Positions 1 to 64,000 of a stretch of DNA of 64,000 nt are shown here, piece after piece. The notes under the pieces are model-generated. The model saw nothing but the letters and a program-made list of their open reading frames with translations. It did no database searches and had not been told where the DNA came from. The DNA comes from Flavobacteriia bacterium 40-80. Its GTDB lineage: Bacteria > Bacteroidota > Bacteroidia > Flavobacteriales_D > Crocinitomicaceae. The stretch's first letter is position 1, and the number at the start of each line of letters is the position of its first letter. The position numbers and the translations under genes were made by a program. Where the stretch lies: contig MKVF01000021.1 in assembly GCA_001899145.1 (NCBI GenBank), positions 186,001 to 250,000 on the forward strand. The letters run 5' to 3'.

Positions 1-39
1 AATTCAGATAATAAGAAAGGTATGACGAGCTGCTCAGGA

Positions 40-321
40 TTAATAATATACCTGATTCGTTTTTGCGTTTTGTTTATTGCGCTTTTCTGTCTGCTTAATT
101 GTCTTTTTCACCTGCTTCGACTGAGATGCCCAATACTGCTTTTTAGCAAGCTTCAGGTATTTTTGGTCCTCTTTATATTTTTTGTATCGTTCTTTTTCGA
201 TACTTTTGGAGGAATTCTTTGAAGCTTCCTTATTGTTGTCATCGCTAATTGTACCGGCAACACAATTTGGAGCTATAGAAACCGTTAATAACGTAATAAT
301 TAATAGAATAGTGGTTTTCAT
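40..321 (-). CDS. small exported lysine-rich protein of unknown function
   Basis: A 93-residue protein. Residues 1-23 form a Sec signal peptide (basic MKTT, hydrophobic core ending near VAG). The mature part is very rich in Lys, Gln and Asn, with a likely helical, strongly basic segment (about residues 40-85). The frame stays open upstream to 450, but the ATG at 321 is preferred because it gives a clean signal peptide and sits just downstream of a TAnnTTTG box. It is divergent from the lipoprotein gene at 365. I recognise no family; function unknown. Confidence 0.6.
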   Translation of the reverse strand: MKTTILLIITLLTVSIAPNCVAGTISDDNNKEASKNSSKSIEKERYKKYKEDQKYLKLAKKQYWASQSKQVKKTIKQTEKRNKQNAKTNQVYY

Positions 322-326
322 GTGCG

Positions 327-334
327 CAAAGGTA
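327..334 (-). promoter_or_regulatory. Bacteroidetes -7 box, near-leaderless
   Basis: Read on the minus strand this is TACCTTTG, matching the Bacteroidetes sigma-A -7 consensus TAnnTTTG. Only five bases separate it from the ATG at 321, so the transcript would start at or next to the start codon. No clear -33 TTTG was found at the usual distance. Confidence 0.45.
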
Positions 335-364
335 TGGTGTAAATACGAAACGATATTTAAAAAA

Positions 365-775
365 ATGTTAATTTTTGTTATCGTTGTAACTTTTTTAGGC
401 TGTAAATCAACGAGAAGGAATCCGATACCCAATATTCCATTTGATATCACTATAAATATTACGCTTCCGGCGTATATAGATTTACAGAATGTCGGAAGTT
501 ATGCGTATGTCACCGGCGGCAGCAAAGGACTTATCGTTTATAGAATGAGCTATGACCAGTTTGTGGCATTTGACCGGCATTCTCCTGCAGAGGCGAGCTT
601 TAACTGTGATCAGCCATTAACACCTCGTGAAGAAAACTTTCTGGAACTTTCGGATAGTTGCTCGACTGCCCGGTTCTCACTTTTGGATGGCTCAGCGATT
701 GAAGGCTCTGATGTCGGGCTGCGCCAGTACCTGACTTATTTTGACGGCGCAAATAAAGTGCGGATTTATAATTAA
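365..775 (+). CDS. lipoprotein with a degenerate Rieske-like fold
   Basis: A 136-residue protein. The N-terminus is a lipoprotein signal with lipobox FLGC (Cys13), so it is probably anchored in an envelope membrane. The body follows the Rieske ferredoxin pattern: a hydrophobic strand and AFDRH at the first ligand loop, DSCSTARFSLLDGS at the second loop, then GLRQYLTYFDG and KVRIYN at the C-terminus. The usual C-x-H and C-x2-H cluster ligands are largely missing (DRHSPAE; a lone Cys in DSCST), so it probably does not bind a 2Fe-2S cluster. The ATG at 365 is chosen over an open extension to 182 because it gives the lipobox. The fold call is from pattern recognition only. Confidence 0.6.
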   Translation: MLIFVIVVTFLGCKSTRRNPIPNIPFDITINITLPAYIDLQNVGSYAYVTGGSKGLIVYRMSYDQFVAFDRHSPAEASFNCDQPLTPREENFLELSDSCSTARFSLLDGSAIEGSDVGLRQYLTYFDGANKVRIYN

Positions 776-828
776 AAAAGATCTGCGATTACGAAGCAGG
801 ATTACAAATAATCTGTGATAAAAACAGA

Positions 829-1146
829 TTATCGTTTCTGGATACGAATAGAACGTGTTTTGTCCCCGGCTTTCAGCTCCAGCAAATAAAAGCCGCTTTC
901 CAATTCCAGTACCGTAATGATCTGGGCATTGTGATATCCCTGCTGTACTACTTTGCCGTTCATGTCGATAATTTTATAGGTATCAACAATCTCCCCGTTT
1001 TTCAGAAAAAATATTTCTGTGGTCGGATTCGGAAAAACCTGCACATCTTCCAGCTTGGGCACCTCTGACAGCTGTTCAGAAAGATGTTGCCCGAATGAGG
1101 ATGACAGACAGCAAAAAAATACGGTGGTGGCAATCCAACTTTTCAT
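829..1146 (-). CDS. short T9SS sorting-domain protein (type A CTD only)
   Basis: A 105-residue protein: signal peptide (residues 1-19, ending SSFGQ), a linker of about 16 residues, and then a complete type A T9SS C-terminal domain beginning with the typical VFPNPTT motif. The domain continues through YKIIDMNGKVVQ and SGFYLLELK and ends in a basic tail. T9SS domains normally export a large cargo ahead of them; here there is almost none. It could be a remnant of a larger secreted protein or a real small surface protein. A weak hairpin (808-832) overlaps the stop codon. Confidence 0.7.
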   Translation of the reverse strand: MKSWIATTVFFCCLSSSFGQHLSEQLSEVPKLEDVQVFPNPTTEIFFLKNGEIVDTYKIIDMNGKVVQQGYHNAQIITVLELESGFYLLELKAGDKTRSIRIQKR

Positions 1147-1194
1147 AACTTTGGTTTTACAATAACATAAGTGGCAACATAAAAAAAGTTACAG

Positions 1195-1542
1195 ATGAAA
1201 CTTTCAGAAAAGAACAAAGATTTTTTTGAAATGGTTTTTCAGGTAGTACAGCTGATTCCTCCCGGAAGAGTGACGAGCTACGGGGCAATTGCCAGGTATC
1301 TGGGAAGTCCTCAAAGTTCCCGGATGGTTGGATGGGCAATGCATGCTTCGCATCAGGTGCCGGGAATTCCTGCTCATCGGGTGGTGAACCGGATTGGTCT
1401 GTTAACGGGAAGAATACATTTCGATCCGCCTGAAATGATGGAAAAACGGTTGCAGCAAGAAGGGATCAGTGTGAAAAACGATGCCGTTGTGGATTTTAAG
1501 AAGATTTTTTGGGATCCGAATGTGGAGCTGGAGATAAAATAG
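1195..1542 (+). CDS. alkyltransferase-like (ATL) DNA-repair protein, MGMT fold
   Basis: A 115-residue protein matching the C-terminal DNA-binding domain of O6-alkylguanine-DNA alkyltransferases: PPGRVTSYGAIARYLG (residues 22-37), the Arg-finger helix around Arg43, and the active-site loop at 58-63. The acceptor Cys of PCHRV is replaced by Ala (PAHRV, Ala60). That is the hallmark of ATL proteins, which bind O6-alkylguanine without repairing it and hand it to nucleotide excision repair. The family and its role are established; the role in this organism is inferred. The next gene starts 35 bp downstream. Confidence 0.88.
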   Translation: MKLSEKNKDFFEMVFQVVQLIPPGRVTSYGAIARYLGSPQSSRMVGWAMHASHQVPGIPAHRVVNRIGLLTGRIHFDPPEMMEKRLQQEGISVKNDAVVDFKKIFWDPNVELEIK

Positions 1543-1577
1543 CTTTTCCTCAAAAGAATAAACAGTATATTCGCACT

Positions 1578-2585
1578 ATGATTTTAGTCACGGGAGGTAC
1601 AGGCTTACTCGGCAGTCATCTGCTCTATGCGCTGACCGGCAAAGGATATGCTGTCAGAGCGATTTACCGTGACGCTTCCAGAATTGAAATCGTTCGAAAA
1701 ATATTTTCATCTTATAATCCTACCGATATAGAGGAGCTGATGAACAGAATTGAATGGGTAAAGGCCGATATTCTGGATCTCCCGCTGATGGAAGAAGTTT
1801 TTACCGGCATCGAAACAGTTTATCATCTGGCAGCTGTCGTTTCATACGAGCAGCGTGATTTTTCAAAAATGATGAAAATAAACCGGGAAGGAACTGCAAA
1901 CATGGTGAATCTGGCGTTGGATTTCGGAGTAAAAAAATTCTGCCATGTTTCTTCCACCTCTACGGTTTCAATTAACTACGAAAACAGGAAAGCGCCGTTG
2001 ATAGAAGCCAACAAATGGGTACAGACGACGACAACGAGCGGTTATGCTATCTCCAAATACTCCGCGGAAAAAGAAGTGTGGAGAGGAATTGAAGAAGGCC
2101 TGGATGCTGTTATTATCAACCCAAGCGTGATCATGGGAGCCGGAAGCTGGGATGAAAGTTCTCTGAAGATTGCCCGGCTGGCGGATAAAAGCTTCCCGTT
2201 TTACTCCGGCGGCTCGAATGCCGTTGTTGATGTAAGGGATGTGGTGGAATGTATGATCCAGAGTGTAGAAAAAAATCTTCCTTCCGACCGTTATTTGTGC
2301 ACCGGAAATGCCGTGTCATTCAGAGAATTGATGAATTTGCTTGCTGATGAGATGGGAAAAAAACGTCCCAGATGGAAAGCGGGGAAATTTTTATCCCATC
2401 TGGCGTTGTTCTTCGATTTTATCAAAGGAATATTTACCGGAAAAAGAACACTGACCAGCGAATCCGTAAGGACGGCAGCTTCTGTAAGAGCATACGACAG
2501 CTCCAAAATTCAGAAAGCATTAAATTTTGAGTTCCGACCCATCAAAGAAACCATCTATTTTACCGTAAAAGGAAGAATTAAATAA
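1578..2585 (+). CDS. NAD(P)-dependent epimerase/dehydratase (extended SDR)
   Basis: A 335-residue extended short-chain dehydrogenase. The Rossmann nucleotide-binding motif GGTGLLG lies at residues 6-12, followed by the AAVVSYEQ strand and the catalytic YxxxK pair at Tyr156/Lys160 (YAISK). The C-terminal half is the variable substrate domain. The frame is open upstream to 1509, but the ATG at 1578 puts the glycine motif at its normal N-terminal position. A TATATTCG box ends four bases before this ATG, so the mRNA may be nearly leaderless. Substrate unknown: sugar-nucleotide epimerase, dihydroflavonol-reductase-like and hydroxysteroid-dehydrogenase-like members share this layout. Confidence 0.85.
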   Translation: MILVTGGTGLLGSHLLYALTGKGYAVRAIYRDASRIEIVRKIFSSYNPTDIEELMNRIEWVKADILDLPLMEEVFTGIETVYHLAAVVSYEQRDFSKMMKINREGTANMVNLALDFGVKKFCHVSSTSTVSINYENRKAPLIEANKWVQTTTTSGYAISKYSAEKEVWRGIEEGLDAVIINPSVIMGAGSWDESSLKIARLADKSFPFYSGGSNAVVDVRDVVECMIQSVEKNLPSDRYLCTGNAVSFRELMNLLADEMGKKRPRWKAGKFLSHLALFFDFIKGIFTGKRTLTSESVRTAASVRAYDSSKIQKALNFEFRPIKETIYFTVKGRIK

Positions 2586-2721
2586 GCGTCCGCTTTTTGT
2601 TTTTCAAGGGAAAAATCTAAAAAATTGCTCCTTTTTTCTTTTAAAGACCTTTTTTCAGCAATAAACTTATTTTTAGCGGATTTTTATCTTAAAAATTAAT
2701 GTCGGAACAATTATAAAGTGC

Positions 2722-2729
2722 TAAATTTG
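2722..2729 (+). promoter_or_regulatory. -7 box of the sucA-sucB promoter
   Basis: TAAATTTG is an exact match to the Bacteroidetes -7 consensus TAnnTTTG. It lies 24 bp before the ATG at 2754 and inside the longer open frame starting at 2718, so it also argues for the downstream start. The -33 element is poorly defined. Confidence 0.6.
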
Positions 2730-2753
2730 CAGTTCCATCAATTGCACGTTAAA

Positions 2754-5477
2754 ATGGACAAAATATCTTATGTGGGGAACGCAGATGTAAATGCAATAGA
2801 TCATCTGTATAAATCGTACTTAGCAGATCCTGAAAGTGTGGATCAGGGCTGGCAGAAATTCTTTGAAGGATTTGATTTTGCAAGAACAAACTATGATACA
2901 GACGGCGAAGTTCCTGAAAATTTCAAAAAAGAAGTTCAGGTTTTAAATCTGATAAACGGTTACCGTACGCGGGGACATTTATTTACGAGAACGAATCCGG
3001 TCAGAGAACGCAGAAAGCATGAACCGACGCTCGCACTCGAAAACTTCGGCCTGACCGAAGCGGATCTGAATACTGTGTTTCAGGCAGGATCAGAAATCGG
3101 GATCGGTGCTGCAACATTGAATGACATCATTGCTCACCTGACAGCATGTTACTGTCACTCGGTAGGTGTGGAATTCATGTACATGAGAGAACCGGAAAGA
3201 TTGAACTGGGTAAAATCCCGTGTGGAGGCAAAAGAGAAATCCAATCTTTCAAAAGAACAAAAAATAGAAGTGCTGAAAAAACTGGGGAAAGCGGTAAGCT
3301 TTGAAAGTTTTCTCGGTAAAAAATACGTAGGGCAGAAACGTTTCTCCATTGAAGGAGGAGAAGCGCTGATTCCTGCTCTGGACACTATTGTACAGAAAGG
3401 ATCTGATTTGGGCGTTGAATATTTCGTAATGGGAATGGCGCACCGCGGACGCTTGAATACGCTGACAAATATTTTCCAGAAAAGGCCGCAGGATATTTTT
3501 TCTGAATTTGAAGGGAAAGAATTTGATTCTACGGAAGATTTTGACGGAGATGTTAAATACCATCAGGGTTTCAGTGCAAAAGTAACCGCTAAGAATGGTA
3601 AAGAAGTCAGCCTGGTGCTTGCACCAAATCCTTCTCACCTGGAAGCTGTTGATCCTGTCGTTCAGGGAATCGCAAGAGCGAAGATTGACCAGCTGCTGAA
3701 AGATGAAAATAAAATGTGTTCGGTGATGATTCACGGAGACGCAGCAATTGCCGGTCAGGGAATCGTTTATGAAATAATTCAGATGGCCCAGTTAGACGGC
3801 TACAGAGTAGGAGGCACCATCCACATTGTGGTGAACAACCAGGTTGGATTTACGACGAATTATTTAGATGGACGTTCTTCCACTTATTGTACAGATGTTG
3901 CAAAAACAACATTGTCTCCGGTACTGCATGTTAATGGTGACGATGTTGAAGCGGTTGTAAAGGCGATCGAATTTGCAATCGAATACAAACAGGCATTCCA
4001 CCGGGATGTTTTCATTGATTTGCTATGCTATAGAAAATACGGTCACAACGAAGGAGATGAACCAAAGTTCACGCAGCCGAGCTTATATAACATTATTGCG
4101 AAACATCCGAATCCGAAGGAAATTTATCTGAAGCAGCTGATCGCTGAAGGCGTGGTTACTGCAGAAGATGCAAAAGTATTTGATACGGAATACAATAATT
4201 TCCTTGAAAATGAATTTGAAATTTCGAAGAAAAGCGAAAAGGCGATCGTTTGGAAATTTTTGAGTGAAGACTGGAAAGGATTCAGAGACAGCAAACCGGA
4301 AGATTTTGAAAAATCACCGGTTACGGCAGTGACAAAAAAAGAACTGCTTGCATTAGCAGAAAAAATAGCGAAGCTTCCTGAAGGAAAAAAATACTTCCGT
4401 AAGATTTCCAAAATTTTTGAAGACCGTTATAACGCGATCACCACGGATCAGCTGGATTGGGGCTCCGCAGAAATGTTGGCATATGCGACGTTGCTGGAAG
4501 AAGGAAAGCCGGTTCGTTTGACCGGGCAGGATGTGGAACGCGGGACATTTTCTCACCGTCATGCGGTTGTGAAAACAGAAGATACGGAAGAAGAAGTAGT
4601 GACACTCAATGAAATCAGTGACAAGCAGGCACCGTTCAGCATTTACAACTCGCTGTTGTCCGAATACGCCGTGCTTGGCTTTGAATACGGATATTCACTG
4701 GCGGTACCAAACGGATTGACACTTTGGGAAGCCCAATTCGGGGATTTCTTCAATGGGGCTCAGATTATGGTGGACCAGTTTATTACTTCCGGAGAAGACA
4801 AATGGTCAACACAAAGCGGGCTGGTATTGCTACTGCCTCACGGATACGAAGGGCAGGGTGCTGAGCACTCTTCCGCAAGATTAGAACGTTTTTTACAGCA
4901 GGCTGCTGATCACAATATCCAGATAGTAAATTCTTCTACTCCGGCAAATCACTTCCACGTATTGAGAAGACAGCTGTCAAGAGAGTTCAGAAAACCGTTA
5001 GTGGTGATGTCTCCTAAAATGCTGCTTCGTTACCCTGCTGCGGTTTCTACGCTTGATGAGCTGGCAACCGGATCTTACCAGGAAGTCATTGACGATAAAG
5101 TGGCGAATAAAAAAGAAATTGACAGTGTTGTTCTTTGTTCCGGTAAGTTTTACTATGAAATGAAAGAGAAAGCACAGGAATCAGGCGTAACCAATATGGC
5201 TTTTGTCAGAGTAGAGCAATTATATCCGCTTCCGGCAAATCAGATCAAAGATGTTTTGGCTTCTTACAGCAATGCGAAGAACATTATCTGGGCACAGGAA
5301 GAGCCTGAAAATATGGGTGCATGGAGATACATGGCAATGGCGTTACGCTCTCTGAATTTAATTGGGATAACAAGGCCTGCTTCTGCAGCAACAGCTGAAG
5401 GATCGAAAAAATTGCATGAAAAACGACTTGCGAAATTGTTCCAGAACTTATTTCAATACGCAAAAATAACCGCATAA
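2754..5477 (+). CDS. sucA: 2-oxoglutarate dehydrogenase E1 component
   Basis: A 907-residue thiamine-diphosphate enzyme that decarboxylates 2-oxoglutarate in the TCA cycle and passes the succinyl group to E2. Visible signatures are the N-terminal LYKSYLADPESVDQGWQ segment, MAHRGRLNTL near residues 228-237, the ThDP/Mg motif HGDAAIAGQG near 327 with NNQVGF near 361, and HGYEGQGAEHSSARLERFLQ in the transketolase pyrimidine domain. The length is normal for OGDH E1. The downstream ATG is chosen because a -7 promoter box lies upstream of it, inside the longer frame. sucB follows after 25 bp, forming an E1-E2 operon. No E3 (lpd) gene lies nearby. Confidence 0.97.
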   Translation: MDKISYVGNADVNAIDHLYKSYLADPESVDQGWQKFFEGFDFARTNYDTDGEVPENFKKEVQVLNLINGYRTRGHLFTRTNPVRERRKHEPTLALENFGLTEADLNTVFQAGSEIGIGAATLNDIIAHLTACYCHSVGVEFMYMREPERLNWVKSRVEAKEKSNLSKEQKIEVLKKLGKAVSFESFLGKKYVGQKRFSIEGGEALIPALDTIVQKGSDLGVEYFVMGMAHRGRLNTLTNIFQKRPQDIFSEFEGKEFDSTEDFDGDVKYHQGFSAKVTAKNGKEVSLVLAPNPSHLEAVDPVVQGIARAKIDQLLKDENKMCSVMIHGDAAIAGQGIVYEIIQMAQLDGYRVGGTIHIVVNNQVGFTTNYLDGRSSTYCTDVAKTTLSPVLHVNGDDVEAVVKAIEFAIEYKQAFHRDVFIDLLCYRKYGHNEGDEPKFTQPSLYNIIAKHPNPKEIYLKQLIAEGVVTAEDAKVFDTEYNNFLENEFEISKKSEKAIVWKFLSEDWKGFRDSKPEDFEKSPVTAVTKKELLALAEKIAKLPEGKKYFRKISKIFEDRYNAITTDQLDWGSAEMLAYATLLEEGKPVRLTGQDVERGTFSHRHAVVKTEDTEEEVVTLNEISDKQAPFSIYNSLLSEYAVLGFEYGYSLAVPNGLTLWEAQFGDFFNGAQIMVDQFITSGEDKWSTQSGLVLLLPHGYEGQGAEHSSARLERFLQQAADHNIQIVNSSTPANHFHVLRRQLSREFRKPLVVMSPKMLLRYPAAVSTLDELATGSYQEVIDDKVANKKEIDSVVLCSGKFYYEMKEKAQESGVTNMAFVRVEQLYPLPANQIKDVLASYSNAKNIIWAQEEPENMGAWRYMAMALRSLNLIGITRPASAATAEGSKKLHEKRLAKLFQNLFQYAKITA

Positions 5478-5502
5478 AAATTAGAAATCAAAAATTGAAG
5501 AT

Positions 5503-6774
5503 ATGTCAGTGTTAGAAATGAAAGTGCCAAGTCCGGGAGAATCAATCTCAGAAGTTGAAATCGCAACCTGGTTAGTATCAGATGGTGATTATGTAGAAAA
5601 AGACCAGGCAATCGCGGAGGTTGACTCAGATAAAGCGACATTAGAGCTTCCGGCTGAAGAAAGTGGTATTATCACTTTGAAAGCTGCTGAAGGAGATGTT
5701 GTAAAAGTAGGACAGGTAGTTTGCCTTATCGATACATCAGCAGCGCGTCCGGAAGGAGCTGCTCCTGCTGCTGTAAAAGAAGAAGCAAAAGCGGAGGAGA
5801 AAAAAGAAGCTGCTCCGGCACCTGTGAAAGAGGAAAAAGCAGTGAGTCCTAATCCGTTGAATGAAAAAACTTCTTATGCTTCAGGAACTGCATCTCCTGC
5901 TGCTGCTAAAGTAGCTGCTGAAAACCAGATCAATACTGCTAAAATTCAGGGGACTGGTAAAGACGGGCGCATTACTAAGCAAGATGTTCTTGCTGCGATG
6001 GCAGCAGGTGTAAATGCTGATGCTGTTCAGGGATGGGGCGGAACCCGTGACCAGAACCGTGAGAAAATGTCTATGCTTCGCCGTAAAATTGCAGAGCGTC
6101 TGGTTTCTGTGAAAAATGAAACGGCCATGTTGACAACGTTCAACGAGGTGGACATGAAACCAATTATGGATTTAAGAAAAAAATATAAAGATATTTTTGC
6201 CAAAACACATGACATTAACTTAGGCTTCATGTCTTTCTTTACGAAAGCAGTAACTGAGGCTTTGAACCATTTTCCGGCTGTTAATGCTCAGATTGATGGA
6301 AATGAAGTTGTTTATTTCAACTATGCGGATATCGGTATTGCCGTTTCTTCTCCGAAGGGTCTAATGGTTCCGGTGGTGAGAAACGCAGAGCAAATGTCTT
6401 TGGCTGAAATTGAAAAAGAGATCAAGCGCCTGGCGGTAAAAGCACGCGATGGAAAAATTACTCCGGATGATATGTCCGGCGGAACATTCACCATTACTAA
6501 TGGAGGTGTTTTCGGATCCATGATGTCCACGCCAATTATCAATCCTCCGCAATCAGCGATTCTGGGAATGCACAATATTGTAGAGCGCCCGGTTGCTATT
6601 GATGGAAAAGTGGAAATCCGCCCGATGATGTACCTTGCGCTTTCTTACGACCATAGAATCATTGACGGAAGAGAATCCGTAGGTTTCCTTGTGAAAGTAA
6701 AAGAAATGATCGAAAATCCGGAGAGAATCATCTTTGGAGGAAAAGATCCTTATGAAGTATTATTGAATTTATAA
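5503..6774 (+). CDS. sucB: 2-oxoglutarate dehydrogenase E2, dihydrolipoyl succinyltransferase
   Basis: A 423-residue core subunit of the OGDH complex, transferring succinyl from lipoamide to CoA. One N-terminal lipoyl domain carries the lipoylated Lys44 in DSDKA. An Ala/Pro/Lys/Glu-rich flexible linker (about 80-125) follows, then the E3-binding domain (about 127-165, with [13 protein letters not shown]). The catalytic domain ends in the HxxxDG motif, His384/Asp388 ([11 protein letters not shown]). Co-transcribed with sucA; a strong hairpin terminator follows. Its lipoyl cofactor would depend on lipA, found at 13978-14859. Confidence 0.97.
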
Positions 6775-6795
6775 TTTGTACTTTTTATAGAAATC

Positions 6796-6825
6796 AAACG
6801 GCAGTTAATACTGCCGTTTTTTATT
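6796..6825. terminator. bidirectional terminator after sucB
   Basis: The stem AAACGGCAG / CTGCCGTTT (9 bp, loop TTAATA) is followed by a T-rich run. It lies between the ends of the convergent sucB and nitroreductase genes and could serve both. Confidence 0.85.
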
Positions 6826-6866
6826 TTACAAATAAATCTATTATGAAGCCAGCTTAGTTGACTTCC

Positions 6867-7499
6867 TCAGATAATCTCAAACAAATCCTCCTTGTTTTTT
6901 CGTACTTTTTTCCAATGTTGAAAAATGTCCTCTTCCGAACGGTATCCTAACGCGCAGACAACGGTAGCTGTCAGGTTTTTTGCCGGGAGTCCCAGTACTT
7001 CATCGTATTTTGACGCAATAAATCCTTCCATTGGAGAAGCATCCACCCTGTGAATGGCAGCTGTCTGAAGCAGCTGTCCCAAAGCAATGTAACATTGCTT
7101 TTCATTGGAATTAAGGATCTGGTCCTCTGTCCGGTTCATCAAACTTGCCTTCAGGTGAAAAGCATAAGTAGAAAGCTGCTCCATCGGTGTTTCCCGTATG
7201 ACGGAATTAAGATAAATATAATCATCATAATGCGTTTCATTTAATGTTTTATAAGAACAGAAAACAAATAAATGAGAAGCGTCCGTGATCTGTGGCTGGT
7301 TGAATGAATGCTTTCGTAATTCCTGTCTTATTTCAGGTGTTTCAATAATCAGGAACTTATAGGGTTGTAAACCATTTGACGTCGGTACTAAACGTAAAAC
7401 ATCTTTGAAATGTTCAATAATCTCAGCCGGAATTTTTTTGTTTGTATCATATTTCTTCACGGCATAACGCCATTGAAGATCCTCTATCAGTCTTTTCAT
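6867..7499 (-). CDS. NfsB-like nitroreductase family NAD(P)H oxidoreductase
   Basis: A 210-residue FMN-dependent nitroreductase-fold protein. The N-terminal WRYAVKKYD segment (FMN phosphate-binding Arg/Lys), the PTSNGLQPYKFLII core and the C-terminal ALGYRSEED loop are typical of the NfsB/YdgI group, which reduce nitro compounds or quinones using NAD(P)H. The ATG at 7499 is chosen because the TATCTTTG promoter box lies at 7518-7525, overlapping the alternative TTG start at 7520. It is followed by the sucB-side terminator. The physiological substrate cannot be told from sequence. Confidence 0.88.
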   Translation of the reverse strand: MKRLIEDLQWRYAVKKYDTNKKIPAEIIEHFKDVLRLVPTSNGLQPYKFLIIETPEIRQELRKHSFNQPQITDASHLFVFCSYKTLNETHYDDYIYLNSVIRETPMEQLSTYAFHLKASLMNRTEDQILNSNEKQCYIALGQLLQTAAIHRVDASPMEGFIASKYDEVLGLPAKNLTATVVCALGYRSEEDIFQHWKKVRKNKEDLFEII

Positions 7500-7517
7500 C
7501 GTCTTAAATATCCCCTG

Positions 7518-7525
7518 CAAAGATA
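7518..7525 (-). promoter_or_regulatory. -7 box for the nitroreductase gene
   Basis: TATCTTTG on the minus strand, an exact TAnnTTTG match, 18 bp before the ATG at 7499. Confidence 0.6.
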
Positions 7526-7563
7526 GATGTTTATTTGTTTAAAAAATTTCTCAGCATATAGCA

Positions 7564-7586
7564 AAGCACCGGAAAAACCGGTGCTT
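7564..7586. terminator. hairpin after the pirin gene
   Basis: A 9-bp perfect stem AAGCACCGG / CCGGTGCTT with a 5-base loop, just downstream of the pirin stop codon. It lacks a clear U-tract, so termination strength is uncertain. Confidence 0.6.
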
Positions 7587-7594
7587 ATGATTTA

Positions 7595-8470
7595 TCAGGC
7601 TTCCATCGGTACTTCCATCAGTAAAATCCGGGAATCTTTGCTCATTTCCAGATCCAGCTGATCTGTATCCCAGATTCCAAGACCGTCCCGGCGTTCCAGC
7701 TGTATACCGTTAATTTTTGCTGTGCCTTCCAGTAGAAACGCATATACACCGTTTCCTTTTAGCTTCAGATCATACGATATATTCTGCGAATGATCAAATT
7801 CGCCTAAATGAAACCACGCATTTTGATGGATCCAGACTCCTTCATCTTCCGGATTCGGAGAAACAATCTGGTACAGCGTATTTTTCAGCTTCGATTCATC
7901 CAACGTTATCTGATCATAACGAGGCTCGACATTTTTTTTATTCGGAAAAACCCAGATCTGTAAAAACTTCGTATGTGCCGTTTTTGAAGCGTTCATTTCA
8001 GAATGGAAAATTCCGGTTCCGGCACTCATCACCTGGATATCCCCGTGACGGATCACTCCTTTGTTTCCCATTGAATCCTGATGTTCCAGGTCTCCTTCTA
8101 ACGGAATGGAAATGATCTCCATATTATCATGAGGATGCTTTCCGAACCCTGTTCCCGCATCTATATAATCATCATTCAGCACACGTAAGACACCGAAATG
8201 TACTCTTTCGGGATTGTAATAATTAGCAAAGCTGAAAGTATGGTGAGATTTCAGCCATCCGTGGTCTGCGTATCCACGTGTATCCGCTTTATGCAAAATT
8301 GTATTCATTGTTTTATTCTCCTTATTTGGTAAATGATTAAAGCCTACCTGTTCCATTAGTTTATCGTAAGTTGACGGCTTTTTCTCAACTGACGAACCTG
8401 CTATTGCCGTAGTTGCTACTACTCCGGCCGAACCTAAAAGCGTCTTTTTCAAAAAATCTTTTCGATCCAT
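7595..8470 (-). CDS. pirin family protein with an N-terminal Tat-like export signal
   Basis: A 291-residue bicupin. The pirin/YhhW core starts near residue 55 (RGYADHGWLKSHHTFSFANY). It keeps the metal site His112, His114, His156 and Glu158, with the same 44-residue spacing as the YhhW quercetinase site. Ahead of the core is an unusual extension of about 54 residues: DRKDFLKK followed by a hydrophobic stretch ending in AIAGSS. This resembles a twin-arginine (Tat) signal with Lys replacing the second Arg. The promoter at 8498 supports the long form as the expressed one. It is divergent from a TonB-type receptor, with a 38-bp palindrome over its promoter. Substrate unknown; quercetin-like flavonoids are known for relatives. 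Confidence 0.88.
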   Translation of the reverse strand: MDRKDFLKKTLLGSAGVVATTAIAGSSVEKKPSTYDKLMEQVGFNHLPNKENKTMNTILHKADTRGYADHGWLKSHHTFSFANYYNPERVHFGVLRVLNDDYIDAGTGFGKHPHDNMEIISIPLEGDLEHQDSMGNKGVIRHGDIQVMSAGTGIFHSEMNASKTAHTKFLQIWVFPNKKNVEPRYDQITLDESKLKNTLYQIVSPNPEDEGVWIHQNAWFHLGEFDHSQNISYDLKLKGNGVYAFLLEGTAKINGIQLERRDGLGIWDTDQLDLEMSKDSRILLMEVPMEA

Positions 8471-8497
8471 CTTCTCCCTTATTTTAAGTTTGTTTTA

Positions 8498-8505
8498 CAA
8501 ATATA
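8498..8505 (-). promoter_or_regulatory. -7 box for the pirin gene
   Basis: TATATTTG on the minus strand matches TAnnTTTG exactly and lies 28 bp before the pirin ATG at 8470. The 38-bp palindrome begins at this box and fills the space between it and the expected -33 position. Confidence 0.65.
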
Positions 8506-8542
8506 ATACTTAAATATTTACCATGGTAAATATTTAAGTATT
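8505..8542. promoter_or_regulatory. perfect 38-bp palindrome, candidate operator
   Basis: The 19-bp arms are perfectly complementary with no spacer, centred on CCATGG at 8521-8526; the inner core is TTTACCATGGTAAA. It abuts the pirin -7 box and spans the -33 region, the classic place for a repressor to block RNA polymerase. Transcribed, it could also form a cruciform or long hairpin. The regulator is not encoded next to it. Confidence 0.75.
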
Positions 8543-8654
8543 TATAACAAATCCGATAACCGGAAAATATCAAAATGATTTTTAAAACATTCTGTATCTT
8601 CTTTAAATTTAAGTTAGCGGGTACTAAAAATTCGTCAGAGCCGTTTTAAAAAGT

Positions 8655-8662
8655 TAATTTTG
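8655..8662 (+). promoter_or_regulatory. -7 box for the TonB-type receptor gene
   Basis: TAATTTTG matches TAnnTTTG. A near-consensus -33 element TTCG at 8631-8634 sits 20 bp upstream. The box lies over the alternative start at 8660 and so supports the ATG at 8681. Confidence 0.6.
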
Positions 8663-8680
8663 CACATCCAATTGTACCCC

Positions 8681-11248
8681 ATGAAAAACATATATCTGGC
8701 ATTCATTCTTATCTCCTTTCTGTTTTCCGGAAACTATTCAATTGCTCAGTATCCCCCAATGAACGGACAAGGAATGAACGGCCAGCGACCTTCATTAAAA
8801 GGTCATGTTTATGGAAAAGTGGTCAATGAGAAAAATTTAGCTATTGATTTTGCAACAATCGTTCTGATGAAGCCGGTATTGGATTCAGTTTCAAAATCGG
8901 TGAGCTATGCCGGGTATAAAACCACTACTACTGAGAGTAACGGTGAATTTATTTTTGAAGATTTTGATGTGATGCCGAAAATGAAGATCCGTTTTACTTC
9001 CTTCGGCTATGTAACACAGGACGTAGACCTGGTTTTTGACCCGAAAAACATTTCAATGGGTATCCTGCAGCTGGATTTAGGCCGGATCAAAATGGAACCC
9101 GAAGCTTCAACTGAACTGGACGAAGTAAAAATAGTCGCAACAAAGCCGCTGCTGAAATTAGACGTGGATAAACGTGTATTTGATGTAAGTCAGAATCCCA
9201 TATCTGAAGGAGGAACAGCTGTGGATGTAATGAAAAACGTTCCCGGTGTAAATGTGGATATGGATGGAAACGTCCAGGTAAGAAACAGCGCGCCTCAGAT
9301 TTACATAGACGGGAGACCGACGACGTTAACCTTAGACCAGATACCCGCTGATGCCATTGAAACAGTGGAAGTAATGACGAATCCTTCTGCAAAATATGAT
9401 GCGTCAGGTGGTGGGGCAGGAATTATCAATATTGTTCTAAAGAAGAATAAGAAAACAGGGTATAACGGAAGTATCCGTGCCGGAGTGGATAGTTATCTGG
9501 GACATAATGTCGGTGGAGATATCAACTACCGCCAGAATAAGTTTAACTTTTCGGCAAGTCTGAATTACCGGGCACGAAGAGGAAGAACAACCAGTGAAGT
9601 GCTGCGTGAAAATTACCGTGACAATGATACCATTGATAATATCATGACACAAAATGATGTAAATAAGCAAACCGGAGGAGGCTTTTTCGGCCGTATGGGA
9701 ATTGATTATTTACCTACCAATAAAACATCTTTTTCCCTGGGGTTTGATCTTTGGAGCGGAGCTTTCAATAATACTTCTGCTTCTGATATCAATACTGACA
9801 GCATATATGCGGGAAACCCGGATCTGTACTACTATCAGCGTCTGACAGATTCGAAGCGGAATATGATAAATTATGGCGTCAAGCTGGGGTATAAGCAGCT
9901 GTTCAGGCGTGCAGGAGAAGAGCTGACCTTTGATGGTTCTTTCAATACCGGAACATTCAAAAACAACAGCTTATATACTTCTGAATATCATGTTACGGAT
10001 ATTAATTCTCCTCTTGATTATAGCGCTTACCAGAAAATTATAGGTTCGGGAGATAATTATAATGCTGTTTTTCAAGCCGACTATGTACTTCCGCTGGAAG
10101 TTTTTAAAATTGAAACGGGTTTGAGAGCTCAGTTACGGGGAAGAACTAACCTGAATGATAATTACCGTTTTATCAATGATGATTATCTGCTGATTCCTAA
10201 TCCTGCATCGAATTATTCCAACACAGACAATGTATATGCTGCCTACGTCATGTTGTCCAAACAGTATAAAAAAATTGGCTATAAGGTCGGATTACGTGCT
10301 GAATCTTCTGATTACAAAGGGAAGCTGGCACAAACGGGAGAAGAATTTAAAGTACAATATCCTGTCAGCTTATTCCCCTCAGCGTTTTTGTCGTATCAGC
10401 TGACCGAAAAACAATTTTTACAGCTGAACTATTCCAGAAGGGTAGAGCGACCGAATTTCTTTCAGCTGATTCCCTTTGTGGATTCTGTAGATGTATTTAA
10501 TATGAGCCGTGGAAATGCAGCTCTAAAACCGGAGTTCACCGATAATATTGAATTGCAGTACCTGAACAATTTTGACAAGAAGAACACACTTCTGGCATCT
10601 GTTTATTACAAATACACTACTAATCTGATCACCCGCTATATTGAACAGGCAGATAACGGAGCTTTAATTAATACCTACATCAATGCGAATTCCAGCTATT
10701 CTACGGGTCTGGAGCTGATCAGCACAAACAGCATAAAAAACTGGCTCGAAATTACTTCCAGTGTGAATGTGTATAATTCAAAAATCAACAGTGATGACTA
10801 CCAGAGCTGGACATCTTCTGCCCGTTGGTCGTGGTTCGGGAAACTTAACTTGGCGTTCAAGCTCCCTGCTCAGTTCACTGTTCAGCTTACCGGGATCTAC
10901 CAGTCCAGATCAAATATGCCGGTCAGCGATGGAAGCAGAATGATGGGGCCGCCAATGAACCAGGTGCAAAGTACTTCTCAGGGATACATTGATGACTTCT
11001 GGGCGGTGGACATCGCTGTACGCAAAACGTTCTTCAACAGAAAGCTGGCTGTCAATCTTTCCGTGAGCGATATTTTCGGATCCCGTCATTATACGAGCAT
11101 TTCACAGAGCGGCTATTTCTATCAATACTATGACCGGTTGTCAAATCCGTACATGGTACGTCTGAATGTGAGCTGGACATTCGGTAAAATGGATGTGAAC
11201 TTATTCAAGCGACTAAGTAAAGGAACGGGTGAATCGGTAATGGAATGA
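8681..11248 (+). CDS. TonB-dependent receptor-like outer-membrane beta-barrel protein
   Basis: An 855-residue outer-membrane protein. After a signal peptide (about 1-23, ending SIAQ) comes a carboxypeptidase-regulatory-like beta sandwich (about 45-130: GKVVNEKNLAIDFATIVLMK). Next is a TonB plug domain (about 145-250, with NVPGVNVDMDGNVQVRNSAP and IYIDGRPT), then a long barrel of alternating aromatic strands to the C-terminus. It resembles the 'outer membrane beta-barrel family' receptors of Bacteroidetes rather than a SusC protein; no SusD partner is nearby. Substrate unknown. The ATG at 8681 is chosen because the -7 box covers the earlier start. The pirin gene is divergent upstream. Confidence 0.9.
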   Translation: MKNIYLAFILISFLFSGNYSIAQYPPMNGQGMNGQRPSLKGHVYGKVVNEKNLAIDFATIVLMKPVLDSVSKSVSYAGYKTTTTESNGEFIFEDFDVMPKMKIRFTSFGYVTQDVDLVFDPKNISMGILQLDLGRIKMEPEASTELDEVKIVATKPLLKLDVDKRVFDVSQNPISEGGTAVDVMKNVPGVNVDMDGNVQVRNSAPQIYIDGRPTTLTLDQIPADAIETVEVMTNPSAKYDASGGGAGIINIVLKKNKKTGYNGSIRAGVDSYLGHNVGGDINYRQNKFNFSASLNYRARRGRTTSEVLRENYRDNDTIDNIMTQNDVNKQTGGGFFGRMGIDYLPTNKTSFSLGFDLWSGAFNNTSASDINTDSIYAGNPDLYYYQRLTDSKRNMINYGVKLGYKQLFRRAGEELTFDGSFNTGTFKNNSLYTSEYHVTDINSPLDYSAYQKIIGSGDNYNAVFQADYVLPLEVFKIETGLRAQLRGRTNLNDNYRFINDDYLLIPNPASNYSNTDNVYAAYVMLSKQYKKIGYKVGLRAESSDYKGKLAQTGEEFKVQYPVSLFPSAFLSYQLTEKQFLQLNYSRRVERPNFFQLIPFVDSVDVFNMSRGNAALKPEFTDNIELQYLNNFDKKNTLLASVYYKYTTNLITRYIEQADNGALINTYINANSSYSTGLELISTNSIKNWLEITSSVNVYNSKINSDDYQSWTSSARWSWFGKLNLAFKLPAQFTVQLTGIYQSRSNMPVSDGSRMMGPPMNQVQSTSQGYIDDFWAVDIAVRKTFFNRKLAVNLSVSDIFGSRHYTSISQSGYFYQYYDRLSNPYMVRLNVSWTFGKMDVNLFKRLSKGTGESVME

Positions 11249-11319
11249 TTTAAAAGAGAATTTTAATTCCGTAACAGCACAATTATGTTTTTAATCGGAA
11301 ATTTTAAGCTTTTCCCTGA

Positions 11320-12177
11320 TCACAAAAACAATTTTTGCTCCCAGTTCTCAGCTTGCTCTTCTGTTACGAGATTCAGCTTTTTAAGATAGTTCACCGTTTT
11401 TTCGAATTCTTTCGGGAACTGCTTTGTTTCATAATTCCAATCTGTTTCGATCAGCCAGTTTTTTACCTGGCCCTTTCGCAGGTTATATCTCCAGCTGATG
11501 AGCTCCGCCGAATCCGGATTTTGCTTTACTTCATGAGCTTTCTGGTTCACTATACGGCACATCTGGTCTAATACCTCCCGGTGTTTCTCGTAAATATCCG
11601 TTTTTACGGCAATAACAAAGCACGGCCACGGTGTGACGATCTCATCGATATAACGGCATTTTTTTTGTTCGCAGAATGGGAATGTCGTGTATTTCTCCCA
11701 CAGGAAACATTCCGCTTCATTATTTTCTAATGCCCATAAGCCTCCGTAAACGTCTCCGATAACATTGAATTTCAGGCCGGAAGTATCCCAGCCTTCCCGG
11801 TCAGCAAGGACATACGCCATCAGCTCCGAGCCGGAGCCTTTCCGGGAAATCGCAAATGTCTGGTTTTCCAGCTGATCAACCTTCGTTATATCCGAATGGT
11901 AAGGAACATGGATTCCCCAGTGTAACGGCGAAGTAACGTACACTTCCAGGATTTTTACATCCAGACCTTCCAGAATGGATTTGGTAATCCCTTCCGTCAG
12001 TAATACCGCGATATCGATCGTATTGTTCTGAAATCCTCTGATCATCTGGCCTGTCCCGCCATACATATCACTCCAGAATAATTCCAGACCGATTTCCTTA
12101 AATTTCCCTTCTTCGATTGCAAGCCTCCACGGCAGATTGAAGTGTTCGGGAACACCACCTATTTTTAATCCTAACAT
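11320..12177 (-). CDS. periplasmic-binding-protein-like (type II) protein lacking a signal peptide
   Basis: A 285-residue protein with the NMT1/SsuA-like type II binding-protein layout: IGGVPEHFNLPWRLAIEEG at the start, GTGQMIRGFQNNTIDIAVLLTEG in lobe 1, and a hinge and second lobe with CFVIAVKTDIYEKH. It starts directly at the first beta strand and has no signal peptide, so it should be cytoplasmic, like the Ca3427-type group (family assignment from memory). It is the last gene of a leftward run lipA, ABC exporter, this gene, 35 bp after the ABC gene. No importer permease is near, so a sensor or enzyme-like role is possible. Ligand unknown. Confidence 0.75.
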   Translation of the reverse strand: MLGLKIGGVPEHFNLPWRLAIEEGKFKEIGLELFWSDMYGGTGQMIRGFQNNTIDIAVLLTEGITKSILEGLDVKILEVYVTSPLHWGIHVPYHSDITKVDQLENQTFAISRKGSGSELMAYVLADREGWDTSGLKFNVIGDVYGGLWALENNEAECFLWEKYTTFPFCEQKKCRYIDEIVTPWPCFVIAVKTDIYEKHREVLDQMCRIVNQKAHEVKQNPDSAELISWRYNLRKGQVKNWLIETDWNYETKQFPKEFEKTVNYLKKLNLVTEEQAENWEQKLFL

Positions 12178-12212
12178 GATCCAACTTTTTATATAATACT
12201 TTGTTTATCAAT

Positions 12213-13973
12213 TTAATTTTCAGAAAACTGAATATCATACAAATTCTTATAAAATCCGTTTAATTCCAGTAATTCGTAATGGCTTCCGATCTCTTTGATT
12301 TCTCCCTGGTCGAGCACGACAATCATATCCGCTTTCTGGATCGTTGACAACCGGTGTGCGATAACAATTGCCGTTCTTCCCTGCGTCAGCTTGTCGGTTG
12401 CTTTCTGGATCAGGTGCTCACTTTCACTGTCCACGCTGGAAGTTGCTTCATCCAGAATTAAAATTGTCGGCTTGTACACAAAAGCCCGGATGAAGGAGAT
12501 CAGCTGCCGTTGTCCCACGGAAAGTACACCGCCACGTTCCCCGATCTGGTAATCATAATTTCCGGGCAGCTTCATAATGAAATCATGGGCACCAACCGCC
12601 TTTGCCGCTTCGATTACTTCTTCCCTCGTTATTTCCGGATTGCCTAAAGTGATATTATTAAGCACAGTGTCCGAAAATAAAAATACATCCTGCAGTACAA
12701 TCGCGATGTTTTTTCTCAGGTAGGATAATTCAATGTCTTTAATGGAAGTATCACCGATCTTAATATCTCCTTTCTGGAATTCATAAAACCGTGCCAGCAA
12801 ATTGACAATAGTCGATTTTCCTGCTCCCGTTGCTCCTACAAATGCTACCATCTTTCCGGCTGGGATTTCCAGGTTGATATCTTTCAGAATCCATTCTTCT
12901 CCTTTATAAGCAAAATAAACATGCTCAAAACGTAGATTTTGATTAAAATCAACGGATTTGTCTTTTCCTTCTGCCTGAACGTCTTCGTTCATGTCCAGGA
13001 TTTCGAAAACCCGTTCCGCACGGACAACACCCCGCTGTAAAATATTGAACTTGTCCGCCAGCTGCCGGATCGGGCGGAACAGCATACTGATCCACAAGGT
13101 GAATGTAAATATTTCACCGAACATATCTGACGAAATATCCGTATTTCCCATTGTGTATAATCCGCCCCAAACTAAAACAAATGCAATAGAGAGCGACGAA
13201 AGGAATTCCACTACCGGGAAAAATATTGAAAAAGCCCAGACAGCATTAATGTGTGCCTGCCGGTGATCCGCATTAATTCCTTTGAATTTATCATATTCCT
13301 GCTTCTCTCTGTTGAACAGCTGAACAATTGACATTCCGGAAAGGTGTTCCTGAATGAATGTATTCAGCCGGGTTACCTGCTGACGCTCCTGCTGAAATGA
13401 TCTCCGCATTGCCCGGGCGAAAACCCGTGTTGCAATTAACAGCAACGGAATCGGAATTAAAGATAATAACGATAGTTGCCAGTTGGAAATGAACATCAGA
13501 ATGATCACCACGATCAGTAACAGTAAATCTCCTACGATATCAATAAGGCCGGAAGAGAAAACATCTGAAATGGCTTCAATATCCGAAACCAGGCGCGTTA
13601 CCAGATTCCCGATAGGTGTTTTATCAAAAAACTGTGATTTGAATTTGATCAGATGCGCGTATAACCGCTGACGGATGTCCCGGATCACGGATTGTGCCAT
13701 CAGATTGCTGTAATAAGAATTCAGGAATTGAAAAACACCTTCTGATAAGGAGATGCCGACCAATAGAATACACCATTTTGTCAATGCAGACTGATCCTGG
13801 CTGTCCACAATAAACCGATTCACGACTTCTCCGATCAGCATCGGCCGGACAGGAGAAATAGCTCCCAGCACAATGGTGAAGAGCAGGGTTAACAGCAGAT
13901 AGCGCTTATAATCCTTCGCGAAAACAAGCAGCCGTTTAAAAACTTTTATGTCTGATCGGGTTTGCTGACTCAT
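12213..13973 (-). CDS. ABC exporter, fused permease and ATPase (MsbA/MdlB type)
   Basis: A 586-residue half-transporter. The six-helix membrane domain covers about residues 25-320 and the ATPase domain about 345-580. The Walker A motif is GATGAGKS (380-387), the ABC signature LSVGQ (484-488), Walker B ILILDEA (504-510) with catalytic Glu509, and the H-loop is His540. It probably works as a homodimer in the inner membrane exporting lipids, peptides or drugs; the substrate is unknown. It lies 4 bp after lipA, so it is co-transcribed with it; the link may be only positional. Confidence 0.93.
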   Translation of the reverse strand: MSQQTRSDIKVFKRLLVFAKDYKRYLLLTLLFTIVLGAISPVRPMLIGEVVNRFIVDSQDQSALTKWCILLVGISLSEGVFQFLNSYYSNLMAQSVIRDIRQRLYAHLIKFKSQFFDKTPIGNLVTRLVSDIEAISDVFSSGLIDIVGDLLLLIVVIILMFISNWQLSLLSLIPIPLLLIATRVFARAMRRSFQQERQQVTRLNTFIQEHLSGMSIVQLFNREKQEYDKFKGINADHRQAHINAVWAFSIFFPVVEFLSSLSIAFVLVWGGLYTMGNTDISSDMFGEIFTFTLWISMLFRPIRQLADKFNILQRGVVRAERVFEILDMNEDVQAEGKDKSVDFNQNLRFEHVYFAYKGEEWILKDINLEIPAGKMVAFVGATGAGKSTIVNLLARFYEFQKGDIKIGDTSIKDIELSYLRKNIAIVLQDVFLFSDTVLNNITLGNPEITREEVIEAAKAVGAHDFIMKLPGNYDYQIGERGGVLSVGQRQLISFIRAFVYKPTILILDEATSSVDSESEHLIQKATDKLTQGRTAIVIAHRLSTIQKADMIVVLDQGEIKEIGSHYELLELNGFYKNLYDIQFSEN

Positions 13974-13977
13974 TCAA

Positions 13978-14859
13978 TTATAAATCAAAAATATGTTTTT
14001 CGGCATGATAGGATGAACGAACCAGCGGACCGCTTTCTACAAAGCGGAAACCTAATTTCAATCCGTATTCTTTATACTCTGCAAAACGCTCCGGCGTAAT
14101 AAATTCCTGAACGGACAAATGTTTTGCAGTTGGCTGCAAATACTGCCCAAGTGTAACAATATCCACCTTTACACTGCTTAAATCTTCAAGTGTTTCAAGT
14201 ACTTCTTCATGCGATTCTCCCAGACCCAGCATAATTCCGGATTTGGTTCTCATTCCGCCCTTTTTCAGGCGAAACAATACTTCCAGACTTCGGTCATATT
14301 TTGCCTGGATCCGTACTTCTTTTGTTAGACGTCTGACAGTTTCAAGATTATGGGAAACAATTTCAGGAGCAACGTCAATAATTCTTTGAAGGTTTGTCCA
14401 GTTACCCGCAAAATCAGGAATCAATGTTTCCATTGTCGTCCCGGGCGACTGGTGCCGGACTGCTTTTACTGTCTGAACCCAGATATCCGATCCGCCGTCT
14501 TTTAAATCGTCACGATCCACAGAAGTAATAACGGCATGTTTCACGCCCATTGTCTTTACGGAATGTGCCACGCGTCCCGGCTCAAAAATGTCCACAGCTT
14601 CCGGCTTTCCGGTTTTTACCCCGCAAAAGCCACAGCTTCTGGTACAGATATTGCCGAGAATCATAAACGTAGCTGTTCCTTCTCCCCAGCATTCGCCCAT
14701 ATTCGGGCAGCTGCCGCTTTCACAGATGGTGTGCAGCTTATGCTCATCCACCAGGGAACGGACTTTCCGGTAATTCTCGCCTGTCGGAAGCTTTACCCTC
14801 AGCCATTTCGGCTTTTTGATCCTTATTTTCTCGGCGTTTTCAGTATTTTCTTCACTCAT
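13978..14859 (-). CDS. lipA: lipoyl synthase
   Basis: A 293-residue radical-SAM enzyme that inserts two sulfurs into octanoyl groups on lipoyl domains. Both iron-sulfur sites are complete: the N-terminal CX4CX5C auxiliary cluster (Cys46, Cys51, Cys57) and the radical-SAM CX3CX2C (Cys72, Cys76, Cys79). The conserved C-terminal RSSY (residues 281-284) is also present. Full length for the family. It would serve SucB and the glycine cleavage H protein. It is the first gene of a leftward operon with an ABC exporter. No lipB is visible in this window. Confidence 0.97.
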
Positions 14860-14977
14860 GGAGCGTACTATTTTTTTAGCGTTAGCAGTATCTGATTCAA
14901 AAAAATTATAATTTTAGGAATGGATACAAATGAACAAAGTTACAAAATATCCATCTTTTTTATCTAAAAGAATAGTT

Positions 14978-15382
14978 ATGATTACATCAAAAGTCACCTA
15001 TCTGGGAAATTTAAGAACTTCATGTGAACATTTGGCCTCCGGTACGAAGATCATCACCGATGCACCTGTTGACAATCAGGGAAAAGGAGAGGCATTTTCA
15101 CCCACAGATCTGGTTGCTACTTCGTTTGCTTCGTGCATGATCACCATCATCGGGATTTATTGCGACAATCACCAGCTTAATTTTCAGCATGCAGAAGCAG
15201 AGGTTACTAAGATCATGGGAAGTAATCCCCGGAAAATTGCTAAATTAGTGATCACGCTTGACTTATCGGGGAATGGCTGGGATGAAAAGACACAACAAAA
15301 GATCATTGCTGCTGCAAAAACCTGTCCGGTTGCCAAGACACTGGAAGGCAATATTGAAGTAGAATATACGTTTACTTTTTAA
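14978..15382 (+). CDS. OsmC family peroxiredoxin-like protein
   Basis: A 134-residue OsmC/Ohr-fold protein. The two redox cysteines are in SFASCM (first Cys, around residue 54) and KTCPVAKTL (second Cys, around residue 115), with the typical AFSPTDLVATSFA helix. The family reduces organic hydroperoxides, although many members of the YhfA-like group have no proven substrate. The ATG at 14978 is preferred over 14930 because it starts at the first beta strand (MITSKVTYLGNL). The 3' end overlaps the convergent yidD gene by 11 bp. Confidence 0.88.
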   Translation: MITSKVTYLGNLRTSCEHLASGTKIITDAPVDNQGKGEAFSPTDLVATSFASCMITIIGIYCDNHQLNFQHAEAEVTKIMGSNPRKIAKLVITLDLSGNGWDEKTQQKIIAAAKTCPVAKTLEGNIEVEYTFTF

Positions 15383-15620
15383 CCGGTTTTTTCGGAACAG
15401 GATCAGGACCGAAACCTCCCCACGGATGGCAGCGGGAAATTCGCCTTGCTCCCAGGAATATACCGCGGATAACACCCCATTCACGGATCGCTTCAATGGT
15501 ATAATGTGAACAAGTTGGTTGATATCTGCATTTAGAAGGAAAAATCGGGCTGATGAATAATTGGTATATTCGGATCAGAAAAATAAATGGAAATTGTATT
15601 ATTTTCGATAGTAACCTCAA
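15372..15620 (-). CDS. yidD: membrane protein insertion efficiency factor YidD
   Basis: An 82-residue protein with the family pattern: an amphipathic N-terminal helix (FIFLIRIYQLFISP), the three-Cys region CRYQPTCSHY, and the C-terminal GARRISRCHPWGGFGPDPVP. It sits at the inner membrane and is thought to help YidC-dependent insertion. The start is TTG. It is not next to rnpA, rpmH or yidC here; the 3' end overlaps osmC by 11 bp. Confidence 0.93.
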   Translation of the reverse strand: MRLLSKIIQFPFIFLIRIYQLFISPIFPSKCRYQPTCSHYTIEAIREWGVIRGIFLGARRISRCHPWGGFGPDPVPKKPVKK

Positions 15621-15664
15621 ACCCTTGCAACGTTATTTGTTACAAATTTAACGGTTGATTTCAG

Positions 15665-16636
15665 ATGAAACTACTTTTTTCTTCATTATTATTTGTAGGA
15701 TTTATAATGAGTTCAAACGCCCAGTCCCGAAACTGGGATGAAGAGCTGTCTATGGTGAATCAGCCGGAGCTTTACGGGATCATTGTTTCCACCCATAAGC
15801 TGGTGGAAGATAAATGGGCGGAGCTACCACAGACGCAGTTCTGGGCAAATATCATGCGGCTCGCTCCTGACAGCTGTCTGGTCAACATTGCTTCCAGCAG
15901 AACTGTAATTGAAAAAAAAGCGCTCCGTGACTGGAACCGTATGAATGACTTCCAAAAGGAAGCTTACAAAGACAGTGTCAGATGTGCTTATAATATGGAT
16001 TCTACGGACAAGATCTATGTTACAACCGGGAAAAAAGATTTTTATCGTTTCAAAGAAGTTTATCCCAGCTTAACGAAAGGAATTCTGGCATTTGAGGAGA
16101 ATAATGTTGATCCGTGGTATGCGCAGGCTATTCTGCTGATTGAAAGCCCTGCACAGCTAAAAAAATCATCCGCCGGGGCTTACGGTCCTTTTCAATTGAT
16201 GCCGGGCGTAGCAAGAGCACAGGGACTGACGGTTAACCGTTATACGGATGAACGCTCCAGCTTCGAACGCTCAGCATATGCCGCATCCAGATTGATCAAA
16301 ACAGTTTGTATTCCTTCCGCCAAGCAGATTCTGACAGAGAATAACTATACATTTAATGAAAATGACTGGTGGTTCAGATTGTTTGTATTACACGTTTATC
16401 ATGCGGGAGCAGGAAATGTACGTGCAGTTGTCGAAAAAATCAGTCATACGCAGAGTGGGGAAGAGCTGATCCGTCAAATGTGGCAGACCAAGGCCGCACA
16501 ATTTGGCAATAATTCTCAGAATTATTCTCAGCTGGCACTTGCTGCACAATACATCATTCACGAGATGACCAGTAAAACCTGCACGAATATCTTTGATTGT
16601 CAGGAAGAAGAGGAGGTGCAGGCGCAGGCTTTTTGA
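15665..16636 (+). CDS. exported lytic transglycosylase (SLT domain)
   Basis: A 323-residue protein. Signal peptide residues 1-20 (ends SSNAQ). An N-terminal domain of about 120 residues without recognised motifs precedes the SLT/lysozyme-like domain (about 135-300). The catalytic Glu160 is in LLIESPAQ, followed by GAYGPFQLMPGVARAQGL and the HAGAGNV loop. It would cleave peptidoglycan glycan strands in the periplasm. It contains no LysM repeats. It stands alone, with its own leader region after yidD. Confidence 0.85.
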   Translation: MKLLFSSLLFVGFIMSSNAQSRNWDEELSMVNQPELYGIIVSTHKLVEDKWAELPQTQFWANIMRLAPDSCLVNIASSRTVIEKKALRDWNRMNDFQKEAYKDSVRCAYNMDSTDKIYVTTGKKDFYRFKEVYPSLTKGILAFEENNVDPWYAQAILLIESPAQLKKSSAGAYGPFQLMPGVARAQGLTVNRYTDERSSFERSAYAASRLIKTVCIPSAKQILTENNYTFNENDWWFRLFVLHVYHAGAGNVRAVVEKISHTQSGEELIRQMWQTKAAQFGNNSQNYSQLALAAQYIIHEMTSKTCTNIFDCQEEEEVQAQAF

Positions 16637-16659
16637 TAGCTGAATAATCCCTGATATCT

Positions 16660-17448
16660 TTATTCTGCAAAATATTCACTCGGACGTTTTCCTGTAAACT
16701 TATGGAATGTGTTGCTAAATGTCGCAATAGAGGAATACCCGACTTCTGAGGCGATTTCGCCTACGGAAAAACGCTTCTCCAGCAATAGTTCAATTGCCCG
16801 GATCATTTTCAGGATAGTGTGGTATTGGGCAAAAGACATTTCCAGCTCTTTTTTAAAAATTCTGTGTAATGTTCGCTCCGTAAAACCAAATTTCCGAACC
16901 AGTGCTCCATACGTCAGATTATCTCCGTCTTCCGTATGTAAAAAATCTAAAATTGTATTTAAGCGTTCACTTTTTGCCACGGGTAATGCCAATGGCAGCT
17001 GTAATGTTGTTTTTTCAGAAAGAATACGTTTGATGGTCAATGCGATCACAAATTTATCATCAGCCGGAAATAACTCTGTTTCGAAATTTTTAGAATAATT
17101 CATTAGTTTTAACAGCAAGTCATCTACAGGATAAATTCCTTCTTCCCTGTAAAAATCACCTTCATTCTCCTCTACCGGAAAATATAAATTAAACATAATA
17201 GCGTCTTCTCTGTTGGTGCGGATACTGTGTACAATTCCGGCAGGAATCCACATAAAATGCCGTGCGGGAAGATAATATGTCTTACTGGCTGTCTCCACAA
17301 ACACAATTCCTCCTTCCGTATATAAAAACTGATGCTTTTTATGTGAATGACTATCAATTAAAAGCTCCCGCATTTCATTATTGTAGCAGTATATACTTTG
17401 TGGGTGTTTGTCAACTTCCGTAAGGTAATACTTATCTGTCTGAAGCAT
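16660..17448 (-). CDS. AraC family transcriptional regulator
   Basis: A 262-residue regulator. The N-terminal half is an AraC-type cupin (HSHKKHQFLYTEGG, HFMWIPAGIVHSIRT). The C-terminal half (about 160-260) is the double helix-turn-helix, including RTLHRIFKKELEMSFAQY and EVGYSSIATFSNTFHKFTGKRPSEYF. It is divergent from the CoA-transferase gene across a 151-bp gap, which suggests that it controls that gene or itself. The effector is unknown. A TACATTTG box precedes it. Confidence 0.93.
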   Translation of the reverse strand: MLQTDKYYLTEVDKHPQSIYCYNNEMRELLIDSHSHKKHQFLYTEGGIVFVETASKTYYLPARHFMWIPAGIVHSIRTNREDAIMFNLYFPVEENEGDFYREEGIYPVDDLLLKLMNYSKNFETELFPADDKFVIALTIKRILSEKTTLQLPLALPVAKSERLNTILDFLHTEDGDNLTYGALVRKFGFTERTLHRIFKKELEMSFAQYHTILKMIRAIELLLEKRFSVGEIASEVGYSSIATFSNTFHKFTGKRPSEYFAE

Positions 17449-17485
17449 TTATGTCCGATTAAAACAAAAATTAGTCTAATTATAA

Positions 17486-17493
17486 CAAATGTA
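17486..17493 (-). promoter_or_regulatory. -7 box for the araC-type gene
   Basis: TACATTTG on the minus strand, an exact match, 38 bp before the ATG at 17448. A 13-bp palindrome (AATTAGTCTAATT, 17469-17481) lies in the leader just downstream and could be a binding site. Confidence 0.55.
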
Positions 17494-17535
17494 CAATTTT
17501 TTAAATAATTAGAATTGCAGTTACAAACATTTTGA

Positions 17536-17578
17536 GAATGATTTTCTGAATATTACAGCGTTAGTCAGAGAATCATTC
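17536..17578. repeat. inverted repeat upstream of the CoA-transferase gene
   Basis: The arms GAATGATTTTCTGA (17536-17549) and TCAGAGAATCATTC (17565-17578) are complementary at 13 of 14 positions, with a 15-bp spacer. It ends 21 bp before the ATG at 17600. It may be an operator or a leader hairpin; no U-tract follows. Confidence 0.6.
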
Positions 17579-17599
17579 AGGGCTTTGAAAACAGGACTT

Positions 17600-19132
17600 A
17601 TGAGCGAGTATCCGAACAGAGTATTATATACCCCATATACAGACAAGATTATATCAGCTGAAGAAGCTGCATTATATATTAAAGACAAAATGATTGTGGG
17701 CTCCAGTGGTTTTACAAAAGCAGGCGATAGTAAAGCTGTCTTACCTGCATTTGCAAAAAGAGCAGAGTATGAAAAGGTAGCCATCACTCTGCTCACAGGA
17801 GCTTCATTAGGTCATACAACAGATTCTGATCTGGCAAATAACGACGCATTATACAAACGAATCCCATTCCAGGTTGATAATTCTCTCCGCAAAAAAATCA
17901 ATGACGGAGCAATTTTATACATGGATCAGCATTTGAGTGAAACGGCAGAAATGCTTGAGAACAAACATTTTCCGGCTTTAGACATCGCCATCATCGAAGC
18001 TTGCTATATTGACCCGGCCGGAAATATTATTCCTACAACTTCAATAGGTAATTCTGCCACTTTCGCTCATCTTGCAAAAAACATTATTATTGAGATAAAT
18101 ACTGCTATTCCATTTGATTTTCAAGGTATTCACGATGTTTACCTACCTACAACTTACCCGCGCAGAGAAGTTTTCAATATCACTTCAACATCTGACAGAA
18201 TCGGCGAAGATTATATAAAAATCGATCCTGAAAAAGTGATTGGAATTGTTTTTACAGAAATGACCGACAGTCCTGCACAAACATCAGAGCCGGACGACAA
18301 AACCGATCAAATAGCCAATCATTTAATTCAGTTTTTTGAAAAAGAAGTAGCCGAAGGAAGATTGACTGATTCTTTAATGCCTTTACAGGCAGGCATCGGA
18401 AAGATTGCCAATGCTGTTCTGGGAGGCCTTGGAAAGGGACATTTCAATAATCTGACCATGTATTCAGAAGTATTACAGGATAGCGCTTTTGAATTATTTG
18501 ATAAGGGAAAGCTATTATGCGCATCTGCATCATCCATAACAGTTACGGAAGCTTGTTACAATAAATTACTTACTAATTTCGGGGATTATAAAGAAAAGAT
18601 CATTCTAAGACCACAAAACATATCCAATTCCCCCGAAATTATACGAAGACTTGGTGTAATAGCAATCAACACAGCCATTGAGTTTGATATTTATGGCAAT
18701 GTCAATTCAACGCATCTTTCCGGAACAAACATGATGAATGGAATCGGGGGTTCAGGGGATTTTGCCAGGAATTCCTATCTGAGCGTTTTCGTCTGTCCTT
18801 CTGTTTCCAAAGAAGCAAATATTATTTCCAACGTTGTTCCGATGGTTTCTCATGTTGACCACACAGAACATGACGTGGATATTCTGGTAACAGAACAAGG
18901 TTTAGCAGATTTAAGAGGTTTGGCTCCGAGAGAACGGGCAAAAGCCGTCATAGAAAATTGTGTGCATCCGGAATACAGAGAACAATTACAGGATTATTTT
19001 AAAAGAGCCTGTGAGCGAGGCGGTCATACGCCTCACTTATTGGAGGAAGCCTACTCATGGCATATAAATCTTCGCAAAAATGGCTCTATGATGTTAAAGG
19101 AAAAGCAATTAGCTAAAACAGCAAGTATTTAA
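17600..19132 (+). CDS. acetyl-CoA hydrolase/transferase family, probable acetate:succinate CoA-transferase
   Basis: A 510-residue class I CoA-transferase of the AarC/Cat1 type. The motif MYSEVLQD contains Glu290, which falls where the AarC catalytic glutamate (Glu294) is expected. A glycine-rich loop NGIGGSGDFARNSY precedes the C-terminal domain with DILVTEQGLADLRGLAPRERA. Relatives swap CoA between acetate and succinyl-CoA, linking acetate handling to the TCA cycle. The ATG at 17600 is preferred over a TTG at 17585. An AraC regulator is divergent and an inverted repeat lies just upstream. Other acyl acceptors are possible. Confidence 0.9.
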   Translation: MSEYPNRVLYTPYTDKIISAEEAALYIKDKMIVGSSGFTKAGDSKAVLPAFAKRAEYEKVAITLLTGASLGHTTDSDLANNDALYKRIPFQVDNSLRKKINDGAILYMDQHLSETAEMLENKHFPALDIAIIEACYIDPAGNIIPTTSIGNSATFAHLAKNIIIEINTAIPFDFQGIHDVYLPTTYPRREVFNITSTSDRIGEDYIKIDPEKVIGIVFTEMTDSPAQTSEPDDKTDQIANHLIQFFEKEVAEGRLTDSLMPLQAGIGKIANAVLGGLGKGHFNNLTMYSEVLQDSAFELFDKGKLLCASASSITVTEACYNKLLTNFGDYKEKIILRPQNISNSPEIIRRLGVIAINTAIEFDIYGNVNSTHLSGTNMMNGIGGSGDFARNSYLSVFVCPSVSKEANIISNVVPMVSHVDHTEHDVDILVTEQGLADLRGLAPRERAKAVIENCVHPEYREQLQDYFKRACERGGHTPHLLEEAYSWHINLRKNGSMMLKEKQLAKTASI

Positions 19133-19319
19133 AATTTCGGAATTCTTCAGGTTCAATTTATAGTTTAATCGTATATGGATAATCACAGTGTGGTTATCCG
19201 TATGCGATTTTTAGTTTTACAAGATCTCTTTCTAAAATCCACCAATTACTGTCTTTCTTTTTAAGACCATTACAAATTATTAAAGGTATAAATCAACAAA
19301 AGAGTAAATTATTTGGTTA

Positions 19320-20021
19320 TCATAACTTCAGCAGCAACATCGGAAGTTCGCTCAGATCTTTGATTCTATGAATTTCAGAAGCGTATAGCCTTTTTATGCC
19401 CGGATCAAAAAGAACTCCGGTCAGCCCTGCAGCTTCGGACCCCAGGACGTCTGCTTTCATATCGTCACCGACCATAACGGAATATTCTCTTTTTGAGTTA
19501 GACCGGTTTAAAGCATAGTCATACACTCGTTTATCCGGTTTTGCATATCCCACTGCTTCAGAGCAAATGACATGATCAAAAAACTGCAGCAGATCACAGT
19601 TCTTCAGCTTTCGGTGCTGCACTTCTTCAAAACCATTGGTAATAATATTCATCTGAAAGCCTGCCTGTTTTAATTCTGTCAGTGTTTCTTTCGTATTCGG
19701 AAACAAGAGCGTCTGATTTGGGGAGATTTCAATATAGCCGTCTCCCATTTCGGCAGCCAGCACCGGCTCATCAATTCCCAGGCGTTCAAATGTCTGAATA
19801 AAACGCTGATTTCTCAGTTGCTCTTTGGAAATTTTATTTTTCGCATATAATTCCCACAGCTCATGATTTACAGACTTATAAGTTTCGTGAAACTGAATAA
19901 AATGAGTGGTCAGCTTATTTATTCCCAGATCATGATAGAGTATATCTAATGCTTTCCGGGAATTTGCTTCAAAATCCCAGAGTGTCCGGTCTAAATCAAA
20001 GAAAAGTTGCTTTTTACGCAC
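19320..20021 (-). CDS. HAD hydrolase, YjjG-like noncanonical pyrimidine nucleotidase
   Basis: A 233-residue HAD phosphatase. Motif I is FFDLDRTLWDFE with Asp9 and Asp11; motif II is around IITNG; Lys is in VGYAKPDKRVYD; motif IV is MVGDDMKADVLG. DLDRTLWDFE and the helical cap match the YjjG group, which dephosphorylates abnormal pyrimidine nucleotides. It starts with GTG, overlapping the TAG stop of the membrane-protein gene (TAGTG), so the two are translationally coupled. Close linkage to upp fits a pyrimidine role. Confidence 0.87.
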   Translation of the reverse strand: MRKKQLFFDLDRTLWDFEANSRKALDILYHDLGINKLTTHFIQFHETYKSVNHELWELYAKNKISKEQLRNQRFIQTFERLGIDEPVLAAEMGDGYIEISPNQTLLFPNTKETLTELKQAGFQMNIITNGFEEVQHRKLKNCDLLQFFDHVICSEAVGYAKPDKRVYDYALNRSNSKREYSVMVGDDMKADVLGSEAAGLTGVLFDPGIKRLYASEIHRIKDLSELPMLLLKL

Positions 20022-20488
20022 TAAAATATCTGGTTAATATAAACGATAGAAGTGATAATAAGCCCGTTCATAAAAATACCGGTTAAGATCAACGGAAAAG
20101 TTTGTCTTTTTTTACCATAAAATTTAGCAGAAATAATAGTTCCGCCGGGAATGGAAAAGAACAAAGGAGCAAAAAGGCAGACGCCGTAGATCCCCAGTGT
20201 TCTTTTGATCTTTACAATCAGCTTGTTCATGAAGGTAAAATTCTTTTTTTGAGGCAGTTCAGTCCCGGTGCGCAGGGCTTCTTCAATTTTTCTTTTCCTT
20301 TTCTTCATGGAACGAATAATGAAAAATTCACTCATAAAATAAAAGAAAGTTGCTGCGGTAACTGCTCCTGCCACACATGACAGATACGTCTCAAAAAAGG
20401 TAAGACCCATCGGGATTCCCCCTAATGGAGCAAACATAAACTTAAATGTCGATATTCCGAATAATGCTAAATATTTATCCCAACTCAT
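20021..20488 (-). CDS. small integral membrane protein, function unknown
   Basis: A 155-residue protein with about four hydrophobic segments (near residues 8-25, 32-55, 98-118 and 130-153) separated by a basic loop KKRKRKIEEALRTG. Glycine and proline in the membrane segments (PLGGIPMG, FFSIPGGTII) recall small DedA/small multidrug-export-like proteins, but I cannot assign a family. It sits between upp (3 bp away) and yjjG (1-bp overlap), so it is in one operon with them. Confidence 0.75.
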   Translation of the reverse strand: MSWDKYLALFGISTFKFMFAPLGGIPMGLTFFETYLSCVAGAVTAATFFYFMSEFFIIRSMKKRKRKIEEALRTGTELPQKKNFTFMNKLIVKIKRTLGIYGVCLFAPLFFSIPGGTIISAKFYGKKRQTFPLILTGIFMNGLIITSIVYINQIF

Positions 20489-20491
20489 CTG

Positions 20492-21145
20492 TTATCTCTT
20501 TATACCGTAAGCCAAATCTCCCGCATCTCCCAATCCGGGAACGATGTAAGACTGAGCGGTGAGCTCCTTATCGATCGCCCCGACAAATAATTGCGTTTCT
20601 GCCGGAAGATGCATTTTGACATATTCAATCGCTTCCTGAGAAGCAATTCCAGCACATATAATTACGCGTTTGGGTTTTCCAAACTTTAAAAGTGCTTTAT
20701 AAACAGTAATCATAGATGCTCCTGTTGCCAGCATCGGATCCGTTATGATCAGGACTTTATTTTCTATTTCAGGAGCAGCCGCATACTCCACGTAAATTTC
20801 AAAATCTTCTGCTGTAACATGTTTCCGGTAAGCAGAAACAAATGCAGAGTCTGCTTTGTCAAAATAGTTGAGAAAACCTTGGTGCATTGCCAGTCCGGCT
20901 CTTAAAATAGTAGCCAGAACAGGTTGTTCCTCCAGGATCTTTGTTTCAGCAACTCCTAGAGGAGTTTCTACACTTACATCCACATACGAAAGTGTTTTCG
21001 AAACCTCATAAGCCATTATTTCAGCAACGCGTTCCAGATTTCTCCGGAATCTCATAGCGTCCTTCTGGATCTTAACATCTCTTATTTCTGCCAGAAAGTT
21101 GTTGAAAACAGACGTTACAGAACTTAAATTGTGTACCATTATCAT
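20492..21145 (-). CDS. upp: uracil phosphoribosyltransferase
   Basis: A 217-residue type I phosphoribosyltransferase making UMP from uracil and PRPP. The PRPP-binding loop is LIITDPMLATGASM, and the uracil-binding C-terminal region is SYIVPGLGDAGDLAYG. Near full length for the family. The first two in-frame ATGs (21145, 21139) are both plausible starts. It lies in a leftward group with aim24 upstream (27 bp) and the membrane protein and yjjG downstream. Confidence 0.95.
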   Translation of the reverse strand: MIMVHNLSSVTSVFNNFLAEIRDVKIQKDAMRFRRNLERVAEIMAYEVSKTLSYVDVSVETPLGVAETKILEEQPVLATILRAGLAMHQGFLNYFDKADSAFVSAYRKHVTAEDFEIYVEYAAAPEIENKVLIITDPMLATGASMITVYKALLKFGKPKRVIICAGIASQEAIEYVKMHLPAETQLFVGAIDKELTAQSYIVPGLGDAGDLAYGIKR

Positions 21146-21172
21146 GTTTATTCAGGTTGATTGTTCAAACAA

Positions 21173-21970
21173 TTACCGGCCGTCACCGTCCAATAAATTA
21201 CCCAGACCTCCGAGGAAGCCGTTTCCTTCTTCTTTTCTTGTTCCATAGCTGTATTGGGAAAGCCGTGACGCCAGCCTTGAGATAGGCAGTGATTGCAGCC
21301 AGACTGTTCCCGGGCCTTTCAGTGTAGCGAAGAAAACTCCTTCTCCTCCGAAAATCGTATTGCGAATTCCTCCGATAAACTGAATATCAAAATCAATATC
21401 CTGAGTATATGCGACAATACAGCCGGTATCTATCTTGAGTGTTTCGCCCATCTTCAGCTCTTTTCGGATCACGTGGCCTCCGGCATGGCAAAAAGCCATT
21501 CCATCGCCTTCCAGCTTTTGCATGATGAAACCTTCTCCCCCAAAAAGTCCTGTCCCTAATTTCTTTTGCCACTGGATACCAATAGCAACACCTTTAGCTG
21601 CACATAAAAATGCATCTTTCTGACAAATAATTTTGCCTCCCAATTCGTATAGATCAAGAGGAATAATTTTTCCCGGATAAGGCGAAGCAAATGCCACTCT
21701 TAATTTCGAATTACCAACATTTGTATAGGCTGTCATAAACAAGCTTTCTCCTGTCAGCAAACGCTTTCCGGCGCCCCACAATTTTCCAAGAAACCCTGTA
21801 TTATCGTTACTGGAACCATCTCCGAAAATAGTCTGCATCTGGATATTATCGTGCATATACATAAACGAACCGGCTTCTGCAACAGCAGTCTCCTGCGGAT
21901 CCAGCTCGATTTCCACGATCTGCATTTCCTCGCCGATAATATGATAATCTATTTCGTGATTGGTCTTCAT
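21173..21970 (-). CDS. AIM24/TIGR00266 family protein
   Basis: A 265-residue, all-beta protein with the family's glycine-rich repeated hairpins: [49 protein letters not shown] and [22 protein letters not shown]. There is no signal peptide, so it is cytoplasmic. The molecular function of the family is not established; relatives include the yeast mitochondrial AIM24. It is the first gene of the upp cluster. A weak TACCTTTA box lies upstream. Confidence 0.88.
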
Positions 21971-22237
21971 ATTCTTCTCTAAAAAGTTTGTTTATAAAGG
22001 TACAAAAAACAAGCAAATACAGTAAGTCCGGTAACACAAAAAAACAAAATCATCAGAATCCCGGAAACCATCGCCGCATTCTGAAAAAATATATGTTTTT
22101 AAACAGTCTTCCTCAATAAAGATTAGACACTTATTTACAAATTCTTACATCTTTTGAATAACAGAACTATGTTTTTAAAATACTGTCAAAGTATTGCTCA
22201 TCCTTATTTTCAGTACCTCTCCAAGAGAAAAAAACAG

Positions 22238-22245
22238 TAGATTTG
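22238..22245 (+). promoter_or_regulatory. -7 box for the 22259 gene
   Basis: TAGATTTG matches TAnnTTTG and lies 13 bp before the ATG at 22259. Confidence 0.6.
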
Positions 22246-22258
22246 CAGCCTGTTTTAA

Positions 22259-23821
22259 ATGAAAATTATGAAAAAAATTAATCTTCTTTTTGTTATCATC
22301 ATCTTTTTAAACCAATTACCTGCATTTGGACAAATTGAAAAAAACATTTTTAATGCCAACTTCAAACTATCCGAAAAAGTAAAAAGAAAAGGTACCGGGG
22401 TTTATACTTTAGGATTTGATGGAAAATATAATTATACCATCGGACATAAAGGTTTTGTATTCCTGCTTGTTCCAATAGGATTTAAGTATGTAATAAATAG
22501 ATTTGATCCAAAGACAAGTGATGTTATTTATCAAAAAGTACCGATGAAGACCGACATGTATAAACTTGGCGTATATCAGCAGCCGATTAACATTCATCTT
22601 ATAAACAAATCACTGATACAAACCGGGAGTTTAGTTAACAAACAAGCAGGAATAAGAGATATTTATCTTATCGAGTATAGTACAAGTACTCTCCGACAAA
22701 CCAATAAGCTCAAAATAGGAGCTTTTCAGGAAGAAGGCAGAACAGTTAATATTGCTTCCGTTTTTACTGATCCGAACAATGATCAGGAATTCTTTGTAAT
22801 AGTGGAATCAGAACAGGGTAGAGGAAAAAAAGGGCTTCCAAACACTGAGAAGAACAAAGCCTCCATTTTTATAATCGGAGATGGGCTAATACCTTCATTT
22901 GACGTTGAAGTCAATATTAATGGATCTTCTAAGGAAACTACTCTCAAAGATCACATCATCACAGATAATTACATTGCTTTTACATCCAGAATAAAAGGAG
23001 CAAAAAAAGAGCCCAACCAATGTGAATTTTACCTGATAGATCGAGCAAGCAAAAATATAACGCAATTTGAGATCTCATTGAACAATACAGGTAAAAATAT
23101 TACGGATCTTAAGTGCCTCATAGACTCAGAAGAAAAATTATATGTATCTGGTTTTTATAACTCTAACTCAAAATCAAATGACGTAGGAGGTGCTTTTACT
23201 CAGATATATGACACAAAATCCGGGCAAATGTTAAGTGAAGATATACGCCCTTTTGGTTTTGAGCTTCTTGCTGAAAAGATGTCTGCAAAAAAGAAGAAGA
23301 AGATTGAAAAGAATATAAGTGAAGGAAAGGATTATAATGATCAATATGAATACCTTGTAAGAGAGGTGATAAAAAATAATGACGGGAGTTCTATTTTAGT
23401 CGCAGAATGCTATCTGCACTACACAACAATGGATATGGACTCCAAAGGAAGAACAAGCGTCAGAGATCATTATATCCATGCAGATTTAATTACCGTCCGG
23501 ACAAACAAAGAGGGACAAATTGAATGGATACAACGCTTTAAAAAATACAATCACTCTTCCAATCCTATGGCGGGAGAAATGTTATTTCATAATGCTGAAA
23601 AGTATTTTTATGTAATTTTTCAGGAAAAACTAAAGCTTAAAATAGCAGAAATCAGTAAAAAAGACGGTAAAGCGAAATCAAAAGAAGTGTTCAGTCTTGG
23701 TCAGATAGGTAATTTCTCACCTAATTTAGGCAGTTCATATAAGTCTTCGGAGACAAGCTACACCAGTCAGTTTCTGAGAAGAAGAAAAGCTAAATTAATG
23801 ACTGTTTCTTTTAAAGAATAA
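22259..23821 (+). CDS. exported protein of unknown function
   Basis: A 520-residue protein with an N-terminal signal peptide ending near PAFGQ (residue 25). The ATG at 22268 is an alternative start that keeps the signal. The mature part alternates short hydrophobic strands with charged loops. Segments such as IIGDGLIPSFDVEVNI and EEKLYVSGFYNS suggest a beta-propeller-like surface or periplasmic protein. A Lys-rich stretch AKKKKKIEKN lies near residue 345. No T9SS C-terminal domain or lipobox is visible. I do not recognise the family. It is monocistronic, with its own promoter and a shared terminator. Confidence 0.75.
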   Translation: MKIMKKINLLFVIIIFLNQLPAFGQIEKNIFNANFKLSEKVKRKGTGVYTLGFDGKYNYTIGHKGFVFLLVPIGFKYVINRFDPKTSDVIYQKVPMKTDMYKLGVYQQPINIHLINKSLIQTGSLVNKQAGIRDIYLIEYSTSTLRQTNKLKIGAFQEEGRTVNIASVFTDPNNDQEFFVIVESEQGRGKKGLPNTEKNKASIFIIGDGLIPSFDVEVNINGSSKETTLKDHIITDNYIAFTSRIKGAKKEPNQCEFYLIDRASKNITQFEISLNNTGKNITDLKCLIDSEEKLYVSGFYNSNSKSNDVGGAFTQIYDTKSGQMLSEDIRPFGFELLAEKMSAKKKKKIEKNISEGKDYNDQYEYLVREVIKNNDGSSILVAECYLHYTTMDMDSKGRTSVRDHYIHADLITVRTNKEGQIEWIQRFKKYNHSSNPMAGEMLFHNAEKYFYVIFQEKLKLKIAEISKKDGKAKSKEVFSLGQIGNFSPNLGSSYKSSETSYTSQFLRRRKAKLMTVSFKE

Positions 23822-23863
23822 CAACTAGTAAAAGCGGGATTCCCTGTAATAATAGAATTAAAA

Positions 23864-23892
23864 AATAAAAGCCGGAATTTCCGGCTTTTATT
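23864..23892. terminator. bidirectional terminator between convergent genes
   Basis: The near-perfect stem AATAAAAGCCGG / CCGGCTTTTATT has A- and T-rich flanks on both sides. It serves the 22259 gene (plus) and gcvP (minus). Confidence 0.88.
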
Positions 23893-23910
23893 TTATCTCG
23901 TTGTTAATCG

Positions 23911-26766
23911 TTATTCTGCGATCATATATTCCTCAATACTTGGGCAGGAACAAACCAGATTTCTGTCTCCGTAAGCATTATCCACACGTCTTACCGGAAC
24001 CCAGTATTTGAATTCTTTCAGATATTCAACCGGATAAGCAGCTTCTTTCGGAGAATACGGGTAATTCCATTCCTGATTGATAATACAATCTGCCGTATGC
24101 GGCGCATTTTTCAGCAGGTTGTTTTCCTTACCGTATTTTCCTGTTTCGATATCTGCGATTTCTTTACGAATCTGAATCATTGCCGTAATGAAACGATCCA
24201 GCTCGTCTTTATCTTCGGATTCTGTCGGTTCAATCATCAGTGTCCCTGCAACCGGGAAAGAAACTGTTGGTGCATGGAATCCAAAATCAATCAGACGTTT
24301 TGCGATATCCGCCACTTCTACTTCTGCGGTTTTCTTGAATTCACGGCAGTCCAGAATTAATTCATGTGCTACCGTACCATTTTTACCTGTGTACAATACC
24401 TGGTAATGTCCTGATAATGAGGTAGCGATGTAATTCGCGTTCAGGATCGCATTTTCGGTAGATGCTCTCAAGCCTGTTGCACCTAACATTTTGATATATC
24501 CATAGGAAATCAGTAAAATCAAAGCACTTCCGAACGGGGCAGAAGATACGCCGTGGATCGCTTTGTCTCCGCCGGTTTTTACCAGTACATTCCCCGGCAG
24601 GAATGGCTTCAGATGGGAAGCAACACCGATAGGGCCCATTCCGGGACCACCACCACCATGAGGAATGGCAAATGTTTTGTGTAAGTTCAGGTGACACACA
24701 TCCGCTCCGATATTTCCAGGATTTGTTAATCCTACCTGTGCGTTCATGTTGGCTCCGTCCATATACACCTGACCTCCGTTATCGTGAATGATCTGTGTAA
24801 TTTCTTTAATGCCTTCTTCATAAACACCGTGAGTAGAAGGATAAGTAACCATCAATCCCGCCAGTGTATCTTTAATTTCTTCTGCTTTTGCTTTCAAAGC
24901 AGGAATATCAATATTTCCGTTTTCATCACAGCCTGTCACAACGATATCGAAACCGGCAACAGCTGCAGAAGCAGGGTTGGTTCCGTGAGCAGAAGAAGGA
25001 ATGATCATTTTTCTTCTGTGGTGGTCTCCTCTTGATTCGTGGTATGCTTTAATCACCATCAGGCCTGCATATTCACCCTGCGCCCCTGAATTTGGCTGTA
25101 AAGAAACTCCTGCAAATCCGGTGCACGCACATAAATCTTTTTCCAGCTGTGTCAGCATCTCCGCATATCCTTCCGCCTGATCAGCAGGACAGAACGGGTG
25201 AAGATTTGCAAAATTAGGGTTGGTAATCGGCATCAGTTCCGTTGCTGCGTTTAATTTCATTGTACATGAACCTAACGCGATCATAGAGTGAACCAATGAT
25301 AGATCTTTATTTTCCAGACGTTTCAGGTACCGCATCATTTTAGATTCAGAATGATAAGCGCTGAATGTCGGGTGTGTTAAAATAGGAGTGCTTCTTAAGA
25401 ACTTACCTTTGATAGTTGATCCGGCCAGTCCGGCAGACGAAACTGTTTTGTTGGCTATTCCCGCGAAAACTCCGATAACGGTATTAATATCTGCTACAGA
25501 AATGGATTCACCGACAGAAATTGAAAGCGAATTTTCATCAATGTAGCGGAAATTTATCTCTTTTGCTTCTGCGGCTGCTTTCACCGCCGTGCTTGAAATT
25601 CCTTTTACAGTGATAGTATCAAAATAATCTTCAAAAGCGATTTCAAAACCTAATGCTTTTAATTCTTTCGCTAAAGTAGCTGTTTTTTGGTGAATATTTT
25701 CTGCGATCTCACGAAGACCCTTTGGTCCGTGATAAACAGCATACATACTCGCCATAACTGCTAATAATGCCTGTGCTGTACAAATATTAGAGGTTGCTTT
25801 ATCTCTTTTAATGTGCTGCTCCCGTGTCTGAAGCGCCATTCTTAAGGCAGTATTTCCATCATCATCTTTAGAAACACCGATGATACGCCCCGGAATATTT
25901 CGTTTGTACTCTTCTTTACATGCAAAGTATGCCGCGTGAGGACCTCCGTAGCCCATCGGAACACCGAAGCGCTGAGACGAACCTAACACCACATCCGCAC
26001 CGTATTCTCCCGGGGCTTTCAGCAATACCAGGGACATAATGTCCGCTGCTACTGCTACCTGAATGCCGGCAGCTTTTGCGGTACTTATAAATCCTTCCAG
26101 GTCAATAATCTTACCGAACGTATCCGGATTCTGAACAATTGCACCGAATAACGCATCGTCCGCTTTAAAATTTTCAGGAGCATCAATGATCAGCTCAATA
26201 TTAAAATTAGCCGCTCTTCCTTTTAACAGGTCGATGGCCTGAGGAAACAATGTATTAGAAACAAAGAATTTGTTTTTTCCTGCTTTTACATCCTCTCTTG
26301 AACGGGAGTTAAAGAACATCAGCATTGCTTCTGCAGCAGCTGTTCCTTCATCCAGTAAAGAGGCATTTGCTATTTCCATTCCTGTTAAATCAAGAATCAT
26401 TGTTTGAAAATTCAATAATGCTTCCAGCCGCCCTTGAGAAATCTCAGCCTGGTAAGGCGTATAAGCCGTGTACCATCCCGGATTTTCCAGAACATTTCTT
26501 AAGATAACAGAAGGCACGATCGTGTCATTGTATCCTAAACCAATAAATGATTTAAATACTTTATTCTTTTTCCCTAAAGCATTAATATGCTCTAAATACT
26601 CCTGCTCAGACATCGCCGGGGCGATATCCAGCTCTTTGCTTAAACGAATGTGAGCCGGGATGGTTTTTTGAACCAGCTCATCAATGGATGAACATCCTGT
26701 TTTGGCTAACAATTGTTGCTGCTCAGCAGCGTTTGACCCGATGTGTCTTTCTGAAAATAAGCTCAT
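23911..26766 (-). CDS. gcvP: glycine dehydrogenase (decarboxylating), P protein
   Basis: A 951-residue PLP enzyme of the glycine cleavage system: it decarboxylates glycine and loads the aminomethyl group onto lipoyl-H protein. It is the long, single-chain form, with both the N-terminal half (FIGLGYNDT, EISQGRLEALLNFQTM) and the catalytic C-terminal half. The PLP lysine is in NLHKTFAIPHGGGGPGMGP. The start at 26766 (MSLFSERHIGS) is chosen because the TATCTTTG promoter lies at 26792-26799, inside the longer open frame. gcvT and gcvH are not in the window. Confidence 0.97.
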   Translation of the reverse strand: MSLFSERHIGSNAAEQQQLLAKTGCSSIDELVQKTIPAHIRLSKELDIAPAMSEQEYLEHINALGKKNKVFKSFIGLGYNDTIVPSVILRNVLENPGWYTAYTPYQAEISQGRLEALLNFQTMILDLTGMEIANASLLDEGTAAAEAMLMFFNSRSREDVKAGKNKFFVSNTLFPQAIDLLKGRAANFNIELIIDAPENFKADDALFGAIVQNPDTFGKIIDLEGFISTAKAAGIQVAVAADIMSLVLLKAPGEYGADVVLGSSQRFGVPMGYGGPHAAYFACKEEYKRNIPGRIIGVSKDDDGNTALRMALQTREQHIKRDKATSNICTAQALLAVMASMYAVYHGPKGLREIAENIHQKTATLAKELKALGFEIAFEDYFDTITVKGISSTAVKAAAEAKEINFRYIDENSLSISVGESISVADINTVIGVFAGIANKTVSSAGLAGSTIKGKFLRSTPILTHPTFSAYHSESKMMRYLKRLENKDLSLVHSMIALGSCTMKLNAATELMPITNPNFANLHPFCPADQAEGYAEMLTQLEKDLCACTGFAGVSLQPNSGAQGEYAGLMVIKAYHESRGDHHRRKMIIPSSAHGTNPASAAVAGFDIVVTGCDENGNIDIPALKAKAEEIKDTLAGLMVTYPSTHGVYEEGIKEITQIIHDNGGQVYMDGANMNAQVGLTNPGNIGADVCHLNLHKTFAIPHGGGGPGMGPIGVASHLKPFLPGNVLVKTGGDKAIHGVSSAPFGSALILLISYGYIKMLGATGLRASTENAILNANYIATSLSGHYQVLYTGKNGTVAHELILDCREFKKTAEVEVADIAKRLIDFGFHAPTVSFPVAGTLMIEPTESEDKDELDRFITAMIQIRKEIADIETGKYGKENNLLKNAPHTADCIINQEWNYPYSPKEAAYPVEYLKEFKYWVPVRRVDNAYGDRNLVCSCPSIEEYMIAE

Positions 26767-26791
26767 GACCAATAGACTAATAGTAATGGCG

Positions 26792-26799
26792 CAAAGATA
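26792..26799 (-). promoter_or_regulatory. -7 box for gcvP
   Basis: TATCTTTG on the minus strand, an exact TAnnTTTG match, 25 bp before the ATG at 26766. No riboswitch-like structure was recognised in the short leader. Confidence 0.6.
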
Positions 26800-26911
26800 G
26801 TGAGTTTTTGCCAAAAAATATTAAAAACTTATCAACCGAAATAGGAAATTTGGCTCAGTAACTTTATCACCGATTTTGGCATCCGGAAAATTCTTTTCTC
26901 CGTTATGAATA

Positions 26912-27820
26912 TCAGAAATAAATCCATCTGCCGCTTACCCCATCAGAAGTAAAAATCACTGCCGGAAAAGGAATTTTTATAAGGTTAAAAGGGCTCAGTA
27001 ATACTTTCGGCCATTTCTTTTTGAAAGGGATTTTGGAGACGTCGATATCTAACGATAAAACAAACTGTCTTTTTGCGTAAAATGTTTCTCCTCCTGCCTG
27101 GTAAATGTTCAGGTCACCGTGCAGCTTGGCGTCAATGCTATAGCCTAAGGATAAGCAAAGCCATTTGGGGAGCCGCTCATTTTTTGAGAAAGCAAACGGG
27201 GAAAAGCTGATCCAATAAGTTTGCCCGTTATAATCTTTGAACAGTTGTTCGGCAAAATTAGAACCCAGCGTATTCGGCCGGTATTTTGCATATTTGCTGG
27301 GATAAAAAGAGAATTTTGGTTTAAAGATCTGCTCTCTGAACGCCAGTTCCTGTGCAACGTAAAAGGCTGTTCCAAGGCTATTTGCAGCAAGATCTGACCA
27401 GGAAAATCCCCATTGTGCATTTTGGCCATCTAAAAACTCTAATGTCAGCTGATAGCCAAATCCGACGCCTGCACCAATAGCACAGCTGAGGTTTCTGTTC
27501 AGTCCTGACCAGCGAAAGGCTCCGGCAATCTTGTGGGAAATGTGATAAGCTGTAAAGAAATGACCGGCTTTATCCATTTGCAGCCATTCTTTGGAATCAT
27601 TAAAAAAATGAAACTTACTTTTCGGATAATCTTTATACCAGACATAATGCAGGCCGGCCATGCTTCCTGCCCAGCCAGTGACTGTCAGTGTCGAAACAGT
27701 AATCAGGCGCGGTTTGTGAAGGGAATCTGCATTCTCAAAAAAACGTTGGGAATACAGTGTCTGCATTCCCAACATAGAAATCAACGAAAATAATATGCTT
27801 GTTTTAAATCGTTTAAGCAC
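26912..27820 (-). CDS. DUF2279-type exported/membrane protein
   Basis: A 302-residue protein. Signal peptide about residues 1-24 (ends LYSQ). It has the motif MDKAGHFFTAYHIS (about residues 82-95), then small-residue hydrophobic segments (IGAGVGFGYQLTLEF, SDLAANSLGTAFYVA) typical of the DUF2279/YfiM-like family. The C-terminal part is beta-rich (KRQFVLSLDIDVSK, SGRWIYF). Probably an outer-membrane or periplasmic protein of unknown role. It follows the acireductone dioxygenase gene by 11 bp, so the two are co-transcribed. Confidence 0.75.
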   Translation of the reverse strand: MLKRFKTSILFSLISMLGMQTLYSQRFFENADSLHKPRLITVSTLTVTGWAGSMAGLHYVWYKDYPKSKFHFFNDSKEWLQMDKAGHFFTAYHISHKIAGAFRWSGLNRNLSCAIGAGVGFGYQLTLEFLDGQNAQWGFSWSDLAANSLGTAFYVAQELAFREQIFKPKFSFYPSKYAKYRPNTLGSNFAEQLFKDYNGQTYWISFSPFAFSKNERLPKWLCLSLGYSIDAKLHGDLNIYQAGGETFYAKRQFVLSLDIDVSKIPFKKKWPKVLLSPFNLIKIPFPAVIFTSDGVSGRWIYF

Positions 27821-27831
27821 CTGCTCTGAAA

Positions 27832-28374
27832 TTAACGCGGCATTTTAAACGTTTCGTATTTCTTGTCAACACCTGATTCCGTATAATGAGGAACCCACCC
27901 TGACATGTCGATAAAAATCCGGATGGCTTTCACAAAAGGATTCTCGGCACCGGCATCAAACCAGTGTTTTGTTCCTTCGGGCACTGAGATCAGATCTCCT
28001 CTTTCGCACAGCAGATTAAAAACGGGTTCTCCGTTCTCTAAATTGAACCAGAACAATCCTTTTCCATCTACAAAAAAGCGGATCTCATCTTCAGAGTGTG
28101 TATGCTCTGCCAGAAATTTGGCTCTTACCGCTTCGTAATTTGGTGTACTGGCATTGATATTAATCACGTCTGCTGTATGATAACCGCCATTTTCCATGAA
28201 CGGTTTCAGATCTTTCTCATACGCTGCAATAATTTCCTCCTGTGTTGAATGATCCGTAAATTCTACATCACACGTCCATTGGTCAAAGAACACGCCTCTG
28301 TCATTCAGAAATTTTCTTATTTCTTCCGGCTGGTCTATCTGCTTGTTTAAATCCGGGATTGAAAGTATTGCCAT
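27832..28374 (-). CDS. mtnD: acireductone dioxygenase (ARD)
   Basis: A 180-residue cupin of the methionine salvage pathway, oxidising acireductone to the 2-keto acid precursor of methionine (Fe form) or to other products (Ni form). All four metal ligands are present: His91, His93, Glu97 (HTHSEDEIRFF) and His137 (GTKHWFD). The length matches the family. No other mtn genes are nearby, so its place in a full salvage pathway is unproven. First gene of a pair with the DUF2279 gene. Confidence 0.93.
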   Translation of the reverse strand: MAILSIPDLNKQIDQPEEIRKFLNDRGVFFDQWTCDVEFTDHSTQEEIIAAYEKDLKPFMENGGYHTADVININASTPNYEAVRAKFLAEHTHSEDEIRFFVDGKGLFWFNLENGEPVFNLLCERGDLISVPEGTKHWFDAGAENPFVKAIRIFIDMSGWVPHYTESGVDKKYETFKMPR

Positions 28375-28417
28375 GTGATTATTATTTTGAGTTACACTAA
28401 AATTACATAAAAGCGCT

Positions 28418-29332
28418 TTATTTCATAACCTGTTTCATCTCGATATAAAATCGCAATGCTTCATAAGGCTGAATATCATAAGCATTTCGCTGTGGATTAA
28501 ACATTCCCTGTTCACCGTAAGCTAAATTATAAGGAACGTATAACATGTATTTTCCTCCTTCTTTCATCTGCTGCATTCCTATTCTCCATCCGGGAATTAC
28601 CTGGTCCAGCAGAAAAGGATCAACTGATTTTCCGGTATATTTCTCGTATTCAAATGAGCTCTGAAGCGTGTCTCCAACTGCATTCATAAGGATGTATTGC
28701 GCAAGTACTTTACCATTAGCCTGAGGGGACTTGCCTTTTCCTTCTTCCAGCGTTTCAATTACTAAACCGTCAACAGAAGCCGTATTCGGCTTTTTAGCTG
28801 CTTCCGCTAATAATCTGGTGCCGTTCTGCTTGTTCAGATCCTCATAGAAGTTTCGGATCAGCTCCATTTGATCCTGACGCTTTACAATTGTGTCTGTTTT
28901 GTGAACAGCAGCTTTAAAACCTTCCACAATGTATTTTTCATCAAAATGTTCAAAACCACCTTTTTTTAACCAGCCGCTTCTGAACACTACACCGGAAAGT
29001 TTCCCGAGGCATTCGCATCCCTGATCGATATATTTTTCGTTGAAATCGTGTCCTCCGTCACCGAAAAGACCTCTTAAGGCAGCCTGGCATTCTTCTCCGA
29101 AGGCTTTATCATTTTTCAGTCCTTCGGCGAATCCTTCTGTTACTTTCTCCAGGTTGTATTTCGGATAATTAGGATCTCCGGAACCCGAAATGGAATGTCC
29201 GTGATCCGCTCCCAAAGCATAAGACAAACGCTGTTTCTGTGTTTCCAGCTTTAACGTATCAACAGGCTTGCTTTCGTTGCCACATGAAAACACTATTAAA
29301 GCAGCTGCAGCCAAAAGAATGATTTTTTTCAT
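28418..29332 (-). CDS. FKBP-type peptidyl-prolyl isomerase, lipoprotein
   Basis: A 304-residue protein. A lipoprotein signal ends in VFSCGN (Cys17). An FkpA-like N-terminal dimerisation region (about 30-180) contains two internally similar stretches, SYALGADHGHS and FAEGLKNDKAFGEE. A C-terminal FKBP domain (about 190-300: KVLAQYILMNAVGDTLQSS, IPGWRIGMQQMKEGGKYMLYVP, LAYGEQG) follows. It should speed folding of exported proteins. The usual FKBP aromatic pocket is only partly conserved. It lies 2 bp after a second FKBP gene, clearly in the same operon. Confidence 0.88.
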   Translation of the reverse strand: MKKIILLAAAALIVFSCGNESKPVDTLKLETQKQRLSYALGADHGHSISGSGDPNYPKYNLEKVTEGFAEGLKNDKAFGEECQAALRGLFGDGGHDFNEKYIDQGCECLGKLSGVVFRSGWLKKGGFEHFDEKYIVEGFKAAVHKTDTIVKRQDQMELIRNFYEDLNKQNGTRLLAEAAKKPNTASVDGLVIETLEEGKGKSPQANGKVLAQYILMNAVGDTLQSSFEYEKYTGKSVDPFLLDQVIPGWRIGMQQMKEGGKYMLYVPYNLAYGEQGMFNPQRNAYDIQPYEALRFYIEMKQVMK

Positions 29333-29334
29333 GC

Positions 29335-29934
29335 TTACTGAACTTTTATTAATTCAACATCAAAGATTAACGCCATGTGCGGCTTAATTGCTCCTCCCGG
29401 GTGCGGATTCGCACCGTAAGCCAATTCTTCCGGAATATATAAGCGGAATTTCGATCCTTCTGACATCAGCTGTAATGCTTCTGTCCATCCTTTAATCACC
29501 TGGTGCACGCCGAATTTAGCTGTTTGATTTCTTTGAACAGAGCTGTCAAAAACAGTTCCATCAATTAAAGTTCCGTGATAATGCACTTCCACAGTATCTG
29601 TCGCAGCAGGTTTCTTTCCGTCACCTTCTTTCAATACCTCATATTGCAAGCCCGAAGCTGTTGTTTTAATCTCCGGACGTTTCGCATTTTCAGCAAGGAA
29701 TTTTACTCCTTCTTCTTTATTTACAGCATACTTTTCAGCACTTAGCTTATTAACATAATTCTGAATGATGAAATTCGCCTGTTCAGGGGAAAATTTAGGT
29801 GCCTGCTTTTCGAAAATCGCTTTGATCCCTTCAGCAACTTCCATTGCGTCTAAAGTTCCTAAATCCTGTGAAGCCAGGCTCTCTCCAATACTCATTCCCA
29901 CGCAGTATGCGACATCTTTTGTTGTAAAATCCAT
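29335..29934 (-). CDS. FKBP-type peptidyl-prolyl isomerase, cytoplasmic-type
   Basis: A 199-residue FklB/FkpA-like isomerase. The N-terminal FKBP_N helical region (1-90: YCVGMSIGESLASQDLG) is followed by a canonical FKBP domain with VEVHYHGTLIDGTVFDSS, VIKGWTEALQLMSEGSKFRLYIP and LAYG. No signal peptide is present, unlike its downstream lipoprotein partner. The minus-strand box TATCTTCG (29954-29961) probably drives both. The pair looks like a duplication followed by relocation to a different compartment. Confidence 0.92.
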   Translation of the reverse strand: MDFTTKDVAYCVGMSIGESLASQDLGTLDAMEVAEGIKAIFEKQAPKFSPEQANFIIQNYVNKLSAEKYAVNKEEGVKFLAENAKRPEIKTTASGLQYEVLKEGDGKKPAATDTVEVHYHGTLIDGTVFDSSVQRNQTAKFGVHQVIKGWTEALQLMSEGSKFRLYIPEELAYGANPHPGGAIKPHMALIFDVELIKVQ

Positions 29935-30002
29935 AACCGATTAAAATAAACCACGAAGATAAGAACTCTGATGCCAGGAATTTAGATTAAAAGGATTTTT
30001 TT

Positions 30003-30010
30003 TACATTTG
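30003..30010 (+). promoter_or_regulatory. -7 box for efp
   Basis: TACATTTG, an exact TAnnTTTG match, 22 bp before the efp ATG at 30033. Confidence 0.6.
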
Positions 30011-30032
30011 CAGTCGAAAATTTAAAAATTGC

Positions 30033-30599
30033 ATGGCAACAACAGCAGATATTAAAAACGGATTATGTATTAAATTCAATGACAAGCTTTGTCAGGTTAT
30101 TGAATTCCAACATGTAAAACCAGGAAAAGGCCCGGCTTTCGTGAGAACGAAACTACGTGTAATTGAAACCGGAAAAGTAATTGACAATACATTCTCGTCA
30201 GGTCATAAAATTGAGCCTGTGAGAATTGAAAATCGTGAGTACCAATACTTATATCAGGAAGGTCAGGATTATATTTTTATGAACAATGAAAACTTCGAAC
30301 AGGTTCCTATTCCTGCAAAAATGATTGAGAAACCGGAATTTTTAATCGAAGGGATGACTTGTAATATTTTGTTCCATGCAGAAGAGGAAATGCCGTTGGT
30401 AATCGAACTTCCATTATATGTCATTTCCGAGGTAACTTATACTGAACCGGGAATTAAAGGTGATACTGCGACAAACACAATGAAACCTGCTACATTAGCA
30501 TGTGGTGCGGAAGTAAGAGTCCCTTTGTTCATTGATAACGGCGAAGTTATTAAGGTTGATACACGTACAGGAATGTATGTGGAACGTGTGAAAAATTAA
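30033..30599 (+). CDS. efp: elongation factor P
   Basis: A 188-residue factor that rescues ribosomes stalled on polyproline. It has a KOW-like N domain followed by two OB domains, and ends RTGMYVERVKN. The loop PGKGPA places a Lys (Lys32) at the tip, where modified EF-Ps carry their modification. No epmA/epmB-like gene is in the window, so whether it is modified is unknown. Single gene with its own promoter and terminator. Confidence 0.97.
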   Translation: MATTADIKNGLCIKFNDKLCQVIEFQHVKPGKGPAFVRTKLRVIETGKVIDNTFSSGHKIEPVRIENREYQYLYQEGQDYIFMNNENFEQVPIPAKMIEKPEFLIEGMTCNILFHAEEEMPLVIELPLYVISEVTYTEPGIKGDTATNTMKPATLACGAEVRVPLFIDNGEVIKVDTRTGMYVERVKN

Positions 30600-30620
30600 T
30601 AGTATAACTATCAAATTAAG

Positions 30621-30650
30621 AATCCTGACCAAAAAGTCGGGATTTTTTCT
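30621..30650 (+). terminator. terminator after efp
   Basis: AATCCTGAC / GTCGGGATT (one G-T pair, loop CAAAAAA-like) followed by TTTTTTCTTTTT. The next gene begins at 30655, directly after the T-run. Confidence 0.85.
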
Positions 30651-30654
30651 TTTT

Positions 30655-31446
30655 ATGGAAAAACAATTCATACACATAAAAGATTTCGTTGAGATTGCTT
30701 ATCAGTGGGTACGGCCTGCGGAATTACAGGAAGATTTTATTATTATATTTCTTCACGAAGCATTAGGTTCTATTGATCAGTGGCGAAGATTTCCGAGATT
30801 ACTTTGTGATGCTCTGGGAGCAAAAGGGCTGGTTTATGAACGTCAGGGCTATGGTTCGTCATCTCCTTTTTCTTCAAAAAGAGACAGCTCTTACCTGGAA
30901 AAATACGCTCTTGACGAACTGCCGCAGGTCATCAGTAAATTAGCACCGGATAAAAAAATCATCCTTGTCGGGCATAGCGATGGCGGAAGTATAGCGTTGC
31001 TATATGCCTCAAAATATCCGGAGAATATCTCGGGTGTCATTACCATGGCAGCTCACGTGATGGTGGAAGAGGTGACGCTGGCAGGAATTCAGCCGGCAAT
31101 TGACGCTTACCAGGCCGGAAAGCTGGATGGACTCAAAAAGTACCACGGAGAAAAAACGGAAGCTGTTTTTTATGCCTGGGCACATACATGGCTGAGCGAA
31201 GAATACCGCAGCTGGAATATTTGCGATAAGATAACGCAGTCAACACCTTCTCTTATCCTTCAGGGAGATCAGGACGAATACGGAACGGAAAAGCAGCTGG
31301 AATTAATTGAAAGCAAACTTAAAAATGTAACAACTTATCTGATTCCCGATTGTCATCATCAGCCGCATCTGGAAAAAACGGAAGAAATAAACGTTCTCCT
31401 GAAAGACTGGATTTCCAAGGAAATTCTAAAGGGAAAACAAAATTAA
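30655..31446 (+). CDS. alpha/beta hydrolase
   Basis: A 263-residue hydrolase of the MhpC type. The nucleophile elbow is GHSDGG (Ser108), the oxyanion segment is FLHEALGS, and the likely catalytic His is in PDCHHQPHLE near the C-terminus, with the acid around GDQDEYG. No signal peptide, so cytoplasmic. Substrate unknown. It starts immediately after the efp terminator; read-through from efp or an unseen promoter must supply its transcript. Confidence 0.87.
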   Translation: MEKQFIHIKDFVEIAYQWVRPAELQEDFIIIFLHEALGSIDQWRRFPRLLCDALGAKGLVYERQGYGSSSPFSSKRDSSYLEKYALDELPQVISKLAPDKKIILVGHSDGGSIALLYASKYPENISGVITMAAHVMVEEVTLAGIQPAIDAYQAGKLDGLKKYHGEKTEAVFYAWAHTWLSEEYRSWNICDKITQSTPSLILQGDQDEYGTEKQLELIESKLKNVTTYLIPDCHHQPHLEKTEEINVLLKDWISKEILKGKQN

Positions 31447-31468
31447 CATAGAAGTAATAGCACTAATA

Positions 31469-31500
31469 TTTGTTAATACAAAATCAAAAAATTAAATTTG
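31469..31500 (+). promoter_or_regulatory. sucD promoter with both -33 and -7 elements
   Basis: TTTG at 31469-31472, a 20-bp spacer, then TAAATTTG at 31493-31500. This is the clearest full match to the Bacteroidetes sigma-A promoter (TTTG, 19-21 bp, TAnnTTTG) in the window. It gives a leader of roughly 30 bases before the ATG at 31538. Confidence 0.8.
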
Positions 31501-31537
31501 GGACGGTTAAAAATTAAAAATTCATAATCTCACAACG

Positions 31538-32416
31538 ATGAGCGTACTTGTAAATAAAAATTCTAAGGTCATAGTTCAAGGATTTACCGGTAGTGAAGGA
31601 ACATTTCACGCAGGGCAAATGATTGAATACGGAACAAATGTAGTAGGTGGAGTGACACCCGGAAAAGGAGGAACAACACATCTGGATCGTCCGGTTTTTA
31701 ACACTGTAGCAGATGCTGTGGAAAAAGCGGGAGCGGATACTTCCATCATCTTCGTTCCGCCTGCATTTGCTGCTGACGCGATTATGGAAGCTGCCGCTGC
31801 AGGTATTAAAGTAATCGTTTGTATTACGGAAGGTATTCCTGTGAATGACATGGTGAAAGCAAAAGAGTACATCAAAGGTACGGGCGCTCGTCTGATCGGA
31901 CCAAATTGTCCGGGTGTGATTACGGCAGGTGAGGCAAAAGTAGGTATCATGCCGGGCTTCGTCTTCAAAAAAGGTAAAATCGGTATCGTTTCCAAATCCG
32001 GTACTTTAACATACGAAGCAGCTGACCAGATCGCAAAAGCAGGTTTAGGAGTTACTACAGCTATCGGTATCGGTGGTGACCCGATCATCGGAACAACAAC
32101 AAAAGAAGCTGTTGAACTATTAATGAATGACCCTGAAACAGAAGGGATCGTAATGATCGGTGAGATCGGCGGTAGCCTGGAAGCAATCGCTGCACGATGG
32201 ATCAAAGAAAACGGAACAAAGCCGGTTGTTGGCTTCATTGCCGGAGAAACTGCTCCTGCAGGACGTACAATGGGACATGCCGGTGCGATCGTTGGTGGTG
32301 CTGATGATACTGCTCAGGCGAAAAAACGTATCATGAGAGAGTGTGGAATTCACGTAGTTGATTCTCCTGCTCAAATCGGTGCGAAAATGGCAGAAGTGCT
32401 GAGCGTTAAAGCGTAA
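31538..32416 (+). CDS. sucD: succinyl-CoA synthetase alpha subunit
   Basis: A 292-residue TCA-cycle subunit that binds CoA and carries the phosphohistidine. The CoA-binding Rossmann part has [26 protein letters not shown] is intact, and the active His247 lies in [12 protein letters not shown] (His246 in the E. coli enzyme). sucC is not next to it, which is common in Bacteroidetes. It has its own strong promoter. An IS remnant begins 13 bp after the stop codon. Confidence 0.97.
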
Positions 32417-32429
32417 TAAATTTAAAAAT

Positions 32430-32640
32430 GTATCATCCTGAAATAGGTTGACAGATATTTAGGACCGATGGAGATTTTCTTCATCGGTTTTTTGATGTAT
32501 AAAGTTAGGAGTTTTTAATTTTAAACTTAAATGAGGTCTAAAATTGTTATAATATTCTGTACTGATTCCCTTACCAATTCACTCAATTCCTGACCATTTC
32601 TACATTTATTGTAATCTATATCCATAAATATTCAAGTTAT
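32430..32640 (-). pseudogene. remnant of an IS3-type transposase (orfB 3' end)
   Basis: Reading leftward, codons from about 32575 to the stop at 32459 encode EYYNNFRPHLSLKLKTP and then NFIHQKTDEENLHRS. This is the conserved C-terminal tail of IS3-family integrase-type transposases. Upstream (about 32640-32580) the similarity continues only in another frame (DYNKCRNGQELSELVRES), so a frameshift separates the two parts. The rest of the gene and the left end are gone. The bases after the stop (32430-32454, plus strand TGTATCATCCTGAAATAGGT...) look like an IS terminal repeat. Identification is from the protein motif; no search was run. Confidence 0.75.
32464..32493 (+). terminator. probable sucD terminator, lying within the IS remnant
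   Basis: The stem ACCGATGGAG / CTTCATCGGT (with a G-T pair) is followed by TTTTTTG. It is the first strong hairpin downstream of sucD and lies inside the transposase tail. Confidence 0.75.
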
Positions 32641-32877
32641 TTATTAGCAAAAATCCCGATCATTATAACCGGGATTGATGTCAAAAATTACTTTACCTTG
32701 GTGAACTAAACCTAACTACTACGAGCTAAATTTAATGCCCTATAATTTATATTATTTATGGTAAATAGCACCACCACTCTCCTTTAAGAGGACTTTTTTT
32801 CTTATTTATTGTTATTTATTACATCATTTATTTGTTTTTTATTTACTTTGCATAAGTTTCAAATCAATCTGTCGAAT
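32641..32877. other. AT-rich spacer within the islet
   Basis: No coding frame is supported here. It holds a small hairpin AATCCCG / CGGGATT (32652-32676) without a U-tract, and a long T-rich run at about 32790-32850 leading into the 62-codon ORF. It is probably the leader of that ORF plus residual inserted DNA. Confidence 0.5.
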
Positions 32878-33066
32878 ATGAAGGCTCTGATCTCTAAGTT
32901 TTCGAATAAGAGTACTCTTATTAATTTATCCAAATCATCAGGAACTAATAAGCATTCTGTTAATGATGAATTAATCACAGAACGATTTATCAAAAAGGAA
33001 ATTAAACCTATGACTGATGATGAAGTTGAAAGTTATAGATTAAAAGCATATAAGGCTATTTATTAA
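32878..33066 (+). CDS. 62-residue protein of unknown function
   Basis: A small, basic N-terminal half (MKALISKFSNKSTLINLSKS) and a charged C-terminal half (RFIKKEIKPMTDDEVESYRL). No signal peptide, Cys or known motif. The ATG at 32878 is chosen over an open extension to 32809, which runs through T-rich leader DNA (TTACTTTG, near a -7 box, lies at 32843-32850). A good terminator directly follows the stop, which supports a real transcript. AT-rich codon use differs from the flanking genes, suggesting horizontal origin. Confidence 0.5.
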   Translation: MKALISKFSNKSTLINLSKSSGTNKHSVNDELITERFIKKEIKPMTDDEVESYRLKAYKAIY

Positions 33067-33085
33067 TAGTGAATTTTACTTTTTT

Positions 33086-33113
33086 AAAGCCGTCCATTAG
33101 GGCGGTTTTTGTT
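33086..33113 (+). terminator. terminator after the 62-codon ORF
   Basis: AAAGCCGTCC / GGGCGGTTTT (10 bp, loop ATTA, with G-T pairs) followed by a T-rich run. The next ORF starts at 33119, almost inside the T-tract, so this hairpin could act as an attenuator for it. Confidence 0.8.
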
Positions 33114-33118
33114 TTTAT

Positions 33119-33727
33119 ATGGAAAATAATAAATGCTTCAATTATGGTTCTCCCATTTATCACAACTTAAAGAAAAGCTGTGATCCAGAAGATATATTAT
33201 CATTAGGTTTAAGATATAAAAAAATATATAAAGTCAAAATACGTAAGAAGATTAAATATCTGGTTGAGATATATTACTATGAAAATATCGCATTTGTAAA
33301 ATTCTATCCTAAATTACATGAGAATAATCCAGATAAATATAAACTGGTAGGAATGGATCTTACATTTTCTGAAAAAAGAATGCTTCTAAATACCTGTTGC
33401 GATATCGTTTCAAAGGAAATTGAAAAAAGTCCTGAAATTATATATTCATTCATTGCTCAGGTATATGATCGGGACAATGAAAAAGAAAGGGAGATGTCAA
33501 TAAGATTTTCAGTATATAGAAAGATTGTTACTACTTTATTCAAAATATCCCTATATCATCATTTTAATATCGAAGAAATAAATTTTTATTGTATATCAAA
33601 AAAGGAAAATAAAAACTTTAATCAGAATTTAGGTGAGTTTTTAGCGACTGCTATGGAGCGCAAAGAAAACATAGTATTTGAATTCATGACTGATAGAACC
33701 AGATGTCAATTTATTTCTCCTGATTAA
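33119..33727 (+). CDS. hypothetical protein, AT-rich, no recognised family
   Basis: A 202-residue protein with no signal peptide or membrane segment. The N-terminal part is basic (LGLRYKKIYKVKIRKKIKYLVEIYYYEN) and followed by a beta/alpha pattern. The C-terminal part (LGEFLATAMERKENIVFEFMTDRT) is mixed. It has Cys at residues 6, 21, 93 and 94. Its very AT-rich codons mark it as foreign relative to the flanking core genes. It may be expressed by read-through of the terminator at 33086. Function cannot be assigned; phage or plasmid-type proteins of this kind are common near XRE regulators. Confidence 0.65.
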   Translation: MENNKCFNYGSPIYHNLKKSCDPEDILSLGLRYKKIYKVKIRKKIKYLVEIYYYENIAFVKFYPKLHENNPDKYKLVGMDLTFSEKRMLLNTCCDIVSKEIEKSPEIIYSFIAQVYDRDNEKEREMSIRFSVYRKIVTTLFKISLYHHFNIEEINFYCISKKENKNFNQNLGEFLATAMERKENIVFEFMTDRTRCQFISPD

Positions 33728-33729
33728 TT

Positions 33730-33954
33730 TTATTCATACAATTTCACGTAGAAATCTCTTGGTCTTTCCTTTATTGCTTCACAAAATTTATGAATCCAAA
33801 AGGCAGTAGTAGAGATCAACCCCCTTTCATATTTGGAAAAGTTTTGAGCATCCATATTAATTAAAGTAGCAACGTCTGATTGTGTTAAACCTTTCTAGAT
33901 TCTTACTCTTCTGATATGTTCGGATATTAATTTGTTGAAATCCTCCTTTTCCAT
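33730..33954 (-). pseudogene. XRE-family regulator interrupted by an in-frame amber codon
   Basis: Seventy-five codons run leftward from ATG 33954 to TAA 33730, encoding a helix-turn-helix protein: HIRRVRI, then KGLTQSDVATLINMDAQNFS and KYERGL, then RPRDFYVKLYE. The pattern matches the XRE/Cro fold end to end. Codon 20 is TAG (33895-33897), just before KGLTQ, where a Glu, Lys or Gln is normally found. A single base change from GAG, AAG or CAG explains it. It starts about 37 bp from a 10-bp inverted repeat and is missed by normal ORF finding. Likely a recent pseudogene, or less likely a suppressed or recoded gene. Confidence 0.8.
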
Positions 33955-33990
33955 AAATGGAAATTAAATATATTTTATATACCATTTTCC

Positions 33991-34025
33991 TATTATTGTT
34001 CTTAACTCAATTAAAAACAATAATA
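33991..34025. repeat. inverted repeat, candidate operator of the XRE regulator
   Basis: The arms TATTATTGTT (33991-34000) and AACAATAATA (34016-34025) are perfectly complementary with a 15-bp spacer. It lies between the XRE ORF (minus) and a 26-codon ORF (plus), whose ATG begins at its last base. This is a typical Cro/CI-like divergent operator position. Confidence 0.55.
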
Positions 34026-34105
34026 TGGAAGAGAAAAATTTTTTAGAACAAATCAGTAAAGATGTATGTGAGATAAAAAAGTGGTTAATTTCTTTTATTA
34101 TTTAA
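34025..34105 (+). CDS. possible 26-residue ORF divergent from the XRE regulator
   Basis: An open frame from ATG 34025 to TAA 34105 encoding MEEKNFLEQISKDVCEIKKW and a hydrophobic tail LISFII. It is short and its coding status is unproven, but the amphipathic start and the divergent position next to an inverted repeat make it worth listing. Nothing else is seen between it and 34230. Confidence 0.25.
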   Translation: MEEKNFLEQISKDVCEIKKWLISFII

Positions 34106-34229
34106 CTATTATATCATTGCTATTATCCCTCATTCTTTATTTATACAGTCATTAAAAATTAAATTATGTGAGTCGTTCTAAATGTCTGTCTTTCTCTAAT
34201 AAGATTTTAATCAATTTTGATCTGACTTA

Positions 34230-35480
34230 TCAGTATTCATTTTCTTTTTGCAGGTAAATCAGCCTGGAAAGTTTTTCGGGTGAAAAATACTGATTGGCAA
34301 CTTCAAGCAAATTTTCAGCTGTCAGCTCATCTACTGCTTTGTAGATACTTTCCGTACTGTCGATCTGATTGAATAATAAGGCGCTTTTTCCCAGACCCAT
34401 CATCAATCCTGAATGGCTTTCCATTGAAAGTGCCAAATGTCCTTTATATTGTTCCTTTGCACGGTGGAGCTGAATGGTCGTGAAACGCTCATTACGGAGT
34501 TTTATGAGCTCCTTGTCAACAAGGCGGAGCGTTTTGTCCACATAACGTTCGTCACATCCGAAATAAATGTGCCAGTAGCCTATTTCTTTGAATGGATTAT
34601 AATTTGCTTCGATAGAGTAGGTATAGCCGTATTTTTCACGAATACTCAGCACCAGCCTGGAATTTAGCGCCGGCCCGCCAAGAACGTTAATAAGCAACGT
34701 TAGTGCTCTTCGTTCTTTCTCTTCCTCATAACCCGGAGCAATACTCCCGATGTTTACATGCGACTGGTAGTTGGATTCTTTTTTCCGGATGTCAAACGGC
34801 TGGTAATTCTGAAAGGTTTCCGGTAAAGAAAGTTCCTGCTGTCCCGGGATTTCCGAAAAATACTTTTCCAGTACTTTCATCACTTTTTTTTCATCAAAAT
34901 TCCCGACAACGGAAATCGCCATATTCCGGGTATGAAAAAACCGTTTTAAATAGGACCATAGTGCCTGTTGAGAAAAGCCTGTGACTGATTCTCTGGTTCC
35001 CAGGATATTTTCTCCCAACGGATGGTCTTTGAATAAATAATATTCGAAATCATCCATAATCCGGTCGCTTGGTGAATCCAGATAAGAATTGATTTCATCC
35101 AGGATGATCTCTTTTTCTTTTTCAATTTCTTTTTCCGGGAAATTGGAATTAATGACAATATCAGCAAGAAGCTCTGCCGCTCTGTCAAAATGTTTTTTGA
35201 CAAACGAAGCATATACACAAATTTCTTCTTTTGTTGTAAAGGCATTTAACTCGCCTCCCACGGAATCAATTCTGGAAAGTACATGAAAGGTTTTCCGCTT
35301 TTTTGTTCCTTTGAAAAAACAATGCTCCAGAAAATGGGCCAGGCCGATTTCATTTCGGTTTTCATAACGGGAGCCACCAAGAACAGTTACACCCATGTGG
35401 GCAACTTCTGAAATTACGGGCAGAAATACAACTTTAATTCCGTTTGAAAGCTGTCTTATCGGAATCGTCTGATCCAACAT
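34230..35480 (-). CDS. M16 family zinc metallopeptidase
   Basis: A 416-residue pitrilysin/processing-peptidase-like protein. The inverted zinc motif HFLEH is intact (His49, Glu52, His53), and the third ligand Glu lies in the EKEIILDEINSYLDSP helix. There is no signal peptide, so it is probably cytoplasmic, like YmxG-type M16B peptidases. The C-terminal half is the inactive lobe with YGYTYSIEANYNPF. It follows pdxH by 2 bp as the last gene of a three-gene operon. Confidence 0.93.
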   Translation of the reverse strand: MLDQTIPIRQLSNGIKVVFLPVISEVAHMGVTVLGGSRYENRNEIGLAHFLEHCFFKGTKKRKTFHVLSRIDSVGGELNAFTTKEEICVYASFVKKHFDRAAELLADIVINSNFPEKEIEKEKEIILDEINSYLDSPSDRIMDDFEYYLFKDHPLGENILGTRESVTGFSQQALWSYLKRFFHTRNMAISVVGNFDEKKVMKVLEKYFSEIPGQQELSLPETFQNYQPFDIRKKESNYQSHVNIGSIAPGYEEEKERRALTLLINVLGGPALNSRLVLSIREKYGYTYSIEANYNPFKEIGYWHIYFGCDERYVDKTLRLVDKELIKLRNERFTTIQLHRAKEQYKGHLALSMESHSGLMMGLGKSALLFNQIDSTESIYKAVDELTAENLLEVANQYFSPEKLSRLIYLQKENEY

Positions 35481-35482
35481 AT

Positions 35483-36124
35483 TTACGGGTTAATACGATA
35501 AATGGCCCACTGATTGTTTTCCAGCTCGTAAACAATACGATCATGCAGGCGGGAAGGTCTTCCCTGCCAGAATTCGATTTTTTCCGCAAAAACAATATAT
35601 CCGCCCCAGTTTTCAGGACGTGGAACGGTTGTGGGAAATTGTATATTCAGCTGATGGATCTTTTCTTCCAGCTTTGCCCGGGAAACTAATTTCCGGCTTT
35701 GCTGGGAAGCCCATGCTCCGAGCTGGCTGCTTCTCGGACGACTTTTAAAATAATCGTCACTTTCTGCTGCAGGAATTTTTTCCGCACGCCCTTCCACTCT
35801 GACCTGGCGTTCCAGCTCCGGCCAGAAAAATAAAAGGGAAACGTAAGGATTCGCTTCAATATCTGTTCCTTTATGAGACTGATAGTTTGTAAAAAAGATG
35901 AATCCCTGGTCGGATAATTCTTTTAAATAGACGATTCTTGAGGATGGCTTACCATCTGCTCCAACTGTTGAAAGGCTCATGGCGTTCGCTTCCTTTTGGA
36001 ATTCAAAAGCCTCTTTATACCATTTTTTGAAAAAAGTAAAGGGTTCTTCCGGAACATAATCCGTCAGCTTGCCTTTATCGAAATTGTGGTGATTATTCCG
36101 TAATTCCTTTAAAAAATCATCCAT
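35483..36124 (-). CDS. pdxH: pyridoxine/pyridoxamine 5'-phosphate oxidase
   Basis: A 213-residue FMN enzyme making PLP. Family segments are KWYKEAFEFQKEANAMSLST, SSRIVYLKELSDQGFIFFTN, SHKGTDIEANPYVSLLFFW, RPRSSQLGAWASQQS, and the C-terminal EFWQGRPSRLHDR substrate site. The ATG at 36124 gives the standard MDDFLKELR start; the open frame to 36292 overlaps the upstream gene and is not used. The gene lies 4 bp after the DUF4494 gene. It would supply PLP to enzymes such as GcvP and Kbl. Confidence 0.96.
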   Translation of the reverse strand: MDDFLKELRNNHHNFDKGKLTDYVPEEPFTFFKKWYKEAFEFQKEANAMSLSTVGADGKPSSRIVYLKELSDQGFIFFTNYQSHKGTDIEANPYVSLLFFWPELERQVRVEGRAEKIPAAESDDYFKSRPRSSQLGAWASQQSRKLVSRAKLEEKIHQLNIQFPTTVPRPENWGGYIVFAEKIEFWQGRPSRLHDRIVYELENNQWAIYRINP

Positions 36125-36128
36125 TTTC

Positions 36129-36740
36129 TTATTCACTCTCTTCTGAATATTCGTCTTCGATCTCTGATGCTTCCTCTTCTTCCTCAAAATCCTCTTCTGC
36201 TTCTTCATCATCAATATCAGCGCCTGCTGCCGAATATACTTTTGAGGAGCTGTTGTTAGTGCTTTGAGCGATATATTCATCTGCCGGAACACGGGAGATT
36301 TCTCTGTCTAATTCCTCTCTGTAAGGAAAAATATCGATAATCGGAGAAACACTGATCGTCGGAATGACAAAATCAACCATTAAAGTAGAAAGGCTTTCCT
36401 GAATTCTGTCGTATGCTTCTTTTACTGAACCTGCTGAAACAAGAAAATTCTGAGAGACTTTTTTATTCTTGTCGCCGTCTTCCGAAGCGCTTTCATATAC
36501 TACTTTACATTTGTACCATACATCCGCATCTTCATAGTAGAAAATATCGTGATAGTCAGCGCGCGCGATATTGGTTACGGCAAATTCGCCTTTAATTACA
36601 GACCCTAATTCCTCATAAATACGGGCTTCCGCATCCGTAAATGTCATTGCTGCCAATAAATAAGGCTCGGAGACACGTTTGAATGTTCCGTTTTCGAGCT
36701 GTTTTGTATATTTTACCTTAACTGTAAACCAAGAATTCAT
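36129..36740 (-). CDS. DUF4494 family protein with an acidic tail
   Basis: A 203-residue cytoplasmic protein. The conserved DUF4494 part (about 1-130) begins MNSWFTVKVKYTKQLENG and includes EPYLLAAMTFTDAEARIYEE. The last 40 residues are extremely acidic (runs of Glu/Asp with only a few hydrophobics). Function unknown. The start at 36740 is supported by a TAATTTTG promoter box at 36765-36772. It heads an operon with pdxH and the M16 peptidase. Confidence 0.85.
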   Translation of the reverse strand: MNSWFTVKVKYTKQLENGTFKRVSEPYLLAAMTFTDAEARIYEELGSVIKGEFAVTNIARADYHDIFYYEDADVWYKCKVVYESASEDGDKNKKVSQNFLVSAGSVKEAYDRIQESLSTLMVDFVIPTISVSPIIDIFPYREELDREISRVPADEYIAQSTNNSSSKVYSAAGADIDDEEAEEDFEEEEEASEIEDEYSEESE

Positions 36741-36764
36741 AAACTGTATTATAAAAGCGAATTT

Positions 36765-36772
36765 CAAAATTA
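36765..36772 (-). promoter_or_regulatory. -7 box for the DUF4494-pdxH-M16 operon
   Basis: TAATTTTG on the minus strand, an exact TAnnTTTG match, 24 bp before the ATG at 36740. It also rules out the longer frame to 36818. Confidence 0.6.
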
Positions 36773-37016
36773 CTAAAAAGTGAGGAATAAAAAATGTTCC
36801 CAAAGATGAATTATTCAAATTTTAAGCTTATTATTTTTCAGCCATTCATCGTAAATCTTCATCTGTTTGCTTGATCTGCTAAATAGTGACACTTCTATTA
36901 CATTTCAAACGGAAAAAAATAGCTACTTTACATCAACTAACAAAATAAATTGAAATCTGTAGGTATAATAATATTACTTATCTGTACAACTTAAACAACA
37001 CTCTAATACTAAACCT
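36773..37016. other. intergenic region with no supported gene
   Basis: About 240 bp between the DUF4494 promoter and a strong palindromic terminator. No protein-coding gene is supported on the plus strand, yet the terminator at 37017 points rightward and needs a transcript. A 29-codon leftward frame ending MKIYDEWLKNNKLKI (about 36820-36905) may be a gene remnant. Confidence 0.4.
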
Positions 37017-37045
37017 AAAAAACCGGAATTAATTCCGGTTTTTTT
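37017..37045. terminator. orphan palindromic terminator upstream of mnmD
   Basis: A perfect 28-bp palindrome (arms AAAAAACCGGAATT and its complement) followed by one further T. Rightward it is a good intrinsic terminator, but no plus-strand gene precedes it for about 3 kb. A small RNA or silencing of read-through into mnmD are possible roles. Confidence 0.75.
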
Positions 37046-37050
37046 ATGTG

Positions 37051-37058
37051 TAAATTTG
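37051..37058 (+). promoter_or_regulatory. -7 box for mnmD, near-leaderless
   Basis: TAAATTTG is an exact TAnnTTTG match only three bases before the ATG at 37062, so the mRNA should begin at or within the start codon. Confidence 0.5.
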
Positions 37059-37061
37059 TAC

Positions 37062-37733
37062 ATGCAAAAAAACAGAGAAATTATTACAACCGCTGACGGG
37101 TCAAAAACTATTTTCTTTCCTGATATCAATGAAAATTATCATTCTCATCATGGTGCATTACAGGAGGCACGGCATGTTTTTTTTAAGAATGGGCTGGATC
37201 ATTTTTCCGGGAGAAATGAGCTGACGGTTTTCGAAGTGGGATTTGGAACGGGACTGAATACTCTACTGGCAATAGAATATGCAGAACATCACCGTAAAAA
37301 AATCACTTATCATTCAATAGAAGCATTTCCTGTCAGCCTGGAAGAAGCAGGGGCATTGGATTACGGTTCTCTGACCGGCAACCCTTCCCTCAAAACATGG
37401 GCGACTGATCTGCATCTTCTCTCCTGGAATGAAGAGCACCGGCTGACGGATCATTTCCGGCTGAAAAAATTGCTTTCAAAACTGGAAGATTATTCTTTAG
37501 AAACTGCGTTTTATGACTGCATTTTTTTTGATGCGTTCGGTCCGCGTGTCCAAAGTGAGATGTGGGCTCCTGAAATTTTAAAGAAAATGTACGAAGGGCT
37601 TAAAAAGGAAGGCTTATTAGTAACTTACTGTGCTAAAGGACAAGTAAAAAGGGATTTGAAATCAGCAGGGTTCAGAGTAGAAGCCGCTCCAGGTCCTCCG
37701 GGAAAGCGGGAAATGACACTGGCATGGAAATAA
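37062..37733 (+). CDS. mnmD: tRNA (5-methylaminomethyl-2-thiouridine)-methyltransferase MnmD
   Basis: A 223-residue stand-alone MnmD domain. It adds the final methyl group to the wobble uridine in tRNAs for Lys, Glu, Gln and others; E. coli has it fused in MnmC. The SAM-binding motif is EVGFGTGLNTL, followed by FFDAFGPRVQSEMWAPEIL and a C-terminal GPPGKREMTLAWK. The oxidase half of MnmC is absent, as is normal for this form. The start at 37062 keeps the conserved ITTADGSKTIFFPDINENYHS. Confidence 0.92.
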   Translation: MQKNREIITTADGSKTIFFPDINENYHSHHGALQEARHVFFKNGLDHFSGRNELTVFEVGFGTGLNTLLAIEYAEHHRKKITYHSIEAFPVSLEEAGALDYGSLTGNPSLKTWATDLHLLSWNEEHRLTDHFRLKKLLSKLEDYSLETAFYDCIFFDAFGPRVQSEMWAPEILKKMYEGLKKEGLLVTYCAKGQVKRDLKSAGFRVEAAPGPPGKREMTLAWK

Positions 37734-38140
37734 GGTCTTTATATTACCAGGATGACAATGGGTTTCAGAGACAGATAAATTTTCCGGATAATTATGTAAA
37801 CAAAAGATACTCTTTATTAGAGATTTACTTTTCTTTTTGTCCGTCAGAAAAAAACAAGATTTATCCCGATTTTCGGGAAACCTCGTCACCCTGATTTTTT
37901 CACCACCTCAATGCGCTCATTATCTACAAAAATAAAACTCGCTCCGCTCAGACAGTTGTTTTTGATACGGCAATTTCGCTATTTGGGTTTCCGGTGAAGA
38001 AAATCAATGCAACCATATTCCGCATTTAGGTTCAATTTTTCGTTAATCTTTAATTTTCCGGTCTTGAAGAATTTAAATGCTTCTGGTTTTTACATTCGGA
38101 AACTGTTTAAAAATTTAACCTGGTCTTGTCTGTTTTTTGC
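37734..38140. other. intergenic region, no supported gene
   Basis: About 400 bp with stops in all frames on both strands. Contains a short inverted repeat ATCCCGATTTTCGGGA (about 37862-37877) and C+G-richer patches such as AACTCGCTCCGCTCAGACAG near 37930 that look like parts of an interspersed repeat. Nothing else recognised. Confidence 0.4.
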
Positions 38141-38148
38141 TATTTTTG
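38141..38148 (+). promoter_or_regulatory. -7 box for the merR-type gene
   Basis: TATTTTTG matches TAnnTTTG and lies 22 bp before the TTG start at 38171. Confidence 0.5.
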
Positions 38149-38170
38149 AAAAACTTAAGTAAGGAAAGCT

Positions 38171-38548
38171 TTGAAGATCTATACGGAAAAAGAATTAACG
38201 AAAGCGTATTACGCTATTAGTGAGCTGGCAGAAATGTTCCAGGTCAATGCTTCGTTGATCCGTTTCTGGCACAAAGAGTTTGACAAACTGATCAAGCCAA
38301 AGATCAACGCTAAAGGCAACCGTCTCTTTACTCCGAAAGATGTGGTGAACTTCAGCAAGATCTATTACCTGGTAAAAGTTCAGGGCTACACGTTGGAAGG
38401 TGCAAAAAAAGCGTTGAAATCCAAAGAGCCATTGCTTGTTGAGAAAGAAAATCTTCCGGAGAATGCCACTATCTTAAACAATTCCCGGCTGAAAGAGGAG
38501 CTTATTCAGCGGCTGGAACAGCTGAAAGCGAAAATCATTAAATCTTAG
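38171..38548 (+). CDS. MerR family transcriptional regulator
   Basis: A 125-residue regulator starting at TTG. The winged-helix DNA-binding domain covers residues 10-80 (YAISELAEMFQVNASLIRFW, then NRLFTPKDVVNFSKIYYLVK and GYTLEGAKKAL). A short coiled coil follows (about 100-122). It is short, with no effector-binding domain and no Cys cluster, as in the Bacteroidetes group of MerR proteins of unknown trigger. No target gene is obvious. The 220 bp to the next gene hold no other gene. Confidence 0.87.
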   Translation: MKIYTEKELTKAYYAISELAEMFQVNASLIRFWHKEFDKLIKPKINAKGNRLFTPKDVVNFSKIYYLVKVQGYTLEGAKKALKSKEPLLVEKENLPENATILNNSRLKEELIQRLEQLKAKIIKS

Positions 38549-38768
38549 CTTTGACTGCACATCTTTTCAGGGTTTTAATTTTAACCAGATGAACTTCGTT
38601 TCTACCTCGTAAAATCGTTGTCATTTATAATTGATTTTTTATTTTTCCCTTATATGATAATTTTTGGCGGAACTCACGGTTTCAAACAATAAAATGCCGT
38701 AGTTATTAAAGTTAATACAAACGTTTTCGAAATTAATATCGTTTATATGATATTTCAAATAAAAAGTT

Positions 38769-39701
38769 ATGAAAAATACGTTACATTACCTATTTCTTTT
38801 TTCATTATTGCTTGGTGGAAACCATGTTCATAGTCAGGCAGGAAATTATTTTGTTACCGGTTCGGAATGGAAAGTATCGCTCATTAATCATGTATATTAT
38901 CCTTGCGTAGAGAACGAAACAAGAATTTATTATTTGGAAGGAGATTCAATTGTTGGAACAGAAACCTATCAAAAAGTGATGAGGAGAGGAAGTAAGGAAT
39001 TGAGGTGGATGGGAGGATCTGTTCCTTCTTCAGCATGTACGTATACTACTTCAAGTTACAACAATGAATTTGTGACCCTCATCCGGCAAGATAATTATAA
39101 AACGTATCTCTATGAGAATAATCAGGAACAATTGTTATTTGATTATGATTTAGAAATAGGTGATTTTATTCAGCCGTGTTATGTATATACATCGGGGAGT
39201 GTAGACAGCTTAGAAGTGGTTGGTATTGATACCGTTCAGATCAATGGAGAAGACAGACGGATTTTTCATGTGGAAGACTATCATCATACAACTACATATA
39301 AGGTAGTAGAAGGGGTTGCACATTTTCGCGGACTATTAGAACCATTAATTGTTTTACCGCTGAGCATTACAACAATGATGGAATGTTATGGTATAAATGG
39401 AATCGGTGAATATTCATTTTCAGGAAGCGAATCCTGTGCATTTAATCTTGGAACAGAAACGATTACAGATAACGATTTTATCATTTATCCTGTTCCGTCA
39501 GACAAGCTGCTACGCATAAAATCAGTAGAAGGGAATTCTATTCCTATATTGGTTACCATTTTTGATTTACAAGGAAAATCATCGGAAACAGTTCCTTATG
39601 CTAAAGAAATAGACATCAGTCACCTCGAAAATGGTGGTTATATATTGAACGTTCAATTTGATAATGGAAAAAGCATCAATAAACTGATTATGAAAAATTA
39701 A
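38769..39701 (+). CDS. secreted protein with a type A T9SS sorting domain
   Basis: A 310-residue protein. Signal peptide about 1-23 (ends HVHSQ). The mature body (about 24-230) has a series of beta strands and paired Cys (CVENETRIYY, SACTYTT, CYVYTSG) with no recognised domain. The C-terminal 80 residues are a type A T9SS domain starting FIIYPVPSDKLLRIKS and including IFDLQGKSSETV. It should cross the outer membrane through T9SS and be attached to the surface or released. Function unknown. Confidence 0.85.
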   Translation: MKNTLHYLFLFSLLLGGNHVHSQAGNYFVTGSEWKVSLINHVYYPCVENETRIYYLEGDSIVGTETYQKVMRRGSKELRWMGGSVPSSACTYTTSSYNNEFVTLIRQDNYKTYLYENNQEQLLFDYDLEIGDFIQPCYVYTSGSVDSLEVVGIDTVQINGEDRRIFHVEDYHHTTTYKVVEGVAHFRGLLEPLIVLPLSITTMMECYGINGIGEYSFSGSESCAFNLGTETITDNDFIIYPVPSDKLLRIKSVEGNSIPILVTIFDLQGKSSETVPYAKEIDISHLENGGYILNVQFDNGKSINKLIMKN

Positions 39702-40123
39702 TTGGTTAACGCATTTAAGAAGTCCTTTAATTTTTTACTGTGATATAATTTGCTTCAGCCCTCTTCGGAAATGCCTGTTAATTTCCAGTGCGCCGGCATT
39801 TTCCACTATTCATCATCCATTTGATTTCTCAATCTATTGCAACGTAAGAAATGAGAATGAAAACGTTTTTCTTTTGCAATCATATCTGGCTGATTTACAA
39901 TTCCTTTTTTTCTTTTTCCTCTTATTTAGTTGCTTTTAGTGATGAACAGCGCCTGTTTACAAGCAACTTTTCACATCGGGGAGCGTTATTATACTACATA
40001 CTACAAGTAAGCGGATGTATCAGTCCAATTTAAATTATTTCGTTAGTACACATAAATCACATAACGCATAAAACGATATAGTACGTAGTTAAACAATACT
40101 ATGTACTGAATTTTACATATAAA
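39702..40123. other. intergenic region upstream of the large adhesin
   Basis: About 420 bp. Contains an imperfect hairpin GGAAATGCC / GGCATTTTCC (39767-39804, 19-base loop). An inverted repeat AGTACGTAGT (40080-40089) / ACTATGTACT (40098-40107), nine of ten positions paired, lies 17 bp before the adhesin start. A 60-codon plus-strand frame (39851-40033) is not supported. Confidence 0.4.
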
Positions 40124-43100
40124 ATGAAAAACACCAGCCTAAAACAACTTCTATTATGCTTTCTGTTAGCACTTTCTCTTGATGCCGCAGGACAAATACA
40201 AGTTGCGAATATTACCTCTACGACAAGTACATGCGCTAACAACGGAACAATAACAATTCAGGCGACTACTGCCAATCCGCCACTTCTATACAGCATCATT
40301 TCCGGTCCGGTAATACAAGGAGTTCAGACAAATCCGCTTTTCAGTTCGCTGCCTGCAGGAAATTATATCATTAAGTTGACAGATGGGGCAGGTAATGAAA
40401 CAACTGCTCCGACAAGTATCGCAGGAACATATGTAACCCCCAATTTTACTGCAACAACGATAAAACCTTATTGTGCTGGGGAAAGTAATGGTGAAATTAC
40501 AGGAATACCTGCTCCGGGAACAGGATTGGCTCCGCTTTCCTGGGAAATACTTACACCATCACCTGTTACGGCATCTGCTCAAAGCAGCAGCACTTTCGCT
40601 AATTTACCGGCGGGAAATTATACCGTTAAAATGACAGATGACTGTGGTAGCTACAAAACTTCGGTGATCACGCTGAGTGACCCGAATACCACCAATCCGT
40701 TTTATGGTGGAATAGGCGGATCGAAAATAGGCTGTGATTCTTTTGAGGTCAGGTATAAATTGCATGTAAATGATCTGAGGCTGCCTTTTACGTATAAGTA
40801 TGAAACCAGCTCAGGGACCTATTCCTATTCGTCTGCCACAAGCTTTCAACAAGCAGGTGGATTTATTACCATTACCCAGATTATTCCCGGAATGGATTAC
40901 GGACAGAATATTAAAGCTACTGTGTATAATGCCTGTGGGGATAGTGTGTCCATGCAGTACTACGGTGAACCCTTTCTGTTTTATCCTCAATACAGTTTTG
41001 GGCCTTGTGGCGTAAACCCTACAATGACGCTGTATCTTGGTCCGGATATGGTGTGGGCTACAATAGCTAAGTCTCCTCTTTCATACACCGTTACGGATGT
41101 AAATACCTCCAATGTAGTTGATCAGGGAACCAATGGTCCCTTGCTTGGTGTCAGTGTCGCCACTTCAGCTATCGAATCCGGAAAAACGTATCAGGTCACC
41201 ATTACGGACGGTTGTGGTGAAACCTTTACGCAAAATTACACCATTCCGGTAATAGCTCCTCCTACGATTTTAAAACAATGTTGCAACTATTCATGTCTTG
41301 ACTCTGTTATGGGATATAATATCAGATTGGATAATTTTACCAATCCAAAATTAATTATTACCTCAGGCCCGGCTACATTGGGAAGTACCAAGCCCGGTTT
41401 TGCATATCAGGATACATACTCATACCCCGACACGTTTTCTCTACATGGTACAGGGCTTCTGTGGCTTCAACTTCAGAATTTAGCTATGGGAGTTTATAAG
41501 TTCAAAGTCATTGACGATTGCGGACGGGAAGTATTTGATTCCCTTCTTGTCATCACTACATCTGAGTTGACCAAAGAGATCAGTTATAAAAAAGGATGTC
41601 TGGGAAAGAATAAAATCTATTTCGGAGCGATGCAGCAGGCAAAAGTTACGATAAAAGACCTTTCTACAAATACGATTATCAAAACAAGGGATTTTGACTC
41701 AAACATTCCTTTTTACAACCGTGATTCCATTTTAAATGTTTCATCAGGGCAATATGAAATATATATACAATATAAGCAAAGTTCCACCGCTACAGGAATT
41801 AATGATTCTATTAAGTCGTGTTTGGTCATCAGGGATACGATAACAATTGAAGGTTATCAAACTCCTGAAATCTTTACCGGAAATGCGATTATGTGCAACA
41901 ATGAAGTTAATTTCATTGTACTCCCCGACAGTACCAAAGGTGTTCCTCCGTATCAGTATGAGGTAATTGCCGGCCCGCAGATATTCCCTGCGCAATCTTC
42001 CAATGTATTCACCGTTGATGCTCCGGGTATTTATACTGTACGGATTTACGATGATTGTGGCAATGCGTCCACCAAGCAAATCACAATAGATACACTTTCT
42101 TTTGAGCCTATTGAGATTAGCACGACATGTTTCAATAAAAAAATAACTTTTCCTCCTTCACTGTATTTCACGTATCATTGGTCGTTACCAAACGGTCAGA
42201 CGTATATTGGAAATGAGCTGAATATTGATCCTGTAACTCCTGCCGATACAGGGTTATATCTAGTTTCCAAAATAGTGAATATTAATGGTTGTACAGATAC
42301 TTTAACGACCACTTTTCACATTGGCCTGCCTAATGTATATCCACAAACCATTACACTTTGTCAGGGAGATACATTCAGCGTTGGGGCACATCAGTACAGC
42401 GTGGCAGGGACTTACACAGACTCACTAAGTGCTGTGACAGGCTGTGACAGCATTATAGTGACGACACTCACTTTTTTCCCTCAACAATCCGATACAACAC
42501 AATATATTATTTGCCAGGGCGATAGTATTCAGATACTGGGAAATTATTATTCCATCCCCGGATTTTATGTCGATTCCGTCCAGTCTGCTTCCGGTTGTTT
42601 CAACAAAGTGGTAAGTGAAATCATTAATAATAATGCTGTGAATACTATAAGTGCTTTTATCTGCCAGGGACAAAGTTATTCACTCGGAAATAATCAATAC
42701 ACTACTTCAGGAATTTATACGACTGCATTGCTTTCCTCTGCAGGCTGCGATAGTATTGTTACTTTGAATCTGACCGTTTTGCCTTTAAAAAACAGTTCGT
42801 TTACACAGACGATCTGCCAGGGTGATTCCTACACCTTTGGCGGAAATACATATAATCAACCCGGCACTTACACAACAACCTTTCCAACAGCCACATGCGA
42901 TAGTATTGTTACTTTAAATCTGACCGTTCTGCCTTTAAAATACAGTTCATTTACACACGAAATTTGCCAGGGTGAGTCTTATACTTATGGAGGAAACACT
43001 TATAATCAATCAGGGAGTTATGCCATCGTTTTTCCAACAACTGCCTGTGACAGTATCGTTACGCTCAATTTAGTAATCTTACCACATAAATATTCCCAGA

Positions 43101-43753
43101 TATATGACACAATTTGTAAGGGAGCAAGTTACGTTTTCGGTGGATTGGATTATACAAATCAGGGAGTTTACACGAAAACTTTTCCTACATCTTCCTGTGA
43201 CAGTACTGTTACGCTACATCTCACCGTGGTTCCCGAGCCTTCCGTTTTTATTACTTCGGCTGTCCTGGGTAGTTATAATGGGACGGCAGAAATACAGCTG
43301 AACGCAATTTCCGCAACTTTTCCGCTCACTTACTTTTGGGAAAGCAATGCCATTTTAAGCAACAACACTATCAGTAATCCTACAGCTACAATCAAAGAGC
43401 CTGAAGTCGTAATACTGACTGTTACTGACAAGTATGGATGTTCTTCTACGGTAGATTATTCGATCGGACTCCCGGTAACATCTACTTTGTACATACCCAA
43501 TTCATTTACGCCGGACGGAGATCAATACAATAATATTTTTAAAGTATACGGAACGAATATTGCCGACTTTTACCTTCTTATTTTTGACAGATGGGGTGAG
43601 ATCATTTTCGAATCGTACAATATGGACTACGGATGGGACGGAACTTACAAAGGAAAGATTGTTCAGGATGGTGTTTATGTATATAAAATCCTGGCAACCG
43701 GGATGGATAACGTCAGATATGATAAAACGGGGCATGTTACGGTATTGAAATAA
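40124..43753 (+). CDS. large surface protein with SprB-like repeats and a gliding-type (type B) T9SS domain
   Basis: A 1209-residue protein: signal peptide (1-23, ends AAGQ) and then many SprB/PKD-like beta modules with the recurring FSSLPAGNYIIKLTDGAG and LPAGNYTVKMTDDCG pattern. A run of six tandem modules of about 50 residues (about 742-1040) follows, each starting ICQG and ending CDSIVTLNLTV. The C-terminal gliding-motility domain is about 1122-1209 (IPNSFTPDGDQYNNIF, FDRWGEIIFES, YDKTGHVTVLK). This architecture is typical of T9SS-exported adhesins or gliding-related proteins. The ligand is unknown. Confidence 0.9.
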   Translation: MKNTSLKQLLLCFLLALSLDAAGQIQVANITSTTSTCANNGTITIQATTANPPLLYSIISGPVIQGVQTNPLFSSLPAGNYIIKLTDGAGNETTAPTSIAGTYVTPNFTATTIKPYCAGESNGEITGIPAPGTGLAPLSWEILTPSPVTASAQSSSTFANLPAGNYTVKMTDDCGSYKTSVITLSDPNTTNPFYGGIGGSKIGCDSFEVRYKLHVNDLRLPFTYKYETSSGTYSYSSATSFQQAGGFITITQIIPGMDYGQNIKATVYNACGDSVSMQYYGEPFLFYPQYSFGPCGVNPTMTLYLGPDMVWATIAKSPLSYTVTDVNTSNVVDQGTNGPLLGVSVATSAIESGKTYQVTITDGCGETFTQNYTIPVIAPPTILKQCCNYSCLDSVMGYNIRLDNFTNPKLIITSGPATLGSTKPGFAYQDTYSYPDTFSLHGTGLLWLQLQNLAMGVYKFKVIDDCGREVFDSLLVITTSELTKEISYKKGCLGKNKIYFGAMQQAKVTIKDLSTNTIIKTRDFDSNIPFYNRDSILNVSSGQYEIYIQYKQSSTATGINDSIKSCLVIRDTITIEGYQTPEIFTGNAIMCNNEVNFIVLPDSTKGVPPYQYEVIAGPQIFPAQSSNVFTVDAPGIYTVRIYDDCGNASTKQITIDTLSFEPIEISTTCFNKKITFPPSLYFTYHWSLPNGQTYIGNELNIDPVTPADTGLYLVSKIVNINGCTDTLTTTFHIGLPNVYPQTITLCQGDTFSVGAHQYSVAGTYTDSLSAVTGCDSIIVTTLTFFPQQSDTTQYIICQGDSIQILGNYYSIPGFYVDSVQSASGCFNKVVSEIINNNAVNTISAFICQGQSYSLGNNQYTTSGIYTTALLSSAGCDSIVTLNLTVLPLKNSSFTQTICQGDSYTFGGNTYNQPGTYTTTFPTATCDSIVTLNLTVLPLKYSSFTHEICQGESYTYGGNTYNQSGSYAIVFPTTACDSIVTLNLVILPHKYSQIYDTICKGASYVFGGLDYTNQGVYTKTFPTSSCDSTVTLHLTVVPEPSVFITSAVLGSYNGTAEIQLNAISATFPLTYFWESNAILSNNTISNPTATIKEPEVVILTVTDKYGCSSTVDYSIGLPVTSTLYIPNSFTPDGDQYNNIFKVYGTNIADFYLLIFDRWGEIIFESYNMDYGWDGTYKGKIVQDGVYVYKILATGMDNVRYDKTGHVTVLK
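42350..43240 (+). repeat. six tandem coding repeats in the adhesin
   Basis: Units of about 148 bp (about 50 residues) begin at ICQG/LCQG and contain GNTYNQPGTYTT-like and CDSIVTLNLTVLPL-like segments. The central units (42770-43090) are the most alike in DNA, which suggests recent duplication; the outer units are more diverged. Confidence 0.75.
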
Positions 43754-43792
43754 ATTAGCTTCCGGGCTCCGTTTGCTGATTTTTGATTTGTG

Positions 43793-45877
43793 TCAGATTT
43801 TTACCCTTAGCTGAACAGTGACATCTGATTTTCTGTTCCCTGCAATTTCCTCTGCTCCCATACCCACACTTTTACGGTTTGCGTAAAGGAATTGTCCGTA
43901 TTTCACCCATAAATCAAATCGCTTCAAAAATGTATAGCGCAAAAGCAGATAAGCTCTTGACCCTTCGTAATAATAAGAAGGAATAGAATAAGTATAAAGA
44001 GCATTGTTTTCAAAAGAATAAATCCGTGAATAATAGGAATCCGTATCAAACAAAGCATAACGCACAGAGACATCCACAGGAAAACTTTTAGGCCTGAAAA
44101 TGAGATCCTGCTGAATCAGCATTCCCTTATCTTTATTCATACTTTCCGTATCATACGTTACGAATTCAAGCCTGCTTTTCAGCTGAATGCTTTCCGTTAC
44201 CTGATAGGTGAAATTTAAGCGGTAATTCTTCTGATTCTGATTTTCAATTTCTGTTATTGAACCATCTTCCGAAGCGGTTGTATTTCGTTGTTTCAGCTGT
44301 TGACGATAGCGCGCATATACCTCCATTTTCTTATTCGGCCTGTAATTTACCTGGAACAAGAATTCATGTCCGCGGGAAGGCCCATCGACCAGGTAAGCCA
44401 GCCATTTCCGCTGAAACAAATCATAATACATATTAAATGTCCAGGCATCGGACAATTTCGTTTTTAATCCCAGATAAATTCCTTCTTCATTCTGAGCATT
44501 GCTCCATTCTCCCATTCCATTGTTATAAAATGTGCTGTAGCCTCTGGAATAATTCCGGTAGTAAGCGCTTAAAGCTGCACGTGAGTCAATTGCCAGCAGG
44601 ATTCCCTGGATCAGCGCGTATTGACCTTCATGTCCCGCGGAAGATACTTCCCCGAAAAGGTTTATATTTTTCCAGACATAGTTATAATCCGCGCTTAAAC
44701 TGATTTTCTGCTGCCCTCTGAAATCGTACTTATTATAAGGTTTGAGCTCTCTTTCGTAAGGTTTGTCATATCCCTGGTAAACAGCAGCTATTCCCGCTGA
44801 AAAATTTCGCACTTCAAACTTTGCATTTGCTCCGGCAATAGTTTCCCGAAGTGTTTTCCGTTTGGCGATTTCAGAAGTGGTCCGGTGCAGCCCGGCCAGA
44901 TTGATGGATGTAATCAGTCCCAGATCATCTTCTGACAGCGTATCAGAAAATGCCGCTCCATCTACCCGTTTGTGTGATCCAAAAATAAGCAGGCTCCATT
45001 TTTTGTATCCGACTACAGCTGCCGCTCCCCGAAGAAAACGCGCCTCATCAACAGAAGTATAAGCTTTAACCGGCAATGCGCTTCGTTTGATATTTACGAC
45101 ATCCGCCGTTTTCCGGAAGGCATAGCCCGTCCAGAGATTTAAACCCTGTCCGATCTGTACCTGATAATCTCCGACTGCCAGTGTCCTCAAATATTTTCCA
45201 CCATTATAATACAGATGAAACGAATAAAAATCAAACCCGGACTTTTGCGCACCTTTAAAGAATTGCTCTCCCGGATCTTTCTCTGCGGTAAAACCAATGC
45301 TCAGATTATTCCGGTAAGTGTATCGCAAACGGGTGTAATAACGATCCGGATTTCCATAATAGTATTTGTTCGATTGCTGTTTCTCTTCCTGAGAAATATG
45401 ATCATAACCGGACTTATGTTCCGGTGTTCTCTGATAACGTAAGAACCACTCAAATTTGCCGAATTTCAAAACTTCTCTGAATGTAAAATGTGGCTGATCC
45501 AGTTTGTCATCGACCATTACAAATGGTAAAACCATCCGGATGCTATTCATATCCCAATACTTCAGTGACTGTAATTCATAAATAGAAATTAATTTCCCGA
45601 AACGCTTGATATGCAGCAATAATTCATTTATCTGGATGTCTGTCAGCAGTGTTAAAGAACGCAGCTCATCCACAGTTGCCCCGTTCAGATTGAGCTTTCT
45701 TTCATAGTACCGGTTCAGCACATCAATCAGATCTGTCACATCGATGTCTTCCGATTCCATCTGTTCGGAAATAAATTCAATTCTGTTCTGAATGATTTCG
45801 TGCTGTGTCTGACCGGATAAAGGCAGAGCGAACAGGCATAAAATAACTGAGTAAAGAAAAAGGACGAAGAGTTTCAT
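43793..45877 (-). CDS. helix-hairpin-helix domain plus outer-membrane beta-barrel protein
   Basis: A 694-residue exported protein. Signal peptide about 1-22 (ends LSGQ). The N-terminal region holds a ComEA-like helix-hairpin-helix (about 55-115: LNLNGATVDELRSLTLLTD, ISIYELQSLKYWD). The rest (about 130-694) alternates aromatic strands ending ...VTVQLRVKI, typical of an outer-membrane barrel. It overlaps the PorV-like gene upstream by 4 bp, a strongly coupled pair. An outer-membrane DNA-binding or uptake-related role is a speculation based on the HhH fold. Confidence 0.83.
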   Translation of the reverse strand: MKLFVLFLYSVILCLFALPLSGQTQHEIIQNRIEFISEQMESEDIDVTDLIDVLNRYYERKLNLNGATVDELRSLTLLTDIQINELLLHIKRFGKLISIYELQSLKYWDMNSIRMVLPFVMVDDKLDQPHFTFREVLKFGKFEWFLRYQRTPEHKSGYDHISQEEKQQSNKYYYGNPDRYYTRLRYTYRNNLSIGFTAEKDPGEQFFKGAQKSGFDFYSFHLYYNGGKYLRTLAVGDYQVQIGQGLNLWTGYAFRKTADVVNIKRSALPVKAYTSVDEARFLRGAAAVVGYKKWSLLIFGSHKRVDGAAFSDTLSEDDLGLITSINLAGLHRTTSEIAKRKTLRETIAGANAKFEVRNFSAGIAAVYQGYDKPYERELKPYNKYDFRGQQKISLSADYNYVWKNINLFGEVSSAGHEGQYALIQGILLAIDSRAALSAYYRNYSRGYSTFYNNGMGEWSNAQNEEGIYLGLKTKLSDAWTFNMYYDLFQRKWLAYLVDGPSRGHEFLFQVNYRPNKKMEVYARYRQQLKQRNTTASEDGSITEIENQNQKNYRLNFTYQVTESIQLKSRLEFVTYDTESMNKDKGMLIQQDLIFRPKSFPVDVSVRYALFDTDSYYSRIYSFENNALYTYSIPSYYYEGSRAYLLLRYTFLKRFDLWVKYGQFLYANRKSVGMGAEEIAGNRKSDVTVQLRVKI

Positions 45878-46701
45878 TTTCTATCTTTTACCTTGAAATC
45901 AAACGTTAGCCCGATATGAGGTGCCCAACCCAGATGCTGTCTCCAGGCGGAACCTGCATCTAATTTTAATCCGATAGCAAACTGATAGCCAATTCCAAAT
46001 GTAATTTCCGGAGGATTATAGGCACCTCCAACGCGTAGAAAAAAGCGATTGATAAGCTGATAGTCAATTGCCAGCTTAGGCCGTATTTTGGATGTTACTT
46101 CTTTTTCTGCTTCAACAAATAAAATAACCAGATCTGAAATGTTATATTTCAACCCTAAACGAAGATAGGTGCCGAAACGATCATCCGCAAATTCAGCCGC
46201 TTTTGCCCGGTTCAGATTTAAAAGACTGAAGCCTAAAGTGATTTTCGGGGTGATTTTAGCTAAAATCCCGACTTCTGCAGTAACTGTAGCTACATAATCG
46301 TAATTTTCAATGCGGACATCCTGGTAATTCAACTGGACTCCCATCGCTACTTTTTCATGCAGCTTTAACGCATAGCCGATGCCGATCCTGTTTGACCGGT
46401 AAACACGATATCCATAGGACTGAATCCCAAAAGATAATACACCTGCTTTTAAAGGCTGGGCATACGCAACTGCCTGTGTTTGTAATTCTTTTAGCAGGTA
46501 TCTGTTTTCATAGCTTGCTCCGATCGAAGCATTTTTCATATAGCCCAAAGCACCCGGATTGTGGTAAAAGCTCCAGACATCCGTATTTGCAACAACGGCA
46601 TTCGCTAAAGAGTTGGATTTTGCTCCGACAGGGATCCATCCTTGTCCGAATGTAATAGCAGGAAGTATTATAAGCAGGAATAAGTGAATTTTAGCAGGCA
46701 T
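45874..46701 (-). CDS. PorV/PorQ-like outer-membrane beta-barrel protein
   Basis: A 275-residue protein. Signal peptide about 1-19 (ends ITFGQ). After a GAKSNSLANAVVANTDVWSFYHNPGAL start, typical of FadL/PorV-like barrels (small inner plug and NPA-like motif), come strands to the C-terminal LTFDFKVKDRK. It may be a T9SS accessory, but it lacks enough features to name porV. The ATG at 46701 lies four bases from a TACTTTTG box. It is the first gene of the pair with the helix-hairpin-helix protein. Confidence 0.8.
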   Translation of the reverse strand: MPAKIHLFLLIILPAITFGQGWIPVGAKSNSLANAVVANTDVWSFYHNPGALGYMKNASIGASYENRYLLKELQTQAVAYAQPLKAGVLSFGIQSYGYRVYRSNRIGIGYALKLHEKVAMGVQLNYQDVRIENYDYVATVTAEVGILAKITPKITLGFSLLNLNRAKAAEFADDRFGTYLRLGLKYNISDLVILFVEAEKEVTSKIRPKLAIDYQLINRFFLRVGGAYNPPEITFGIGYQFAIGLKLDAGSAWRQHLGWAPHIGLTFDFKVKDRK

Positions 46702-46705
46702 GAGG

Positions 46706-46713
46706 CAAAAGTA
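46706..46713 (-). promoter_or_regulatory. -7 box for the barrel/HhH pair, near-leaderless
   Basis: TACTTTTG on the minus strand, an exact TAnnTTTG match, four bases before the ATG at 46701. Confidence 0.5.
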
Positions 46714-46771
46714 GCGAAATATAAATTATTAGTGAAAAATTTGCAAAAAATATCCTGCTTTTCACCGATAG

Positions 46772-47755
46772 CTACTTTTCCATACCTGAAAGATCAAATG
46801 TTGATCGCTGTGTTTTCCTGTTTTTTAAAATATTAATGTAATCATATGCAGGCTTTGTGCCATTTTCAAAAGCTGCCCGTTCCGCCATCATCACTGCATC
46901 ATCCAATCGTCCCTGACCTTCATAAACCAATGCCATATTAAATTTTGCACGTCCGGCCACTTTGTTTTTAGGACTGTTAATATCTGCTGTCAGCTGGCGT
47001 TCTGCCAGATCCCAGTTTCCTGACCGGATCAATCTTTTTGCTCTTTTCAGATTTGTGCTTCCTTTTGTATAATAACTGCGGTTCACCCAAAACCAGTTTG
47101 AATAGAACAGGAATCCTGTACGATAGCCGATATTGTACCCCATCTGTCCATATACTTCCCGTTTTCTGATCATATCAGAAAGCATACTGAGCGGATTTAA
47201 GGTGCCTGAGACCGGGATATTATAAACTTCTGATAAACTCAGCCGATCCAGGTGCTGATGTGTATTGGCGATATAAACATTAAAATAGATCCAGCCTTTC
47301 AAAGGACTTGCAGATTGTCCGGTAACATTTGCCAGAACGGTTCCTCCTACAGGAGCTTTTGATTCGAAAGAAGCTATCTCAATAACGCCCTGAACTCCCG
47401 AATTCCGGCAAACCGAATCGACAATGTTCCAGTCGGTCTCCATATTTTTTCTGAACTGCAATGGTGCGCCGGGTGTTCCTTTCAGATAACGCGAATCATC
47501 CAGTGAACGGAGAATTCCATTAATGCTTTGCTCGGACGCGATCACATTTCCATTGTATTGCTGACCTTTAATAACCTGATCCAAAAGTTCGTCTGGGCTG
47601 TTTTCATTCGTTACATTATTAACGAGTAAAAACCGTTTTGTACTGTCTGCCAGAAGTATTTCCGGAGGATTCCTTACAGTGATACGAAAGCTCGTCTTAC
47701 AAGCAGTCAGGAATAAAGATAAAACCGCAAAAACAAAAACGGATCGTTTTCCCAT
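46772..47755 (-). CDS. lipoprotein of the DUF6340 type with a TPR-like tail
   Basis: A 327-residue protein. Lipoprotein signal ending LFLTAC (Cys19). Residues 25-220 are a conserved mixed domain (IRSLDD-like; WIYFNVYIANT; LSEVYNIPVSG). Residues 230-310 resemble two TPR repeats (NLKRAKRLIRSGNWDLAERQ, AGRAKFNMALVYEGQGRLDD). The ATG at 47755 is chosen over a TTG at 47761. A TAAATTTG box lies at 47778-47785. Probably envelope-anchored; function unknown. Confidence 0.75.
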   Translation of the reverse strand: MGKRSVFVFAVLSLFLTACKTSFRITVRNPPEILLADSTKRFLLVNNVTNENSPDELLDQVIKGQQYNGNVIASEQSINGILRSLDDSRYLKGTPGAPLQFRKNMETDWNIVDSVCRNSGVQGVIEIASFESKAPVGGTVLANVTGQSASPLKGWIYFNVYIANTHQHLDRLSLSEVYNIPVSGTLNPLSMLSDMIRKREVYGQMGYNIGYRTGFLFYSNWFWVNRSYYTKGSTNLKRAKRLIRSGNWDLAERQLTADINSPKNKVAGRAKFNMALVYEGQGRLDDAVMMAERAAFENGTKPAYDYINILKNRKTQRSTFDLSGMEK

Positions 47756-47777
47756 ATACAAATTTTGAAGCCAGTTA

Positions 47778-47785
47778 CAAATTTA
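47778..47785 (-). promoter_or_regulatory. -7 box for the DUF6340-like gene
   Basis: TAAATTTG on the minus strand, an exact TAnnTTTG match, 22 bp before the ATG. A TTTG sits about 22 bp further upstream (47808-47811). Confidence 0.55.
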
Positions 47786-47954
47786 AACAATCCGTGGAAT
47801 TAGGGATCAAAATTAAATTTGGCACCATTTAATTCAAATTTCCTCTATTTTTCAGTCGTTTAGTAAAAGAATCGAATGTTTTTTACCATACCTCGGACCT
47901 CCTTGGAGAAAAAATAGGCCTACAGGAAATCCGGTAATTCGGTTTATTTACTGT

Positions 47955-50066
47955 TTACCTCGTCAGTGTCACGCTTCCGTTTTTAATAACCGTTTCACCG
48001 TAAAGAAGGGAAGCTTCCAGATAATAGATATACACACCTGTACTCACTTTCTTTTCGTTGAATGTTCCGTCCCAGCCGTCTGATCCATCCTGGCGGTAAA
48101 CTAATTCACCCCAACGGTTATACACCTTTAAATTATATGAAAGAATACATCTTCCCCGCGGAGCAAAAATATCATTAATACCATCTCCGTTCGGAGAAAA
48201 CATATTCGGTACAAATACCGGCTCTTCCCCGCAATTAAGAATGATTTTCACCGGAATTTGAAGTGTATCCTTACAGCCGTTTGGTGCTGTAGCAATAAAT
48301 ATATAAGTTGTATCCACCATCGGAGTAATGGTTGGGTTAGGACAATTGTTACATGAAATATTGTAATCCGGAATCCACTCGTATGCAGTTTGTGCCACAT
48401 AAGGTGTCATTGTTACATTTAAAGCGGCAGAGCTTCCTTCATTTAAAGTAACGCTCGGATGATTTGCGGATAAATTCAGATTGTTATCAAACGGAACTGC
48501 TGCCTGCCCGGAAATGGTACAACCGTTATTATTGGAAACAGTAAAGTTATATGTCCCCTGATTCAGGTTATCTCTTACCGGTCCGGCGGTGTTGTCGTCT
48601 GCCCACGTAATGGTCAGCGGATGATTCGTGTGATAGATCACTTCGATTTTTCCGGTTGGATCATAACAATTGGTAGGAGTGATTACTGTTTCCCATTCAA
48701 AATAATCCGGGTTTGTAATAGTGACAGATGTATTTGAAATACATCCGTTTGGAGAAATTGCCTCAATAGTGTAAGTTCCTGCCGGCAGATTATTCAACAC
48801 ACTTGTCGTATCATTGGTATTTGTAAATACAATCGTGGAGCCGGGAACATTTGTCGTAACGGAAATGGATCCGTTTGTATCGTTGTGACAATTTAGAGGA
48901 GTTACATTCGCCGTAATCTGAGGAGAAGGGGCGATGGTCATTGTAGTTGCTGATGGTTGGCTGTTACATCCGTTTTTAGAGATAGTTACCTGATACGTAC
49001 CTGTCGCTGTTACCGAATGTGTATCCTGATTTCCTGTAAAGCCGTTCGGTCCTGTCCAGTTGTACGTAACACCTGTATTTGAGGTTGTTGCTGTCACCTG
49101 AGCGGATTGCCCCTGACAAACCGGACCGTTATTACTCGCTGTCACCTGTAATAATTCTGCCTGATCAACCGTTATGGTCTGAGATAAAATACAACCTTCC
49201 GCAGAACGCACATAAGCAGTATAATTTCCGGCACTCAGATTTGAAAATTGATTGCTGGCAACCCAGTTGGTATTATTGATCGAATAGCTCAGATTAGAAC
49301 CATTTGCAGTAATTGTAATTGATCCGTTGTTGGAATTGTAACAGGACAAATCCGTTTTGGAAACATTGTTTAAGCTCAGGATATGGATGTCTGCCGCTGT
49401 CGGCTCAACACTTCCGTAATCTGCTGTCCCTACCCATGTTCCGTTATAAGTTGCATTTCCCTGAATATTGTTTACATTCCCGTTGAACTTGTAATAGGCA
49501 ACTAAATTTGCCTGCGTTGTCGGATTGGGGATGTCAAACATGTTATTCTGAAGATCTGTTGCTGATCTTGCCACATTCCAGATCCGCAGCTCATCAATTT
49601 CCCCGTAAAACTGCTCTGCATTAGGAGCAGTCGAAATATTTCCGATCGCTGCGATCAGGTTATTCTGAGTCAGGTTTCCGGTTGCAGCCTGCTGAACTAC
49701 CAGACAGCCGTTCACGTAATAACGGATATTGCTTCCGTCGTAAGTTCCTGCTACATGATACCACGAAGTAGTGGACATGGATCCCGCATACGGATTGTTC
49801 ATCAGGTAAAATCCATTCGCGGTTGTCAGCTCAAATGTCCCGATCCGCATCAGGTAATTCACATTGCTCGGACCGGTGTGTTTTGACAAAATATTGGTTC
49901 CGCCTGTCCGTTTCACAAGACATTCTACCGTAATCTGATTTCCGGGAACATCCATATCGCCGATTTGTACATACTGAACATTATTCGTCAGGCGCAGAGT
50001 CTGCGAAAAGGAATGAGAAGTATTAAACAATAAAACAACTACAATTATTTGAGCAAGGAATTTCAT
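47955..50066 (-). CDS. LamG and SprB-repeat surface protein with a type B T9SS domain
   Basis: A 703-residue protein. Signal peptide about 1-21 (ends SHSFSQ). A concanavalin-like LamG domain follows (about 28-215: TSWYHVAGTYDGSNIRYYVNG, GEIDELRIWNVARS). Then come SprB/PKD-like modules (QFSNLSAGNYTAYVRSAEGC, TYNWTGPNGFTGNQ, LPAGTYTIEAISPNGC). The C-terminal gliding-type domain (FVPNMFSPNGDGINDIFAP, VYNRWGELVYRQDGSDGWDG) ends VTLTR. The LamG domain suggests glycan or host/particle binding; the actual ligand is unknown. Confidence 0.9.
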   Translation of the reverse strand: MKFLAQIIVVVLLFNTSHSFSQTLRLTNNVQYVQIGDMDVPGNQITVECLVKRTGGTNILSKHTGPSNVNYLMRIGTFELTTANGFYLMNNPYAGSMSTTSWYHVAGTYDGSNIRYYVNGCLVVQQAATGNLTQNNLIAAIGNISTAPNAEQFYGEIDELRIWNVARSATDLQNNMFDIPNPTTQANLVAYYKFNGNVNNIQGNATYNGTWVGTADYGSVEPTAADIHILSLNNVSKTDLSCYNSNNGSITITANGSNLSYSINNTNWVASNQFSNLSAGNYTAYVRSAEGCILSQTITVDQAELLQVTASNNGPVCQGQSAQVTATTSNTGVTYNWTGPNGFTGNQDTHSVTATGTYQVTISKNGCNSQPSATTMTIAPSPQITANVTPLNCHNDTNGSISVTTNVPGSTIVFTNTNDTTSVLNNLPAGTYTIEAISPNGCISNTSVTITNPDYFEWETVITPTNCYDPTGKIEVIYHTNHPLTITWADDNTAGPVRDNLNQGTYNFTVSNNNGCTISGQAAVPFDNNLNLSANHPSVTLNEGSSAALNVTMTPYVAQTAYEWIPDYNISCNNCPNPTITPMVDTTYIFIATAPNGCKDTLQIPVKIILNCGEEPVFVPNMFSPNGDGINDIFAPRGRCILSYNLKVYNRWGELVYRQDGSDGWDGTFNEKKVSTGVYIYYLEASLLYGETVIKNGSVTLTR

Positions 50067-50177
50067 AAGTTTAATTCAATATTTCAGGTTTAAAAAATGA
50101 CGCTGAAGCGAAGTGTAACATCGTTGTCAACGCTTTATATAACGAGATTTATAGTTTAAAAGTTGTCCCGAAAGAGC

Positions 50178-50211
50178 GTGAAAAGCTACCTCTTTTAAGA
50201 TAGCTTTTCAC
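50178..50211. terminator. hairpin after leuS
   Basis: An 11-bp perfect stem GTGAAAAGCTA / TAGCTTTTCAC with a 12-base loop, just downstream of leuS on the minus strand. The U-tract is weak. Confidence 0.65.
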
Positions 50212-50221
50212 AGCCAGACAG

Positions 50222-53200
50222 TTATATTACAATATTAATGATCCGTCCGGGAACAACGATGATCTTTTTCGGTGCTTTCCCTTCCAGGTAATGGGCTGTT
50301 TTCTCATGTGACAAAGCCGCTTTTTCCACTTCTTCCTTTGAAGCAGTTGCCGGCATTTCCAGATTAAAACGTACTTTTCCGTTGAATGAAACCGGATAAG
50401 CAAAACTGTCCGCAACCAAATAGTCCGGATTAAACTGCGGGAATTCTGCTTTGCTGATTGTTCCTGCCCCGTGCCCTGATAAGCTCCAGATCTCTTCGGT
50501 AATATGCGGTGCATACGGAGATAGTAAAATAGTTAGTTGTTCCAGAACAGCCCGGTTGTTACATTTCTGATCGGTCAGCTCGTTCACACAGATCATAAAG
50601 TTGGAAACTCCGGTATTAAAAGAGAATTTCTCTAAATCTCCGTGCAGCTTCTGGATAGTTTTATGCAATGTTTTCAGGGAATCTTTTGAGGGTTCGTCTT
50701 GCGAAACTTCAAATTCACCATTTGCATTGAAGAACAGTCTCCAGTATTTACGCAGGAAGTTGTGGACGCCATTGATTCCTTTGGTATCCCACGGTTTGGA
50801 TTGTTCCAATGGCCCCAAGAACATCTCGTACATTCTCAGAGTGTCCGCACCAAACTTTTCAACTAATTCGTCCGGAGTTTGTACGTTGTATTTGGATTTA
50901 GACATTTTTTCAATTTCTGAACCACAGATATAGGTTCCGTCATCTTCCAAAATGAATTCGGCATCCGAATAATCCTTTGCGTAAAGAGGATGGTTTTTGA
51001 ATCCTTCGATGTCTAATTTATCGTTGTCAATAAGAGAAATGTCTACATGAAGAGGAATAGTTTCTTCGTTTAACTTAACATCCATTATCCCCAATTTATC
51101 AACCAAATCTTCTTTTTGTTGGAGAATTTTACCGACCAACTCTTTTTCTTCAACAGTTAGCAATTCAGGCGTTGAATTATGTTTACTTAAAACATCTTTT
51201 ACCGCCTTGGAAATAAAAATTTCACCTTTGAAAATAGGTTTTCCATTAAATGATTTTACTGTTGGATCCATTACAGCATTGAGTCCGTCAACATCAGTTG
51301 TTCCATAATAATAGTATCCAGCAACTCTATAAACAAAACTACTTCTCCCCAAAATCATTCCCTGATTGATCATTTTCTGGAATGGCTCATCAAAAGAAAT
51401 ATATCCCAAATCATACAAAAATTTTGTCCAGAAACGGGCATACAACAAGTGCCCTGTTGCGTGTTCTGAACCTCCGATGTACAAATCAACATTTTTCCAG
51501 TAATCGATTTTTTCTTTTGCTGCAAACTCTTCTGTGTTCTGCGGATCCATGTAACGCAGGAAATACCAGGAGCTTCCTGCCCAACCCGGCATGGTGTTGA
51601 GTTCAATCGGGAAAATAGTTTCGTTATTGATCAATGAATTTGATACCACTTCATTCTTCGTTTCATCCCAAGCCCAATCTGTGGCATTACCCAATGGTGG
51701 CTGACCATCTTCCGTTGGTAAATATTTCTCTACTTCCGGTAAAATGACTGGTAAATATTTTACATCAATCATTGTTGGGATCCCGTTTTTATAATAAACA
51801 GGGAATGGCTCACCCCAATATCTCTGACGAGAGAAAACCGCATCGCGTAAACGATAATTCGTTTTTCCTTTTCCGATTCCTTTTTCTTCGATAGCAGCAA
51901 TTGCTTTCGTCATCGCTTCTTTGATGCTTAATCCCGATAAGAAATCCGAGTTGGCAATTTTACCCTCTTTTTCAGCGTAAGCCGCTTCTGAAATATCTTT
52001 ATCCTCAAAAATATTCTTGATCTCTAATCCAAAATGCGTTGCAAAATCCCAGTCACGCTGATCTCCGCAAGGAACAGCCATTACGGCTCCTGTTCCGTAA
52101 GATGCCAGGACGTAATCACCGATCCATAGCTGTACTTTTTCACCTGTAAACGGATGAATGGCATATGCGCCTAAAAAAGCTCCTGAAATATTTTTCACAT
52201 TTGCCTGGCGGTCTCTTTCCGATTTGAGGGAAGAAGCTTTTATATAAGCTTCCACTTCCGTTCTCTGTGCTTCACTTGTCAGTTGCTCTACTAACGGATG
52301 TTCCGGTGCAAGAACCAGGAAAGAAACGCCGAAAATCGTGTCAGGGCGTGTGGTAAACACTTCAATATCCTGTCCGCTTTCTGTTTTAAAATGAACAGAA
52401 GCTCCCTGTGATTTTCCAATCCAGTTGCGCTGCTGGTCTTTGATGGATTCTGTCCAGTCGATTTTATCCAGGCCTGTCAATAGCCGCTCTGCATACGCTT
52501 TGATCCGCATTGACCACTGGCGCATCAGCTTTTGCTCTACCGGATGGCCACCGCGTTCTGACAGCCCGTTGATGACTTCGTCATTGGCTAAAACCGTTCC
52601 CAAAGCAGGACACCAGTTTACCCACGAATCGGCTAAGTAAGTCAGGCGGTATTGCTGAAGAATTTCTTCTTTTTCAGCTTCATTATAGGCATTCCATTCT
52701 GCCGCAGAAAATGTTTTTTCACAATCTGTAACGGCATTTACAGCCGTATTTCCGGAAGTCTCAAAAATGGAAATCAATTTAGAGATCCGTTCTGCTTTGT
52801 CAGTTGTATTATCGTAATAACAATCGAATAATTCCGTAAAAATCCACTGCGTCCATTTGTAATACTGAGGATCCGACGTCCTTACTTCTTTTGACCAGTC
52901 AAAGGAAAAGCCGATTTTATCCAGCTGATCACGGTAACGGGCAATATTTTCCTTCGTAGTCTTTTCCGGATGCTGTCCGGTCTGGATCGCGTATTGTTCC
53001 GCAGGAAGCCCGAAGGAATCGTAACCCATCGGATGTAATACATTGTAACCCTGCAAGCGCTTATAGCGCGCATAAATATCAGATGCAATATAGCCAAGAG
53101 GATGCCCTACGTGCAAGCCTGCTCCGGAAGGATAAGGAAACATGTCTAACACATAATATTTCGGCCTCGCTGAGTTTTCTTCAACTTTGAATGTCTCATT

Positions 53201-53254
53201 TTCCGCCCAGAATTTTCTCCACTTATTTTCAATATCTCTAAAACTATATTCCAT
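50222..53254 (-). CDS. leuS: leucyl-tRNA synthetase with extra insertions
   Basis: A 1010-residue class I synthetase charging tRNA-Leu. The HIGH motif is HVGH (48-51, in PSGAGLHVGHPLGY) and the KMSKS motif is near 783 (EKMSKSKYN). The editing domain lies about 250-430 with the T-rich TTRPDTIFGVSF. It is long for the family. A first insertion follows FTELFDCYY (about 130-195), a Bacteroidetes-type feature. A second block (about 650-735, DNA 51060-51300) before KMSKS is not seen in the flavobacterial form that I recall. The promoter is TATCTTTG at 53273-53280. Confidence 0.96.
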   Translation of the reverse strand: MEYSFRDIENKWRKFWAENETFKVEENSARPKYYVLDMFPYPSGAGLHVGHPLGYIASDIYARYKRLQGYNVLHPMGYDSFGLPAEQYAIQTGQHPEKTTKENIARYRDQLDKIGFSFDWSKEVRTSDPQYYKWTQWIFTELFDCYYDNTTDKAERISKLISIFETSGNTAVNAVTDCEKTFSAAEWNAYNEAEKEEILQQYRLTYLADSWVNWCPALGTVLANDEVINGLSERGGHPVEQKLMRQWSMRIKAYAERLLTGLDKIDWTESIKDQQRNWIGKSQGASVHFKTESGQDIEVFTTRPDTIFGVSFLVLAPEHPLVEQLTSEAQRTEVEAYIKASSLKSERDRQANVKNISGAFLGAYAIHPFTGEKVQLWIGDYVLASYGTGAVMAVPCGDQRDWDFATHFGLEIKNIFEDKDISEAAYAEKEGKIANSDFLSGLSIKEAMTKAIAAIEEKGIGKGKTNYRLRDAVFSRQRYWGEPFPVYYKNGIPTMIDVKYLPVILPEVEKYLPTEDGQPPLGNATDWAWDETKNEVVSNSLINNETIFPIELNTMPGWAGSSWYFLRYMDPQNTEEFAAKEKIDYWKNVDLYIGGSEHATGHLLYARFWTKFLYDLGYISFDEPFQKMINQGMILGRSSFVYRVAGYYYYGTTDVDGLNAVMDPTVKSFNGKPIFKGEIFISKAVKDVLSKHNSTPELLTVEEKELVGKILQQKEDLVDKLGIMDVKLNEETIPLHVDISLIDNDKLDIEGFKNHPLYAKDYSDAEFILEDDGTYICGSEIEKMSKSKYNVQTPDELVEKFGADTLRMYEMFLGPLEQSKPWDTKGINGVHNFLRKYWRLFFNANGEFEVSQDEPSKDSLKTLHKTIQKLHGDLEKFSFNTGVSNFMICVNELTDQKCNNRAVLEQLTILLSPYAPHITEEIWSLSGHGAGTISKAEFPQFNPDYLVADSFAYPVSFNGKVRFNLEMPATASKEEVEKAALSHEKTAHYLEGKAPKKIIVVPGRIINIVI

Positions 53255-53272
53255 GATGCTTTGTTATTGCCT

Positions 53273-53280
53273 GCAAAGAT
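53273..53280 (-). promoter_or_regulatory. -7 box for leuS
   Basis: TATCTTTG on the minus strand, an exact TAnnTTTG match, 18 bp before the ATG at 53254. Confidence 0.6.
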
Positions 53281-53329
53281 AATAAGACTTATAAGAATAA
53301 AGACACAAGAGGAAAGGCTTTGGGAGATT

Positions 53330-53395
53330 AAGACATCAGGACAGTATGATTTTAGGACATTACGACTTTATGACGTTATGATTTCATGACTTCAA
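53330..53395. repeat. degenerate short direct repeats
   Basis: About six imperfect copies of an 11-12 base unit (variants of TATGACTTTAT / GACATTACGAC / GACGTTATGAT). The stretch lies between leuS and the oligopeptidase. Such runs occur between flavobacterial genes; no function is clear. Confidence 0.45.
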
Positions 53396-53444
53396 AATCG
53401 TCATTCAATATTCAAAATTCAAACCTCCAGTATTCTCTTAAAGC

Positions 53445-55553
53445 TTATTCTTTCCATTCATAATCCATCTGGAACAGGATAAATGAGAAAATATCCGCGT
53501 TTTCCTGAATAGATGCTGCAGTTGATTTTCCCGCTCCATGTCCCGCTTTTCGGTCAATGCGAATCAGAACAGGAGCATCGCCCGCCTGATCTGCTTGTAA
53601 TTCAGCAGCAAATTTATAGCTATGTGCAGGAACTACTCTGTCATCGTGGTCGCCTGTTGTAACAAGTGTCGCCGGATATTTTACACCTTTTTTCAGAGCG
53701 TGAAGCGGTGAGTATTTACGAAGGTATTCAAACATTTCGGGAGAATCCTCTGCTGTCCCGTAATCATATGCCCAGCCTGCTCCTGCAGTGAATTTGTTAT
53801 AACGAAGCATATCCAGGACTCCCACCTGAGGAATCGCTGCTTTAAACAGATCAGGACGTTGTGTCATACAGGCACCGACCAGCAATCCGCCATTAGAACC
53901 GCCTCTGATCGCCAGGTAACTTTTTGAAGTGTAATTTTTCTCTATCAGGTACTCTGCTGCTGCTATGAAGTCATTGAAAACATTTTGTTTTTTCAGCTTT
54001 GTCCCGTCATCGTGCCATTTTTTTCCATATTCGCCTCCTCCGCGCAGATTCGCCACCGCGTAAATTCCTCCTAATTCCAGCCATGCTGCAGTTGTTACGC
54101 TGAAAGAAGGTGTAAGGCTGATATTAAATCCTCCGTAGCCGTACAGGATCGTTGGATTTTGCCCGTTCAGATTTGTGCCTTTTTTGTAGGTGATAATCAT
54201 CGGGATCATCTTTCCGTCCCTGGAAGGATAAAATACTTGTTTGGACTCGTATAAATCAGGATTGAAATTTACTACCGGACGGCGGTAAACCAGTGATTTG
54301 TTTTTTTCAAGGTCATATTTATAAATCGTCGGCGGAGTAACGTAATTGGTAAATGTGAAATACAGCTCCTTGTCCTCATCTTCTCCTGAAAAACCGAAAA
54401 TACTTCCGATCCCCGGTAATTCAATGTCTCTTAGAAAAGTGCCTTTCGGATCGTATTGTTTTACAAGAGCGATAGCGTCTTTCATATAGTGCGCGAAAAT
54501 GTATTTCCCGCCGGTTGTTACGTTCAGAACGTTATCTGTTTCCGGAATCAGCTCTTTCCAGTCTTTTAGTGCCGGAGCGGAAACAGAAGCTGTCATCACG
54601 CGTTTATTCTTTGCGTTGTAGTTCGTGATGATATAGAATTTATCATTATCCGAATGGAAAATTTCCGCGTCAATATCAAATCCCTCATTTAGCTGTGTAA
54701 TCTTCCCTGATTTCAGGTCTTTTACATATAACTCATTCCCGGAAGTCGCGTTTGCAGTGGAAATGACCAGAAATTTCTGGTCATCCGTTACGGTTCCGCC
54801 CACATAACGGCGTTTGATATCTCCTCCGAAGACCAGCTCGTCCGATTTTTGAGGAGTATTTAATTTATGGAAGTATAATTTATGCTGATCTGTTTTTGCT
54901 GAAAGCTCGCTCCCTGCCGGCTTGTCATAGCTGGAATAGTAAAATCCTTCGTTTCCTTTCCAGGAGACGCCGCTGAATTTAATATCTGTAAGGACATCTC
55001 CGATTTGTTTTTTTGTCTTTACATCTATTACTATTACTTTCCGCCAGTCACTTCCTCCTTCGGAGATGGAGTAGGCTACCAGTGAGCCGTCCTTTGTAAA
55101 GTCAAGGCTTCCTAAAGAAGTGGTTCCATCTTTTGAAAACGTATTCGGATCCAGAAAAACCTCTTCTTTTCCGTCTTTGTCGATCCGGTAAATGACACTT
55201 TGATTCTGAAGCCCGTTATTTTTTGAATAATAGGAGTAATCACCGTGCTTTACGGGACTGGAAACACGCTCATAATTCCAGATTTTCTCTAATTTTCCCC
55301 GGATTTTCTCTCTGAACGGAATCTGATCAAGGTAATAATTAGTGATTTCATTTTGCTTGTCCACCCATAAGCTGGTTTCATCGGAACGGTCATCTTCCAG
55401 CCAGCGGTACGGATCAGGAACTTTTATTCCGTGATAAACATCAGTAGTATCCACTTTTTTTGTAACAGGGTAATTGATTTTCATAGGGTTTTTCTGAGAA
55501 AAAGAAGAAACTGCCACCAACGTACAGATTCCGGATAAGATTTGTTTCAACAT
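53445..55553 (-). CDS. prolyl oligopeptidase (S9A), exported
   Basis: A 702-residue serine peptidase. Signal peptide about 1-19 (SSFSQ). The N-terminal part has VTKKVDTTDVYHGIKVPDPYRWLEDD, then the beta-propeller (about 80-420) and the alpha/beta hydrolase domain. The nucleophile is Ser553 in GGSNGG, the charge-relay Asp lies in HDDRVVP (about 638), and His672 is in AGHGAG. It cleaves after proline in short peptides, probably in the periplasm. It follows the TonB-like gene by 12 bp, so the two may be co-transcribed. Confidence 0.94.
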   Translation of the reverse strand: MLKQILSGICTLVAVSSFSQKNPMKINYPVTKKVDTTDVYHGIKVPDPYRWLEDDRSDETSLWVDKQNEITNYYLDQIPFREKIRGKLEKIWNYERVSSPVKHGDYSYYSKNNGLQNQSVIYRIDKDGKEEVFLDPNTFSKDGTTSLGSLDFTKDGSLVAYSISEGGSDWRKVIVIDVKTKKQIGDVLTDIKFSGVSWKGNEGFYYSSYDKPAGSELSAKTDQHKLYFHKLNTPQKSDELVFGGDIKRRYVGGTVTDDQKFLVISTANATSGNELYVKDLKSGKITQLNEGFDIDAEIFHSDNDKFYIITNYNAKNKRVMTASVSAPALKDWKELIPETDNVLNVTTGGKYIFAHYMKDAIALVKQYDPKGTFLRDIELPGIGSIFGFSGEDEDKELYFTFTNYVTPPTIYKYDLEKNKSLVYRRPVVNFNPDLYESKQVFYPSRDGKMIPMIITYKKGTNLNGQNPTILYGYGGFNISLTPSFSVTTAAWLELGGIYAVANLRGGGEYGKKWHDDGTKLKKQNVFNDFIAAAEYLIEKNYTSKSYLAIRGGSNGGLLVGACMTQRPDLFKAAIPQVGVLDMLRYNKFTAGAGWAYDYGTAEDSPEMFEYLRKYSPLHALKKGVKYPATLVTTGDHDDRVVPAHSYKFAAELQADQAGDAPVLIRIDRKAGHGAGKSTAASIQENADIFSFILFQMDYEWKE

Positions 55554-55564
55554 ACAATTTTGCG

Positions 55565-56512
55565 TTAAGGCATGAAAATATACGTAATAGTTCCGTCCTG
55601 GCCACTTTGAGAAGAAGCGTCAAAGCGGGACATTTTTGCGTATTTGACGGCTTGTTCCACCAGGCAGGGATTTAATTCGGAATAGGAGGAAGCCGGTGTC
55701 GCGCTGATCACCTGCCCCGTCGAATTTACTTTTATTTTAATTACTATTTCGCCGGATGCTCCTTGTTCGCAGGTGTAACCGGGATTTTTCACGTTATTGA
55801 TATCGTTGTTATGCGGCCTGCGGTTCGGAAGATAATAGGAAACCATGGTTTTCCCTTTTTTAGAAGAAGTGACCGGTTCCTGCGATCCTGATTTCGTCAG
55901 CCGTTCCTGTTGCTCCCTTTCAAATTTCTCCTTTTTCTTTTTGAGCTCTTCCCGCTGTTTCTGAATTTCCATACGCTCAGAGTTCCCGCTCGCATTTTCA
56001 AAGAGCTGCCGTTCAAAATCCCGGACTTCTTCTTCGACGGATTTGTATTTTTTTGTCGGTGTATTGTCAGAAGTGTTTTCGCGGGAATCATTTTCACGGG
56101 GATTCTCCGATTTTTTTGCTTCCTCCTGTGCTACCTGATTCTGTACATCTGCACCTTCATTGCCTTTGTAAGCAAGCGTCTGGATTTCCTTTTTCATTTT
56201 CTCTTCCTGTGGCGGAGGAAGATTGAAGATGACCTCCATCGTGTCGGATTTCTCCGGATTGGTTTGTTCCACTACGTGGCTGACAAAGCTCATGCTGTCA
56301 TAGATAGTGGAAGTCAGTAGGATCGTAACGATAAGAATTCCCAGGATGGCAGAAAGTATAAGTGTCTGGTACCGTTGGATTTCATGGGCTCCGTGCTGCT
56401 TGTTCAGTGATTTGGAGGCGATGGTAGCAATATTCTTAACATCTTTTGAATTGAAATATTCATACAGCGAGATGGCTGTAATCAGAATTAAAAAAATTAC
56501 TACAAACGTCAT
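55565..56512 (-). CDS. TonB-like energy transducer with a coiled-coil middle
   Basis: A 315-residue protein. Two hydrophobic segments near the N-terminus (2-19 and about 50-72: LILSAILGILIVTILLTSTI) are followed by a long charged coiled coil (about 150-205, rich in E, K and R: KQREELKKKKEKFEREQQER). The C-terminal TonB-type domain (about 240-315, EIVIKIKVNSTGQVISATPAS and VEQAVKYAKMSRFDAS) ends YIFMP. It would energise outer-membrane receptors from the inner membrane. Tandem TM segments and a lack of the Pro-rich linker set it apart from classic TonB. Confidence 0.8.
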   Translation of the reverse strand: MTFVVIFLILITAISLYEYFNSKDVKNIATIASKSLNKQHGAHEIQRYQTLILSAILGILIVTILLTSTIYDSMSFVSHVVEQTNPEKSDTMEVIFNLPPPQEEKMKKEIQTLAYKGNEGADVQNQVAQEEAKKSENPRENDSRENTSDNTPTKKYKSVEEEVRDFERQLFENASGNSERMEIQKQREELKKKKEKFEREQQERLTKSGSQEPVTSSKKGKTMVSYYLPNRRPHNNDINNVKNPGYTCEQGASGEIVIKIKVNSTGQVISATPASSYSELNPCLVEQAVKYAKMSRFDASSQSGQDGTITYIFMP

Positions 56513-56582
56513 AGTCTTATCTGAAATGTCAATTAAAGATAACGTCGAAACGCAGCTTTATGACATTAAAATACGTTAAAAT

Positions 56583-56876
56583 TTATTTCCCCTGAAGTAC
56601 TTTAGGGATCCGGAAATAATCCGAGTCTTTCTTAGGTGCATTTTTCAATGCTTCTTCTTTTGTTATGGTAACTGCCGGAATGTCTTCTCTTAAAACATTT
56701 ATGTCATGAGACATAAACATCAGCGGCTCCACATTTTCAGTGTCAATCTCATTCAGTTTAGACATAAAATTCACTATTTTGGACATATCCTGACGGATTG
56801 CTTCCTTTTCAGAATCATTGAATTCCAATTTCGCCAGATTGGCAATATGATCTACTAAGCTGTCTGAAATTTCCAT
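56583..56876 (-). CDS. gatC: Asp-tRNA(Asn)/Glu-tRNA(Gln) amidotransferase subunit C
   Basis: A 97-residue GatC. Family segments are VDHIANLAKLEFNDSEKE, IVNFMSKLNEIDTENVEPL and a C-terminal RIPKVL. Subunit C stabilises the GatAB complex that converts Glu-tRNA(Gln) or Asp-tRNA(Asn). gatA and gatB are not in this window, a common arrangement in Bacteroidetes. The promoter is TATCTTTG at 56893-56900. Confidence 0.93.
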   Translation of the reverse strand: MEISDSLVDHIANLAKLEFNDSEKEAIRQDMSKIVNFMSKLNEIDTENVEPLMFMSHDINVLREDIPAVTITKEEALKNAPKKDSDYFRIPKVLQGK

Positions 56877-56892
56877 ACAATTTGAGTTTTTG

Positions 56893-56900
56893 CAAAGATA
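56893..56900 (-). promoter_or_regulatory. -7 box for gatC
   Basis: TATCTTTG on the minus strand, an exact match, 16 bp before the ATG at 56876. Confidence 0.6.
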
Positions 56901-56942
56901 GAAAAAAAGTGACTGGTACTTTTAGGATTTATTCCCTCTCAG

Positions 56943-56980
56943 GACAAAAAAAGAAAGTCCGGGTGCTGACACCCGGACTT
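56943..56980 (-). terminator. terminator after glutamate dehydrogenase
   Basis: An 11-bp perfect stem AAGTCCGGGTG / CACCCGGACTT with loop CTGA, followed on the minus strand by TTTCTTTTTTTG. A strong intrinsic terminator. Confidence 0.92.
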
Positions 56981-57036
56981 ATTATAAAAGAATATTTAGA
57001 ATTCTTTTTTGTATCTTTTGTTTGCTTTTTTTCTGA

Positions 57037-58317
57037 TCAAGGGAAAACTCCTCTTTCCTTATAAGCAACTTCGATTCGGGAAATGGCCTGAATGTAAGCC
57101 GCTGTTCTTAAATCACAGTTATATCTCTCAGCAGTATCTGTTACTTTTTTGAAAGAAACATCCATTTTTTTCGACAGCTTCTCGATTACATCTTCCATCT
57201 GCCAGATTTCTCCGTTTCTGTTTTGTAACCACTCGAAATAGCTGGTGATAACACCCCCTGAATTACACAAAATATCAGGAATAATATCTACACCTTTCTT
57301 TGCCAAAATAGCTTCTCCTTCCGGAGTAGTAGGACCGTTTGCTCCTTCAGCGATTACTTTTGCCTTAATGGACTCCGCATTGGAACCGTTGATCTGGTTT
57401 CCTAATGCTGCCGGAATACAGATTTCACAGTCAATTCCAAAGAACTCTGATCCGTCAAACTCGGATGCTTTAGGGTATCCGGCCACGCCGCCATTGTTCA
57501 TTTGAGTATAAGCTAACAATTCGAAAGCATCAATACCATTTTCATTATAAATTGTTCCTGTATGATCCTGAACAGCTACCATAATTCCTCCTTCTTCCTG
57601 TAAGAATCGTGCTGCCCACTGACCGACATTACCATATCCCTGAACAATGAACTTTTTGCCTTTTAAAGAAGTATTTCTCCATTTTGCCCAGTTTCTCAGT
57701 GTGGAAACAACACCAAATCCTGTTGCTCTGTCTCGTCCTTCGAGACCTCCGGAACCAACTGGTTTTCCTGTTACCACATGCGCAAATTTAGAACGCTCTT
57801 TCGGAGATTTCTGGCTCATGTACGTATCTGCGATCCATGCCATGATCTGAGGATTTGTATTTACGTCCGGTGCAGGAATGTCATAATCAGGACCGATATT
57901 GTCACCCAGCGCATACGTGAAACGGCGCGTAATACGCTCTAATTCAGAAGCAGAATACTTTTTAGGATCCAGCTGGATTCCTCCTTTACCTCCACCATAA
58001 GGCAATCCCGCAAGGGAACATTTCCACGTCATCCAGATCGCCAGTGCTTTCGCATCGTCCAGATCAACAGTAGGGTGATAGCGTAAACCTCCTTTATAAG
58101 GTCCTAACGCACTGTTGTGCTGAACGCGGTAACCTGTAAAAATTTCCACGGAACCATCGTCCATTTTTACCGGGAAGTGTACTACGATTTCATTATTAGT
58201 ATTTGATAAAATCTTACGGATATTTTTATCCAGGTTCATTTTATCAGCGGCTGCTTCAAATTGTGCTTTCACACTCTCAAGCATGCTGGCTTTTTTCTTT
58301 TCTTCGGTAGCCATCAT
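57037..58317 (-). CDS. gdhA: glutamate dehydrogenase
   Basis: A 426-residue hexameric-type Glu/Leu/Phe/Val dehydrogenase interconverting glutamate and 2-oxoglutarate plus ammonia. The substrate-binding motif has YKGGLRYHP, the catalytic Lys lies in LPYGGGKGGI, the Rossmann glycine motif is VQGYGNVGQWA, and the tail is NSGGVITSYFEWLQNR. The start at 58317/58314 (MMATEEKKK) is chosen because a TATATTTG promoter box lies upstream at 58379-58386, inside the longer open frame. Its product feeds SucAB. Confidence 0.95.
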   Translation of the reverse strand: MMATEEKKKASMLESVKAQFEAAADKMNLDKNIRKILSNTNNEIVVHFPVKMDDGSVEIFTGYRVQHNSALGPYKGGLRYHPTVDLDDAKALAIWMTWKCSLAGLPYGGGKGGIQLDPKKYSASELERITRRFTYALGDNIGPDYDIPAPDVNTNPQIMAWIADTYMSQKSPKERSKFAHVVTGKPVGSGGLEGRDRATGFGVVSTLRNWAKWRNTSLKGKKFIVQGYGNVGQWAARFLQEEGGIMVAVQDHTGTIYNENGIDAFELLAYTQMNNGGVAGYPKASEFDGSEFFGIDCEICIPAALGNQINGSNAESIKAKVIAEGANGPTTPEGEAILAKKGVDIIPDILCNSGGVITSYFEWLQNRNGEIWQMEDVIEKLSKKMDVSFKKVTDTAERYNCDLRTAAYIQAISRIEVAYKERGVFP

Positions 58318-58378
58318 AAATTTACTTTTATTGCTACTAGAGCTCTTGTTTATAACTGTGAATAAATAACTAACGCAA

Positions 58379-58386
58379 CAAATATA
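58379..58386 (-). promoter_or_regulatory. -7 box for gdhA
   Basis: TATATTTG on the minus strand, an exact TAnnTTTG match, about 60 bp before the ATG at 58317. Confidence 0.55.
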
Positions 58387-58500
58387 ATAATTCAAGCTAT
58401 TCGCAATTATTTTCGGTGTTAAAATCTCATAGGGGAATCTCTTTTCTTTAATAAGGGGCTGATTTAAAAGTGTTTTTATTGTAATATCTGTCAGGAGTAT

Positions 58501-58880
58501 GGTACGCGGATGACACAGATTTGATATGATTTGTTATTCGATATTTATTTCTCTCGAAATCCTTGTTAATCCGCTTTATCAGCGTTCTATTTTAAGTGGT
58601 GTTATGTATAGGGTGCGCAGGACCTGTTCCGATTTATCGGAATGACACGGATCTGATATGATTTTTTTTCGATATTTATTTGTTTCAAATCTGTGTCAAT
58701 CCGCTCTATCTGCGTTATCAGCGTTCCATTAAGTGATGTTTTTTTATAGTACGCAGAATCCGCTAATTTTATATGATTTGCTTTTTCCTTAGCATCCGTG
58801 TTAATCCGCTCTATCTGTGTTATCAGCGTCCTATTTAAATACTGTTATGTTAATAGGAGGATGACGCAGATTGATATGGT
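58501..58880. repeat. tandem interspersed-repeat array, three copies plus a fragment
   Basis: Copies at about 58501-58610, 58611-58748 and 58749-58855, then a fragment at 58856-58880. Each unit starts with a GCGGATGACACAG-like block and TTGATATGATTTG. A T/A-rich middle follows, and the unit ends with GTGTTAATCCGCTCTATC and TCAGCGTTCTATT. The two ends are partly complementary (gacacagattt against aaatctgtgtc), so each unit can fold. Copy 2 carries an extra block with the palindrome TCCGATTTATCGGA. There is no ORF. It fills the gap between gdhA and kbl. Confidence 0.8.
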
Positions 58881-58960
58881 TGCAGGAACGTTGATATTCC
58901 TGTCTTTTCCCACGTCATTTTTTATCGCTATTTTTACCGCGTTTGACCAAACGAAAATTT

Positions 58961-60151
58961 ATGTACGGAAAAATTAAAAATCATCTTACCAGTGAATTAA
59001 AAGCATTGGAAGACGGAGGAATTTATAAAAGAGAGCGTATAATAGTTACTCCTCAGGGAGCGAAAGTTAAAGTGGATTCCGGTAAGGAAGTGATTATTAT
59101 GTGCGCAAACAACTATCTGGGCTTATCGTCTCATCCGGAAGTTATAAAAGGAGCGAAGGAAGCGCTGGATACACATGGTTATGGAATGTCCTCTGTCCGT
59201 TTTATCTGCGGGACTCAGGATATTCATAAGACACTGGAGCGAAAAATCGCCGAATTCTACGGAACAGAAGATACGATTCTTTATGCAGCTGCTTTTGACG
59301 CGAATGGCGGTGTTTTTGAACCGTTATTTACAGAAGAAGATGCTATCATTTCGGACGAGCTAAACCATGCTTCTATCATTGACGGCATCCGTCTGTGCAA
59401 AGCGCAGCGTTACCGTTACAAACATTCCGATATGAACGACCTGGAAGAGCAATTGAAAAAAGCGCAGGCGCAACGTTTCAGAATCATTGTAACGGATGGC
59501 GTTTTCTCTATGGATGGCGATATCGCTAAAATGAATGAAATAGTTGCTTTAGCGGAAAAATACGATGCGTTGGTGATGTCTGACGAATGCCATTCTGCCG
59601 GTTTTATCGGTAAAACAGGGCGCGGTGTCCCGGAATATTACGGCGTTCAGGGAAAGGTAGATATTATTACAGGAACTTTAGGAAAAGCGTTGGGTGGTGC
59701 AATGGGTGGCTACACGACCGGTCCGAAGGAAATCATCGATATGCTGCGGCAAAAGTCCCGTCCGTATTTGTTCTCCAATTCACTTTCTCCTGCAATTGTC
59801 GGGGCTTCTATCAAAGTTTTTGATCTGCTGAGCGCAACAACGGAGCTGAGAGATAAGCTGGAGGCGAATACAAAATACTTCAAAGATAAGATCATCGCTG
59901 CCGGTTTCGATATCAAGCCTGGCGATTCTCCGATCGTTCCGATTATGTTGTATGATGCGGCGCTTTCTCAGAAATTTGCAGACAGGCTGCTGGAAGAAGG
60001 CGTGTATGCGATCGGATTTTTCTATCCTGTAGTAGCGAAAGGGCAGGCACGCATTCGGACACAAATATCTGCGGCACACAGCCTTGAGGATCTGGATAAA
60101 GCGGCGAATGCGTTTATTCAGGTTGGAAAAGAATTAGGTGTAATAAAATAA
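58961..60151 (+). CDS. kbl: 2-amino-3-ketobutyrate CoA ligase (glycine C-acetyltransferase)
   Basis: A 396-residue PLP enzyme cleaving 2-amino-3-oxobutyrate with CoA to glycine and acetyl-CoA, in threonine breakdown. Family segments are [33 protein letters not shown] and the PLP Lys242 in [11 protein letters not shown] (Lys244 in E. coli). The ATG at 58961 is chosen because an earlier TTG (58943) adds only six residues. No tdh lies next to it. With gcvP it could channel threonine carbon through glycine. The repeat array lies just upstream. Confidence 0.95.
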
Positions 60152-60172
60152 TCAACTTGTTATAATTTCGAT

Positions 60173-60203
60173 AAATCCCGGAGAAAAACCGGGATTTTTT
60201 TCT
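60173..60203 (+). terminator. terminator after kbl
   Basis: AAATCCCGG / CCGGGATTT (9 bp, 7-base loop) followed by TTTTTCTTTCC. Strong. Confidence 0.9.
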
Positions 60204-60265
60204 TTCCTCATAAACAACATACAAAAGTTGATTAATTTTAGACTTATTATTCGAAAAGTGCCAAC

Positions 60266-60964
60266 GTGAAAAGAATTTATCTGGTAGAAGACGAACAGAA
60301 TTTAGCGGACATTATCCGCCTGAATTTAGAAATGGAAGGCTTTTTTGTTGAACATGTCTCTAAAGGATCGGTTGCTTTCAGTAATGCTCCGAAAATTGAC
60401 GAATACGACCTGGTTATTTTGGATGTAATGCTTCCCGAAGTTTCCGGGATTACTATATGCAAGGAAATCCGTAAATATTCTAATATTCCGGTATTGTTTC
60501 TTTCTGCAAAGGGAACTACACAGGACCGCATCACAGGATTAAAAACCGGGGGAAATGACTATCTTCCGAAACCTTTTGACTTAGAAGAGCTTTTACTTAA
60601 AGTGCAGATTCTGCTCAATGGAGTGGATGCTGCAAAACAAGAAACGGAAAGAGAAAATTATACCATTAATAATCGTCAGATCAATTTTTTAACCTTTGAG
60701 ATAACGGATTTATCAACGAATAAGAAACAAACGCTTTCCAAACGGGAAATTGAGCTTTTAAAGCTGTTCATCGGGAATAAGGACCGTGTGGTTTCCCGTG
60801 ATGAAATACTTTCCAAGTTCTGGGATGCCAGCCAATACCCGACGGCAAGAACAATCGATAATTATATTCTTACGTTCCGGAAAATTTTCGAAACCGACCC
60901 TAAACAACCACAGCACTTTTTCAGTATCCGAAGTGTAGGTTACAGATTTACAGATGGAAAATAA
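60266..60964 (+). CDS. OmpR/PhoB-type response regulator without a partner kinase
   Basis: A 232-residue regulator starting at GTG. Receiver domain: acidic pocket Glu8/Asp9, phosphoacceptor Asp53 (VILDVMLPEV), conserved Lys102 (LPKPF). The C-terminal winged-helix domain (about 132-232) has LSKREIELLKLFIGNKDRVV and the RTIDNYILTFRKIFE recognition helix. No histidine kinase is next to it. The 3' end overlaps the deaminase gene by 11 bp, so they are translated from one message. The input signal is unknown. Confidence 0.92.
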   Translation: MKRIYLVEDEQNLADIIRLNLEMEGFFVEHVSKGSVAFSNAPKIDEYDLVILDVMLPEVSGITICKEIRKYSNIPVLFLSAKGTTQDRITGLKTGGNDYLPKPFDLEELLLKVQILLNGVDAAKQETERENYTINNRQINFLTFEITDLSTNKKQTLSKREIELLKLFIGNKDRVVSRDEILSKFWDASQYPTARTIDNYILTFRKIFETDPKQPQHFFSIRSVGYRFTDGK

Positions 60965-61394
60965 AACAGAAAAACAATACAGATATGATTCCGCCTACCT
61001 TCGTATGGCAAAGGAATGGGCGCAACTCTCTTACTGCCGGCGGAAAAAAGTGGGCGCGATTATTGTGAAAGACGGGATGATCATCTCAGACGGTTATAAC
61101 GGAACACCTGCGGGTTTTGACAACTGTTGTGAAGATGAAAGCGGAGAAACACACTGGTACGTATTACATGCGGAAGCCAATGCTATCCTGAAAGTCGCAA
61201 AATCCACCAATAATTGTGTGGGCGCAACGCTTTATCTTACACTTTCTCCGTGCAAAGATTGCAGCAAGCTGATCCTTCAGGCAGGAATTACACGCCTGGT
61301 ATTTATCGGTTCCTACAAAGACACTGCAGGAATTGACTTTTTAAAAGATGCAGGTGTGGATGTATTACAAATTGAAGATATTTCGAATGAATAA
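60954..61394 (+). CDS. dCMP/cytidine deaminase family protein (ComEB-like)
   Basis: A 146-residue zinc deaminase. The zinc ligands are His72 (with catalytic Glu74) in LHAEANAIL and Cys100/Cys103 in PCKDCSK; GYNGTPAGFDNC is typical of the dCMP deaminase group. It would convert dCMP to dUMP for thymidylate synthesis. It overlaps the response-regulator gene by 11 bp and the S41 protease gene by 8 bp, making a tightly packed operon. Confidence 0.92.
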   Translation: MENKTEKQYRYDSAYLRMAKEWAQLSYCRRKKVGAIIVKDGMIISDGYNGTPAGFDNCCEDESGETHWYVLHAEANAILKVAKSTNNCVGATLYLTLSPCKDCSKLILQAGITRLVFIGSYKDTAGIDFLKDAGVDVLQIEDISNE

Positions 61395-62952
61395 ATTAAA
61401 GCTTTTATATCCGTTCCTTTTAACTGTTTTTCTCGCAGGCGGAATTTACATCGGTTATCGTATTTCCCCGGGATTTGAAAATACTAAAGGTGCGCACAAT
61501 TACAATAAGATCAGAGATATTATTGAGATTCTGGACAAGAACTACGTGGATACGCTGAATGCCGATGAGCTGTTCGAATCTACGATTGAAGAGCTTTTGC
61601 ATAAGCTGGATCCGCACAGCGCTTATATTCCGAAAGAAGACCTGCTGGCATCGAAAGAGCGAATGGAAGGAGTGTTCGGAGGAATCGGCGTGCGCTTTTT
61701 CCTGTTAAGAGATACCATTTCAATTACAAATGTTGTGCAGGGCTCTCCTTCAATGAAGGCAGGCCTGCTGGCCGGTGACCAGATTATAAAGATCGAAGGA
61801 AAGCCCGTTGCAGGTCAAAAGCTGTCGAATGATGAAATCATGAAAAGGCTCAAAGGGCAGCCGAATACGATTGTTAATGTCACTATTCTGAGAAACGGAA
61901 AACAAATCGCGAAGAAAATCATACGGAACTTGATTCCTTATCATTCTGTTTCTGCAAGTTATATGCTCGAAAACGGTATCGGGTATGTGAAAATAGATGA
62001 GTTTTCAAGAACAACCGCAGATGAATTTAAGGATGCTGTAGCGCATCTTCAGGCACTTGGAATGAAAAAAATTGTTCTCGACCTTAGAAATAACGGAGGA
62101 GGAGTGCTGGAAAGCGCAGTACGGATTGTGGATGAATTTCTGCCAAACAGAAAGCTTATTGTTACTACAAAAGGTAAGAACTTTCCGAAAGACGAAACTT
62201 TTTCGACTTCTTTCGGAGAGCTTGAAAATACGCCGGTAGTGGTCATTATTAACGAAAGTTCCGCTTCCGCAAGTGAGATCGTTGCCGGTGCCTTGCAGGA
62301 TCAGGATCGTGCAGTTATTGTGGGAAGACGTTCTTTCGGAAAAGGGCTGGTGCAGCAGGATATCCCGCTGAATGACGGGAGCAATCTCCGTCTGGTTGTT
62401 GCAAGATATTACACACCGACAGGAAGGTGCATCCAGAAGCCGTATTCTGAGAAATACGAAGATTACATGAAAGAATATTACGATCGGTACGAAAGCGGCG
62501 AATTGTACAGTATGGACTCTGTGAAAATTGCTGATTCACTGAAATATTACACACCGAAAGGAAAGGTAGTTTACGGCGGCGGCGGGATCTATCCGGATGT
62601 TTTCATACCGCTGGACAGCATGGCTAATTCGTGGTTCGTTGCAGAAATATACTATAAAGGTGTTTTTCAGGCGTTCGCTTTTGATTATGTTCGGAACAAA
62701 CGGACAAAATGGTCATCGATGTACGAATATAAAAGGAATTTCATAGTCAGTGACCAGCTTATCAACGAGTTTTATAGTTACCTTGACAAAAATTACAACA
62801 TTGTCCGTGATCCGAAGCAGGATGTGAAGCGTTTAAAAGAAATCCTGAAAGCGGAGATCGCCCGCCAGCTTTGGGAAGAAAATGCTTATTATTATATGAA
62901 TTACGAGCTGGATAAAGAAGTTAAAAAATCAATTGAAATTCTTTCGAAATAA
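61387..62952 (+). CDS. S41 family C-terminal-processing peptidase (CtpA-like)
   Basis: A 521-residue tail-specific protease. An N-terminal hydrophobic anchor (about 6-24) is followed by a PDZ domain (about 75-170, with GVFGGIGVRFFLLRD and PSMKAGLLAGDQIIKI). The S41 catalytic domain has the Ser/Lys dyad Ser292 (ESSASASEI) and Lys319 (RSFGKGLVQQ). A long C-terminal extension (about 400-521) is typical of Bacteroidetes S41A. It acts in the periplasm on protein C-termini. The ATG at 61387 overlaps the deaminase stop by 8 bp. deoC follows after 2 bp. Confidence 0.93.
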   Translation: MNKLKLLYPFLLTVFLAGGIYIGYRISPGFENTKGAHNYNKIRDIIEILDKNYVDTLNADELFESTIEELLHKLDPHSAYIPKEDLLASKERMEGVFGGIGVRFFLLRDTISITNVVQGSPSMKAGLLAGDQIIKIEGKPVAGQKLSNDEIMKRLKGQPNTIVNVTILRNGKQIAKKIIRNLIPYHSVSASYMLENGIGYVKIDEFSRTTADEFKDAVAHLQALGMKKIVLDLRNNGGGVLESAVRIVDEFLPNRKLIVTTKGKNFPKDETFSTSFGELENTPVVVIINESSASASEIVAGALQDQDRAVIVGRRSFGKGLVQQDIPLNDGSNLRLVVARYYTPTGRCIQKPYSEKYEDYMKEYYDRYESGELYSMDSVKIADSLKYYTPKGKVVYGGGGIYPDVFIPLDSMANSWFVAEIYYKGVFQAFAFDYVRNKRTKWSSMYEYKRNFIVSDQLINEFYSYLDKNYNIVRDPKQDVKRLKEILKAEIARQLWEENAYYYMNYELDKEVKKSIEILSK

Positions 62953-62954
62953 CT

Positions 62955-63863
62955 ATGGAAACACCGATCGGACTTTCTGAGATACTTTCCGCGCAGCAAC
63001 CTGTTGATCGCACGGCAATGCACAAAGCTATTGCTGAAGCGGAGAATAAAGGCAGGGAACTTTCAGGGAACAAGAGTTTCCTCAGGCAGATTCTTAGCCT
63101 GATCGACCTGACGACCTTAGAAGGAAAGGACACTGAAAAAAAGGTACAGGCATTTTGCAGAAAAGCAAAGGAGGTTCCTTCAGTTTTTCCGGGATTGCCC
63201 ACAGTGGCAGCAGTTTGTATCTACCCTGCTTTAGTTGAAACTGCCAGAAAAGAGTTGCAGGGAACGACAATTCAGGTTGCTTCTGTGGCAACAGGTTTTC
63301 CAAGCGGGCAGCTGCCTTTATTTTTAAAAGCAGCAGAAGTGAAGTACGCTATAGAACAGGGAGCAGATGAAATTGACATGGTTATTTCAAGAGGAAAATT
63401 CCTCAGTGGTGAGTACCAGGCTGTTTATGATGAGATAAAGGCCATTAAAGACGTTTGCGGAAATAAGCTTTTAAAAGTCATTCTGGAAACAGGTGAGCTG
63501 GAAAATATGGAAAACATTCGCCTGGCGAGTGACATTGCTATTGCAGCAGGAGCCGATTTCATCAAGACATCTACCGGAAAAATTCCGCAGGGCGCTTCAC
63601 TGGAAGCGGTCTATGTCATGTTGCAGGCAATCAGGGCGCATTATAAAAAAACCGGGAGAATGGTCGGAATCAAACCATCCGGAGGCATTTCGAATGCAGA
63701 AACCGCTGCGCATTATATTGTGTTGACAGAAACCATTCTCGGAAAGCAATGGATTAACAACCGGCTGATGCGTTTTGGTGCCAGCAGTCTTGCCGGAAAT
63801 GTTTTAAAGTTATTGACCGAAGAGAAGAATGCCGCTTATTTCAGTTCGGATTCCGGTTATTGA
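62955..63863 (+). CDS. deoC: deoxyribose-phosphate aldolase
   Basis: A 302-residue class I aldolase cleaving 2-deoxyribose 5-phosphate to acetaldehyde and glyceraldehyde 3-phosphate. The Schiff-base Lys204 (FIKTSTGK) and the catalytic Asp141 region (ADEIDMVIS) are present, as are VILETGEL and GIKPSGGI. It is about 40 residues longer than the E. coli enzyme, with the extra at the N-terminus, as in the animal-like group. It follows the protease gene by 2 bp. It belongs to nucleoside catabolism, alongside the upstream deaminase. Confidence 0.95.
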   Translation: METPIGLSEILSAQQPVDRTAMHKAIAEAENKGRELSGNKSFLRQILSLIDLTTLEGKDTEKKVQAFCRKAKEVPSVFPGLPTVAAVCIYPALVETARKELQGTTIQVASVATGFPSGQLPLFLKAAEVKYAIEQGADEIDMVISRGKFLSGEYQAVYDEIKAIKDVCGNKLLKVILETGELENMENIRLASDIAIAAGADFIKTSTGKIPQGASLEAVYVMLQAIRAHYKKTGRMVGIKPSGGISNAETAAHYIVLTETILGKQWINNRLMRFGASSLAGNVLKLLTEEKNAAYFSSDSGY

Positions 63864-63907
63864 CAATTCTTTTTCTAATTAAATACTTTTATATAGGATG
63901 AGGTATA

Positions 63908-63940
63908 TAACAAAACAGCCCACTGTTTAGTGAGCTGTCC
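63908..63940 (-). terminator. terminator of the next leftward gene
   Basis: ACAGCCCACT / AGTGAGCTGT (one mismatch, loop GTTT), followed on the minus strand by TTTTGTTATA. It lies just downstream of the truncated minus-strand gene and may also stop the deoC transcript from the other side. Confidence 0.65.
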
Positions 63941-63961
63941 TTATCTTTCATTATGCGGTAT

Positions 63962-64000
63962 TTAATCTTTCGCAGGAATTATTTTGTTTCTTACCTCCCC
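63962..64000 (-). CDS. C-terminal end of a further leftward gene (partial)
   Basis: The last 13 codons of a leftward frame (GEVRNKIIPAKD then TAA at 63962-63964) run off the edge of the window. A terminator follows the stop, which supports a real gene. The product cannot be named from 12 residues. Confidence 0.4.
   Translation of the reverse strand, partial: GEVRNKIIPAKD

Follow-up and report, generated by a model that had tools for sequence, protein, structure and literature searches.

A perfect 38-bp palindrome on a pirin promoter of Flavobacteriia bacterium 40-80, a probable operator of an unlinked MarR-family repressor

The palindrome and its position on the pirin promoter

The promoter of a pirin gene in the window, i.e., the whole 64-kb stretch of DNA analysed here, carries a perfect palindrome of 38 bp, which raises the question of whether this is an operator and, if so, which protein binds it. 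A preliminary description of the locus had proposed 19-bp arms without a spacer, and this was borne out (Table 1). Positions 8505-8542 form the longest spacer-free perfect palindrome of the window. The runner-up, a perfect palindrome of 28 bp at 37017-37044 (AAAAAACCGGAATTAATTCCGGTTTTTT), resembles a bidirectional terminator. Given the composition of the window, the expected number of perfect 19-bp arms is 4.7e-7 per 64 kb and 2.6e-5 per genome, rising to approximately 2e-4 per genome at the local AT content of 70%; with expected numbers far below one, the view that such symmetry is rare by chance holds.

The palindrome spans 35 to 72 bp 5′ of the pirin ATG and begins, as had been proposed, at the putative -7 box of this gene, which it overlaps by one base. 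The consensus of this box in Bacteroidota is TANNTTTG. The ATG of the divergent receptor gene lies 138 bp from the palindrome, in agreement with the ~140 bp first given, and the neighbouring genes of the window indeed include no regulator gene. The pirin itself starts with MDRKDFLKK, a leader-like N-terminus and putative export signal, and the PDB entries it resembles most are E. coli YhhW (1tq5, E 1.4e-59) and 6uts, the latter named quercetin 2,3-dioxygenase.

Table 1. Features of the pirin locus, the candidate regulator gene and the five genomic sites
Feature	Position	Strand	Basis or remark
Perfect 38-bp palindrome (candidate extended operator)	8505..8542	.	AATACTTAAATATTTACCATGGTAAATATTTAAGTATT, identical to its own reverse complement
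Conserved 18-bp operator (putative), 9-9 inverted repeat	8515..8532	.	TATTTACC-AT-GGTAAATA; recurrence in the genome and in relatives
Putative Bacteroidota-type -7 box of the pirin gene	8498..8505	-	sequence, TATATTTG
Left half of AraC-linked element	8549..8556	-	TCGGATTT, at -86 from the pirin ATG
Pirin, predicted target gene	7595..8470	-	Pirin and Quercetinase C-terminal cupin domains; ATG at 8470
Nitroreductase-family gene	6867..7499	-	directly downstream of pirin, same strand; domain search
Divergent OMP_b-brl_3 / TonB-type receptor gene	8681..11248	+	domain search; ATG at 8681
Putative -7 box of the divergent receptor gene	8655..8662	+	sequence, TAATTTTG
MarR-family gene, predicted repressor	G000:C30:88781-89224 (outside window)		PF01047; site in its own promoter
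Site 1	this window		before pirin1 and nitroreductase genes
Site 2	L285		before second pirin gene (pirin2)
Site 3	L287		before YceI gene
Site 4	L288		before two paired YceI genes, each with a leader-like N-terminus and PF04264 (domain scan)
Site 5	L289		before MarR-family gene, TonB-type receptor gene directly behind

The conserved operator and its outer arms

The full 38 bp are absent from every other promoter examined and were seen in the window only. Since the core, here TTTACC-NN-GGTAAA, recurs elsewhere, we take the conserved operator to be the 18-bp heart of the palindrome rather than its full length. Upstream of related pirins TATTTACC-NN-GGTAnATA was found at L011/L091, L027/L106, L095 and L102, with variants at L093 and L109, while TACCATGGTAAATAT lies upstream of the second pirin of this genome (L006). 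Of 103 distinct pirin promoters, 7 have the core, the window's own included, so the prediction that the palindrome would also stand before orthologous pirins was borne out for the core in some promoters and failed for the full 38 bp. The nitroreductase gene of the window is probably in the same operon as pirin, and a nitroreductase gene is the first after pirin at six of the seven promoters with the core and at 16/103 overall. Of the 96 promoters that lack the core, 56 have the AraC-type or the Crp-type element in its place, and in 38 an AraC or Crp-like gene is found no further than two genes upstream.

The preliminary description had called for a genome search with a 14-bp core, which returned one exact copy. 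The pattern WWWTACCNNGGTAWWW occurs at exactly five places in the 3.52-Mb genome, with none for the reversed control. All five lie just 5′ of genes or transcription units (Table 1). The closest solved structure to the first YceI protein is TT1927b (1wub). When up to three mismatches were allowed, 48 sites were found in the genome against 28 for the reversed control, and most are taken as background; C27:69458 from this list is among the five. Across the family, TATTTACCNNGGTANATA with at most one mismatch is present in 141/240 genomes and the reversed pattern in 96.

In a set of 87 sites, two from this genome and the rest from relatives, at least 63 have a YceI, pirin, LigB, cyclase or DoxX gene no more than 130 bp away, a lower bound as, e.g., L168 is linked to pirin by coordinates and went unscored. 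The other 24 have no typical target nearby, and ten of these have no exact TACC/GGTA core. LigB is found near 7/87 sites and FMN_red near 1/87. At L135-L137, L176, L177 and L181 we observed pirin-like ORFs of ~370-385 aa with the operator centre 16-19 bp before the start codon. By eye, the sites L188, L190 and L191 of genome G053 look like repeated sequence.

It is highly improbable that the palindrome is a chance occurrence, an assembly artefact or the remnant of a mobile-element end. The comparison set contains one genome of the genus, leaving the full 38 bp without a within-genus comparison, but such a palindrome is hardly expected once by chance, and its core recurs at pirin promoters of other genera and before five transcription units of this genome, whereby the chance reading is already refuted for the core. 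An 18-bp core placed just 5′ of genes also has the form of MarR-repressor operators, which are (pseudo)palindromes of 16-20 bp at promoters according to PMC6798810.

In each arm, the outermost 10 bp lie beyond this conserved operator. Their symmetry would either make binding stronger or cooperative, or have arisen as a by-product when the template was switched at an inverted repeat, and it is only slightly short of an even bet that they have no function of their own and are such a by-product, or a structural feature, over the 18-bp operator. This applies to the outer arms alone and is compatible with a MarR operator at the core. In its favour, most sites do without long arms, the non-core arm sequences vary among the long-armed sites, and pairing across positions 10-20 as a whole is only modestly in excess (372 vs 346 ± 13 for permuted arms; reached in 59/2000). 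Against it, arms of at least 13 bp are over-represented, being found at 9/82 sites against a permuted mean of 1.9 and maximum of 7 (2000 permutations, with kinship among sites uncorrected), and this excess is kept when the set is narrowed to the 22 sites whose 9-bp arms are perfect, where 0/20000 permutations reach it. Such over-representation fits selection as well as mutation or template switching. The window site is the longest-armed of the set, and the longest-arm statistic is weak when taken alone, as 918/20000 permutations reach 19, approximately the rate that results from re-pairing the window's arms with themselves (1 in 22).

A MarR-family gene as candidate regulator

We put the probability that the palindrome is the operator of the MarR-family repressor encoded at the MarR locus of Table 1 at roughly 0.88, judging from sequence comparison. 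The preliminary description had left the controlling protein nameless, whereas the site and the co-occurrence with MarR orthologs now provide a candidate. Its proposal that a dimeric repressor has its operator at this promoter gains support from the conserved site, the five copies before genes and this same co-occurrence. The predicted protein of 148 aa has a MarR winged-helix domain (PF01047, E 1.1e-10, above the cut-off) and its best PDB match is 3u2r, 'Regulatory protein MarR' (E 3.9e-14). In the promoters of this gene and its 29 closest orthologs, TACCNNGGTA lies no more than 120 bp from the assigned start in 30/30 and exactly 14 bp before it in 24/30, and as such the gene seems to be autoregulated.

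MarR orthologs, at a cut-off of our own choosing, are present in 114 of the 240 family genomes. The site is found in 105 of these 114, which include the genome where the idea arose, and in 36 of the 126 others (Fisher 1.5e-25, with genomes counted without regard to kinship); in the remaining nine of the 114 the strict pattern has no match. Genus g24, which has no ortholog, supplies 22 of the 36 MarR-less genomes with a site. When it is left out the comparison is 105/114 vs 14/40 (Fisher 2.9e-12), i.e., 14 MarR-less genomes outside g24 carry sites. The reversed pattern occurs in 40/114 genomes with MarR and in 56/126 without (21/40 outside g24 and 35/86 within it). The sites in MarR-less genomes therefore amount to no more than background.

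At 20 further MarR loci, comprising edge cases and negatives, TACCNNGGTA is present in four (L280-L283) and absent from 16. It is missing from the 1-kb MarR loci of G065, which has an ortholog at 52%, and of four MarR homologs at 51-54% in family f3. Among the 16 loci without it, TTTACNNGTAAA occurs in L265, L267, L276 and L279, and ATGTANNTACAT in L269, L270, L271, L274 and L275, as if, in the distant homologs, operator and regulator had changed together, clade by clade.

In genome G068 (L283) the pirin, MarR and receptor genes are neighbours, with the site before MarR. Of the 29 ortholog loci, 19 have a receptor homolog in the flank that matches over at least 300 residues, three others give short partial matches and seven have none. 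The receptor behind the MarR gene and the divergent receptor next to pirin are distant homologs with 27% identity. Direct repression of the divergent receptor by the palindrome was considered and is not supported, because the promoter-like box of this gene lies ~113 bp from the palindrome. The proposed link between palindrome and receptor is therefore supported by way of the receptor in the MarR operon rather than through the divergent gene. An essential thiol switch at Cys95 was also rejected: this residue is present in the MarR protein and its 29 closest orthologs and is replaced in G005, G001, G065, G045, G319 and others, and so is not essential throughout.

There is a small chance that all five sites belong to some other, unlinked regulator, of which the MarR gene is just one target. 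The MarR gene is not beside pirin, a site before a regulator gene is no proof that its product binds there, and the promoters linked to AraC and Crp-like genes show that regulators of pirin get exchanged. The search for other regulators in the genome covered HxlR, MarR, MarR_2 and cNMP-domain genes, leaving TetR, Rrf2, LacI, AraC and other families outside it. However, the site co-occurs with this one MarR clade, stands in all 30 of the closest MarR promoters, and is absent before 16 of the 20 edge-case and distant homologs. Within the genome, two HxlR genes, two other MarR genes, three weaker MarR_2 matches (L231, L232 and L233, of which L231 scores as ArsR-type) and six cNMP-domain genes have no TACCNNGGTA in their 3-kb loci and were rejected. 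Crp-like control, considered because TTNANCTAGNTNAA, a palindrome of other pirin promoters, resembles TTTACCNNGGTAAA, was rejected as well.

With the MarR protein as repressor, a MarR dimer, or perhaps two on the longer dyad, would sit on the 18-bp operator and cover the promoter 5′ of the -7 box, so that pirin and nitroreductase would not be transcribed. Its release would be brought about by oxidation or by a small molecule of electrophilic or quinone-like nature, and the two pirins, the nitroreductase, the three YceI proteins, and MarR itself with its receptor would be switched on. The target genes make it plausible that the signal would be a flavonoid or quinone. MarR-family proteins can also activate.

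Exchange of regulators and relation to known systems

Pirin promoters elsewhere in the Bacteroidota have other elements. Across the set of 103, an upstream AraC gene accompanies the TCGGATTTTCATAAGT element (17/23 with the element vs 5/80 without), and a cNMP-domain gene accompanies the TTNANCTAGNTNAA element (16/38 vs 1/65); 34/103 fall outside all four classes scored. The palindrome TTNANCTAGNTNAA lies at approximately -65 to -90 of pirin in L035, L044, L049, L055, L081, L107 and others, where pirin adjoins a small cNMP-domain (Crp-like) regulator gene. A further type of palindrome, around GTTTAAAC, was seen in the pirin promoters L021, L022, L028, L037, L062, L088, L089 and L090, and L028 and L037 have in common a perfect palindrome of 24 bp, AATTAGATGTTTAAACATCTAATT.

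Like the window promoter, those linked to AraC and Crp-like genes drive pirin with YceI or nitroreductase downstream. They differ in having the TCGGATTTTCATAAGT repeat beside an AraC gene or TTNANCTAGNTNAA beside a cNMP-domain gene, i.e., an adjacent regulator, while that of the window system is unlinked. The TCGGATTT half-element at -86 of the window promoter lies where AraC-linked pirin promoters have their element (-84 to -94), and L093 combines an AraC gene, an AraC element and a MarR-type site, which suggests that control by AraC is the older one and that MarR control was superimposed on it.

The closest known system is MhqR of Staphylococcus aureus and Bacillus subtilis, a quinone-sensing repressor of the MarR type, as is proposed here; the likeness is drawn from published descriptions and the operator. 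According to PMC12893000 and PMC6798810, MhqR represses its own operon, binds a 9-9 bp inverted repeat, TATCTCGAA-ATCGAAATA, and has targets including nitro- and quinone reductases and ring-cleavage dioxygenases. The repeat is also 9-9 here (TATTTACCA-TGGTAAATA), and possible counterparts of those targets are a nitroreductase and a quercetinase-like pirin in this genome, with LigB and FMN-reductase genes in relatives. However, the operator letters differ, TATCTCGAA-ATCGAAATA for MhqR against the TTTACC core, which is thus not of the MhqR type. The word pirin is absent from the main texts of PMC12893000 and PMC6798810, and an outer-membrane receptor gene stands behind the regulator gene here, unlike in MhqR. 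Pirins have also been studied in another Bacteroidota species, Bacteroides fragilis, where Pir1 and Pir2 are induced by oxygen and iron limitation, the iron response being independent of FurA (PMC11304471). The open-access papers searched, with subscription papers outside their scope, gave no work joining MarR, pirin and YceI, none on a MarR palindrome with pirin in Bacteroidetes, and none on the MarR family with YceI in Flavobacterium or on a pirin and YceI regulator in Flavobacter; nor was the 14-bp core found there as text. Single papers that did match concern, to judge from their titles and abstracts, rhamnose regulons and terpenoid production.

A wider proposal, which we regard as unlikely though worth stating, is that the MarR protein of Crocinitomicaceae and its co-transcribed receptor form one sensing unit, in which the receptor would import an electrophilic or quinone-like compound, MarR would sense it inside, and a dispersed regulon of pirin, lipid- or quinone-binding YceI and nitroreductase would be turned on. 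The module would have been rewired among AraC, Crp-like and MarR regulators across the Bacteroidota, the window promoter being a MarR operator over a remaining AraC half-element.

What was an orphan palindrome thus becomes a predicted five-site regulon with a named, directly testable candidate regulator. On the sequence evidence, this regulon is very probably a small gene set for redox-protective proteins under a MarR-type repressor encoded elsewhere in the genome. Pirins are widespread and poorly understood, and control shared with YceI, nitroreductase and a receptor hints at their job. The exchange of AraC, Crp-like and MarR regulators over one module, if true, would give a clear example of rewired regulation.
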